DNA from: Elusimicrobia bacterium GWB2_63_16
Lineage (GTDB): Bacteria > Elusimicrobiota > Elusimicrobia > Elusimicrobiales > UBA9959
Direction of reading: 5' to 3'
Assembly: GCA_001799715.1 (NCBI GenBank)
Contig: MGTZ01000002.1
Span: 1 to 39,693 of the forward strand
Length of the DNA stretch: 39,693 bases
The notes under the pieces are model-generated. The model saw nothing but the letters and a program-made list of their open reading frames with translations, made no database searches and had not been told where the DNA came from. Both the position numbers and the translations under genes were made by a program. Positions within the stretch are counted from its first letter, which is position 1. Every line of letters begins with the position of its first letter. Below, piece by piece: positions 1 to 39,693 of this stretch.

Positions 1-749
1 GCCTTCTGGCGGGCGCGGCCGGCGTGGTCGCCGGTGTAGGAGTCCTTGGCGTCTATCACGCGCGCCAGGGTCTGCACCATCTCCAGGTAGAAGTTCTCGA
101 GGCTTTCGTAAAGCTTGATGTTCTCGAGCGTGATGGCGGTCTCGCCGGCCAGCAGCGTGAGGAACTTCAGGTCGTAGTCGGTGAAGGATTCCTTCTCGCG
201 CGAGAGGTGCAGGTTCAGCACGCCGAACGGCTTGTCCTTGAGCTTGAGCGGGATGGCGATGAACGGGTCCTTCTGCTCTTCCTTGCCGATGAAATCCTTG
301 TACTGGTTGTTCTGGGCCGGGTCGGTGACGAAGATGGTCTCGCCGGTCTGGAAGGCGCGGCCGGCGATGCCGAGGCCGGGCTTGATGCGGGTGGTGTCGA
401 TGACTTCCTTGGAGATGTTCTTGGAGGCGCAGATGCGCAGCTCGTCGGCCACTTCGTCGTGGATCATCAGCGAGCCGCGGGGGGAGCTGATGAGCTCGCA
501 GGCGGATTCCACCACGGTCTGGTAGAACTCCTCTTTCTTGATCTGCCCGGCGTTGACGATGCCGATCTCGTGGATGGTCAGCAGGCTGGTGAGCAGCTCG
601 TCGAACTTGCCCCAGGTGGTGCGCAGGGAGGCGTCGGCGCCGCCGGTGTCCGCCGAGGGCTTGTCCAGGCGCAGGTCATAGACCTTCCGCAGCAACGCGC
701 CGATGATGAAAAGGAGAATGACTATAGCCAGCGAAAGCAGGTATATCAT
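1..749 (-). CDS. GAF domain / HD-GYP signalling protein (C-terminus beyond window)
   Basis: Read on the minus strand from an ATG at 749. It begins with a single hydrophobic N-terminal helix (MIYLLSLAIVILLFIIGALL), a linker, then a GAF domain at about residues 55-205, with the typical 'GIAGRAF..TGETIFV.D' and 'PLKLKDKPFGVLNLH' strands. The readable part ends in 'ARVIDAKDSYTGDHAGRAR', the usual opening of an HD-GYP domain, so the missing C-terminus is probably a cyclic-di-GMP phosphodiesterase-like module. The gene runs off the left edge; about 249 codons are visible. It is divergent from dapB. The -10-like box TATTCT (758-763, minus) lies only 8 nt before the ATG, with a TTGGCT -35-like box 18 bp further, and there is no Shine-Dalgarno. 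The GAF call is firm; the HD-GYP call rests on its first twenty or so residues. Confidence 0.85.
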   Translation of the reverse strand, partial: MIYLLSLAIVILLFIIGALLRKVYDLRLDKPSADTGGADASLRTTWGKFDELLTSLLTIHEIGIVNAGQIKKEEFYQTVVESACELISSPRGSLMIHDEVADELRICASKNISKEVIDTTRIKPGLGIAGRAFQTGETIFVTDPAQNNQYKDFIGKEEQKDPFIAIPLKLKDKPFGVLNLHLSREKESFTDYDLKFLTLLAGETAITLENIKLYESLENFYLEMVQTLARVIDAKDSYTGDHAGRARQK

Positions 750-757
750 TATTAAGA

Positions 758-850
758 AGAATAGCAAAAGACGGGCGCCAAAGCCAATAAAAAGGATATC
801 GTTGGCGCGGCGCGGCGTTGTTGTGCAGCCAATCCCATAAAGTTTATAAT
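758..850. promoter_or_regulatory. Divergent promoter region between the GAF/HD-GYP gene and dapB
   Basis: On the plus strand TTGTGC (821-826), an 18-bp spacer and a perfect TATAAT (845-850) precede the dapB ATG at 858 by only 7 nt. On the minus strand TTGGCT (782-787) and TATTCT (758-763), 18 bp apart, precede the ATG at 749. Both would start transcription at or just before the start codon. Confidence 0.5.
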
Positions 851-857
851 TGAGGTC

Positions 858-1574
858 ATGAAAAGCCGTCCTCTGAAAGTGCTGGTCTGCGGCGCGGCCG
901 GCCGCATGGGCCGCGCGGTGCTCTCCGAGATCGAATCCTCTGAAGCTTTCGCCTGCGCCGGCGGCGTGGACGCCAGGCCCGGGCCCGGCGCGGAGCCGCC
1001 CGACGCTTTCACGCGCCTGCTGGCCCTGGCCGACGCGGTGGTGGATTTTTCCTCCCCCGGCCCTTCGGTCGCGTACGCGCAGGCCTGCGCCGCGGCCCGC
1101 AAACCCTTCGTGTCCGGCGTCACCGGCTACGCCCCCAGGCAGCTGGCCGCGCTGAAGGCCGCCGCCCTCCGCACGGCCGTCTTCCATTCCCCCAACATGA
1201 GCCCCGCGGTCAACCTGACCTTCGCGCTGGCGGCGCTGGCCGCCCGCCGGCTGAAAGATTTCGATATACACGTGCACGAGGCCCATCACAGCGCCAAAAA
1301 GGACGCCCCGTCCGGCACGGCGCTGCGCTACGCCGAACGCATAGCCGCCGCCCGCGGCGGCGCGCTGCCGCCCATCACCAGTGTTCGCGCCGGGGACATA
1401 GTGGGCGACCACACGGTGCTGTACGCCGGGCCGCACGAGCGGGTGGAGATAGCCCACCGCGCCCACTCACGCGCGGTTTTCGCCGCCGGCGCGCTCAGGG
1501 CCGCCGTCTGGCTGTCCGGGAAGAAGCCCGGCTTTTACGACTATTCCGACCTGCTGGACCTTAAGAGCTTCTAG
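858..1574 (+). CDS. dapB: 4-hydroxy-tetrahydrodipicolinate reductase
   Basis: Reduces 4-hydroxy-tetrahydrodipicolinate to tetrahydrodipicolinate with NAD(P)H in the lysine/diaminopimelate pathway; cytosolic. The 238 residues show the Rossmann motif GAAGRMG at 12-18, 'VDFS' at 62-65, SGVTGY (GTTG region) at 86-91, and the signature EAHHSAKKDAPSGTA at 141-155. By comparison with the E. coli enzyme, H143 is the catalytic acid site and K147 the substrate-binding lysine. The length is slightly short for the family (about 240-270), owing to a compact region after residue 30. The ATG lies 7 nt after a TATAAT box, with only TGAGG crowded against it, so the mRNA is probably leaderless or nearly so. 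No other dap gene is visible. The next gene starts 13 nt downstream, probably co-transcribed. Confidence 0.95.
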   Translation: MKSRPLKVLVCGAAGRMGRAVLSEIESSEAFACAGGVDARPGPGAEPPDAFTRLLALADAVVDFSSPGPSVAYAQACAAARKPFVSGVTGYAPRQLAALKAAALRTAVFHSPNMSPAVNLTFALAALAARRLKDFDIHVHEAHHSAKKDAPSGTALRYAERIAAARGGALPPITSVRAGDIVGDHTVLYAGPHERVEIAHRAHSRAVFAAGALRAAVWLSGKKPGFYDYSDLLDLKSF

Positions 1575-1586
1575 TCACGGAGACCT

Positions 1587-2525
1587 ATGAACAAGGCTGA
1601 GATCATAAACTGGTTCCTTTTCGCGCTGGCGCTGTTCGCCGCGCTGCTCGTCTACCTCTCTTATTCCAAGAGCTCGGAGATCATCCAGCCGGCCCGCAAG
1701 GCGGGGCTGGCCCATACGCCCGACCAGTACAAGCTGGCCCACGAGGTCGTAGAGTTCTCCACGGCCGACGGCGTGCGGCTGAAGGGCTGGTTCATCCCGG
1801 CGCCGGGCGGCGAGAGCGGCCGGACCATAATCTTCTGCCATGGCTGGGGCTCCAACCGCGGCGAGGCGCTGCGCGACACCTGGTTCCTCTGCGAGCAGGG
1901 TTTTAACCTGTTCTACTTCGACTTCCGCGCCTCCGGAGAGAGCAAGGGGAGCGTGGCCAGCGTGGGCTACCTGGAAACCCGGGACTTCGACGCCGCCTAC
2001 GAGTTCCTCAAGCACAACCGGCCGCACGCGGCCGAGGCTGTGGGCGTGTTCGGCACCTCGATGGGCGGCTCGGTGGCCGTCTACGCGGCCGCCAAGTACC
2101 CGGAGATCGCCTGCCTGCTGTCGGAGAACACCTTCCTCTCCTACGAGCGGGTGGTGGCCAACTGGAGCTGGCGCCGGCTCAAAACCCCGTATTTCCCGCT
2201 GGTCGCGATGACGCTGTTCTTCGTGCGGCACAAGCTCAAGAACGACCCCGAACCCTACAGCCCGCTCTACAACGCCCCCCGCGTGAAGTGCCCCGCCATG
2301 TTCATCAACGGCGACCACGACGACCTCGTGCCGCTGCCCGACGCGGAGCGCCTGTTCGGGCTGTGCGGCTCGGCGAGCAAGCAGATGTGGGTGATAGCCG
2401 GGGCCTCTCACGCCAAGTGCGCCGAGGTGGGCGGCGAGGTGTACCGCAACAAGCTCTCGGCGTTCTTCGCCGGGGCCCTGCCCGAACCGGTGCAGGAGCA
2501 GCCCGCGATAAACTCTAAAAAATAA
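1587..2525 (+). CDS. Membrane-anchored alpha/beta hydrolase (BEM46/ABHD13-like)
   Basis: A 312-residue serine hydrolase with one N-terminal transmembrane helix (residues 8-26), so the catalytic domain probably faces the periplasm or is tethered to the membrane. The fold is shown by the oxyanion-region motif HGWGSN (85-90), the nucleophile elbow GTSMGG with S158, the acid in GDHDDLVP (D245) and the catalytic histidine in ASHAKC (H275). The domain order matches the BEM46/ABHD13-type and prolyl-oligopeptidase-like hydrolases of bacteria, whose substrates are mostly unknown. The start is supported by GGAG about 6 nt upstream. It follows dapB by 13 nt, but no functional link to lysine synthesis is evident. 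The substrate cannot be deduced. Confidence 0.85.
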   Translation: MNKAEIINWFLFALALFAALLVYLSYSKSSEIIQPARKAGLAHTPDQYKLAHEVVEFSTADGVRLKGWFIPAPGGESGRTIIFCHGWGSNRGEALRDTWFLCEQGFNLFYFDFRASGESKGSVASVGYLETRDFDAAYEFLKHNRPHAAEAVGVFGTSMGGSVAVYAAAKYPEIACLLSENTFLSYERVVANWSWRRLKTPYFPLVAMTLFFVRHKLKNDPEPYSPLYNAPRVKCPAMFINGDHDDLVPLPDAERLFGLCGSASKQMWVIAGASHAKCAEVGGEVYRNKLSAFFAGALPEPVQEQPAINSKK

Positions 2526-2613
2526 ATGTCGGTCGCCTGGTGGACGCAGCTCCTGATGCGACACAAGAAAGTGTCCGTAGCCGCATTGAATGCGTAGTCC
2601 ACGTATAAAAGTC

Positions 2614-2674
2614 TTGCATTCCCCGTCGGCATAATGTAGTATTTTCCTATCGCCCCCGACGGGTGCGAAAATAC
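2614..2674 (+). promoter_or_regulatory. Sigma-70-type promoter with an inverted repeat, upstream of the 78-residue protein
   Basis: TTGCAT (2614-2619), 17-bp spacer, TAGTAT (2637-2642). Transcription would start near 2649 and leave a leader of about 70 nt. An inverted repeat, GTATTTTC (2639-2646) and GAAAATAC (2667-2674), overlaps the -10 box, and CCGTCGG (2623-2629) is complementary to CCGACGG (2656-2662). This could be an operator or a structured leader. The same -35 and a near-identical -10 serve the Lys-rich peptide at 5079. Confidence 0.55.
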
Positions 2675-2719
2675 GCCCCGACGATAACAGTGGGGGGAAG
2701 TTAACGGAGGAAAGTGAAA

Positions 2720-2956
2720 ATGGCTGAAATGATACAAAAAGTTGGTCTGAAGCGCGAGAAGGGTTACCTTTATTTCATCGACAAGAAAGGCGACATATCC
2801 TGCGCCCTGATGGCCCGCGGCAAAAAGAAAGGCGGCAAGGCTAAGGTTGCCGTGAAGGTCGGCCTCAAGAAAGAGAAAGGCTACCTGTACTTCATCGATA
2901 AGAAGGGCAACGTCTCCCGCGCCATCATGAAGAATTCCGGCAAGAAAAAGAAGTAA
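2720..2956 (+). CDS. Small basic protein with a duplicated 24-residue motif
   Basis: A 78-residue protein of unknown function. Residues 8-31 and 47-70 are near-identical copies of a motif of the form VGLK-[RK]-EKGYLYFIDKKG-x2-S-x-A-x-M. They are joined by a Lys/Gly-rich linker (34-46), and the protein ends in a lysine tail. The motif alternates hydrophobic and charged residues as in a small beta-hairpin repeat, and the protein is strongly basic, so nucleic-acid binding is possible but unproven. I chose the ATG at 2720 because GGAGG (2706-2710) is 9 nt upstream; a GTG at 2714 in the same frame is too close to it. The gene stands alone between its own promoter and a strong terminator, which suggests high independent expression. 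No known family is recognised. Confidence 0.8.
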   Translation: MAEMIQKVGLKREKGYLYFIDKKGDISCALMARGKKKGGKAKVAVKVGLKKEKGYLYFIDKKGNVSRAIMKNSGKKKK

Positions 2957-2976
2957 TCCTTCTTTTTCCTGACGAA

Positions 2977-3010
2977 CCGCCCGGCCGCAACGCCGGGCGG
3001 TTTTATTTTA
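2977..3010 (+). terminator. Rho-independent terminator of the 78-residue protein gene
   Basis: A 9-bp perfect stem CCGCCCGGC / GCCGGGCGG (2977-2985, 2992-3000) with a 6-nt loop, followed by TTTTATTTTA. Confidence 0.9.
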
Positions 3011-3035
3011 TCCCGCGGCGACATGCCGCCGGGGA

Positions 3036-3076
3036 AAATGAGGGCGGCCCCCCGCGAGGAGGGCCGCCCATTTTTT
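3036..3076. terminator. Probable bidirectional terminator hairpin between convergent genes
   Basis: Stem GGGCGGCC (3042-3049) / GGCCGCCC (3062-3069), flanked by AAAA on the left and ATTTTTT on the right. It can end minus-strand transcription from the Cys-rich protein gene and act as a backstop for plus-strand transcription. Confidence 0.65.
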
Positions 3077-3094
3077 GCGGAAGAACGGCGGGCC

Positions 3095-3625
3095 TTAAAC
3101 TTTTTTACCCTTCTCTTCCAGCCGCTCCTTCATCTTCTCCACGCGGGTCTTGCAGTCGTCGGTGAGTTCGGACGCGTTCTTGATCAGGCAGTCGCGCACG
3201 CGGCCTTCGCCGGGCTTCACGTCCTTGCAGAGCTGCCGCGCGTCGGCGGCGCAGACCTTGGCGCCGCCCTTGCGCCCGCCCTGGCCGAGGCCCGAGCGCA
3301 TCTTGAAGCCGCTCTTGAACCCCGAGGAGTAGCCCTTGCCGTACTCGCGCATGCAGCCGTTGGCGCCGCCGCGGCCCGCCCGCTCGCCGCGCTTGCCGCG
3401 CTTTTCGCCGGCCAGCGCCTTGCGGTCCTTGCAGGCCTGGGACAGCTCCGCCTCGTGCTCCTTGAGGCAGGCCGCCACGCGGCCCTCGCCGGGCTTCACG
3501 TCCTTGCAGAACTTCGCCGCGTCGGCCGCGCAGGGCCCTTTCCCCTTCTCGGCCGAGACCGGCAGGCTGAGGGCCAGTCCGAGTCCGCCGCCGAGAGCTA
3601 AAACCGCTAATATGTAGTTTTTCAT
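3095..3625 (-). CDS. Secreted protein with two Cys-rich (GLG1/Cys_rich_FGFR-like) repeats
   Basis: A 176-residue exported protein with a signal peptide (residues 1-25, cleavage after VSA). Two repeats share the pattern C-A-A-D-A-x3-C-KDVKPGEGRV-x2-C-L-x10-11-C (Cys 32/40/53/65 and 125/133/146/158). This matches the four-cysteine repeat known from eukaryotic Golgi glycoprotein 1 (Cys-rich FGF-receptor family), which also occurs in bacterial exported proteins. The linker (70-120) is Gly/Arg/Lys-rich with one extra Cys91. The repeats probably form disulfide-bonded helical hairpins in the periplasm; the function is unknown. AGGAG ends 8 nt before the ATG. It is a single gene, downstream of but not overlapping the redox operon on the same strand. 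Confidence 0.85.
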   Translation of the reverse strand: MKNYILAVLALGGGLGLALSLPVSAEKGKGPCAADAAKFCKDVKPGEGRVAACLKEHEAELSQACKDRKALAGEKRGKRGERAGRGGANGCMREYGKGYSSGFKSGFKMRSGLGQGGRKGGAKVCAADARQLCKDVKPGEGRVRDCLIKNASELTDDCKTRVEKMKERLEEKGKKV

Positions 3626-3709
3626 AACCTTGCTCCTTTCTTCCGCCGCTGTCTATACAACGCGGCGGCCCCCGGTTTTATTGCGCCGGGGGGGGCGGGG
3701 CCTCTTATA

Positions 3710-4066
3710 TTAAGGAAGGTCTACGTAGACGGCGCCGTTCTCCACCTTGACCGGGTAGGTCCTGAGGGAGCGGGTGGCCAGGGCGGGATCGGCCGGGTCC
3801 GGATGCTTGCTGGCCGGCGCCTTGGGGGCGGGGCCGCTGAGGGCCTCGCCGCTGCGGATATCGAATTGGGCGTAATGCAGCGGGCAGGTGAGGATCCAGC
3901 CGGTCAGCGCGCCGCGCTCCAGCCTGGCGTTGGCGTGGCCGCAGGCGCGCTCCACGGCGTAGAAGGCGCCCTCGTAGTTGCAGAGCACCAGTTCGCGGCC
4001 GCCCAGCGTTACGGCCCGCATACCGCCTGGGGGAACCTCGGCGGCGTCAGCGGCTTTTATCAGCAT
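3710..4066 (-). CDS. Rieske-type [2Fe-2S] ferredoxin (last gene of redox operon)
   Basis: A 118-residue soluble Rieske protein. The cluster ligands are visible as C42-G-H44 and C61-P-L-H64, followed by the usual 'YAQFDIRSGEAL' strand. There is no signal peptide or membrane anchor, so it is a cytosolic electron carrier like the small ferredoxins of dioxygenase systems or NirD-like proteins, not a bc1 subunit. A 15-20-residue Pro/Ala/Lys-rich insert (about 78-98) lies between cluster domain and last strands. Its start overlaps the end of the FTR gene by 20 nt, indicating translational coupling. It is the second Rieske protein in this operon; the two are clearly different in sequence. Confidence 0.9.
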   Translation of the reverse strand: MLIKAADAAEVPPGGMRAVTLGGRELVLCNYEGAFYAVERACGHANARLERGALTGWILTCPLHYAQFDIRSGEALSGPAPKAPASKHPDPADPALATRSLRTYPVKVENGAVYVDLP

Positions 4067-4391
4067 AGAAGACGGCCTCTGGGATCTGTTTGAGCTTGTC
4101 CGGGTCCGTAACGTCCTTGTGCACGAACAGGCCGCACCAGCAGCGGCGCATCGCGTCGTAATGCTCGCGGTGGAAAGGGATGCAGGGGCAGACTATGCGC
4201 ATGTTCTCGGCGCGGTCCCTGGTGCGGGCCTGGCAGGGGCAGTAGGGCACGCCGGTTTCGGCCTCGAGGGCCGCCTCCTGCTCCAGCAGGAAATCGGCGT
4301 CCTCTTCGGCCGGCGTGAATTTGTAGCCCAGCGCGTCGGCCAGCGGCGCGAACAGGTAGCGCAGCGCGCGCTTGCGCGGTTCGAAGGTCAC
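4047..4391 (-). CDS. ftrB: Ferredoxin-thioredoxin reductase catalytic subunit
   Basis: 114 residues with the six cysteines that bind the [4Fe-4S] cluster and form the redox disulfide: CPC at 51-53, CPC at 68-70 and CWC at 84-86, followed by GLF as in plant and cyanobacterial FTR (normally CHC-x-LF). Known FTR catalytic chains take electrons from ferredoxin and reduce a thioredoxin- or glutaredoxin-type disulfide. No variable (alpha) FTR subunit is encoded nearby. The flanking genes are a glutaredoxin (stop overlapping this ATG as ATGA) and two Rieske ferredoxins, which suggests that one Rieske protein donates electrons and the glutaredoxin accepts them; that pairing is inference. W85 replaces the usual His of the CHC motif. 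Confidence 0.9.
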   Translation of the reverse strand: MTFEPRKRALRYLFAPLADALGYKFTPAEEDADFLLEQEAALEAETGVPYCPCQARTRDRAENMRIVCPCIPFHREHYDAMRRCWCGLFVHKDVTDPDKLKQIPEAVFYADKSR

Positions 4392-4639
4392 TTCTTCTCC
4401 AGCAGCTTCTCGAACCCTTCCGGGTCGTAGCCCTGCACGCAGCTGTCGCCGATGCGGGTGAACGGGAAGGAACCGGTGCAGCCCTGCCCCTTCATCTCCT
4501 TCATGATCGCTTCCTGCTTCGCCTCGTCCTGCTTGTCGTAGTCGATGCTCTCGAAAGGCAGGTTTTTATCCTCGAAGAATTTCTTGGTCTTCTTGCACCA
4601 GAGGCAGGTGGTGAGCGCGTAAATAACTATTTTTTTCAT
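4388..4639 (-). CDS. Glutaredoxin-like thiol-disulfide protein
   Basis: An 83-residue glutaredoxin-fold protein with the active site T-T-C-L-W-C-K near the N-terminus (residues 9-15), a 'GSFPFTRIGD' cis-Pro loop and the 'GYDPEGFEKLL' C-terminal helix, all typical of NrdH/Grx-like proteins. It ends at a TGA that overlaps the ATG of the FTR gene. The start is a choice between ATG 4645, which overlaps the upstream Rieske stop codon (ATGA), and ATG 4639. I prefer 4639 because GAGG at 4648-4651 lies 8 nt from it but only 2 nt from the other. It is likely the substrate or partner of the neighbouring FTR subunit. Confidence 0.88.
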   Translation of the reverse strand: MKKIVIYALTTCLWCKKTKKFFEDKNLPFESIDYDKQDEAKQEAIMKEMKGQGCTGSFPFTRIGDSCVQGYDPEGFEKLLEKK

Positions 4640-4641
4640 CG

Positions 4642-4947
4642 TCATATCCTCACGCGGACTTTTCCGCCCGAAATTTCCACCGCGTAAACGCGCGCTTTTA
4701 TTTCCGCCGCGTTTAAAAATTTTCCATCGCGGATATCGAAGCGCCAGTCGTGGCACGGGCAGGTCAGCGTGTAGCCTTCCAGCGAGCCCGCGGCGAGCGG
4801 GCAGCCCATGTGCGGACAGCGGTTCTCCAGCGCGAAAACGGCGTTTCCACGACGGACGAGCAGCACCGGCAGGCCGCGGGGGAAAACCGCGAGGGGTTTT
4901 CCTTCGGCCAGTTGCGCGAGCTCGCAGACTACTTCGGCGGCGGTCAT
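4642..4947 (-). CDS. Rieske-type [2Fe-2S] ferredoxin (first gene of redox operon)
   Basis: A 101-residue cytosolic Rieske ferredoxin. Ligands are C44-P-H46 (in RCPHMGCPL) and C63-P-C-H66 (in CPCHDWRFD), the classical Rieske consensus, followed by FDIRDGKF. An extra Cys at 49 and Cys65 inside the two loops could allow the Rieske disulfide seen in high-potential proteins. It heads a tightly packed operon (Rieske, glutaredoxin, FTR catalytic chain, Rieske) in which each gene overlaps the next. A TATAAT box (4954-4959, minus) ends 6 nt before the ATG and there is no Shine-Dalgarno, so the operon mRNA may be leaderless; no good -35 is visible. Confidence 0.9.
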   Translation of the reverse strand: MTAAEVVCELAQLAEGKPLAVFPRGLPVLLVRRGNAVFALENRCPHMGCPLAAGSLEGYTLTCPCHDWRFDIRDGKFLNAAEIKARVYAVEISGGKVRVRI

Positions 4948-5016
4948 TTTTTTATTATATAAAACCTTGCCGGAGCCGGCGCGTGAAAAATATTTTTAAA
5001 AAAACGAAAAAAACTG

Positions 5017-5067
5017 TTGCATTTACTAATGACAATATATAGAATCAATTTCGCGCAGTTACTGCGC
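5017..5067 (+). promoter_or_regulatory. Strong promoter and 5' hairpin of the Lys-rich peptide gene
   Basis: TTGCAT (5017-5022), 17-bp spacer, TAGAAT (5040-5045), preceded by an A/T-rich tract (4986-5013) that may act as an UP element. The transcript would begin near 5052 with a hairpin GCGCAG-TTA-CTGCGC (5053-5067), directly followed by AAGGAG. A 5' stem of this kind often stabilises mRNA; it could also be an operator. Confidence 0.6.
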
Positions 5068-5078
5068 AAGGAGATACA

Positions 5079-5174
5079 ATGCCTAAAGCTAAAAAGCAGG
5101 TTGCCAAGAAAGCCGTGAAGAAAGTCGCGAAGAAAGCCGTGAAGAAAGTCGCGAAGAAAGCCAAGAAGAAGTAA
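5079..5174 (+). CDS. 31-residue Lys/Ala/Val peptide (histone H1 tail-like)
   Basis: A very short gene that encodes 31 residues, 16 of them Lys, with 7 Ala and 5 Val. The core is an 8-residue unit KKAVKKVA repeated in tandem, encoded by a 24-bp DNA repeat, resembling the AKK repeats of histone H1-like bacterial proteins. Such polycations normally bind DNA or RNA. It is judged real because every expression signal is present: a 17-bp-spaced promoter, AAGGAG 9 nt before the ATG, and a strong terminator 22 nt after the stop. It could be a nucleoid-associated peptide, a stand-alone relic of a longer H1-like protein, or a processed cationic peptide; nothing in the sequence decides between these. Confidence 0.75.
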   Translation: MPKAKKQVAKKAVKKVAKKAVKKVAKKAKKK

Positions 5175-5195
5175 TTCTCGGCTCACGGAATAAAA

Positions 5196-5238
5196 GGCGG
5201 CGCAGAAGCGGATGCTTCCAGCGCCGCCTCTATTTTTA
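5196..5238 (+). terminator. Rho-independent terminator of the Lys-rich peptide gene
   Basis: Two-part stem: GGCGGCGC (5196-5203) / GCGCCGCC (5221-5228) with inner GAAGC / GCTTC (5205-5209, 5214-5218), then TCTATTTTTATA. Confidence 0.9.
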
Positions 5239-5289
5239 TACGCCCGCGGCCCCGGCCCCCGGGCGGAATTTGTAAAATCAATACATACC

Positions 5290-6210
5290 ATGCCGGGCAA
5301 CTATTTTATAATCAACCCCGCGGCGGGCCACGGCCGCGCCGGGCGCTTCTGGGCGGCCCTGAGCGCTCCGGCGCTGCGCCTCGCCCCGGGTTCCTCCTTC
5401 GCGCTGACGGCGCGCCCCGGCCACGCGGCGGAGCTCGCCCGCGCGGCGGCGCTGGCCGGCGCCGAAAAGATAGTGGCCGTCGGCGGCGACGGCACCTTCT
5501 GCGAGGCGCTGGAGGGCGTGCTGGGCGACCCGGAGGCCGCGCGCCGCCGCCCGGCGCTGGGCGCCGTGCCGGCAGGCTCGGGCTGCGACCTGGCCCGCCA
5601 CCTCGGCTGCCCGCGCGACAGGGACGGGCTGATAGCCATGCTGGCCCGCGGGCGCACGCGCCTGATGGACGCCGGGCGCCTCACCTATGTGCGGAACGAC
5701 GGCTCCTCCGGCGTGCGGCATTTCATCAATATCGCGGCTTTCGGCCTGGCCGGCGACGTGGCCCATCACATAAAGGAGACCGGCAAGCCGCTGGGCGGCA
5801 CGCTCTCTTACGCTTATTCCTCGCTGCGCGCCATCTTCACGGCGCGCGCCCGCAGTCTGCGGCTGAAGGCCGACGGCCGGGATATCTCCGGGCGCTACCA
5901 CCTGGGCGTGCTGGCCAATACCTCGTCCATGGGCGGGGGCATGCTGATAGCGCCCGGCACGCGCGACGACGACGGCCTGATGGACCTGGTGCTGGTGGCC
6001 GACATGAGCCGCCTGGAACTCGCCCGCAATATGCCTTCGCTGTACAAGGGAACGCATGTAGGCCGCCCCGGCATCACGCTGACCCGGCTGCGCCGCCTGG
6101 AGGCCGACTCCGACGAGACCGTTTATTTGAATATCGACGGCGAGGCGGAAGGCCGCCTGCCTGCCGTCTTCGAGGTGCTGCCGGGGGCCGTAAGGGTGGT
6201 GGAGCCGTGA
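5290..6210 (+). CDS. Diacylglycerol kinase-family lipid kinase (YegS/DgkB-like)
   Basis: 306 residues with the DAGK catalytic fold: N-terminal 'YFIINPAAGHGRAGRFW', the nucleotide-binding GGDGT at 65-69, the 'PAGSGCDLARHL' loop (normally GTGND.AR) and a C-terminal beta-sandwich ending in 'VYLNIDGEAEG', where D and E are conserved in YegS-type kinases. These enzymes phosphorylate lipids such as diacylglycerol, at the membrane. The start is the ATG at 5290, which directly precedes the conserved first strand; no good Shine-Dalgarno is present and TAAAAT sits 11 nt upstream. Its stop overlaps the GTG start of the hemolysin-III gene by 4 nt, so the two are co-translated. Confidence 0.88.
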   Translation: MPGNYFIINPAAGHGRAGRFWAALSAPALRLAPGSSFALTARPGHAAELARAAALAGAEKIVAVGGDGTFCEALEGVLGDPEAARRRPALGAVPAGSGCDLARHLGCPRDRDGLIAMLARGRTRLMDAGRLTYVRNDGSSGVRHFINIAAFGLAGDVAHHIKETGKPLGGTLSYAYSSLRAIFTARARSLRLKADGRDISGRYHLGVLANTSSMGGGMLIAPGTRDDDGLMDLVLVADMSRLELARNMPSLYKGTHVGRPGITLTRLRRLEADSDETVYLNIDGEAEGRLPAVFEVLPGAVRVVEP

Positions 6211-6821
6211 AGACCGACGAGGTGCTCAACAGCGTCACCCATATCGTGGGCGCGGCGCTGGCGCTGGCCGGGCTGGTGGTGCTGGTGGTGTCGGCCGCGC
6301 AGCGCGGCGACGCCTGGCGCGTCACCAGCTTCTCGGTCTACGGCGCCACGCTGTTCCTGCTCTACCTCTCTTCCGCCCTGTACCACAGCTCCGGCGGCCG
6401 CGCTAAGAAGCTCTTCCGCGTTATAGACCACCAGAGCATCTACCTGCTGATAGCGGGCACCTACACGCCGTTCACGCTGGTGACGCTGCGCGGGCCCTGG
6501 GGTTGGTCGCTGTTCGGCGTGATCTGGGGCCTGGCGGCCTTCGGCGTGGTGCTGGACGCGGTGCACAGGAGGGGGCGGCGCATACCGCAGCTGGTCATCT
6601 ACCTGCTGATGGGCTGGCTGATCACGCTGGCGCTGGGACCGCTGCTGCGCGCGCTGCCGCTGGGCGGCTTCCTGCTGCTCATGGCCGGCGGCGTCTTCTA
6701 CACCTCCGGCGTGGCCTTCTACCTGATGGACCGGCGATTCCCGTATTTCCACGGCATCTGGCACCTGTTCGTGCTGGCCGGCAGCGTCTGTCACTACGCG
6801 GCCGTCCTGTTCTACGTGTAA
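6207..6821 (+). CDS. Hemolysin III / PAQR-family membrane protein
   Basis: A 204-residue integral membrane protein with seven predicted helices. It carries the family motifs 'SALYHSS' (helix 2), 'DHQSIYLLIAGTYTPF' (helix 3) and 'HGIWHLFVLAGSVCHYAAV' (helix 7), whose Ser/Asp/His residues form the metal-dependent hydrolase-like centre of the PAQR/CREST superfamily. Despite the name, the role of bacterial members (TrhA/YqfA type) is in membrane lipid homeostasis rather than proven haemolysis. It starts with GTG at 6207, overlapping the stop of the lipid kinase (GTGA), so a joint role in membrane lipid handling is plausible. Confidence 0.9.
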   Translation: MKTDEVLNSVTHIVGAALALAGLVVLVVSAAQRGDAWRVTSFSVYGATLFLLYLSSALYHSSGGRAKKLFRVIDHQSIYLLIAGTYTPFTLVTLRGPWGWSLFGVIWGLAAFGVVLDAVHRRGRRIPQLVIYLLMGWLITLALGPLLRALPLGGFLLLMAGGVFYTSGVAFYLMDRRFPYFHGIWHLFVLAGSVCHYAAVLFYV

Positions 6822-6875
6822 CCGGCCGGTTACGGCCCGGGCCGGAAATGTGGTAAAATTATAAGGTAGTTTAGC

Positions 6876-6950
6876 GGGTGGTTAGCTCAGCGGTAGAGCG
6901 CTGTCCTCACACGACAGATGTCACAGGTTCAAATCCTGTACCACCCACCA
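6876..6950 (+). tRNA. tRNA-Val (anticodon CAC)
   Basis: A complete 75-nt cloverleaf with encoded CCA: acceptor GGGTGGT (6876-6882) / ACCACCC (6940-6946), D stem GCTC/GAGC, anticodon stem CTGTC/GACAG (6901-6905, 6913-6917) with loop CTCACAC and anticodon CAC at 6908-6910, T stem ACAGG/CCTGT with loop TTCAAAT. It reads GUG codons. A TATAAG -10-like box (6860-6865) is 10 nt upstream. The last 21 nt of the gene plus 5 flanking bases are repeated exactly at 7093-7118. Confidence 0.97.
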
Positions 6951-7118
6951 GATTTTTTTGACAAGGCGGTAAGCGGGTCATAATGATGACCCGCGGCAGG
7001 ATTTGAAAGGCGGAGCTGCGAGGCCAGCGGGCCGCAGCAGCGAGCCGGGGTCGCGGGCCGAAGCGAGCGACGGCGAGCGAAGGACCCGTGACCAAATCCT
7101 GTACCACCCACCAGATTT
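6930..7118 (+). repeat. 26-bp direct repeat of the tRNA-Val 3' end, bracketing a small element
   Basis: Positions 6930-6955 (T loop to CCA plus GATTT) are identical to 7093-7118; the bases on either side differ. The 137 bp between hold an 8-bp-stem hairpin (GCGGGTCA 6973-6980 / TGACCCGC 6987-6994) and CAGGATTTG at 6997-7005, which is complementary to the start of both repeats (CAAATCCTG). The rest (7010-7085) is G/C-rich with repeated GCGAGC words and no coding potential. This looks like attL/attR of a tRNA-targeted element shrunk to a remnant, or a miniature tRNA-associated element. The original tRNA terminator now lies beyond the second copy. Confidence 0.75.
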
Positions 7119-7128
7119 CAACTCGCGA

Positions 7129-7161
7129 AAATTGCCGCCGCTGCGCGGCAATTTCGTTTTC
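7129..7161 (+). terminator. Terminator, probably of the tRNA-Val transcript
   Basis: A 10-bp stem AAATTGCCGC / GCGGCAATTT (7129-7138, 7145-7154) with a 6-nt loop, followed by CGTTTTC. It lies directly after the second copy of the tRNA 3' end. Confidence 0.7.
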
Positions 7162-7171
7162 AGGGGCGGAA

Positions 7172-7849
7172 ATGGAAATTCTCTCTACTCTATTCGGCTA
7201 TCTTGTCCACGCCTTCGACGTGCTGCTGCACCTGGACAAGTACCTGGGCGGCGTCATACAGGACTACGGCGCCTGGACCTACCTGATACTCTTCCTCATC
7301 ATCTTCTGCGAGACCGGCCTGGTGGTCACCCCGATCCTGCCCGGCGACTCCCTTCTTTTCGCCATCGGCGTCTTCTGCGGCCTGGGCGACCTTGACCTCT
7401 TCAAAACGCTGGCCCTGCTGTCGGTCGCGGCCGTGCTGGGCGACACCGTGAACTACGCGGTCGGCAATTATATCGGCCCCAAAGTCTTTCACTACGAAAA
7501 TTCCCGCATCTTCAGGAAGGAATACCTGCAGAAGACGCACGCCTTCTACGAGAAATACGGCGGCAAGACCATCATCATCGCCCGCTTCGTGCCCATAGTG
7601 CGCACCTTCGCGCCCTTCGTGGCCGGCGTGGGCGCGATGACCTATGGCAAGTTCCTCTCCTATAACATCATCGGCGGCCTGCTGTGGGTGTTCTCCATCA
7701 CGCTGGCCGGCTACTTCTTCGGCGGCATCACGGTGGTAAAGAACAACTTCACCGCGGTCATACTCGCCATCATCTTCATCTCCGTCCTGCCGGGCGTGAT
7801 AGAGTACGTCAGGCATAAAAGGGCCTCCAGGCCCGGTCCGGCGGTCTAA
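7172..7849 (+). CDS. DedA-family membrane protein
   Basis: 225 residues, integral membrane. It shows the DedA/SNARE-associated signature: '[22 protein letters not shown]' near residues 46-67 (acidic residue then LPGD), '[14 protein letters not shown]', and '[26 protein letters not shown]' (conserved R-x3-P-x2-R-x2-x-P). Members act as undecaprenyl-phosphate or phospholipid flippases/transporters and keep membrane potential and lipid balance. I chose the ATG at 7172, where the family's N-terminus begins; an in-frame extension back to 7088 would translate through the tRNA repeat and terminator hairpin. Weak AGGGGCGGA lies just upstream. It stands as a single gene, convergent with the next. Confidence 0.92.
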
Positions 7850-7864
7850 CAAAATCCGCCGCGC

Positions 7865-8878
7865 CTACGGAAGATCCACGCATTTTCGCCAGGACGCAGT
7901 CCCGGGCTTTGCGGCGCAGCAGTTGACCGCTCCCTCGGCCTTTGTGGGAAGCCTGACCGGCCAGTTGAGCTGTTTCAGCGTCCGGAATTCTTCCCGATGA
8001 ACAGCATGGTACTGTCTAACGCCGCTCTCGGTCCTGTCGTACACGTAAAACCCGCTTCGGCACATCAGCCTTACCAGCGCCGCCCTCTCTTCGGAAGTGA
8101 AGCCGCCGCCGATATCCGCCGATATCCCGTAGGCGTGGTGCATGTTGTCTGGCTGCCAGTCCCCTTTCGCGTCGAACGCCCCGCCCCACGGCAGGCTGAT
8201 ATTGCCTATCTCAAGAAGCGGCGACGAAGGGTGTCCGCTTTTCCACGCGGCGGCCAGGTCGGTCAGCCCGGCAATGGCGGCGGTCGAAGCGTAATGATTC
8301 TCCGGATGCGCCGCCGTGGCGCCGGTCAGTTTGTACAACCGGTCGTTCGCCGGCATCGGGCCGATCCCCGGCGTTCCTACGTCCAGGAAATAGGTGAGCG
8401 TCGGCTTGCGCGTCGCGCCGTGAACAGACACGGTGAACGCTCCCAGCACCTTCAATCTGACGGCGTAATTTACCGGAGCCATATGAACCCGGAAACTTTG
8501 GTCCTGGGTAAGCCGCGGCGAGCGCACCGTGGCGCCATCGAACCTGGCTACGGTCTTCGTATCGGGCCAGGCGGGATAATAAAACAGCGCGGGGGGAGGA
8601 TCATTATGCCGGTGTCCGGTTTTCACGGCATCAATCTCAACGGTAACATCCGCCGTCCAGGTGTACACACCTGATGACGGCACGAAGCCGAACTTAAAAT
8701 CCCATCCGCTCCCCGGAAGGGCTGAGCGGCTGGCGGTCACGTGGCGGGACGTGTCCGCGAACGTCGAAGTGGAAGATCGGAACTTCACGGTTCCGCTGTC
8801 GAGGATATGCAGCATGTCAGCGCGGGCCGGCCCCGGCAGAACGCACAGAACGAGCAGCAAGAACAGTTCTTTCGTCAC
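7865..8878 (-). CDS. Exported protein with LAS-metallopeptidase-like C-terminal motif (last gene of RiPP-like operon)
   Basis: 337 residues with a signal peptide (1-20, ARA cleavage). Residues 21-170 look like beta-rich extracellular sequence. Residues 225-300 contain 'GNISLPWGG', then H248-x2-G-x-S-x-D255, the first zinc motif of M15/MepA-type (LAS) peptidases (H-x6-D). A later H291-x2-H294 could supply the third ligand, although the family normally has H-x-H. A D-Ala-D-Ala or cell-wall endopeptidase-like activity is therefore possible but not secure. Four Cys (273, 320, 321, 333) may form disulfides. It follows the M50 protease gene by 10 nt, making it the last gene of the sigma-54-type operon. 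It could release or act with the matured peptide outside the cell. Confidence 0.75.
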   Translation of the reverse strand: MTKELFLLLVLCVLPGPARADMLHILDSGTVKFRSSTSTFADTSRHVTASRSALPGSGWDFKFGFVPSSGVYTWTADVTVEIDAVKTGHRHNDPPPALFYYPAWPDTKTVARFDGATVRSPRLTQDQSFRVHMAPVNYAVRLKVLGAFTVSVHGATRKPTLTYFLDVGTPGIGPMPANDRLYKLTGATAAHPENHYASTAAIAGLTDLAAAWKSGHPSSPLLEIGNISLPWGGAFDAKGDWQPDNMHHAYGISADIGGGFTSEERAALVRLMCRSGFYVYDRTESGVRQYHAVHREEFRTLKQLNWPVRLPTKAEGAVNCCAAKPGTASWRKCVDLP

Positions 8879-8888
8879 AACTCCTCCC

Positions 8889-9995
8889 TTACCTCCGGAC
8901 TTCCTTCCATTCCAGGCGGATTTCCTGGAACCGCCGCAAACTGGCGATGAAGCCCATGATCAGGAAATACCCCCACAGTACGGTCGAATATCCGCGGGAA
9001 AACAAATTGTCCGCCGAGCCGGACGCCTTTGCGAACCTCTCCGGGATACCCGTTAACCCGAGGCCCAGCCGCCATAAAAAATAAACCGAAAAAGCCGTAA
9101 ACGCGGCAAAGTATACGGTGCGCACGATTCTTGTCAGGCGGTTTTTTGAGAATGAGCCCTGCAAATCCTTATAAAGCCAGTATCCGTCCGTCTTGAAAAA
9201 CGGGTTGAGATTGAAAAACACCAGGACCATTATCCAGCGGACAGCTTCGGCAAACACGAAAGCGCCGGTAAGGGAAGCCGCGATCAGCAGCAGAAGCAGA
9301 AATATCCCCTGGAAAATAAAACCGCCGCAGTCTATAAGCGCTTTGTCCCGGAGCGGAACGGTTTCAATGCCGGAAACATTGGTGTAAAAGACGGGAAAGA
9401 TCAGGTATACGGAGAGCCCTATCGGCCTGAGACCTATGCCTGCGGCGGCTGCCGCAAAAGAATGCCCGAGTTCATGGGCCAAACCGCCGGCAAGCATCAA
9501 TAGAAACACGTAGATCAGGTCCGGGCGCCCTGTCAGCGGCGCCGGGATCGCCTGGTTCCCGGCCAGGGCAAGAAATGAGCCCCACAACAGCCCGACCAGG
9601 GATAACCCCGCCAGGATCGAGGTCCGGCGCTTTTTGTCGCCGGGAATAGTCACTCTTAAAAAGGAAAGCGCCTTTTCCTGGATCTGCGGAGTAATTATCT
9701 GGATTCTGGGGTTAAGGAGCCTCTTTAGAATAGACGTCGGACCCGGGCGGTGCTTTTCCTTCAAAGCGCCGATCGCGGCAAGATGGATGAAGATCTCCTC
9801 CGGCGCGTTAAGACCTAATTCCGACAGGCGTTTCAAAAACAGGCCGCGGGGGCCTTCGGCCGGGAGTTCTTCTATGAGCCCCGCCGTTTCAGCGCTTAAG
9901 CGATAGAAGGAAGTCGCGGTAATGGCAAGGCGCTCCCCGCCCGTGCCGGCCGCGTAGGCGGATTTCAGGTGATTATCGTAAATAACTTCGGGCAT
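8889..9995 (-). CDS. M50 (site-2 protease-like) membrane metalloprotease of a peptide-maturation operon
   Basis: 368 residues. The zinc motif HELGH is at 174-178 inside a transmembrane helix, and N264-P-F-F-K-T-D270-G supplies the third ligand region, the same NPxxxxDG arrangement as in YydH/SkfX-like peptide-associated M50 proteases. About six membrane helices follow residue 130. Residues 20-80 form a soluble segment of the kind 'FYRLSAETAGLIEEL...FLKRL...FIHLAAIGAL', resembling PqqD/RRE-type winged-helix leader-binding domains; this is inference. Such proteases usually cut or help export a RiPP precursor. It lies 23 nt after the radical SAM gene and 10 nt before the exported M15-like protein, in one operon. 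Confidence 0.88.
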   Translation of the reverse strand: MPEVIYDNHLKSAYAAGTGGERLAITATSFYRLSAETAGLIEELPAEGPRGLFLKRLSELGLNAPEEIFIHLAAIGALKEKHRPGPTSILKRLLNPRIQIITPQIQEKALSFLRVTIPGDKKRRTSILAGLSLVGLLWGSFLALAGNQAIPAPLTGRPDLIYVFLLMLAGGLAHELGHSFAAAAAGIGLRPIGLSVYLIFPVFYTNVSGIETVPLRDKALIDCGGFIFQGIFLLLLLIAASLTGAFVFAEAVRWIMVLVFFNLNPFFKTDGYWLYKDLQGSFSKNRLTRIVRTVYFAAFTAFSVYFLWRLGLGLTGIPERFAKASGSADNLFSRGYSTVLWGYFLIMGFIASLRRFQEIRLEWKEVRR

Positions 9996-10018
9996 GACAT
10001 TGCCGCGGCCGGCCGCAG

Positions 10019-11419
10019 TTACGCGAGGCGCGGGGCGACGGGGCGCTCTTTCTGGGGTATATCCCGCCCATACCCGCGCTTAATGGAATCCAGTATGACG
10101 CTTTTAAGGTCATCGCATTTGACCTTGAAAAGGTCTCCCGTTTTTAAACGGCATTGTACGCCGCATTGGCCGCCGCAGGCCAGCGCGACGGAGCAGCGCA
10201 GGCAGTCCGGCAGATTCTCGAGATGCCTGCGTTTATAGAGCTCCCGCTGCGGCAGGAATTTTACCCCGGCTTCGCCGATGTAACCCACCCGCAATTCCGG
10301 GTTTCCCGCCTCCTCCGTGCACGCGTAAATGTCCCCGAAAGGGTCGATTACAAGATAATTCTGATAGACCTGCATGCAGCACGCCGTGCGGGTCAAACCG
10401 ACGCCTTTCGTCAGCTTGTAAAGATGGCGGACATCCGTGGCTCTCAGGGTGCTCGGGCAGTCCAGTTCAAGTCCCATGTCGCATATTTCCCGGGCCATCT
10501 CGGCAAGCCCCATGAAATGGGGGGATTCCGCCCTGGAGATGCCTTCATGCAGGGGATAAGCGTAAATATGGGTAAGGGGATTGCCGGCGATCTTTTTGGC
10601 TCTCAACTCGTCGAACAGGCCCGGTAGATCCCCTATCTTGTCCCTGTCCACGTTAAGGCGGAGGTCGATCGATGTCCCCCTGTCCAGCAACAGGCGGATA
10701 TTAGACAGTATCTTGTCGAAGGTGGGAAGGCCGTTGGCCGGAACCCTGGACCTGTCATGCGTCCGGCGCCAGCCGTCGAGAGAGATCTGCGTCTTGTTGA
10801 CCTTTCCTCGGCCGGGGCCGAAAATATCCGGCATGGCGTCCACGGTGGTGCCGTTAGTGGTCGCGACCACCGGAACGGGCCTTTTGCCCACGTGCCAGAG
10901 CGCCCGGCGTATTACGGCTTCATTCGCCGGCAAAAACGGCTCTCCGCCGTAAAGCGAAAGGGAGAGCTTGGATATTCCGGGCAGCAGCGACGGCAGATGT
11001 TTGTCAAAGATGTCGTCGACCAGTTGCGGCGACATTATCTTCCCGAAGTTTTTCTGGCGGTGGTTCCGCTGAAAGCAATAGCCGCAGGCGAGGTTGCAGG
11101 TGTAGCTGGGGAGAAGGATTATTCCGCCGGAAGAGGGCTGCTTTACCTGGCTGTTGTGCAGGCCGGCCGCGAGCTCCCTGAATTGTTTCAACTCCGCTTC
11201 CGGCGGCAGCGCGGTGATGTGGCCGCGGCCCGCAAGGAAATCCAGGTTGTTCGGGGAAAGTTCGCGGAGGCGCGCGTGTTCGCCGGATGCCAGGATCGCC
11301 CCGAGCGCTCTCGGCACCTCGTCGAGGCAGCCGTTGATGCCGCTGAAAAGGAGGTCCCTCTCGCCGCAGTCCAGGCCGATAACGTTGAGATACCTGCTGA
11401 TGTAGTACTCTGGTTTCAT
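10019..11419 (-). CDS. Radical SAM/SPASM peptide-modifying enzyme
   Basis: 466 residues. The radical SAM cluster is C108-N-L-A-C112-G-Y-C115 (CxxxCxxC), followed by 'LSLYGGEP' (SAM binding). The C-terminal SPASM domain shows CC...YACTE, then the canonical C-x2-C-x5-C-x3-C in 'CLRCSVALACGGQC' and a last Cys in VKCDD, so two auxiliary [4Fe-4S] clusters are expected. The first 90 residues carry no cluster and may recognise the leader peptide. Enzymes of this type form thioether, C-C or epimerised linkages in ribosomal peptides (sactipeptide/ranthipeptide class). The neighbours are a Cys-containing repeat peptide and an M50 protease, which supports a RiPP role. The exact chemistry cannot be read from sequence. 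Confidence 0.93.
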   Translation of the reverse strand: MKPEYYISRYLNVIGLDCGERDLLFSGINGCLDEVPRALGAILASGEHARLRELSPNNLDFLAGRGHITALPPEAELKQFRELAAGLHNSQVKQPSSGGIILLPSYTCNLACGYCFQRNHRQKNFGKIMSPQLVDDIFDKHLPSLLPGISKLSLSLYGGEPFLPANEAVIRRALWHVGKRPVPVVATTNGTTVDAMPDIFGPGRGKVNKTQISLDGWRRTHDRSRVPANGLPTFDKILSNIRLLLDRGTSIDLRLNVDRDKIGDLPGLFDELRAKKIAGNPLTHIYAYPLHEGISRAESPHFMGLAEMAREICDMGLELDCPSTLRATDVRHLYKLTKGVGLTRTACCMQVYQNYLVIDPFGDIYACTEEAGNPELRVGYIGEAGVKFLPQRELYKRRHLENLPDCLRCSVALACGGQCGVQCRLKTGDLFKVKCDDLKSVILDSIKRGYGRDIPQKERPVAPRLA

Positions 11420-11443
11420 TGATCTGTACTCTGTTTTCCGGTT

Positions 11444-12202
11444 TTACTTCGCGGCGGGGGAGGGATTCTCGCAGGCCTTGACCTTGTAGCCCTGGCTCTT
11501 GAAGTTCTGGCAATAGATCTCCGTGTGCTGGCTGCTCATGAAGATATTCTTATCCATGGCATAGGCTTTGTCCGCTGCGGCGGCGGCTTCGGCGTACCTT
11601 TTCAGCCAAAGCAAAGTCGACGCCTTGGCGCGAAACAGCTCCGGCGACTCGACCAGGCGCTGCGCGCGGTTCAGATCGGCCAGGGCTTCCTCATGGCGTT
11701 GCGACTTGGACAAAGCCTGGAACCTGAGGATATAGACGTGGTGTACGGTGTCCCTCTCGTTCTTGTTTTTGAAATCGACCTCGTAAGGTTTTTGCGGCGC
11801 GAAGGCCTTTTCTATCCTCGCCATTAGGTCGTCGGCTTCGGCATAAGCCGACGGATAGTCGCCTTTCGCATAGGCGAGCTGGCTTTTCGCGATAGCGTAG
11901 GCCTCGTCGTTCTTTTGGTCGGGAACGTCCTTGCCCCTGTTTTCCAAAAGCTCTTCGGCGGTTTTGGTGTCCCCCTTTTTAATAAGCCTGGCCAGCCTTA
12001 TAAAAAACTTGTCGCGGCGCGTCCTGGTCAGGGATTCAAGCATGCTCGCCGCGGCGTCCGAAACGTCCCCTTCGAAATTCCCGCGGTCCGGACCGGCTAT
12101 CGACGCGGTATTGCCGGGACCGGCGCCCGCGGCTGCCGCGCCGGCCGGGGCGATCCACAAAAAAAGGCAGATCAAAAAAGACATAGACGTTTTATTGTAC
12201 AT
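11444..12202 (-). CDS. Exported TPR-like protein in the RiPP-like operon
   Basis: 252 residues with a signal peptide (about 1-25, SFLICLFLWIAPAGAAAAG) and three or four helical tetratricopeptide-like units ('AIAKSQLAYAKGDYPSAYAEADDLM', 'RFQALSKSQRHEEALADLNRAQRLV', 'ASTLLWLKRYAEAAAAADKAYAMD'). The C-terminus carries two Cys (231 and 245). TPR domains bind peptides or proteins, so a periplasmic receptor, chaperone or export helper for the neighbouring peptide is possible. AGGAG lies 7 nt before the ATG. The gene is 77 nt downstream of the precursor gene and 24 nt upstream of the radical SAM gene, on the same strand. The family is not recognised beyond the TPR pattern. Confidence 0.82.
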   Translation of the reverse strand: MYNKTSMSFLICLFLWIAPAGAAAAGAGPGNTASIAGPDRGNFEGDVSDAAASMLESLTRTRRDKFFIRLARLIKKGDTKTAEELLENRGKDVPDQKNDEAYAIAKSQLAYAKGDYPSAYAEADDLMARIEKAFAPQKPYEVDFKNKNERDTVHHVYILRFQALSKSQRHEEALADLNRAQRLVESPELFRAKASTLLWLKRYAEAAAAADKAYAMDKNIFMSSQHTEIYCQNFKSQGYKVKACENPSPAAK

Positions 12203-12279
12203 ATTTCACTCCTGTTTATCTCCGCGGGTAACCGGCCGGGATTGCCGCCATGGCCTTACCGCCGCGCCCCCGCGCCGGA

Positions 12280-12600
12280 CTACAGCGGCGTCTCTTGGGG
12301 CTCCGTATCGGGCTCCGTATCGGGCTCCGTATCGGGTTCCGTATCAGGCTCCGTATCTGGCGTATGCGGGCACGGAGGCGGCGGCGGCACATCCGGAACA
12401 TCGCCTGGGTCTGGCGAGGTGGGGAAGCAGGTTTTCCCCATGTTGCAGCCCCCCTTGTCGAACAGGTCTTCCGCCAGCATTTGAATCGATACGGCCTCAT
12501 ACTCGACGCGGTCTTTTTTCTTCTCGAGCGTGAGAACCGCGACCCCGGAGAAATTCAATGATCTGATCAGGTATTCCTTGCGCGTTTCCGCTTGTTTCAT
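12280..12600 (-). CDS. Candidate RiPP precursor peptide with three Cys and a (PDTE)n tail
   Basis: 106 residues, no signal peptide. Residues 1-50 are a helical, charged leader-like region ending in DLFDKGG. Residues 51-79 hold Cys 52, 58 and 77 with a Pro/Asp-rich stretch, including five consecutive Pro (72-76). Residues 81-100 are five PDTE units, encoded by a 12-bp tandem repeat, then PQETPL. AGGA lies 6 nt upstream of the ATG, and a sigma-54-type promoter lies 47-62 nt upstream. It is the first gene of an operon with TPR, radical SAM/SPASM and M50 protease genes, which is the main reason to call it a precursor. The Gly-Gly before Cys52 may mark leader cleavage. It could instead be a cell-wall-spanning or unmodified peptide. 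No homologue is recognised. Confidence 0.7.
   Translation of the reverse strand: MKQAETRKEYLIRSLNFSGVAVLTLEKKKDRVEYEAVSIQMLAEDLFDKGGCNMGKTCFPTSPDPGDVPDVPPPPPCPHTPDTEPDTEPDTEPDTEPDTEPQETPL
12301..12360 (-). repeat. 12-bp tandem repeat (five units) coding PDTE in the candidate precursor
   Basis: Three exact units of ctccgtatcggg (plus-strand reading) at 12301-12336 are followed by two one- or two-base variants (12337-12360). The unit length is a multiple of three, so copy number can change without frameshift. Confidence 0.95.
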
Positions 12601-12646
12601 AGATATTCCTGCCTATATAGTCTTTAGTGCAACTTTGCCATTACGG

Positions 12647-12662
12647 AGCATTTATTATGCCA
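12647..12662 (-). promoter_or_regulatory. Sigma-54-type promoter of the RiPP-like operon
   Basis: On the minus strand TGGCATAATAAATGCT: GG at -24 (12661-12660) and GC at -12 (12649-12648), exactly 12 bp apart as sigma-54 requires. Only one base of the TTGC element departs (ATGC). Directly downstream is CCGTAATGGCA, shared with the sites at 13774 and 18648. Transcription would start near 12636, 36 nt before the precursor ATG. Confidence 0.7.
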
Positions 12663-12749
12663 ATGGCGTCTTGGGTTTTATATTCCTTAGCCCCGGTGAA
12701 CATGATATTAGGAGCGACCGGACGGCCTTGCCGTGGAGACAGGCCCTTT

Positions 12750-13700
12750 TCATTTTGTATTAAGCAGCTCTACCAACTTCCAGCGGAAAGCATCAGCCGC
12801 CACGGCAAGATTCGCTTTTTTAAATGAAAATTCAATCCCTATTTCGGAGTCGGAAGAATCGCTGGCGCGGTACTCGGAGGCGTGTATCGCTATAACATAA
12901 GGAAGTTTATCCTCGAAGATAAACATGGGGCTGCCGGAAGAGCCGCGGCTGTTGCTGCAGTTGTGCAGCCACTGGCCGAAGCTGGTAGGTCCCGAAACGA
13001 TAGTGCAGCCAGTTTCAAAGGAGGCGGACGAACCGGAGTAGAAATCCTCGCTATAACTGACGGCATAGAGCTGGGCAATGCGCGGATCGGGGAGGGCCTT
13101 AACGCCCATCCATCCGAGATTATCGCCCAAAGGCTTTGCCAGGCGCATGAGTGCCCAATCCCCGCTTTTATCGGTGGGGTATGAGCCCCACCAGGCGAGG
13201 GTGACACCGCTGGAGTAAGCCGAAGCCCCATTGGTAAGGTTCGGACGGAACACAAAGGCCCCGGCCATTAGCGTATTCGTGCTTTTGTCCAGTATGCAGT
13301 GGGCATTGGTGAGGATGAGGTCGCGGCTTACAAGCGCGGCGGTACAATGGCCTCCATTCGGCAAGTCAAGGCGGCCAATGGTATTCCATGGGTATTGGGT
13401 GCTGGTAACCTTGCCCCTCTTGTTCCCGGTAAAGACATTTTTGCCGATCATGCCGCTAGGCGAGAAAGGGGAATCGGCGAGGGCCGAGTTCGGGTTATAT
13501 CCTTTGGTAAAGCCGCCCGCCTGCTCCGGCACGGACGCCGGTTCGGACGGGGAGACGGCAGGCGCGGCGCTGTTCAACGCCTCGAAAAAAACAGGGCTGG
13601 CGGTGCGGCGTTCCCCGGTGAAATCCGGGGTGTATTGGCCGGCCGAAGCGGTTGCGACCGTGAGCATCCAGAAAACATTCAGCGCTGAAACGAATTTCAT
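12750..13700 (-). CDS. Secreted trypsin/V8-like serine protease (S1 family)
   Basis: 316 residues with a signal peptide (1-20) and a Ser/Pro-rich propeptide-like segment (about 21-95). The chymotrypsin fold shows the complete triad: H134 in LTNAHC, D181 in GDWALMRL and S255 in SRGSSGSPMF. Cysteine pairs 119/135 and 232/248 are placed as in S1 proteases. The GSSGSP form of the serine motif is like glutamyl endopeptidases (V8 group). It has AAGGAG about 10 nt before the ATG and its own sigma-54-type promoter. The gene lies 150 nt upstream of the candidate precursor on the same strand with no clear terminator between, so readthrough into that operon is possible. It may process the exported peptide or be a co-regulated exoenzyme. 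Confidence 0.92.
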   Translation of the reverse strand: MKFVSALNVFWMLTVATASAGQYTPDFTGERRTASPVFFEALNSAAPAVSPSEPASVPEQAGGFTKGYNPNSALADSPFSPSGMIGKNVFTGNKRGKVTSTQYPWNTIGRLDLPNGGHCTAALVSRDLILTNAHCILDKSTNTLMAGAFVFRPNLTNGASAYSSGVTLAWWGSYPTDKSGDWALMRLAKPLGDNLGWMGVKALPDPRIAQLYAVSYSEDFYSGSSASFETGCTIVSGPTSFGQWLHNCSNSRGSSGSPMFIFEDKLPYVIAIHASEYRASDSSDSEIGIEFSFKKANLAVAADAFRWKLVELLNTK

Positions 13701-14077
13701 ACCAGGTATCTCCTTGAGCTTTTCTTAAGCGGCTGCCGGCGCTATTCACGTCCGCTGCCGTATTGCCCAAACAGGGCAATTTTTATGCCGGTCCTGGCGT
13801 ATAGCGGGATTCGCGTGGTTTTGTGGGTAAAAACCCTGTTTTTCGGGGGGGGCGATGATAGCCTCGCGTATATTTCCTACAATTAAATTATAACGACCTG
13901 GCCGGGAAGATAATTAAATCCGCTGGCGCGGAGATCGGTGTCGAAAGTTTCTGGGGGGAGAGGCGCCCTGCCTGCGCCTTACAGCGGGCGCGGGCTCCGG
14001 CCGGAATCAGGATCCCCACTGTGGTGTAATAAAACCGGGGCTCCCGCGTAATAACGTTGGGAAGCGCCGAAAAATAT
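13701..14077. other. 377-bp intergenic region between the protease and the ECF sigma operon
   Basis: The left part holds the protease ribosome-binding site and its sigma-54-type promoter (13774-13790). The rest has A/T-rich patches (13870-13893, 13908-13920) and a G/C-rich segment (13950-14010), but no open frame with a start signal and no convincing -35/-10 pair for the sigma gene. A GGAATC word (14003-14008) before TGTAAT is a weak candidate for an ECF-type promoter. I see no RNA gene. Confidence 0.6.
13774..13790 (-). promoter_or_regulatory. Sigma-54-type promoter of the secreted serine protease gene
   Basis: On the minus strand CGGCATAAAAATTGCC: GG at 13789-13788 and GC at 13777-13776, 12 bp apart, with a perfect TTGC. 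Downstream CCTGTTTGGGCA resembles the other two sites. Transcription would start near 13764, leaving a leader of about 64 nt with AAGGAG before the ATG at 13700. Confidence 0.72.
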
Positions 14078-14572
14078 ATGGGCTTTGAAGAGCTGTACGA
14101 CAAATACTTCCGGCGGGTATACAACTATATCCGCTACCGCGTCCTCGCGCGCGACGCGGCTGACGACCTGGTCTCGGCCGTGTTCGAGAAGGTGCTGGAT
14201 AAGTTCGACGCTTTCGACCAGGGCAAGCCCGTGGAGCCGTGGCTGTTCGCCATAGCGCGCAACACGCTCAACGACTATTACCGGCGGCGGGCGGTGCGCG
14301 TCGGGCTCTCCCTGGACGGCTTCGAGGAGAGCATAGCTTCGGGCGAGTCGGTGGAACGCGCGGCCGAGCGCGGCGAAGAGAACGCGCAGCTGTTGGCCGC
14401 GATGAGCGGCCTTTCGGAGGCCGAGCGCGAGCTGGTCGCCATGAAATACGCGCTGGACCTGAGCGCCCGCGAGATAGCCGCGCAGACCGGTCTGACCGAG
14501 AGCAATGTGGGCGTGACGCTGTTCAGGGCGATGAAGAAACTGAGGGACCGGCTGGGGCCGGAGGTCATATGA
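14078..14572 (+). CDS. ECF-type RNA polymerase sigma factor
   Basis: 164 residues with sigma region 2 at about 3-70 ('YDKYFRRVYNYIRYRV...DAADDLVSAVFEKVLDKFDAF', then 'VEPWLFAIARNTLNDYYRRR') and region 4 at about 105-155 ('LSEAERELVAMKYALDLSAREIAAQTGLTESNVGVTLFRAMKKLRDRL', an HTH). This is the layout of small ECF sigma factors. I chose the ATG at 14078, where homology begins; no strong Shine-Dalgarno is present. Its stop overlaps the ATG of the next gene (ATGA), the usual sigma/anti-sigma coupling. The likely targets are its own operon, including the exported repeat-domain lipoprotein downstream, but no promoter of matching type was identified. Confidence 0.93.
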   Translation: MGFEELYDKYFRRVYNYIRYRVLARDAADDLVSAVFEKVLDKFDAFDQGKPVEPWLFAIARNTLNDYYRRRAVRVGLSLDGFEESIASGESVERAAERGEENAQLLAAMSGLSEAERELVAMKYALDLSAREIAAQTGLTESNVGVTLFRAMKKLRDRLGPEVI

Positions 14573-14898
14573 AAGAGGAAAATTTCGACGAGAGGGAATT
14601 CGCCGGCCTGGAGCGCCGGCTGCGCAGCGCCGACCTCGGCGCGGACAGCCGCGTGAAGGATGCGCTGAAAGCGCGGCTGCTGGCCAGGGCCCGCCGCCCC
14701 GCGCGGTTCGTGCCGCTCTTCGCCTGGCTGATGCCCGCCTTCGCCGCGGCGGCGCTGTTCGTGACTTTTGGTCCGCGGCCGGAGCCTCCCCGGGCGGAGC
14801 CCGCGGCTTCGGCCTCGCCTTACGCTTTGCCCGACGACGGCTACGGCCCTTGCGGGCGGCGCGGCCTGGGCGACTTCATGGCGTCGGAGCGTTTTTAA
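14569..14898 (+). CDS. Probable membrane anti-sigma factor
   Basis: 109 residues. A charged cytoplasmic N-terminal half (1-45, helical) is followed by one transmembrane helix (about 47-67, FVPLFAWLMPAFAAAALFVTF) and a short Pro/Ala-rich exported tail. The start overlaps the stop of the ECF sigma gene, which is the main reason for the call. It lacks the H-x3-C-x2-C zinc motif of ZAS-type anti-sigma factors, so it would be a divergent or minimal member. The next gene, an exported lipoprotein, starts 9 nt downstream with AAGGAG lying across this stop codon. Confidence 0.7.
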   Translation: MKEENFDEREFAGLERRLRSADLGADSRVKDALKARLLARARRPARFVPLFAWLMPAFAAAALFVTFGPRPEPPRAEPAASASPYALPDDGYGPCGRRGLGDFMASERF

Positions 14899-14907
14899 GG
14901 AGAAAAT

Positions 14908-15687
14908 ATGAAGAATATTATTTTTCTGGCCATCCTGCTCTCGGCCTGTCCGGCCGGATCTCTCGAAATAAAGAGTACGGTCAACGCTAAAGGCGAGCTG
15001 GAGGACGACATTAACCTGCCTTTCGTGAACGATCCGGCCGCGATAGGCAGATGGGAATCGGTGGACTTCGTTGAGGAACCGGGGGAATTCACTCCGGGCG
15101 AACGCGCACGCGGCGGCGACCTCTACTTCAAGGAGTTGGTGCTGCTGCCGGAAGGCAAAAGCCCCAGCGGCTGGTGGACCTGGACGAAAGGCGCGGTGAT
15201 GCACACCAACGACCATACCGCCAGCCGTTACGAGATAAAAAAAATAAGCGGCGCCGACTACATGTTCTTCGAGTGGAAGAGCGGCGACTACACCATCCGG
15301 CACCAGAAACCGAAATATTATGTGCTGAAGAAGACGGCCGAAGTGCGGCGCGATAAGATCGACCTGCCTTTCAAGGACGACCCCGCCGTGACGGGAGCGT
15401 GGGAGAGCGTGGATTTTGTGGAAACTCCCGGGAAATTCGATCCCGCGGTCAGGGCCTGGAAAGGCGACCTGTATCTGAAAGAACTGGTCTTCCTGCCCAA
15501 GGGCAAGGGCGGCAAGCCCTGGTGGACCTGGACCAGGGGCGTGGTCATGCACCAGGGCGACAAGACGGCCAGCAAATACGAGATAAAGAAGATAGGCGGC
15601 GCCGAGTACCTGTTCTTCGAATGGAAGAGCGGCGACTACGTCTTCCGCGGGGCGAAGCCGTTCTATTACGTGCTGAAGAAGAAGTGA
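14908..15687 (+). CDS. Lipoprotein with two tandem copies of a 'YYVLKK' domain
   Basis: 259 residues. The N-terminus has a short hydrophobic stretch and lipobox L-S-A-C14, so it is probably lipid-anchored. Residues 37-142 and 152-259 are two copies of one domain. Each starts with a [NI]-[LD]-LPF-x-[ND]-DP motif, has W[ES]SVDFVE near its start, GDLYxKEL and TASxYEIKKI in the middle, and ends FFEWKSGDY...YYVLKK. The same domain occurs in some Firmicutes regulators and sensor-peptidase proteins. The fold is probably beta-rich, calycin-like; its ligand is not known to me. AAGGAG lies 5 nt before the ATG. It ends the sigma/anti-sigma operon and is followed by a terminator. Confidence 0.82.
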   Translation: MKNIIFLAILLSACPAGSLEIKSTVNAKGELEDDINLPFVNDPAAIGRWESVDFVEEPGEFTPGERARGGDLYFKELVLLPEGKSPSGWWTWTKGAVMHTNDHTASRYEIKKISGADYMFFEWKSGDYTIRHQKPKYYVLKKTAEVRRDKIDLPFKDDPAVTGAWESVDFVETPGKFDPAVRAWKGDLYLKELVFLPKGKGGKPWWTWTRGVVMHQGDKTASKYEIKKIGGAEYLFFEWKSGDYVFRGAKPFYYVLKKK

Positions 15688-15707
15688 CCGGCCCCGCCGC
15701 GCAGGAA

Positions 15708-15731
15708 AGCCCCCGCAAGGGGGCTTTTTTA
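15708..15731 (+). terminator. Rho-independent terminator of the ECF sigma operon
   Basis: AGCCCCC (15708-15714), GCAA loop, GGGGGCT (15719-15725), then TTTTT. Confidence 0.92.
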
Positions 15732-15791
15732 TTTGTAATAAAACGGGGGGCGGCGCGTATTAACGGGTGAGAGGGAAAACAAGGAGGCGTT

Positions 15792-16295
15792 ATGAAATTC
15801 AGGATCGCGGCGGTCACAGCGTTGCTGGCGGCGGGGGCGGCCTTCGCGGCGGCCGAAGAGGTGAAGATCAACACCACCGAGATAAACGGGCGCCTGGTGG
15901 ACGACACGAACCTGCCGTTCGTGAACGACCCGGCGGTGCTCGGGGAGTGGCGCAGCGTGGACTTCGTAAGGGAGCCGGGGCGCTTCGTGCCCGGGAAGAA
16001 GCAGTTCGGCGGCTCGCTGTTCCTCGAGGGCCTGACTTTCCTGCCGGAGGGGCGGACGGCGGTACCGTGGTTCGGCTGGACCAGGGGGGTGGTAATGCAC
16101 CTCGGGGGAGATCACACGGCCTCCCGGTATTCGATAAAAGAGCTGAACGGGGCCGTCTACATGTTCTTCGAATGGAAAAGCGGGGACTACATCATCCGCC
16201 GCAAGAAACCGCAGTACTACGTGCTGAAGAAGGTGGTGCCCGGCGCCGGCCCGGGCGGTCTTGCGCCCACGCTGATCAGGACGGAGAAAAATTAA
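15792..16295 (+). CDS. Exported protein with a single 'YYVLKK' domain
   Basis: 167 residues with a type I signal peptide (1-21, AFA-AAEE). Residues 40-146 form one copy of the domain duplicated in the preceding lipoprotein, with the same landmarks: LPFVNDPAVLGEWRSVDFV, SLFLEGLTFLP, TASRYSIKEL, MFFEWKSGDY and YYVLKK. A short tail (147-167) is unrelated. AAGGAGG lies upstream of the ATG. A terminator separates it from the lipoprotein gene, so it is transcribed separately or from a promoter at 15732-15780 that I cannot define. It probably arose by local duplication and shares the ligand of its neighbour, here as a soluble rather than anchored protein. Confidence 0.82.
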   Translation: MKFRIAAVTALLAAGAAFAAAEEVKINTTEINGRLVDDTNLPFVNDPAVLGEWRSVDFVREPGRFVPGKKQFGGSLFLEGLTFLPEGRTAVPWFGWTRGVVMHLGGDHTASRYSIKELNGAVYMFFEWKSGDYIIRRKKPQYYVLKKVVPGAGPGGLAPTLIRTEKN

Positions 16296-16315
16296 GGCGA
16301 TCAGGCGGCTAGGAG

Positions 16316-16345
16316 CCCCCGGCCGACCGGGGGTTTCTCTTTTTT
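16316..16345 (+). terminator. Rho-independent terminator
   Basis: CCCCCGG (16316-16322), CCGA loop, CCGGGGG (16327-16333), then TTTCTCTTTTTT. It ends the single-domain gene. Confidence 0.92.
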
Positions 16346-16423
16346 GCGGGTTTAAACCGGGGCCGGCGAAGATGTAATATATAGGAAAGAGATTTTTCGG
16401 CAGACTTTACGGAGGGAAATATA

Positions 16424-17605
16424 ATGAAAGAAGTTTTTATCGTTGAAGGCGTGAGAACTCCAATAGGCAGCTTTTCCGGCGCCCTGGCGGACATCAGCTC
16501 GGTGGAACTGGGCAAGGCCGTGGCCAAGGCGCTGCTGGACCGCTCCGGCCTGAAGCCCGAGAACGTGGACGAGGTGGTGCTGGGTAATATCTACCAGGCC
16601 GGCATGAACCAGAACGTCGCGCGCCAGGTGGAACTGGGCGTGGGCATCCCCGAAGAGAAGACCGCGATGACGATAAACATGGTGTGCGGTTCCGGCCTGC
16701 GGGCCGTGGCGCTGGCCGCCCAGGCCGTGAAATGCGGCGACGCCGAGGTGGTGATAGCCGGCGGCACCGAGAGCATGACCAACGCCCCGTACCTGCTCAA
16801 GAAAGCCCGCGCCGGCTACCGCATGGGCAACGGCGAGCTGATAGATTCCATGATCAACGACGGCCTGTGGGACGTCTTCAATAACTGCCATATGGGCATC
16901 ACCGCCGAGAACCTGGCGGCCAAGTACAACCTGACCCGCGAGGAGCAGGATAAGTTCGCCGCCGCCTCGCAGAACAAGGCCGAAGCGGCCCTTAAGGAGA
17001 ACCGCTTCGCCGGCGAGATCGTCCCGGTGCTGATACCGCAGCGCAAGGGCGACCCGGTTGCTTTCGCCAGGGACGAGTATCCCAAGGCCGGCGTTACCCC
17101 CGAGGGCCTGGCCAAGCTGCGCCCCGCCTTCAAGAAGGACGGCTCCGTGACGGCGGCCAACGCCTCCGGCATCAACGACGGCGCGGCCGCCGTGCTGGTG
17201 GTCTCCGGCGAGGCGCTGAAGAAATACAATCTTAAGCCGATGGCGAAGATAGTCTCCTACGGCTGGGCCGGCGTGGACCCCGCCGTCATGGGCATAGGCC
17301 CGGTGGAAGCCGTGCGCCTGGCGCTCAGGAAGGCCGGCTGGTCCCTCAAGGACGTGGAGCTGATAGAGGCCAACGAGGCCTTCGCCGCGCAGGCCATGTC
17401 GGTGGCCAAAGAACTCGGCTTCAATATGGACATAGTCAACGTCAACGGCGGCGCCATAGCGCTGGGCCACCCGGTGGGCTCCTCCGGGGCGCGCATTCTG
17501 GTGACGCTGCTGCACGAGATGAAGCGGCGCAACGCGAAGAAGGGCCTCGCCACGCTGTGCATAGGCGGCGGCATGGGCATAGCGATGTGCGTAGAGCGCC
17601 AGTAA
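16424..17605 (+). CDS. Acetyl-CoA C-acetyltransferase (thiolase)
   Basis: 393 residues, the standard length of biosynthetic/degradative thiolases. It condenses two acetyl-CoA to acetoacetyl-CoA or runs the reverse. Catalytic residues are visible: acyl-accepting C88 in [13 protein letters not shown]349 in [10 protein letters not shown] and C379 in LCIGGGMG, with the NEAFA motif near 317. This is the AtoB/ThlA/PhaA group rather than the SCP-x type. GGAGGG precedes the ATG. The gene stands alone between two terminators, with no beta-oxidation, butyrate, PHB or mevalonate gene near, so the pathway cannot be assigned. Confidence 0.95.
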
Positions 17606-17620
17606 GCGCGTTCGGAAATA

Positions 17621-17655
17621 AAAAAAGAGCCCCGGCAAAAACCGGGGCTCTTTTG
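17621..17655. terminator. Bidirectional terminator between thiolase and the sigma-54-linked gene
   Basis: GAGCCCCGG (17627-17635), CAAAAA loop, CCGGGGCTC (17642-17650); six A on the left and TTTTG on the right serve both converging genes. Confidence 0.9.
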
Positions 17656-17664
17656 TTTTCAGCT

Positions 17665-18603
17665 TTACTGTATGACGGCGGCGGTTTCCGTTTTGCCCTT
17701 TTCCATGTAGGCTTCGGTGAAGCCTTCGCCCTTGACCTTGAAGCCCCAGTTCACGAAATACTTCTTGGCCTTGGCCCGGAAGTCGGCGGCGTCCTTGTCG
17801 GAGGGGAAGTCGCTCTCCTTGAAGACTATCTTGAAATCCTGCCGCAGCCAGTTCAGCGGGAACTCGAAGAACTTGGTGCCCCTGGACGAGTCGAACAGCT
17901 TGTCCTGCACCAGTTCCACGCCGATATGCACCTTCCTGCCGTCGTATTCGCCGGTGAAGCCGTTGCGGATGGTCAGCGTGAACTCCTTGCGCACGTCGTC
18001 GTAGGAGAAACCGCCGAGCTGCGCCAGGGCGGCGTCGGGATTCTGCGGCTTGCGGGCGCCGGGGTAGAGTTCCACGGTGTAGAGGGACTCGCCCTGCTTG
18101 TCGCGGTAGGTGTAATCGAAAGGGGTCTGCCTGAGCGCGAAAGACCCCTTCTGGGCCTTGAAGTCGTAGCAGACCTCTATGCGCTCCTTGTCGAACTGGC
18201 GCAGCTGCCGGGCGTGAATGACCAGGTTCACGTAAGCCGTATACCACTCGGTGCGGTCATGGCAGTTTGAGGCGGAGATGTACTGCCCGTTGACCATGGC
18301 GCTGGCGTTCTCGCATTCCTGCCAGGAGTAGGCCGCGTCCAGCGAGACCTGGCGGTTGATGGCGGTCCCGTCATTGGAGTCCAGTTCGACGACCTTGCAA
18401 ATCTTGCTCTGCTGCCAGCCGCGGGCCTTTACGCCCGTGCCGATGTCCGAGACCTTGACCTCGGGCGCGGAGACCTTGACCGTTTCTACCAGGCCCCCGG
18501 CGGCCGCTGGCGCGCCGCGCCCGTCGAATTCCACGGCCTGGGCCCCGGCCGCCGCTGTCAGGGCCATCGCCGAAAATACCGCCATGAGCGTCTTTTTTAT
18601 CAT
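17665..18603 (-). CDS. Exported protein of unknown function with sigma-54-type promoter
   Basis: 312 residues from the ATG at 18603, chosen because a clear signal peptide follows (MIKKTLMAVFSAMALTAAAGAQA) with GGGGTGG about 9 nt upstream; a longer in-frame reading would cross the promoter. The mature part is beta-rich with four Cys, including 'KICKVVEL', 'SWQECENASAMVNGQYISASNCHDRTEW' and 'EVCYDFKAQ', and probably two disulfides. The second half contains alternating strands ('EFTLTIRNGFTGEYDGRKVHIGVEL'). No family is recognised. Its promoter closely matches those of the secreted protease and the candidate precursor operon, so it probably belongs to the same regulon. Confidence 0.82.
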   Translation of the reverse strand: MIKKTLMAVFSAMALTAAAGAQAVEFDGRGAPAAAGGLVETVKVSAPEVKVSDIGTGVKARGWQQSKICKVVELDSNDGTAINRQVSLDAAYSWQECENASAMVNGQYISASNCHDRTEWYTAYVNLVIHARQLRQFDKERIEVCYDFKAQKGSFALRQTPFDYTYRDKQGESLYTVELYPGARKPQNPDAALAQLGGFSYDDVRKEFTLTIRNGFTGEYDGRKVHIGVELVQDKLFDSSRGTKFFEFPLNWLRQDFKIVFKESDFPSDKDAADFRAKAKKYFVNWGFKVKGEGFTEAYMEKGKTETAAVIQ

Positions 18604-18647
18604 ATCTGTATCCACCCCTATGTGAAATTGCTTCATGCCCAATACGG

Positions 18648-18694
18648 AGCAATTTATATGCCAGCGGCGCCATCCGGGACATTCCCATTGGGAA
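18648..18694 (-). promoter_or_regulatory. Sigma-54-type promoter with an upstream palindrome
   Basis: On the minus strand TGGCATATAAATTGCT (18663-18648): GG at 18662-18661, GC at 18650-18649, 12 bp apart, the best of the three matches in the window. Downstream CCGTATTGGGCA is shared with the other two. A perfect 6-1-6 palindrome TTCCCATTGGGAA (18682-18694) lies about 20 bp upstream of the -24 element and could be a regulator site. Confidence 0.75.
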
Positions 18695-18774
18695 GCCGGC
18701 ACTTTTGAGCCTGCCGGAGCCAAAGTATTTTCATTTGAAAAGAAGTAGTCCCGATTGAAAAGCGATTGCGCGGG

Positions 18775-18803
18775 TTGACATTCGTCAAGTCGTGCTGTAG
18801 GCT
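18775..18803 (+). promoter_or_regulatory. Sigma-70-type promoter of the HEAT-like protein gene
   Basis: Perfect -35 TTGACA (18775-18780), 17-bp spacer, TAGGCT (18798-18803). Transcription would start about 10 nt before the ATG at 18821, giving a very short leader without Shine-Dalgarno. Confidence 0.6.
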
Positions 18804-18820
18804 ATATACAGATAAATACT

Positions 18821-20161
18821 ATGAAACCGTTGCTGTATCTCTTCCTCTGCTGCCTGCCGGGCCTGCCAGCCTCGGCCCAGGAGGATTTTGCCGCCGCGCT
18901 GGGATCCATCCGCCAGGACATGGCGGCCGCGCAGGACAATACGCGCGTGCAGCGGCCGCTCCCGCCCCCGGCCCTCGCTGAGCGGGTGAACCAGCCCGGC
19001 TCTGCGGAGTACCTTTTTAAGTTGTACGGCCAGGACTTCAACCGGCACGCGGCCTGGCACATGGACCTGCTGTCCCTCTACCGCCGCGGCGGCGCCACCG
19101 GCGCCAGGCCCCCGCTGCGGGACGCGCTGGCCTCGGTACGGGCGCTGAGCGTGCTGGGCGCCGGCGCGCAGCCGCTGGTCTCCGGAGACACGCTCTACTG
19201 GCTGCCCAAGGAACTCTCCGCCGTAATGAAATACGCTCCCGACGCGGAGGCGCGCGGGGCCGCGGCGCTGGCGCTGGGCGTGTCGCTGGCGGCCAAGGAC
19301 GAGGCCGCCGCCCGCGAAGCGCTCGACGACCTGGCTTCCACCGTGCGCTACGAGTCCGAGGAATTTGAAGTGCGGCGCTTCGCCGTGATGGCGCTGGCGG
19401 GCTCCGGCCAGAAATACGCGGTGGAAAAACTGAAGGCGGCGGCGCGCACGCTGGCGGCCTCGCACGACTTCATAGGCCGCGGCAAGTTCCGCTACGAGGA
19501 GGACGAGACCTCCTGGTCGCTGGAGGCCGCCATCATAAAGGCTTTCGAATCCATGCTGGGCGGCCCGGCCGGCGCAGAGGCGCTGGCGGCGCTGAAATAC
19601 TTCGCGCACCTGTACAATTCCACCTGCGGCAATTTCACGGTGATCAAGCTGCCCGACGACGAGGGCATAGACGAGACGCTGCTGGTCAACGCCCGCCTGG
19701 CGCTGGCGCAGAACGGCGGCGCCACCTGGCGCCACCTGAAGTCCAACCGCGACAACCCCGAGACCGGCTCGGTGAAGTGCCTGCTGCCGCTGATAAACGA
19801 CGGCGACCTCTGCGAGCTGCGCAAGACGGCCGGCACGCTGTTCCGGCAGATACACGGCGACGTGATCTACGCCGCGGGCAGCTACATAGAGGGCCGCGCC
19901 GACTGCAACGAGCTGATCACCAACAAGGTGATGCTGGAGTTCTCCAAGATCTACCTGACGGGCCTGGGCACGGGCGCGCTGGTGAAGGGCGCCATCAGCG
20001 TGTCTGTCAAAGGCCTGCGGGCCGTGGCCGGCATACAGCACGCCGCCAAGGTGGCGCAGTACAAGAAGTTCATGGATATGGCCTACGGCTACTACGACCG
20101 GGCCGACCGGATAAAGGATTACACGGAGTACATGGCCGCGCTGAAGAAAGCCTCGCGCTGA
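18821..20161 (+). CDS. Exported alpha-helical (HEAT-like) protein of unknown function
   Basis: 446 residues with a signal peptide (1-19, LPASA-QE). The region from about 100 to 300 consists of repeated amphipathic helices ('ARGAAALALGVSLAAKDEAAAREALDDL', 'EVRRFAVMALAGSGQKYAVEKLKAAARTL'), the look of HEAT/Armadillo repeats that serve as protein-binding scaffolds. Three Cys cluster at about 267-340. A hydrophobic patch 'IYLTGLGTGALVKGAISV' (about 384-401) may be a membrane-associated helix. The promoter starts transcription almost at the ATG and there is no Shine-Dalgarno. It is divergent from the sigma-54-linked gene, with 217 bp between. Function unknown. Confidence 0.8.
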   Translation: MKPLLYLFLCCLPGLPASAQEDFAAALGSIRQDMAAAQDNTRVQRPLPPPALAERVNQPGSAEYLFKLYGQDFNRHAAWHMDLLSLYRRGGATGARPPLRDALASVRALSVLGAGAQPLVSGDTLYWLPKELSAVMKYAPDAEARGAAALALGVSLAAKDEAAAREALDDLASTVRYESEEFEVRRFAVMALAGSGQKYAVEKLKAAARTLAASHDFIGRGKFRYEEDETSWSLEAAIIKAFESMLGGPAGAEALAALKYFAHLYNSTCGNFTVIKLPDDEGIDETLLVNARLALAQNGGATWRHLKSNRDNPETGSVKCLLPLINDGDLCELRKTAGTLFRQIHGDVIYAAGSYIEGRADCNELITNKVMLEFSKIYLTGLGTGALVKGAISVSVKGLRAVAGIQHAAKVAQYKKFMDMAYGYYDRADRIKDYTEYMAALKKASR

Positions 20162-20174
20162 CGGCGGGCGGCGA

Positions 20175-20208
20175 TAAAAAAGCCCCGGGCTGTCCCGGGG
20201 CTTTTTTG
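20175..20208. terminator. Bidirectional terminator between the HEAT-like gene and rlmN
   Basis: AGCCCCGGG (20181-20189), CTGT loop, CCCGGGGCT (20194-20202), with AAAAA on the left and TTTTT on the right, serving both converging genes. Confidence 0.93.
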
Positions 20209-20218
20209 TCGTACGGCC

Positions 20219-21241
20219 CTACTTGCCGGCCAGCTGGCCGCAGGCGCCGTCTATGTCGCTGCCGAGGCTCTTGCGGATGGTCACTTCGAAGCCGTATTCT
20301 TCCATCAGCCCGGCGAACACCTGCACCCTGTCCTTGGCGGGGGCCCTGTAAGGGCCGCCGGTGCGGTTGTAGGTGATCAGGTTGACGGTGAAGTATTTGG
20401 GGGCCGCTACCGAGCGCAGCCAGGAGCTGAGCCTGGCCGCCTGCGAGCGACTGCTGTTGAGGCCGTCCATCAGCACGTATTCTATGAAGACCTTCCGCTT
20501 GGTCATCGCGATGTAGTCGTTGACCGCCTTGGCCAGCTGCGAGAGCGGGTAAGTGCGGTTGAGCGGCACCAGGTCGTTGCGCAGGTCGTCCTCGGTGGCG
20601 TGCAGCGAGAGGGCCAGGTTGCACTGCGGGAAGTCCTTGGCGAAGCGCCGGATGGCCGGCACGTGCCCGGCGGTGGACACGGAGACGTGGCGCTGGCCCA
20701 GGCCGATGAGGTCGGGGTCGGTGATGGTGTGAATGGCCTCGCTCAACGCCTCGTAGTTGTAGAAAGGCTCGCCCATGCCCATGAAGATGACGCTGGCCAC
20801 CTTGTGGTTGCGCGTCTTCTTGAGATAGGAGGCCGCGGCCAGGTACTGGTCCACGATCTCGTCCGGGGAGAGGTTGCGCTTGAGGCCTTTGCGGCCGGTG
20901 GCGCAGAACGGGCAGCGCACCGGGCAGCCCACCTGGGTGGAGATGCAGAGGCTCCACTTCTCCGGCATCAGGTTCAGCAGCACGGTCTCTATCTTCAAAC
21001 CGTCCTTGAGCTCGAAGAGGAATTTTATGGCGTCGTTCTTCTTGCCCGCCTGGGTTTTGAGGGTGTCGAGGCTGTGGATGCGGAACTCGCCCTTGAGTTC
21101 TTCCCTGACCGCCGCGGGCAGCGCGGGGATCTCGTCCCAGGAGGCGGCGAAATTTTTATAGACGGCGTCGCGCACCTGCTTCAGGCGGAAGGCCGGCTGG
21201 CCCTTCTCTTTGAGGAAAGCTGCAAGTTTTTTTAAGTCCAT
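20219..21241 (-). CDS. rlmN: Dual-specificity 23S rRNA/tRNA adenine C2 methyltransferase
   Basis: 340 residues. This radical SAM enzyme methylates C2 of A2503 in 23S rRNA and A37 of some tRNAs. The cluster motif is C106-P-V-R-C110-P-F-C113 within STQVGCPVRCPFCATG, followed by 'MGMGEPFYNY' and the conserved 'SLHATEDDLRNDLVPLNR'. C334 in the C-terminal DGACGQLAG is the methyl-carrying cysteine. All RlmN landmarks are present and the length is normal (about 345). The ATG at 21241 has no Shine-Dalgarno; a GATAAT box (21247-21252, minus) ends 5 nt before it, so the transcript may be leaderless. It stands alone between terminators. Confidence 0.97.
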   Translation of the reverse strand: MDLKKLAAFLKEKGQPAFRLKQVRDAVYKNFAASWDEIPALPAAVREELKGEFRIHSLDTLKTQAGKKNDAIKFLFELKDGLKIETVLLNLMPEKWSLCISTQVGCPVRCPFCATGRKGLKRNLSPDEIVDQYLAAASYLKKTRNHKVASVIFMGMGEPFYNYEALSEAIHTITDPDLIGLGQRHVSVSTAGHVPAIRRFAKDFPQCNLALSLHATEDDLRNDLVPLNRTYPLSQLAKAVNDYIAMTKRKVFIEYVLMDGLNSSRSQAARLSSWLRSVAAPKYFTVNLITYNRTGGPYRAPAKDRVQVFAGLMEEYGFEVTIRKSLGSDIDGACGQLAGK

Positions 21242-21275
21242 ACTATATTATCCCAAATCTGCGGCCATAAAGAAC

Positions 21276-21301
21276 AAAGCCCGCCGGAGGGGGCGGGCTT
21301 T
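21276..21301 (-). terminator. Terminator of the exported lipase-like gene
   Basis: Minus-strand stem AAAGCCCGCC / GGCGGGCTTT (21301-21292, 21285-21276), 6-nt loop, followed by GTTCTTTA. The T-tract is imperfect. Confidence 0.75.
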
Positions 21302-21320
21302 AGCGGCGGTTCTGGCCGGT

Positions 21321-22424
21321 TCAGGGCTTGCACATATTGGCCGCGGGGGTCTTGTTGCAGTCCACCACCTGCGGGGCCAGGGCCGGCCTGAAGACCTCCA
21401 CCGAGATCTCTTTCTCTATGGATTTGAGCGAGGCCTGGTAGTCGAAGAAATAGGCGCTGTGCCAGGCCTTGATGTCGCGGATCTTGAACAGGTCCTTGCG
21501 GGCCTCTTTGCGCAGGGGCTTCTTGTGCAGGATGATGTCTATCAGCGTGGGCTCCACGTTCTCCACGGTCTCGTCGGCCATGTAGTTGGAATCGGCGGCG
21601 GGAATGGCGTTGGAGTAGGCGTCGCGGGCGGCCCAGAAATTGCGCCACGTCCCGACTATGGCCGGCTTGCGGACAGTCTTTTCAAGGCCCTCTTTTTGGG
21701 TCTCCAGCTTCACGAACATCTTTACCACGATGTTGCCGGGCACCAGGGGCGAGCCGGCGGTGATCAGCTTTTCTATGCGCAGGTCCGGGCGGGCGGCCGC
21801 CGCGCGGTGCAGGGCGGTATGGGCCAGCATGGAGCCCCAGCTGTGGGCGAGGATATAGACCGGGCGGCCGGAACCCTTATAGGCGTCGCAGACCTCGGTG
21901 ATACGGGCCTGCAGCTGCGGGATCACGGCCTTGCTGTCGCCGGGATCGCGGGACCACGCGAAGGGGATGACTATAACGTCGTGGTTCTCGTAGCCCGGGA
22001 TCTCCTTGAGCTTCTGCTCCAGATAATTGTCGTCCAGGCGCACGTCGCGCACCGGGGCCACGGCGTCCGGGTCGGGGAAGAAATACCGCGGGCTGAAGCC
22101 CACCAGGCCGTTTACGATGTCGGCCTCGGTGATGTCCTTGTTGCGGAAGAAGAATTCGAAGACCCGCAGGATATTGCGTATCTCCAGTGAGCCCCAGCCG
22201 ATCTCGCCGAACTTGAGGCCGGGCACGGTGATGACCACCGGGTCCAGGCCGTTCTTGGGCATGATCGTGTCCGCGAAGGCCAGTTTGGGGGCCGGCGCCT
22301 GCAGGTCGGCGGTCAGTTCGCGCACGTCCGCGGCCGACAGGGAATTCAATTCCCGGGCCTGGACGGCGGCATTGAGGGTTAAAACTGCTAAAACGGTGAG
22401 AAGCGCGGTCTTTAACGTTTTCAT
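21321..22424 (-). CDS. Exported lipase-like alpha/beta hydrolase
   Basis: 367 residues with a signal peptide (1-23, NAAVQA-RE). The mature part has the strand 'VVITVPGLKFGEIGWGSLE', an oxyanion-like loop of lipases/LCAT-type hydrolases, and a nucleophile elbow 'YILAHSWGSMLAHTAL' (A-H-S-W-G with Ser as nucleophile). A late 'IKAWHSAYFFDY' may supply the catalytic His, with an Asp in between. It may act on lipids or esters in the periplasm or outside the cell; the substrate is unknown. Three Cys (one mid-protein, two at the C-terminus) could form a disulfide. It is divergent from the sulfatase gene, sharing a short region with two palindromes. Confidence 0.8.
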   Translation of the reverse strand: MKTLKTALLTVLAVLTLNAAVQARELNSLSAADVRELTADLQAPAPKLAFADTIMPKNGLDPVVITVPGLKFGEIGWGSLEIRNILRVFEFFFRNKDITEADIVNGLVGFSPRYFFPDPDAVAPVRDVRLDDNYLEQKLKEIPGYENHDVIVIPFAWSRDPGDSKAVIPQLQARITEVCDAYKGSGRPVYILAHSWGSMLAHTALHRAAAARPDLRIEKLITAGSPLVPGNIVVKMFVKLETQKEGLEKTVRKPAIVGTWRNFWAARDAYSNAIPAADSNYMADETVENVEPTLIDIILHKKPLRKEARKDLFKIRDIKAWHSAYFFDYQASLKSIEKEISVEVFRPALAPQVVDCNKTPAANMCKP

Positions 22425-22440
22425 AAGTGGTAGAATGACA

Positions 22441-22484
22441 TTGTGCTAGTATTAAATCTAGCAGTTATAATTGACTATTGTCAA
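22441..22484. promoter_or_regulatory. Divergent promoters with two palindromes
   Basis: Plus strand: TTGTGC (22441-22446) and a perfect TATAAT (22466-22471), spacing 19, toward the sulfatase ATG at 22499. Minus strand: TTGACA (22484-22479) and TAGATT (22460-22455), spacing 18, toward the hydrolase ATG at 22424. Two perfect inverted repeats overlie them: GCTAG-N8-CTAGC (22445-22462) and TTGAC-N4-GTCAA (22471-22484). The overlap means the two promoters compete, and a repressor at either palindrome would affect both genes. Confidence 0.55.
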
Positions 22485-22498
22485 CGACGGGCGTCAAC

Positions 22499-24313
22499 AT
22501 GGCCGCAAAAACCGACTTTAAAAGATTTTCAGCCTTCCTGGGGCTGAATTTCGTCCTTTCCCTGCTGATCTGTTCCTATTTCCTGTTCTTTACCGGCGGC
22601 CACCCGCTGGAGCTGGGTTTCGCGGCCGTGGCCCTGGTCTCCAACACGGCCATGCTCTATGCCGCCGCCGCCCTGCTGGCGGCGCCGCTGTACCTGCTGG
22701 CCAGGGGCCCCGCGGCCGCCGGCGCCCTGCTGGCCGCCCTGCAGCTCTGGCTGGTCCTCGACGCGGCCATCTTCAAACTCTTCAAGTTCCACATGAACTC
22801 CATGGTGCTGAACCTGTTCCTGACCCCGGGCGGCCTGGAGTCGCTGGACCAGGGCTGGGGCACCAAGGCGCTTTTCCTGTTCCTGGCGGCGCTGTTCGGG
22901 GCCCTGCAATGGCTGTTCTGGCGGCTGGCGGGGCGCTGGTCCGGGCTGGTTGGCGGCCGGCGCGCGCTGCTGGCGGCGGGGCTGCTGTTCGCCTTCCTGC
23001 TGGCCGACAAGGGCCTGTACGCCTGGGGCAGCCTTTACGATTCCACCTATATCACCCGCGGCTCGCGCCTGTTCCCGCTCTACCAGCCGCTGACCATAAA
23101 GAAGTTCGCGGTAAAGCATTTGGGTCTGCGGGTGGACCAGGAGGTGCGTGGCGGCATAGACCTGCGCTACTCCGGCCTGGACTATCCCAAGGCGCCGCTG
23201 GCGGTTAAGCCGCCGGCCAAGCCCCTGAACTTCCTATTTATAGTGGTAGACTCGCTGCGCGCGGACATGCTGACCCGCGAGGTGATGCCGGAGACCTGGG
23301 CTTTCGGCAAAAAAGCGCGGGTCTTCACGAATCATTACAGCGGCGGCAACGCCACCCGCTTCGGCATCTTCTCCATGCTCTACGGCCTGTACGGCAATTA
23401 CTGGTTCCCCATGCTGGGCGAGCGGCGCGGTCCGCTGTTCCTTGAGCAGCTCAAGGCGCAGGGCTACGATCTGCGGGTGTACGCCAGCGCGGCGCTGACC
23501 TTCCCGGAGTTCGACAAGACCTGCTTTGTGGACGTGCCCCGGGCCGGCTACTACGACAGGCCCGCCGGCGCCAACGGGATAGAGCGCGACAGCGACATTT
23601 CGGACAAATTCATCTCTTACCTGCGCGCGCGGGACCCCAAAAGGCCTTATTTTTCCTTCATCTTCTACGACGCCTCGCACGGCAACTACGACGCGCTGCC
23701 CGGCATGGAGAAATTCCAGCCGGCCTACGGCGTGAGCTACCTCGAGGTGAATAAGGGCAATATCGGAGGGCTGTTCAACAGGTACAAAAACTCCGTGTAC
23801 TCGGACGACCACCTGGTAGGGCGCATTCTCCGCGCGCTGACGGCGGCGGGCGGGCTGAAGGATACCGTGGTGGTCATACTGGGCGACCACGGCGAGGCTT
23901 TTCTTGAGCGGGGCCGCTACGGCCATAACCAGGGTTTCAGCCCCGAGGAACTGCGCGTGCCGCTGGTGCTGTACGTGCCGGGCGCCGCCCCCGCCACGAA
24001 AACCTATCCCACCAGTCACCTGGATATAGTGCCCACGCTGCTGCCGCTGGCCGGCGTGAAAAACCCGGCCGCCGATTATGCCAGCGGCATAAGCCTGCTG
24101 GAACCCGCCGGCCGCCCGTACATCACCGCCGCCTCCTGGGACACGGCCGGCCTGCTGACCGGCGAGCGCATACTGGAAATGCCGCTGGCGGCCTACAGGG
24201 GCGGGCTGAAGGTGTTCGACGCCGGGTACCTGGAGCTGCCGGGCCGCGAGGCCGCCGCGCTCTCGCCGCTGATCGTAAAATTCCAGAAAGAGGCCAAGCG
24301 CTTCACTAAATAG
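22499..24313 (+). CDS. Inner-membrane sulfatase-fold protein, YejM/PbgA (LapC)-like
   Basis: 604 residues from the ATG at 22499; a TTG at 22478 in frame would fall at the transcription start. Five N-terminal membrane helices (to about residue 180) are followed by a periplasmic alkaline-phosphatase/sulfatase domain: 'FIVVDSLRADML' (metal-binding Asp), 'SGGNATRFGIFSMLYGLYGNYW' with N284-A-T286, and G462-D-H-G-E. The NATRFGIF...YW block and the length match the DUF3413/YejM family. In E. coli that protein senses lipopolysaccharide and tunes LpxC turnover. A similar role in lipid A control would suit this lpxB-encoding genome, but LTA-synthase-like phosphotransfer is the alternative. A terminator follows. 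Confidence 0.87.
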   Translation: MAAKTDFKRFSAFLGLNFVLSLLICSYFLFFTGGHPLELGFAAVALVSNTAMLYAAAALLAAPLYLLARGPAAAGALLAALQLWLVLDAAIFKLFKFHMNSMVLNLFLTPGGLESLDQGWGTKALFLFLAALFGALQWLFWRLAGRWSGLVGGRRALLAAGLLFAFLLADKGLYAWGSLYDSTYITRGSRLFPLYQPLTIKKFAVKHLGLRVDQEVRGGIDLRYSGLDYPKAPLAVKPPAKPLNFLFIVVDSLRADMLTREVMPETWAFGKKARVFTNHYSGGNATRFGIFSMLYGLYGNYWFPMLGERRGPLFLEQLKAQGYDLRVYASAALTFPEFDKTCFVDVPRAGYYDRPAGANGIERDSDISDKFISYLRARDPKRPYFSFIFYDASHGNYDALPGMEKFQPAYGVSYLEVNKGNIGGLFNRYKNSVYSDDHLVGRILRALTAAGGLKDTVVVILGDHGEAFLERGRYGHNQGFSPEELRVPLVLYVPGAAPATKTYPTSHLDIVPTLLPLAGVKNPAADYASGISLLEPAGRPYITAASWDTAGLLTGERILEMPLAAYRGGLKVFDAGYLELPGREAAALSPLIVKFQKEAKRFTK

Positions 24314-24338
24314 GCGGCCTTTGGTCCTAGCCGCCGCC

Positions 24339-24374
24339 GGCCCAATGCCTTCCTGGGCTTGGGCCTTTCGTTTC
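24339..24374 (+). terminator. Terminator of the sulfatase gene
   Basis: GGCCCAA (24339-24345) / TTGGGCC (24359-24365) with inner GCC/GGC after one bulged T, then TTTCGTTTC. Confidence 0.75.
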
Positions 24375-24409
24375 TATCGGCCCCGGCCGGGTTTTCATAA
24401 CATTATCTT

Positions 24410-26080
24410 ATGAAGACCGCAGCCCTTTCCCTCCTGCTCTGTTCCCTGCCTGCCGCCGCCGCCGCCCTGCCCCCTGAACTGGAAAGGCTGCGGGCGGCCG
24501 ACATGGACTTTTCCTCCCAAGTGCCCGCCGTCCCGGCGCCCGCCGAAGACGAGCTGGGCCCGGAGTACGACGATCCGGCCGTGGCCGGGGAAGAGCTGGC
24601 CCGCCTGGCCTCCGCGCAGAAGGGCAGCACCGGGTCGCTGGGCTTCATGGAGCGGCGCATAGTCAGGATCATGGCCCGCGCCCACGCCAAGGGCAGGCTG
24701 GAGCCAGCCCTTGAGCGCATGCTGGGCAGCCGCCTGATGCAGCGCTTCATCCCCGCGCCCCCCGCCAAGAAACAGGACTATATCAAGAAATTCCCCAAGA
24801 TGGTGGCCGCCCAGGTGGAGGGCACCGGCCTCGTGGACGGCGTGGACGGTTTCGAGGCCTGGCAGGAAATGTCCAGGCGCCATATAGCTCTGGCCAAGGC
24901 CTCGGCTTTCGCGCCGCGCGGCGCCGGGCAGCCCTCGCTGTTCACCGAGGCCGCCTTCGCCGGCGAATGGGAAAAGCTCGCCGGCGCGGCTTTCCGCCCC
25001 GGCAATCTGGTGACGCCGCTGATAGACGGCCCGGCTTCGTTCGGCGAGCGCGAGCGGCTGATCAGGTCCGCCCGGAAAAGCGTGCATCTGATGGTCTGGG
25101 GCTACTACGACGACCTGACCGGGCAGCGCACCCGGGACCTGCTGATAGCCAAAAAACGCGAGGGGCTCGACGTGCGCGTGCTGGTGGACGGCAATATTTC
25201 CAATTTCATCGGCATGGAATCGCTCGGGGCGCTGGCCGCCGCCGGCGTGGAAGTGGCGCGCTTCCGCGACCCCGCGCGCAAGTACGATGGCATGCACGCC
25301 AAGCTGCTGGTGACGGACGGGGAGTACGCCATCACCGGCGGCATGAACATCGGCGACAAATATTCACACCTGAACCCGGAGGCGCATCACTGGCGCGACA
25401 CGGACGTGCTGTTCACCGGCCCGGCCGCGGACGACGCGGCCCGGATCTTCGCCGCGGGCTGGAACGAGGTGGCCCCGCTGCAGGGCCTCTCCCGGCTGCC
25501 GGAGGGCAAGACCCTGACCCCGGAGAAAGGCGGCGTGAGGGCGGCGCTGGTGTACCAGCGCGCGGACCTGGAGCCCGCCATCTACCTGGCGCTGCTCAAG
25601 GCCATGTACGGCGCCAGCTCCCGCATCAACATCGAGAACGCCTATTTCGTCACCATCCCCTCGCTCAAGACCGCGCTGACCGACGCTATCAAGCGCGGCG
25701 TGCGGGTGGCCATCCTTTCCAACTCGGCGCAGAGCAACAACGAGCCCATCCTGACCGGCATCATGATGGAGAGCCTGGCCGAGATGGCCGAGGCCGGCGC
25801 CGAGGTGTACGTGCGGGAGGGCGAGACGCTGCATTCCAAGTTCATGACGGTGGACGGGGAGTTCGCCGCGGTGGGCTCCTACAACTTCCATCCGAAGAGC
25901 ATCCGCCACGAGCGCGAGATCACGCTTGGGGTGCTGGACCGCGGCTTCGCGGCCGAAATGGAAGAGGTTTTCAGGAAGGATCTGGGGCAGGCGCGCCGCA
26001 TAGCCGACCCGAAGGAGCTGGGCGACTACAAGTCGCCGCTCAACTTCATAGTGCGACGCTATATGTTCAGCCAGCTGTAG
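24410..26080 (+). CDS. Exported phospholipase D-family protein (cardiolipin synthase-like)
   Basis: 556 residues. A signal peptide (1-19) and a helical N-terminal region of about 180 residues precede two PLD domains. The HKD motifs are H296-x-K298-x4-D303 (followed by GEYAITGGMN) and H475-x-K477-x4-D482 (followed by GEFAAVGSYNF), both complete. PLD-family enzymes transfer or hydrolyse phosphatidyl groups. The signal peptide and lack of membrane helices favour a periplasmic or secreted phospholipase over a classical membrane-bound cardiolipin synthase. There is no Shine-Dalgarno. Its 3' end overlaps the end of the convergent release-factor-like gene by 14 bp, and its terminator lies inside that gene. 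Confidence 0.9.
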   Translation: MKTAALSLLLCSLPAAAAALPPELERLRAADMDFSSQVPAVPAPAEDELGPEYDDPAVAGEELARLASAQKGSTGSLGFMERRIVRIMARAHAKGRLEPALERMLGSRLMQRFIPAPPAKKQDYIKKFPKMVAAQVEGTGLVDGVDGFEAWQEMSRRHIALAKASAFAPRGAGQPSLFTEAAFAGEWEKLAGAAFRPGNLVTPLIDGPASFGERERLIRSARKSVHLMVWGYYDDLTGQRTRDLLIAKKREGLDVRVLVDGNISNFIGMESLGALAAAGVEVARFRDPARKYDGMHAKLLVTDGEYAITGGMNIGDKYSHLNPEAHHWRDTDVLFTGPAADDAARIFAAGWNEVAPLQGLSRLPEGKTLTPEKGGVRAALVYQRADLEPAIYLALLKAMYGASSRINIENAYFVTIPSLKTALTDAIKRGVRVAILSNSAQSNNEPILTGIMMESLAEMAEAGAEVYVREGETLHSKFMTVDGEFAAVGSYNFHPKSIRHEREITLGVLDRGFAAEMEEVFRKDLGQARRIADPKELGDYKSPLNFIVRRYMFSQL

Positions 26081-26462
26081 GATTATCTCCGCCTGAAGGC
26101 GGAACGGGGCCCGCGCCGCGCTTGCGGCCGCGGGCCTTTTTTTTGCTGATGCGGGAAATTTCCTTCAGGCGTTCGGAGGTCTCCGGCGAGATCCGGACCT
26201 CCACTTCGTCCACCAGCTCGCGCAAGGCCAGGAAGCGGTTCAGCGAGCGCTTGCGCTCGCGCTGGCATTTCACCACCAGGCCCAGCGCCGGGTAGCGCAG
26301 CTGCACCGCGTTGGAGGTCTTGTTGATCTTCTGCCCGCCCTTTCCGCTGCCGCGGGTGAACTGCTCGTCCACCAGCCGCAGGTCCAGGCCCAGGCGCGCT
26401 ATACGCTCCCTGAGGGCCTGCACCTTGGCGGGGGTGATGTCTGAGAGCTCGGGGAAATTCAC
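26067..26462 (-). CDS. GGQ release-factor-like protein (RF-1 domain; ArfB/MTRFR-type)
   Basis: 131 residues. A short N-terminal helix is followed by the class I release factor GGQ loop in 'FTRGSGKGGQKINKTSNAVQLRYP' and 'VKCQRERKRSLNRFLALRELV', then a Lys/Arg-rich tail (KKKARGRKR). It lacks the codon-recognition domain, as do ArfB (YaeJ) and mitochondrial C12orf65/MTRFR, which hydrolyse peptidyl-tRNA on stalled ribosomes using a basic tail in the mRNA channel. The start is GTG at 26462, overlapping the RelA/SpoT stop by one base (TAGTG), which implies translational coupling. Its last codons overlap the convergent PLD gene, and the basic tail is encoded by DNA that also forms the PLD terminator. 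Confidence 0.88.
   Translation of the reverse strand: MNFPELSDITPAKVQALRERIARLGLDLRLVDEQFTRGSGKGGQKINKTSNAVQLRYPALGLVVKCQRERKRSLNRFLALRELVDEVEVRISPETSERLKEISRISKKKARGRKRGAGPVPPSGGDNPTAG
26108..26144 (+). terminator. Terminator of the phospholipase D gene, inside the opposing gene
   Basis: GGCCCGCG (26108-26115) / CGCGGGCC (26129-26136) with an inner CCGC/GCGG stem, then eight T (26137-26144). It lies within the coding sequence of the release-factor-like gene on the other strand. Confidence 0.88.
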
Positions 26463-27904
26463 TATTCTTCGGGCTGGCCGTGCTCGCGCAGGTACTTGCG
26501 GATATGGGAGCGGGCGCCGGCGGTCTTCACCGAGGTCAGCCAGTCCTTCTTCGGGGCCGAGTTCTTGCGCGTGATGATCTCGCAGATGTCGCCGCTCTTG
26601 AGCGCATGGTCCAGGCGGACCATTTTGTTGTTGACCTTGGCGCCTATGCAGCTGTTGCCGATGTCGGTGTGGATCGTGTAGGCGAAATCCAGCGGGGTGG
26701 CGTCCACCGGCAGCGGCTTCACGTCGCCCTTCGGCGTGAAGATGAAGATCTGGTCCAGCTCGAGGTCGGTCTTGAAGCTCTCGATGAATTCGCGCGGGCT
26801 CGAGAGGTCCTGCAGCCATTCCATCCACTGCCGCAGCCAGTTCAGCTTCTCGTCGAGGTGCTTGTCGGCGCCCTTGTCGCCTAGCTTGTAGCGCCAGTGC
26901 GCGGCGATGCCGTATTCCGAAGTGCGGTGCATGTCCTCGGTGCGGATCTGGATCTCTATGATCTCGCCGGTGCCGGCCATCACGCTGGTGTGCAGGCTCT
27001 GGTAGAGGTTCATCTTGGGCACGGCGATGTAGTCGGTGAAGGAGCCGGCCACCGGCTTGAAGACGGAGTGCACCACGCCCAGCAGCGCGTAGCAGTTGAT
27101 CACCGTGTCGGTGATGACGCGCACGGCGAGCGCGTCCTGGATCTCCTCGAACGGCTTAGCCTGCCGGAGCATCTTGCGGTAGATGGAGTAGAGGTTCTTG
27201 ACGCGGGCCAGCACGCGGTGCGGCACGTTGGCTCCGGCCAGGTGCTTCTCCAGCTCGGTCTTGAAGTCCGCCAGCAGCTTCTCGCGCATCGCGTAGCGCA
27301 GCTGCACCTTGGTCAGCAGGCTCTGGTACTCGTCGGGGTGCAGGTATTTGAACGACAGGTCCTCCAGCTCCGATTTCAGGTGGAAGATGCCCAGGCGCTG
27401 CGCCAGCGGGGCGTAGAGGGAAATGGTCTCGTGGCTGATCTCCAGCTGCTTCTCCTTGGGCATGAAGTTCAGCGTGCGCATGTTGTGCAGGCGGTCGGCC
27501 AGCTTGATGACGATGACGCGGATATCCTTGGCGGTGGCCAGGATCATCTTGCGCCAGTTCTCTGCCTGGGCCTCGTCGCGCGAGGAGAATTTCAGCGTCT
27601 CTATCTTGGTGACGCCGGAAACCAGCGTGTAGATCTCGTCGCCGAATTCCTTCCTGAAGGTCTCGTGGGGGATCTTGGTGTCCTCCAGCACGTCGTGCAG
27701 CAGGCCCGCGGCCACGGTCTCCAGGTCCATCTTGTAGTCCACCAGGATCTCGGCCACGGCGGCGCAGTGGACGAAGTACTTCTCGCCGGAGGCGCGCTTC
27801 TGCTCCTGGTGCGCCTCGCAGGAGTAGTTCCAGGCGTATTCCAGCAGCGTGGTGTCCTGGGAGGAGTATTCGCGGAATTTCTTGAGCAGTTCGTCGAGTT
27901 CCAT
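26462..27904 (-). CDS. Short RelA/SpoT homologue (HD, synthetase and TGS domains only)
   Basis: 480 residues; makes and degrades (p)ppGpp. Domains in order: HD hydrolase (about 25-190) with LLHDVLEDT and 'IKLADRLHNMRTL' intact; synthetase (about 225-365) with 'RVKNLYSIYRKM', 'DYIAVPKMNLYQSLHT' and 'EIQIRTEDMHRTSEYGIAAHWRYK'; TGS (about 390-450). The usual C-terminal helical, zinc-finger/RIS and ACT domains (some 250 residues more) are absent, and the frame ends at a true stop followed at once by the next gene. The protein may therefore respond differently to ribosome stalling or amino acids. It is 3 nt downstream of the ZIP gene and coupled to the release-factor-like gene. Confidence 0.95.
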   Translation of the reverse strand: MELDELLKKFREYSSQDTTLLEYAWNYSCEAHQEQKRASGEKYFVHCAAVAEILVDYKMDLETVAAGLLHDVLEDTKIPHETFRKEFGDEIYTLVSGVTKIETLKFSSRDEAQAENWRKMILATAKDIRVIVIKLADRLHNMRTLNFMPKEKQLEISHETISLYAPLAQRLGIFHLKSELEDLSFKYLHPDEYQSLLTKVQLRYAMREKLLADFKTELEKHLAGANVPHRVLARVKNLYSIYRKMLRQAKPFEEIQDALAVRVITDTVINCYALLGVVHSVFKPVAGSFTDYIAVPKMNLYQSLHTSVMAGTGEIIEIQIRTEDMHRTSEYGIAAHWRYKLGDKGADKHLDEKLNWLRQWMEWLQDLSSPREFIESFKTDLELDQIFIFTPKGDVKPLPVDATPLDFAYTIHTDIGNSCIGAKVNNKMVRLDHALKSGDICEIITRKNSAPKKDWLTSVKTAGARSHIRKYLREHGQPEE

Positions 27905-27907
27905 TTG

Positions 27908-28627
27908 TTATTCTCCGAAATAGTGTATCAGCATGACGGTGGCGAAGCCCAACGGGAAAATGACCGGCGCCAGCCGGTCGTAGGCCTTGTGCAGGCGCGG
28001 CAGGATGTCGGCCATGGCGATATAGAGGAAGGAGCCGCCCGAGAGCCCCAGCGCGAAGGCCTCGGCGCCGGGCGGGATGTCCTTGATCAGCGGCGCGGCG
28101 ATGAAGGCGCCGGCGGGGGTGGCGGCGGCCAGCAGCAGGCTGTACGTGAGGGCCTGGCGGCGGGTCTTGCCGGCGTGCAGCAGCAGCAGCACCAGCGTGA
28201 CGCCGTCCGCGAACTTGTGCAGGATCACGCCCAGCGCCACGTTGAAGCCGGCGGCGGCCCCCGGGGTGAAGCCCACCGCGATATTGAAGCCGTCGAGCAG
28301 GGAGTGCAGGGTCATGGCCGCCAGCGCGAAGGCGCCGAGGTGGTGCACGTGGCAGTCCTCCATGAACTCGCTGCAGGCGCTGTGGGCGGCGAAGCTTTCG
28401 AGCGTGAAGAGGGCGGCCAGCGCGGCCAGCACGCCGTAGGAGAGAGCCTCCGCGTTAAGCCCGAAGCCGGCGGGCAGGATGTCCAGGATGGCGGCCGCGG
28501 CCAGCACGCCGGCGGCGTAGGCCAGGGCCCGGGCCAGGAACACGCGGCTGACGGAGCCGAAGCGCAGCACCGCCCCGGCCCCGGCCAGTGTGAACAGCAC
28601 CGCGATAACGCTGAAAAGTGTGATCAT
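27908..28627 (-). CDS. ZIP-family metal transporter
   Basis: 239 residues with about eight membrane helices. The metal-binding helices carry the family motifs H-S-L-L-D-G-F-N (helix 4) and H-K-F-A-D-G (helix 5), and a Cys/His-rich loop (SACSEFMEDCHVHH) before helix 4 probably binds metal on the cytosolic side. It imports Zn2+ or another divalent cation. It begins a three-gene operon with the RelA/SpoT and release-factor-like genes (3-nt gap). A GATAAT box (28632-28637, minus) lies 4 nt before the ATG, no Shine-Dalgarno is visible, and a GTGACC -35-like box is 18 bp further upstream, so the transcript may start at the start codon. Confidence 0.9.
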   Translation of the reverse strand: MITLFSVIAVLFTLAGAGAVLRFGSVSRVFLARALAYAAGVLAAAAILDILPAGFGLNAEALSYGVLAALAALFTLESFAAHSACSEFMEDCHVHHLGAFALAAMTLHSLLDGFNIAVGFTPGAAAGFNVALGVILHKFADGVTLVLLLLHAGKTRRQALTYSLLLAAATPAGAFIAAPLIKDIPPGAEAFALGLSGGSFLYIAMADILPRLHKAYDRLAPVIFPLGFATVMLIHYFGE

Positions 28628-28660
28628 AAAAATTATCTAATCCGGTAAACTTTACGGTCA

Positions 28661-28804
28661 CGGCCCGGGTCGGAACGCAAAACCGGCGTCGCGCACACCG
28701 TGCGCGCGCCTGCCGCGCACTGCGGTGTCGCTTCGCTCCACCCAGGCTCGGCGCTTACGCAAGCCTCGCCTTCCGGGGGGCTTTTGCTAACCCGACCCGG
28801 GCCG
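28661..28804. repeat. 144-bp G/C-rich element bounded by a perfect 13-bp inverted repeat
   Basis: CGGCCCGGGTCGG (28661-28673) and its exact complement CCGACCCGGGCCG (28792-28804) flank 118 bp. The interior holds smaller hairpins, such as GCGCAC-ACC-GTGCGC, and has no open frame with a start signal. It fills the gap between the ZIP start and the end of the msbA-like gene. It may be a miniature transposable or extragenic palindromic element; no target-site duplication is evident. Confidence 0.5.
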
Positions 28805-28821
28805 CGCCCTGGCAGTAACTG

Positions 28822-30585
28822 TTAGGTCTGCGCTTCGTAGAGGCCCTTGTAGACGCCGCCCAGCTCCAGCAGCTGCTCGTGCGTGCCGGTCTCGGCCAGC
28901 CTGCCCTGCTTGAGCACGAAGATCTTGTCCGCGTTCTTCACCGTCGAAAGCCTGTGCGCCACCATCACCACCGTGCGGCCGCCCAGGATGCGCTCTATGG
29001 CGCCCTGCACCGCCTGCTCGCTGGCCGTGTCCAGGTTGGAGGTGGCCTCGTCGAGCAGCAGGATCTTGGGCTTCTTGATGATGGCGCGGGCGATGGCCAG
29101 GCGCTGCCGCTGGCCGCCCGAAAGTTTCACGCCGCGCTCGCCGAGCACCGTATCGTAGCCCTGCGGCATGGCCTCGATGAAGGCGTGCGCGTCGGCGGCC
29201 TTGGCGGCCTCCACCACGTCCGCCATCGTGGCGCCAGGCGCGCCGATGGTGATGTTCCTGTAGACCGTGTCGTCGAAAAGGATCGTGTCCTGCGTCACCA
29301 GGCCCATGTGCGCGCGCAGGTCCTTGGTGTCGAGGTCCAGCATGTCGTGGCCGTCCATCTCCACGCGGCCGCCTACCGGGTCGAAGAAGCGCAGCAGCAG
29401 GTGGATGATGGTGGTCTTGCCGGAGCCGGAGGGGCCCACGAAGGCCGCCACCTCGCCGGGGTTGATGGTGAAGGAGAGGTTGTCGAGCACCTGCGTGTCG
29501 CGCGCCGGGTACTTGTAGCTGACGTCCCTGAACTCGATCCTGCCGTCGAGCTGGTCGATGTTCTTCGTGGTCTGCTTGATCACCACGGCGGGCTTCTCCT
29601 CCAGGATCTGGTAAATGCGCTCCCAGGAGGCCATGCCCAGCTGCAGCTTGGAATTAAGGTTGCCGATGTTCTTGAGCGGCACGTAGGCCGTCACGTAGGC
29701 GGCGGCGAAAGAGAAGAAATTTTCCACGGTCATCGTGCCGCTGAAGATGGCTTTGCCGCTCAGGTAGATGATGGCCAGCAGCACCATGCCGCTGATGAAC
29801 TCCATGATGGGCCCGCTCATGGCGGTGGCGCGCAGGTAGCGCATCATCTTCGAGAAATAGGCGTCGTTGGAGACCCTGAACTTGGCTATGGCCTGCTCCT
29901 CGTAGTTGAAGGCCTTCACCACGGTGATGCCCTGCAGGCTCTCCTGGAACTTGTGGGAGATCTCGCCCACTATCACGTTGCTCTCGGAGCTGGCCTTGCG
30001 CATCTTACGCCCCAGCACGCCCAACAGCGCGCCGATAAAAGGCAGCACCAGTACCGCTACCAGCGCCAGCCGCCAGTTGAGGTAGAACAGCAGGCCCACG
30101 CAGGCCACCACGGTCAGCACGTCGCGGATGCCGTAGAGCGGGATGAACTGCACCGTGCTCTGCACGTTGTTGAGGTCGTTGATGACGCGGCTCATCACGT
30201 CGGAGGAGCGCTTGCGCCAGTAGAACTCCAGCGACAGCCGGTGGATATGCTCGAACAGGTCCTCGCGGATCTTCTGCACCACGCGCTGGCCGATCCAGCT
30301 CATCAGGTAGCCGTTGATGTACTCCACGATCATGCGCAGCACGAACAGGGCCGGCAGGCCGAGGACGATCAGGCGCAACAGGTTCATGTTCAGGTCCATG
30401 AACACGCCCTTGATGATGGGGCCGGAGATGTAGATGACCGCGTTCTTGATCGCGGCGAGGATGATCATCGAGACGGCCGCCTGGGCCAGGCGGGTCTTGT
30501 GGGGCTTGAGGTATTGCACCAGCGCCCGGGACAGCACCTTGAACCTGGCCTTGTCGGACACGGCGCGCGCTTCGGCGGTTTTCAT
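28822..30585 (-). CDS. msbA: MsbA-type lipid A/phospholipid ABC exporter
   Basis: 587 residues: an ABC exporter half-transporter with six membrane helices (about 30-320) fused to an ATPase. Walker A is GPSGSGKTT, the signature is KLSGGQRQRLAIARAI, Walker B is ILLLDEATSNLD and the switch His is in VAHRLSTVKNA. Length and sequence fit MsbA, which flips lipid A-core across the inner membrane. The neighbouring lpxB gene, 2 nt upstream, supports that substrate. It is the last gene of the Gfo/Idh-lpxB-msbA operon. MsbA-like multidrug exporters look similar, so the symbol relies partly on context. Confidence 0.9.
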   Translation of the reverse strand: MKTAEARAVSDKARFKVLSRALVQYLKPHKTRLAQAAVSMIILAAIKNAVIYISGPIIKGVFMDLNMNLLRLIVLGLPALFVLRMIVEYINGYLMSWIGQRVVQKIREDLFEHIHRLSLEFYWRKRSSDVMSRVINDLNNVQSTVQFIPLYGIRDVLTVVACVGLLFYLNWRLALVAVLVLPFIGALLGVLGRKMRKASSESNVIVGEISHKFQESLQGITVVKAFNYEEQAIAKFRVSNDAYFSKMMRYLRATAMSGPIMEFISGMVLLAIIYLSGKAIFSGTMTVENFFSFAAAYVTAYVPLKNIGNLNSKLQLGMASWERIYQILEEKPAVVIKQTTKNIDQLDGRIEFRDVSYKYPARDTQVLDNLSFTINPGEVAAFVGPSGSGKTTIIHLLLRFFDPVGGRVEMDGHDMLDLDTKDLRAHMGLVTQDTILFDDTVYRNITIGAPGATMADVVEAAKAADAHAFIEAMPQGYDTVLGERGVKLSGGQRQRLAIARAIIKKPKILLLDEATSNLDTASEQAVQGAIERILGGRTVVMVAHRLSTVKNADKIFVLKQGRLAETGTHEQLLELGGVYKGLYEAQT

Positions 30586-30587
30586 GG

Positions 30588-31736
30588 TCAGCTCAGGTGC
30601 GCCAGGATCCTGGCGGCGGCGCGCTCGGCGGCGCCGCGCTCGCCCAGCATCGTCCTCAGGCCAATGAGTTCCTTGCGGGCGGCCTGCATGCGCGGCGGGT
30701 TGTTGATATAGGCGAAGGCGTCCTGCGCCAGGTTGTCCACCGTGGCGGCCTCCTGGATCAGTTCTTTGACCGCGGGCTTCTTAAGCAGGATGTTGACCAG
30801 CGAAATGTACTGTACCTTGGCCACGCGCTTGGCGATGGCGTAGGTGAGCTTCTGCATCTTGTAGGCCACGGCCATGGGCACACCCAGCAGCGCGTTCTCC
30901 AGCGTGGCGGTGCCGGAGCAGGTGAAGGCGAAGTCCATCTGGGCGCGAATTTTGTAGTCCTTCTCGCGCACGATCTCGATATCCTTGGACCAGTACTTCT
31001 CCACGGCCTCGAGCTCCGGGACTATCCTGTCGTCCGGGAATTCCGGCACGGCGAACAGGTAGGCGCGGGCCTTGGGATGAGACTCCTTGATGCGGTAGAA
31101 AGCCTTTATGAAGAGCGGCAGATGGCGCGAGATCTCGGTCTTGCGCGAGCCGGGCAGGATGCCGATCTTCCAGGCGCCGTCGGCGGGCGGGAAGTCCTTC
31201 TGGCCGGGCTCCGGCATCAGGTCCAGCAGCGGGTGGCCGACAAAGGTGGCGTTGCCCTTTACTTTCTTATAGATGTCGGCCTCGAACGGGAAGATGACGA
31301 ACATCTCCCTGGTCAACTTGGCCAGTTTGGCGGCGCGGCCGGGGCGGCTGGCCCAGACCTGCGGGCTGATATAGTAGAAAGCCGGGATCTTGCGGTGCGC
31401 GGCCAGCCCCAGCACCTGGTGGTTGAAGCCGTAGAAATCCACGGCGATCACGCAGGCCGGGCGCTTTTCTTCGAGGTAGCGGCGCACGATCTTTATCAGT
31501 TTGAACCACAGGAAGAAATTCTTGAACGGCTCGGCGAAGCCGACGGCCCCGACCGAGACCAGGTTGTAGATGAAGTGGGTGGAGACTTCCTGCATGCGCA
31601 CGCCGCCCATGGAGGTTATGGAGATCTCCGGGTCCTTGGCGAGCAGCTCTTTTATCAGGTTGGCGGCGTGCAGGTCCCCGGAGGGATCGCCGGCTATCAC
31701 CAGAATGTTCTTGTTAGTGGGTGCAGTTTTAGCCAT
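30588..31736 (-). CDS. lpxB: Lipid-A-disaccharide synthase
   Basis: 382 residues, normal for the family. It joins UDP-diacylglucosamine and lipid X to form the lipid A disaccharide backbone, at the inner face of the inner membrane. Family landmarks: N-terminal GDPSGDLHAANLI, 'AVDFYGFN', 'YISPQVWASRPGRA', 'FVGHPLLD', 'GILPGSRKTEI' and 'TCSGTATLENAL'. It is a member of glycosyltransferase family 19. It is preceded by a Gfo/Idh-type oxidoreductase gene (57-nt gap) and followed after 2 nt by the msbA-like gene. Its presence shows that the organism makes lipid A and has an outer membrane. Confidence 0.96.
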   Translation of the reverse strand: MAKTAPTNKNILVIAGDPSGDLHAANLIKELLAKDPEISITSMGGVRMQEVSTHFIYNLVSVGAVGFAEPFKNFFLWFKLIKIVRRYLEEKRPACVIAVDFYGFNHQVLGLAAHRKIPAFYYISPQVWASRPGRAAKLAKLTREMFVIFPFEADIYKKVKGNATFVGHPLLDLMPEPGQKDFPPADGAWKIGILPGSRKTEISRHLPLFIKAFYRIKESHPKARAYLFAVPEFPDDRIVPELEAVEKYWSKDIEIVREKDYKIRAQMDFAFTCSGTATLENALLGVPMAVAYKMQKLTYAIAKRVAKVQYISLVNILLKKPAVKELIQEAATVDNLAQDAFAYINNPPRMQAARKELIGLRTMLGERGAAERAAARILAHLS

Positions 31737-31792
31737 AAATAGGGTAGAGGGCCGGCGGTCGCGCGCCGGCTCGCTTCTGGGAACAGCGCCGG

Positions 31793-32863
31793 TCAGTGCT
31801 TGTCTATGCCGGCGTTCTTGAGGCCCTCTTCCACCAGGACCTTCGTGACCTTGCCGATATCGGCGAGCGTGCCGGCCAGCGATTCGGAGGCTTCCTCGGT
31901 CTTGGAGCCGGACACCTCGTAGCGGCGCATCTGGTTGGTGATGTCCAGCGCCAGGCGCAGCGCCTTCAGCCCCTTCTCTCCGCTCGGGGTAGGGGTCTTG
32001 GCGGTGCGGATGCAGTCTATGAAATGCGCGATCTCCTCGCGGATAGGCTGCTTGGGCGCGAACTTCGGGTAGGTGATCTCTATGTCCTTGAGGGAGTTCA
32101 CCACCGGGGTCTTCTTGGTGTAGATCTTCAGGCGGGAGCTGACGTAGTCCACCGAGATGTAGGCGTCCTGCTGGTAGATGCGCATGCGGCGGGAGGCTTC
32201 CATGGTGGCGCGGCTGGCGGTGATGTCCGCCACGCAGCCGTTCTTGAACTTGATGCGCACGTTGGAGATATCCTCGTGGCTGGACAGCATGCTGGCGCCG
32301 ATCGCCTCGAACTTTTCGATCTCGGAATCTATCATCAGCAGGATGATGTCGAGGTCGTGGATCATCAGGTCCAGCGTGACGCCGGTGGCGGCCACGCGGG
32401 GGTCGTACGGCCCCAGGCGCTCTATGGTGACGTAACGGGGGTTCTTGACGTGCTTGAGGGTCTCCACCACGGCGGCGTTGAAGCGCTCCGAGTGGCCCAC
32501 CTGCAGCACTACCTTGTTCTTCTCCGAGAGTTCCAGCAGTTTGCGGGCGCCCTCTTCGGAATTGGTGATCGGCTTCTCCATAAGCACGTGCACGCCGGCC
32601 TCGAGGGCCTTGATGCCCAGCTCGGCGTGGTATTCGGTGGGGGCGGCTATCACGAGCGCGTCCACCTGGGTGAGCAGTTCCTCCACGGTCTTGTAGGCCA
32701 CGCAGTTGTGGCGCCAGGCCAGCACCTGCGCGCGCAGCAGGTTGGGGTCGGAGACGCCAACGAGCTCTACTTCGGGCATCATGGAAAGGGTACGGGTGTG
32801 GAAGCCGCCGAGTTTGCCGGCGCCCACTACGCCAAAACGGAGTTTCTTGTCTTTTTCAGCCAT
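31793..32863 (-). CDS. Gfo/Idh/MocA-family NAD(P)-dependent oxidoreductase in lipid A operon
   Basis: 356 residues. The N-terminal Rossmann domain has GAGKLGGFH (13-21), 'VSDPN', and the catalytic 'EKPIT' motif near 96-100. The C-terminal domain has the 'HDLDIILLM' segment, where the family's catalytic His/Asp lie. Such enzymes oxidise sugar hydroxyls. Next to lpxB, the best guess is a UDP-GlcNAc 3-dehydrogenase-like (GnnA) step that leads to 3-amino sugars in lipid A; this is inference, as no aminotransferase (GnnB) is visible here. GAGGA lies about 7 nt before the ATG. The last 40 residues (ESLAGTLADIGKVTKVLVEEGL) are an extra helical tail. Confidence 0.88.
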   Translation of the reverse strand: MAEKDKKLRFGVVGAGKLGGFHTRTLSMMPEVELVGVSDPNLLRAQVLAWRHNCVAYKTVEELLTQVDALVIAAPTEYHAELGIKALEAGVHVLMEKPITNSEEGARKLLELSEKNKVVLQVGHSERFNAAVVETLKHVKNPRYVTIERLGPYDPRVAATGVTLDLMIHDLDIILLMIDSEIEKFEAIGASMLSSHEDISNVRIKFKNGCVADITASRATMEASRRMRIYQQDAYISVDYVSSRLKIYTKKTPVVNSLKDIEITYPKFAPKQPIREEIAHFIDCIRTAKTPTPSGEKGLKALRLALDITNQMRRYEVSGSKTEEASESLAGTLADIGKVTKVLVEEGLKNAGIDKH

Positions 32864-32954
32864 AGGTAGTCCTCAAATAGACCGCGGGGCGGGGTAGCCG
32901 CCTTAATATAGTTATTTTACTAAATATAGGGCCCTAGTTTTGGCGGCGGCGGGA

Positions 32955-32989
32955 TAAAAAAAGACACGCGCTTTTCGGGGCGCGTGTCC
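32955..32989 (-). terminator. Terminator of the M16 protease gene
   Basis: Minus-strand stem GACACGCGC / GCGCGTGTC (32988-32980, 32971-32963), 8-nt loop, followed by seven T. Confidence 0.92.
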
Positions 32990-33007
32990 TTTTGGGGCCC
33001 GTAGGGT

Positions 33008-35791
<2,784 letters not shown>

Positions 35792-35916
35792 TAGTCCTCC
35801 CGCCGTCCGCCGCCGCGCGCGGCGCGGCGTTAAAGGTATATTATGTGATAATAGGGCCGGCCCGGTAAAGCCCCGGCGCCCGCTGAAAATTTATAGAATG
35901 GGAGCCGGAGAGATTT

Positions 35917-36882
35917 ATGGCAAAAAAGACAAAGAAAACCCCGCCCGCCCCCCCGCAAAGCGTCCTGCTGGCCAGTATCCTGGACTATATCGGTTCTCCG
36001 GTGTTCGCCAAGGACAAGGACCACCGCTGGATCTTCGTGAACAAGGCCTTCTGCGACTCGCTCGGCTGCGCGCCCGGGGCGCTGCTGGGCAAAAGTGACT
36101 ACGAGTTCTTTCCCAAGGAGCAGGCCGACGTTTTCTGGGAGCGGGACAACGAAGTCTTCCGCTCCAGGAAAGAGGATGTCAACGAGGAGCAGATCTCGTG
36201 GCCCGGCGGCGAACCCCGCACCATACTGACGCGCAAGCGCGTCTTCTCGGACGCCTCCGGCCGGGACGTGCTGGTGGGCGTAGTGAGCGACATCACCGAA
36301 CTGAAAAAGACCAACACCGAGCTGACCATCTTCCGCCGGCTGCTGGAGAATTCCAACGACGCCATTTTTATAGTGGACCCGGCCTCCGGCGGCTTTATCG
36401 ACGTCAACGAGACCGCCTGCCGCAGCCTGGGCTACCGGCGCGAGACGCTGCTGCGCATGGGCGTGGAAGACGTGGAGGAGGCCGCGGCCGGCCGCGGCGG
36501 CTGGAAAAAATTCAGGGAGCGCTTCACCGGCCGCGATACCGCGGTGATGGAGGGGCGGCACATCAGGGCCGACGGCACCTCTTTCCCGGTGGAGGTCAGC
36601 ATCAGCCGGGCGGAGGTGGAGGGGCGGGTATATGTGCTGGCCAACGCGCGGGATATCACCGAGCGCAAGCGGATGGAGGCGGCTATGCGGGAAGTGGACG
36701 ATCTGCGCGGCCTGATCCCCATCTGCGCCAAGTGCAAGAAGATACGCGACGACAAGGGCTTCTGGGAAAAAGTAGAGATTTACCTGGAGAAGCATTCCTC
36801 CGCGCGCTTTACGCACGGGCTATGCAAGGACTGCATGAGGGACCTTTACGGCAAGGAGAGCTGGTTCAAGGAAGCGAAATAG
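35917..36882 (+). CDS. PAS-PAS protein with C-terminal Cys-motif domain
   Basis: 321 residues, cytosolic. PAS domain 1 lies at about 15-130 ('SPVFAKDKDHRWIFVNKAFCDSLG'), and PAS domain 2 with PAC at about 137-255 ('NSNDAIFIVDPASGGFIDVNETACRSLGY ... ARDITERKRMEA'). The end, 'LRGLIPICAKCKKIRDDKGFWEKVEIYLEKHSSARFTHGLCKDCMRDLYG', is a small domain with C-x2-C and C-x2-C pairs, common at the C-terminus of PAS sensors and probably a zinc or metal site. There is no kinase, cyclase or DNA-binding domain, so output is probably through protein contacts. GGAGAG precedes the ATG, and TAGAAT lies in the leader region. Confidence 0.9.
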   Translation: MAKKTKKTPPAPPQSVLLASILDYIGSPVFAKDKDHRWIFVNKAFCDSLGCAPGALLGKSDYEFFPKEQADVFWERDNEVFRSRKEDVNEEQISWPGGEPRTILTRKRVFSDASGRDVLVGVVSDITELKKTNTELTIFRRLLENSNDAIFIVDPASGGFIDVNETACRSLGYRRETLLRMGVEDVEEAAAGRGGWKKFRERFTGRDTAVMEGRHIRADGTSFPVEVSISRAEVEGRVYVLANARDITERKRMEAAMREVDDLRGLIPICAKCKKIRDDKGFWEKVEIYLEKHSSARFTHGLCKDCMRDLYGKESWFKEAK

Positions 36883-36885
36883 CGC

Positions 36886-38874
36886 CTACCATTTCAGGGC
36901 TTTCAGCACGTCGCGGCGGTCGTCGGCCCACGGCTCCCAGCCCGCCGGCACCGGCGGCTCGGTCCAGCCGGCCGCCGTCAATTTAGAGAGATAGGGAAGG
37001 TTGTCCGTCACGACCAGCCATTCCGAGCTGAGCCGGGCCGGGTCCGACGGGTCGAAAGAGACGGCCTTGTAGCGGGTCTGCAGGCCGGCCGCCCGGGCCG
37101 AGAGGGCGATGACGGGGGCGATATCGATGAAGTTGGCCGAGACGTGGAACAACATGGCGCCGCCCTGGCCGAGGCGCGACTTGTACAGGGCCAGCGCTTC
37201 CCGGGTGACCAGGTGGAAAGGCACGGCCCCGCCGGTGAAGGCGTCCAGGTAGAGCAGGTCGAAGCGGCCGGCCGGTTCCCGCTGCAGGTTCACCCTGGCG
37301 TCGCCGGTCACCACGCTCACACCAGCCTTGCAGGTCTCCAAAAAAGTGAAATACTTGCGCGCTATCATCTCCACGTCGGGGTCCAGTTCGTAGAACACCC
37401 ACTCCGTGCCCGCCTTGGCGTCGGCGCAGGACACACCCACGCCCAAACCCACCGCGCCCACCCGTTTGGCGGGGAAAGAGTCCAGCACCTCGCTGACCGG
37501 CGAGCCCTTGGCGTAGTAGACCGTGGTCTGCAGTTCCGTGCCGGCCGCCAGATGTTGTATGCCGTGCACGGTGGCGCCGTGGATGAAGCGGCGCAGGCCA
37601 TGTTCCTTGTCGTCCTCCACCCGGTACACGCCGTAAAAATTCCGCAGCCCGAACACGCGGCTCTCGCCGGAGACCTTCATGCCCAGCGCGAACAGCCCCG
37701 CCAGCAGCGCGGCGGCGGCCGCCAGCGTGCGCGGGCCCTTTTCTTTGCCGGCGGCGTAGGCCACGGCCGTCACCAGCACGGCCAGCGCTATGTAGAGGTC
37801 GGCGAAGCCGAAGGACAGGCGCAAGGCGCCCACCGGCGTGACCAGGGCGGTGCCCAGCACGCCGCCGAGGCCCATCATCAGGTAGTAACGCGGGGCCAGC
37901 GCCGGGGAACGGGGCCGGGCCTGGTACAACTCGCGGTGCACCACCAGGCAGGCGAAGAACAGCGCCCAGTTGAGCAGCGCTATCATCACCGTGGTCACCG
38001 GGCTCTGCAGCCGCCACAAGAGCAGCCCTATCACGCCCAGCAGCGTGAAGAGCGCCACGCGCAGGGTGTTCACCTTGAGGCCGCGGCCGGAGAAGAGCAG
38101 CGCGTAGGAGAGCAGATAGACGCCGAGCGGCAGCATCCAGGTGAGCGGCATCGAGGCGGTGGCCGAGCTCTGGTAGCTGGTGACGGCGGCGAGCAGGGCG
38201 GAGCTGCCGGCGGGCAGCAGCAGCCACAGCAGGTAGCGCGGCTTTTCTTCGGTAGCGGCGGCGGCCGGCTGCGGCTCGGCGCCGGGGGCTCCCATGCGCA
38301 GCGCGGCGAAGAAGAAGCCGGCGTAGACCAGGAAGCCCAGCCGCCAGGTCAGGGCCGCCCCGCCCAGCGACAGCCGCGGCTCGAGCAGGAAGGTATAGGC
38401 CAGCATGCCGGCCAGCGAGCCGGCGTTGGACCAGGCGAAGACGCTGAAGGCGCGGTGCTTGTCGCTCTCGGAGAGCAGGCGGTGGCAGAGCGTGGTGGAG
38501 GCCGAGAGTACCAGGAAGGGCGCCCCGATGAAGAGCAGGAGGCGCCAGAGCAGGTCGGCGACCGGGCCGGAGAAAACAGGGGCGGGAAAGACGCCCGAGT
38601 AGAGCAGGAAGGCGGCGGCCAGCGCCGCCAGGTGCAGGCGCAGTATGGCCCGCGCGCCCAACCGCTCGGCCAGCAGCAGCGCCCAGGCGTAGCCTGCCAC
38701 CAGGACGGCCTGGTAGAAGAGCAGGCAGACGGTCCAGACGTAGTAGCTGCCGCCGAAATGCGGCAGCACGGTGGCGCCGGTCATCAGCTCCAGCTGGAAA
38801 AGCAGGGCCGAGCCGAGGAAGGCCGCGCCGTTGAAAACAACTTTAGGGAAATTTAACCGGTCAGTCAGCCGCAT
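36886..38874 (-). CDS. Fused membrane / spermidine synthase-like protein
   Basis: 662 residues. The first 430 residues form 11-12 membrane helices. The C-terminal 210 residues form a Rossmann domain like spermidine synthases: 'RVGAVGLGVG' (glycine-rich loop), 'WVFYELDPDVEMIARKYF' (acidic residue for the nucleotide), 'VVTGDARVNL' and 'FDLLYLDAFTGGAVPFHLVTREAL'. This matches the widespread 'fused MFS/spermidine synthase' family, whose substrate is not established. It is coupled to the acyltransferase gene: its ATG at 38874 overlaps that gene's last base. It is convergent with the PAS gene, 3 bp away. Confidence 0.9.
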   Translation of the reverse strand: MRLTDRLNFPKVVFNGAAFLGSALLFQLELMTGATVLPHFGGSYYVWTVCLLFYQAVLVAGYAWALLLAERLGARAILRLHLAALAAAFLLYSGVFPAPVFSGPVADLLWRLLLFIGAPFLVLSASTTLCHRLLSESDKHRAFSVFAWSNAGSLAGMLAYTFLLEPRLSLGGAALTWRLGFLVYAGFFFAALRMGAPGAEPQPAAAATEEKPRYLLWLLLPAGSSALLAAVTSYQSSATASMPLTWMLPLGVYLLSYALLFSGRGLKVNTLRVALFTLLGVIGLLLWRLQSPVTTVMIALLNWALFFACLVVHRELYQARPRSPALAPRYYLMMGLGGVLGTALVTPVGALRLSFGFADLYIALAVLVTAVAYAAGKEKGPRTLAAAAALLAGLFALGMKVSGESRVFGLRNFYGVYRVEDDKEHGLRRFIHGATVHGIQHLAAGTELQTTVYYAKGSPVSEVLDSFPAKRVGAVGLGVGVSCADAKAGTEWVFYELDPDVEMIARKYFTFLETCKAGVSVVTGDARVNLQREPAGRFDLLYLDAFTGGAVPFHLVTREALALYKSRLGQGGAMLFHVSANFIDIAPVIALSARAAGLQTRYKAVSFDPSDPARLSSEWLVVTDNLPYLSKLTAAGWTEPPVPAGWEPWADDRRDVLKALKW

Positions 38875-39515
38875 CAGTCGCCCGCCGCGAGGAGTTTTTC
38901 GGCCTCTTCTGTGAGGGCGTTGAGACTGTTCTCGAGTTCGAGAGCCTTGGCCGCCACGTCGTCGGTGGGCGAGACATGGATGGGCTCGCCGTAGACGGCC
39001 TCTATGCGGCCGAAAGGCAGGGGGAACTGGTACTTATCCCAGCTGCGCAGTATCAGCTTGCGCGACAGGGCGCAGGCGGCGGGAACGATGGGGATGCCGG
39101 CTTTCTGGGCGGTCAGGACCAGGCCCGGCTGGGCTTTGAAGATGGGCCCCTTGGGGCCGTCGGGCGTGATGGCTATGGAGTAGCCGTCGCGCGCCGCCTT
39201 GATCAGGCCGCGCAGGGCCATGACGCTGCCGGAGGAGGTGGAGCCGCGGACGAAAGAGAAGCCGAAGCGCCGCAGGATGCGGGCCATGTACTCGCCGTCC
39301 TTGCTCTTGCTGACCATGCCGCAGAGGTTCATGCCCCGGTGCAGGTAGATCATCAGCACTTCCTGCCGGTGCCACAGGGCGTAGGCGGCGGGCCCGGCGT
39401 GCGGGCGTCCCTTTATAGTGATGCGCGAGGTTTTGCCGACCAGCTGCATGTACAGCCAAGCCAGGAAAGAGAGTACCGCGTGGGCGGGAGAATTCTTGTA
39501 GAGCAGTTCGTTCAT
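38874..39515 (-). CDS. DUF374-family lysophospholipid acyltransferase-like protein
   Basis: 213 residues. One N-terminal hydrophobic helix is followed by the LPLAT fold: 'YALWHRQEVLMIY' (the H-x3 catalytic block; DUF374 has WH-x2), 'VSKSKDGEYMARILRRFGFSFVRGSTS' and 'YSIAITPDGPKGP', the DUF374 hallmark. Members are often found with lipid A and lipoprotein genes and are thought to transfer acyl chains at the inner membrane. The start at 39515 has no Shine-Dalgarno; TATAAT (39542-39547, minus) lies 26 nt upstream. Its last base overlaps the start of the spermidine-synthase-like gene. Confidence 0.9.
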   Translation of the reverse strand: MNELLYKNSPAHAVLSFLAWLYMQLVGKTSRITIKGRPHAGPAAYALWHRQEVLMIYLHRGMNLCGMVSKSKDGEYMARILRRFGFSFVRGSTSSGSVMALRGLIKAARDGYSIAITPDGPKGPIFKAQPGLVLTAQKAGIPIVPAACALSRKLILRSWDKYQFPLPFGRIEAVYGEPIHVSPTDDVAAKALELENSLNALTEEAEKLLAAGD

Positions 39516-39693
39516 TTTTAATGATGGCTGAGCGCGGATTTATTATAAGAATAAAGCGACGAGGCAAACAACAACCGCCGAACAATCAAAGAAGCGACAC
39601 GCCCTTGACGGGTTGGCCTGCCAGATTGTTTTTCACGGGGTGGCGGGCATGTGCGCTGTGGAATTTCCGGTTAAGCCCGGCGGCAGGCCCGCC
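39516..39693. other. Right-end intergenic sequence
   Basis: Contains the -10-like box TATAAT (39542-39547, minus) for the acyltransferase gene. No open frame with a start signal and no RNA gene is visible in the remainder, which is cut by the window edge. Confidence 0.4.

Follow-up and report, generated by a model that had tools for sequence, protein, structure and literature searches.

A previously unnamed Elusimicrobiota family of candidate RiPP cassettes with predicted sigma-54 control

Genes and promoter at the locus

We analysed a window of 39,693 nt from Elusimicrobia bacterium GWB2_63_16, an uncultured member of the Elusimicrobiota (contig MGTZ01000002.1 of assembly GCA_001799715.1, positions 1-39,693). 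A preliminary description of this DNA had reported five close minus-strand genes, and the ORF coordinates confirmed them: the products are, in order, 106, 252, 466, 368 and 337 aa long, and the genes are separated by gaps of 77, 24, 23 and 10 nt. The first gene (12280..12600, minus strand) encodes the putative precursor peptide of 106 aa. We set its leader at residues 1-37 (12490..12600, minus strand), placing the border where the conserved block stops; the remaining core with its stop codon (12280..12489, minus strand) is Pro-rich and carries 3 Cys and five PDTE repeats. A -24/-12 (sigma-54-type) promoter, TGGCATAATAAATGCT, lies 62 nt before the small gene (12662-12647, minus strand) and agrees with 11 of the 12 scored consensus positions; it is one of only two sites in the window to reach at least 11/12. 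A trypsin-like gene at 12750-13700 was considered as a core part of the operon and rejected: it ends before the promoter, and the window and L040 are the only loci in which it was found with the cassette.

The third gene (10019..11419, minus strand) encodes a radical SAM/SPASM enzyme of 466 aa, a call that draws on Pfam, NCBIfam, an alignment, a structural model and a fold search. The Radical_SAM match was above the Pfam cut-off; the Pfam SPASM match was below it (16.5 of 21.5 bits), and the NCBIfam SPASM model TIGR04085 exceeded its own (39.1 of 27 bits). The cysteines of the CxxxCxxC motif and of the SPASM pattern were invariant in 18 sequences. Fold search placed CteB nearest (5wgg, thioether bond formation), followed by TigE and anSME. 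The model has a long match to CteB and shows three strands and then three helices at residues 11-65; on this model, the N-terminus is RRE-like and a putative leader binder.

The fourth gene (8889..9995, minus strand) encodes a predicted M50 membrane metalloprotease of 368 aa. Its Peptidase_M50 match stayed below the Pfam cut-off (21.7 of 27.2 bits), and the protein contains HELGH; its homologues conserve the HELGH and NPxxxxDG regions, and in 21 of the 22 places that could be tested the gene lies next to that of the enzyme. We also considered an RRE on this protein and do not claim it: the predicted topology was suggestive, yet no Foldseek match reached E<=0.001 (the best relevant value, for TbiB1 with its leader peptide, was E 1.7), a profile comparison with the enzyme N-terminus returned only 0.3-0.5% probability, and a PDB profile search returned nothing relevant.

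Two predicted exported proteins complete the set. The second gene (11444..12202, minus strand) encodes a TPR-like protein of 252 aa whose signal peptide was recognized by eye; all of its TPR matches were below cut-off, one relative exceeded the TPR_2 cut-off, and, counting the window, relatives were present at 13 loci of the comparison. The fifth gene (7865..8878, minus strand) encodes a protein of 337 aa that neither Pfam nor NCBIfam matched at E<=1, in which we recognized by eye what we take to be a LAS-type His/Asp motif. Of the loci compared, none but the window and L041 has it with the cassette. We regard it as a local addition and rejected it as a core part, because relatives (42-62% identity) occur in genomes without a cassette hit, three in G011 and one in G002. 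All five genes had originally been taken as one system; the precursor, radical SAM and M50 genes were kept across loci, and the LAS-type gene dropped out. The conserved cassette is a predicted precursor, a radical SAM enzyme and an M50 protease, often with the TPR protein.

Linkage of the small gene to the enzyme

A homologous small gene, in one to three copies, adjoins the radical SAM gene in 18 of the 21 loci with readable upstream DNA. Loci that kept the enzyme and protease but never the small gene had been named in advance as the pattern that would speak against a peptide system, and this linkage is the reverse of it; it supports the original proposal of a RiPP-like system, in which a modifying enzyme stays with its precursor across genomes. 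Across 340 genomes of the phylum, the precursor was found in 15, the enzyme (E<=1e-60) in 17 and both in 14 (Fisher p 4e-21, uncorrected for kinship). L051 had no such precursor within 7.2 kb upstream, L113 had none in its 0.76 kb upstream, and L036 carried a different pair of short ORFs in its place. L047 is without the M50 gene and has a degenerate or fused precursor. Stand-alone precursors also exist (L109-L112).

The precursors have the two-part build of RiPP substrates. In 28 of 29 precursors (the degenerate L047 copy was excluded), a conserved leader of 29-37 residues, with a mean identity of 56%, precedes a hypervariable, Cys/Pro-rich core with a mean identity of 26%, and Cys makes up 0.2% of leader residues versus 12% of core residues. 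N16, L25, K27, R31 and E33 of the leader are invariant, and L031 and L045 are examples of Cys-rich precursors. Tandem copies carry differing cores, and the core is as short as 19 residues in L108. Pfam and NCBIfam scans of all 20 members of precursor set A1 found no family that covers the precursor; the best matches (NCBIfam E 0.018, Pfam E 0.0057) each occurred in single members. Some rows of A1 and A2 are off the true start (L034 begins one codon inside, and one L052 row one codon before the ATG), and the rows for L043, L031, L046 and L035 of A2 are trimmed.

An ORF that is short, repetitive and in no database family might be a chance frame whose closeness to the enzyme is coincidental. We give this practically no weight, because the conserved leader in 29 copies, the 14 genomes shared with the enzyme and dN/dS values of 0.10-0.27 in four pairs, which indicate purifying selection, all contradict it. 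For the window copy itself, dN was 0.24 versus a dS of 0.88 against its closest relative, L040 (dN/dS about 0.27), and with the homologues that adjoin the enzyme in related genomes this argues that the small gene is real.

Sigma-54 sites and a second cassette in the genome

Sigma-54-type control had likewise been proposed at the outset, and sites at other loci support it. In 13 of the 18 cassettes, a TGGCATAAAAATTGCT-like site (at least 11/12) stands before the first precursor. Of the 5 loci that have a precursor without an adjoining full enzyme gene, 4 have one as well; all 27 scanned loci together contain 27 such sites (685,446 positions). Five of the 18 cassettes miss this score: L041, L043, L044 and L047 score 7, and L048 scores 10. 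Pfam-confirmed NtrC-type activators adjoin four sister cassettes (L031, L050, L108 and L155). We saw no activator gene next to the window copy; the genome carries two RpoN genes (PF04552), two Pfam-confirmed activators at C10 and a 32%-identical activator relative at C48. A -24/-12 site at the precursor is matched by RpoN and NtrC-type activators in the same genome, as for a sigma-54-dependent operon.

Other sigma-54 sites of this genome head secreted proteins. This bears on a different reading, in which the small protein, rich in Cys or Pro, serves in the envelope or in redox reactions: the enzyme would mature it and the cell would retain it, with the TPR protein as its partner. The long, repetitive, Pro-rich core of the window copy and the exported TPR protein in 13 loci would suit such a role, as would the finding that no transporter, ABC transporters included, is common to the cassettes compared. 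We nevertheless consider it improbable: the contrast between leader and hypervariable core is sharp, tandem copies differ in their cores, some cores are short, and the M50 protease is nearly always present. We think it likely that the operon belongs to an Elusimicrobiota family of sigma-54-driven RiPP cassettes that had no name before, with predicted leader-guided modification of the core and M50 cleavage. Because the set stays together in related genomes, mostly under this same uncommon type of switch, it probably represents a ribosomal natural-product family that is new. An uncultured phylum would thereby gain a natural-product family, and the recognizable leader would make its products findable by sequence.

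The same genome has a second cassette on a 35-kb contig, where two activators, the second of its RpoN genes, an OppA-like binding protein and a histidine kinase are also encoded. Islands that unite the RpoN paralogue with an activator and a cassette occur in G000, G055 and G193 (49% identity, another family). Among 21 testable RpoN paralogue genes, 16 had a sigma-54 site of at least 11/12 and 17 a divergent activator; further small-peptide/radical SAM sets near the paralogue also begin at sites of this grade. Kinase and binding-protein genes adjoin sister cassettes. Among the binding proteins scanned, the OppA-like identity passed the Pfam cut-off only in G000 (93.3 bits); L163 (21.3 bits) and L108 (13.4 bits) fell below it, and the proteins upstream of the kinases in L052, L164 and L166 gave no such match. 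Alignment A4 of the OppA-like proteins had mixed in two beta-lactamase-family proteins (L163:11691 and L168:1940), and its PDB search was excluded.

The product may act as a signal that a circuit of its own senses. In its fullest form, which we put forward tentatively and hold to be rather unlikely, the second sigma-54 factor would be self-activating and dedicated to peptides: the modified peptide or a fragment would be bound outside the cytoplasm by the OppA-like protein, the histidine kinase and NtrC-type activators would relay the signal, and the RpoN paralogue would drive its own transcription and that of secreted proteins and several unrelated precursor/radical SAM families. If true, the cassettes would belong to a RiPP-based system of communication that has a sigma factor to itself, and leader motif and promoter motif together would predict a whole peptide regulon. 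The product could instead be an antimicrobial directed at competitors, which has a reasonable chance of being right while falling short of an even one. Hypervariable cores in multiple copies fit diversifying toxins, and the epipeptide EpeX is termed antimicrobial (PMC10885120); yet we recognized no dedicated immunity gene or common exporter, and the kinase and binding-protein genes beside sister cassettes point away from it.

Known systems and a proposed pathway

Among the closest known systems are the ranthipeptide/SCIFF-type maturases (CteB; PapB, NF047865; TIGR04463), which share the radical SAM core, SPASM, an N-terminal domain and a Cys-rich substrate; CteB is also the best fold match. 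The window enzyme nevertheless reached only 96 of 340 bits for PapB and 96.1 of 525 for TIGR04463, its system adds the M50 protease and sigma-54 control, and its precursor matches no NCBIfam model. Its best NCBIfam match was the geopeptide maturase TIGR04280, over residues 8-436, yet the score was 100.7 of 400 bits; no paper of the CC-licensed PMC literature searched uses the word geopeptide. The window enzyme and its sisters in L031, L050 and L053 stayed below the cut-offs of PapB, TIGR04463, TIGR04280 and CefB alike. We favour a thioether-type RiPP as the predicted class.

The preliminary description had compared the locus with YydFGH. The arrangement of a radical SAM enzyme and an M50 protease beside a short peptide indeed recalls the epipeptide system (YydFGHIJ; EpeX-EpeE-EpeP, with an intramembrane M50), and EpeP is believed to cleave EpeX and to export it, although its deletion did not abolish production (PMC10885120). 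Beyond arrangement, the comparison held as an analogy only. A system in which the enzyme epimerises the peptide, as for YydF/EpeX, and the M50 cleaves and exports it would account for the weak LiaK/YydH match, yet this amounted to 28.6 of 225 bits (17.5 in sister L031). In the fold search, the EpeE entries began at rank 27, well behind CteB and after TigE, anSME and SuiB, and the cores are Cys-rich. The cassette also differs in its SPASM enzyme, in its precursor and, among the cassettes compared, in the lack of a common ABC transporter. We consider an epipeptide-like system very improbable. The best NCBIfam match of the M50 was the daptide model NF041824, at 33 bits against a cut-off of 300; daptides were compared on the M50 only.

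For the favoured thioether-type cassette, we propose the following pathway. An NtrC-type two-component activator would switch on sigma-54 RNA polymerase at the conserved promoter, acting in trans on the window copy, and the precursor would be transcribed first. The radical SAM/SPASM enzyme would bind the leader, probably through its RRE-like N-terminus, and cross-link the core, most likely by thioethers at Cys, as its nearest relatives and the core composition suggest. By analogy with EpeP, the M50 protease would then cut off the leader and may aid release of the product. The exported TPR protein might act on the product or together with it, at a site outside the cytoplasm.

A precedent for natural-product genes under sigma-54 exists in Myxococcus xanthus, where sigma-54 promoters and an enhancer-binding protein drive polyketide and non-ribosomal genes (PMC7910581). 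In the Elusimicrobiota, by contrast, the genes form predicted RiPP cassettes, to which a second sigma-54 gene is linked, and the finding would tie ribosomal natural products to sigma-54 as well. Among the matches listed, no paper of the CC-licensed PMC literature dealt with the Elusimicrobiota cassette.

The window copy is an outlier of the family, with its Pro-rich core. With only three Cys and a repetitive sequence, this core may undergo a different modification or be drifting, and the LAS-type protein, which accompanies this copy, may conceivably serve as an extra trimming peptidase.

Linkage of the short peptide gene to the radical SAM enzyme

Re-deriving the locus from the window returned the five minus-strand ORFs of the preliminary description with the same coordinates and spacings (locus 7865-12662; gaps of 77, 24, 23 and 10 nt), with a -24/-12 site at 12662-12647 (-), 62 nt upstream of the small gene. 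A profile of 18 aligned radical SAM enzymes, run against 340 genomes of the phylum, hit 24 places spread over 17 of them (E<=1e-60); loci L035, L037 and L046, each with less than 350 nt of upstream DNA, were excluded from the linkage count, leaving 21. The pairing of small gene and enzyme proposed from the window held across genomes: a small-gene homologue lay upstream of the enzyme in 18 of these 21 (the window, L031, L032, L033, L034, L040, L041, L042, L043, L044, L045, L047, L048, L049, L050, L052, L053 and L108), counting L047, where it is degenerate and sits within a longer ORF of 442 aa. No homologue was found in the 7.2 kb upstream of the L051 enzyme, where an unrelated 40-aa ORF lies behind a sigma-54 site ~6.3 kb away, or in the 0.76 kb of readable DNA upstream of the distant L113 enzyme. 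L036, with a 32%-identical enzyme, also lacked the homologue; at 3828-4315 (reverse strand numbering) it carried a 10/12 site, TGGCATTAAAATTGTT, and two other tandem short ORFs. A CDCILKK motif and a repeated leader of another type (SNIIESVEFLA...) mark these ORFs, perhaps a sister precursor family.

The precursor profile alone identified 15 of 340 genomes, 14 of which also have the enzyme (Fisher p 4e-21, a value inflated by kinship); in G047, the sole precursor-only genome, the enzyme gene is truncated. Precursors in L109-L112 have no such enzyme adjoining. Those of L110 and L111, from two genomes, adjoin a secreted-type protein gene with its own sigma-54 site, and a kinase-like gene is near. 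L038 and L039 are decayed or atypical cassettes with a truncated enzyme gene.

Precursor anatomy and the associated proteins

We found 29 precursors and compared 28, omitting L047. Each divides into a conserved leader (29-37 residues, mean pairwise identity 56%), in which N16, L25, K27, R31 and E33 were invariant in all 20 members of the precursor alignment, and a divergent core (19-76 residues, 26% identity, 2-12 Cys). Cys made up 12% of core versus 0.2% of leader residues, and Pro 13.7% versus 0.3%. Multi-copy loci carry differing cores (two copies in L031, L033, L044 and L108; three in L052). Selection on the precursors was evident from dN/dS pairs of 0.24/0.88 for the window and L040, 0.18/1.18 and 0.09/0.50 for L031 and L033, and 0.06/0.60 for L045 and L048. 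The window core is atypical: it has three Cys, a stretch of five prolines (PPPPP) and PDTE repeated five times, a Pro-rich type common to L040, L041 and L112.

The radical SAM and SPASM cysteines were invariant throughout the 18 enzymes. Against NCBIfam, the window enzyme matched TIGR04280 best (100.7 bits versus a cut-off of 400), followed by TIGR04463, PapB and CefB, all far under cut-off, as were three sister enzymes for the same four models. Its AlphaFold model (pLDDT 80.6) matched the fold of CteB best, then TigE, anSME, SuiB and ChlB, whereas EpeE was reached only from rank 27. Residues 11-65 form three strands and then three helices in the model, an order that we take to resemble RRE domains.

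Of 22 places where the DNA after the enzyme gene can be read, all but L047 had an M50 gene adjoining it, making 21; those of L034 and L045 are cut by the contig end, and L040 and L051 end too early to score. A review describes the M50 protease EpeP as the presumed cleaving and exporting factor for EpeX, and states that production continued when it was deleted (PMC10885120). Relatives of the TPR protein occurred in 13 loci, window included. The LAS-type protein, described as a further cassette gene, is indeed present in the window but among the loci compared accompanied the cassette elsewhere only in L041. Directly upstream of the cassette is a trypsin-like secreted protease gene (12750-13700, -), and L040, the closest relative, has a 52% relative in the equivalent position.

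In the inferred pathway, the enzyme would recognise the leader and introduce Cys-directed cross-links into the core, M50 would remove the leader, and the window copy would be activated in trans; any roles of the TPR and LAS-type proteins in the pathway are guesses. The product is a candidate antimicrobial or signal; according to a review, ranthipeptides have been studied in connection with quorum sensing in clostridia (PMC8102284). The main points of the preliminary description were borne out, and the cassette probably represents a new RiPP family whose general kind is already known. No published description of this precursor/radical SAM/M50 family was among the matches listed in our literature searches; an Antarctic survey counted four clusters in Elusimicrobiota (PMC8692599).

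Sigma-54 sites and a second RpoN

The promoter is conserved: 13 of 18 cassettes had a site matching at least 11 of 12 consensus positions 26-160 nt upstream of their first precursor, L048 scoring 10 and L041, L043, L044 and L047 scoring 7. Such sites also preceded four of five precursor loci without a full adjoining enzyme gene (L039, L109, L110 and L111; not L112). Across the 27 loci scanned, 685,446 positions, counted over both strands, contained 27 such sites, the precursor ones among them. A stricter pattern, TGGCAYNNAWATTGCW, which the window promoter does not match, occurred five times in the window genome versus 0 for the reversed pattern.

This genome has two RpoN genes (PF04552). One, on contig C48, is followed by what looks by eye like a kinase of the PAS type and by an activator relative at 32% identity; the other, on contig C10, has a sigma-54 site upstream and a divergent activator. 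The C10 island (L174 1460-16354) holds the RpoN paralogue, two NtrC-type activators (sharing 55% identity), a kinase gene (overlapping ORFs next to a masked stretch), a YcaO-domain ORF (30.5 bits versus a cut-off of 25.7), an OppA-like protein (SBP_bac_5, 93.3 bits) and a second RiPP cassette, in which two precursors accompany the radical SAM and M50 genes; a DUF4097 protein and a pair of M16 peptidases follow. Near-full-length relatives of this RpoN (identity at least 53%) were counted in 31 of 101 genomes searched, this one included. We fetched 21 of these loci, with 22 paralogue genes. Among the 21 testable genes, 16 had a site matching at least 11 of 12 positions no more than 230 nt away, and a divergently oriented activator stood beside 17. 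Paralogue and cassette share one island in the window genome, G055 (L155) and G193 (L108), a genome from another family of the class whose paralogue has 49% identity; for the remaining cassettes the paralogue is on a separate contig, farther off or outside the fetched loci. M16 pairs, present in 8 of the 21 loci, might, at a guess, be shared leader peptidases.

Because kinase and OppA-like genes adjoin sister cassettes and the RpoN paralogue lies behind its own site type, a self-sensing peptide circuit is possible. In Myxococcus xanthus, promoters of natural-product genes are targets of sigma-54 and of the activator Nla28 (PMC7910581). A 2025 sigma-54 regulon survey gives 5.04% as the share of organisms with more than one rpoN copy, and the word "Elusimicrobi" is absent from its main text (PMC12316311); a 2011 survey lists Elusimicrobium minutum as a diderm without sigma-54 (PMC3162934). 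This unusual regulatory setting may outrank the RiPP family itself in importance.

Other short peptides at sigma-54 sites

Near other RpoN-paralogue copies, sigma-54 sites head further short peptides adjoining radical SAM genes. A second family, ending SDALEMPSWD(E/D)GCYVR (L167:3542 and L170:6914; a variant in L051 at ~911, reverse strand numbering), lies directly behind sigma-54-like sites, that of L167 having TGCCA, with radical SAM genes downstream in L167 and L170. A third, MKI(R/K)LIKDVERRGIFYGSRNFC... (L166:3994 and L170:1213; a diverged form at L168:8531), is likewise behind sigma-54 sites and adjoins radical SAM genes. One scanned member of each family gave no NCBIfam match.

Elsewhere in the window, a 12/12 site (18663-18648, -) precedes a secreted-type protein gene (17665-18603, -) whose product had no Pfam match; a relative on contig C62 of this genome (47% over 236 aa) lies behind a similar site. 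An ECF sigma factor gene at 14057-14572 (+) matched BldN-like Sig70_famx2 best in NCBIfam (137.4 bits versus a cut-off of 206.45). On contig C4 of the same genome (L120 3895-7956), a sigma-54 site is followed consecutively by carbamoyltransferase, PLP enzyme and argininosuccinate-synthase-like genes.
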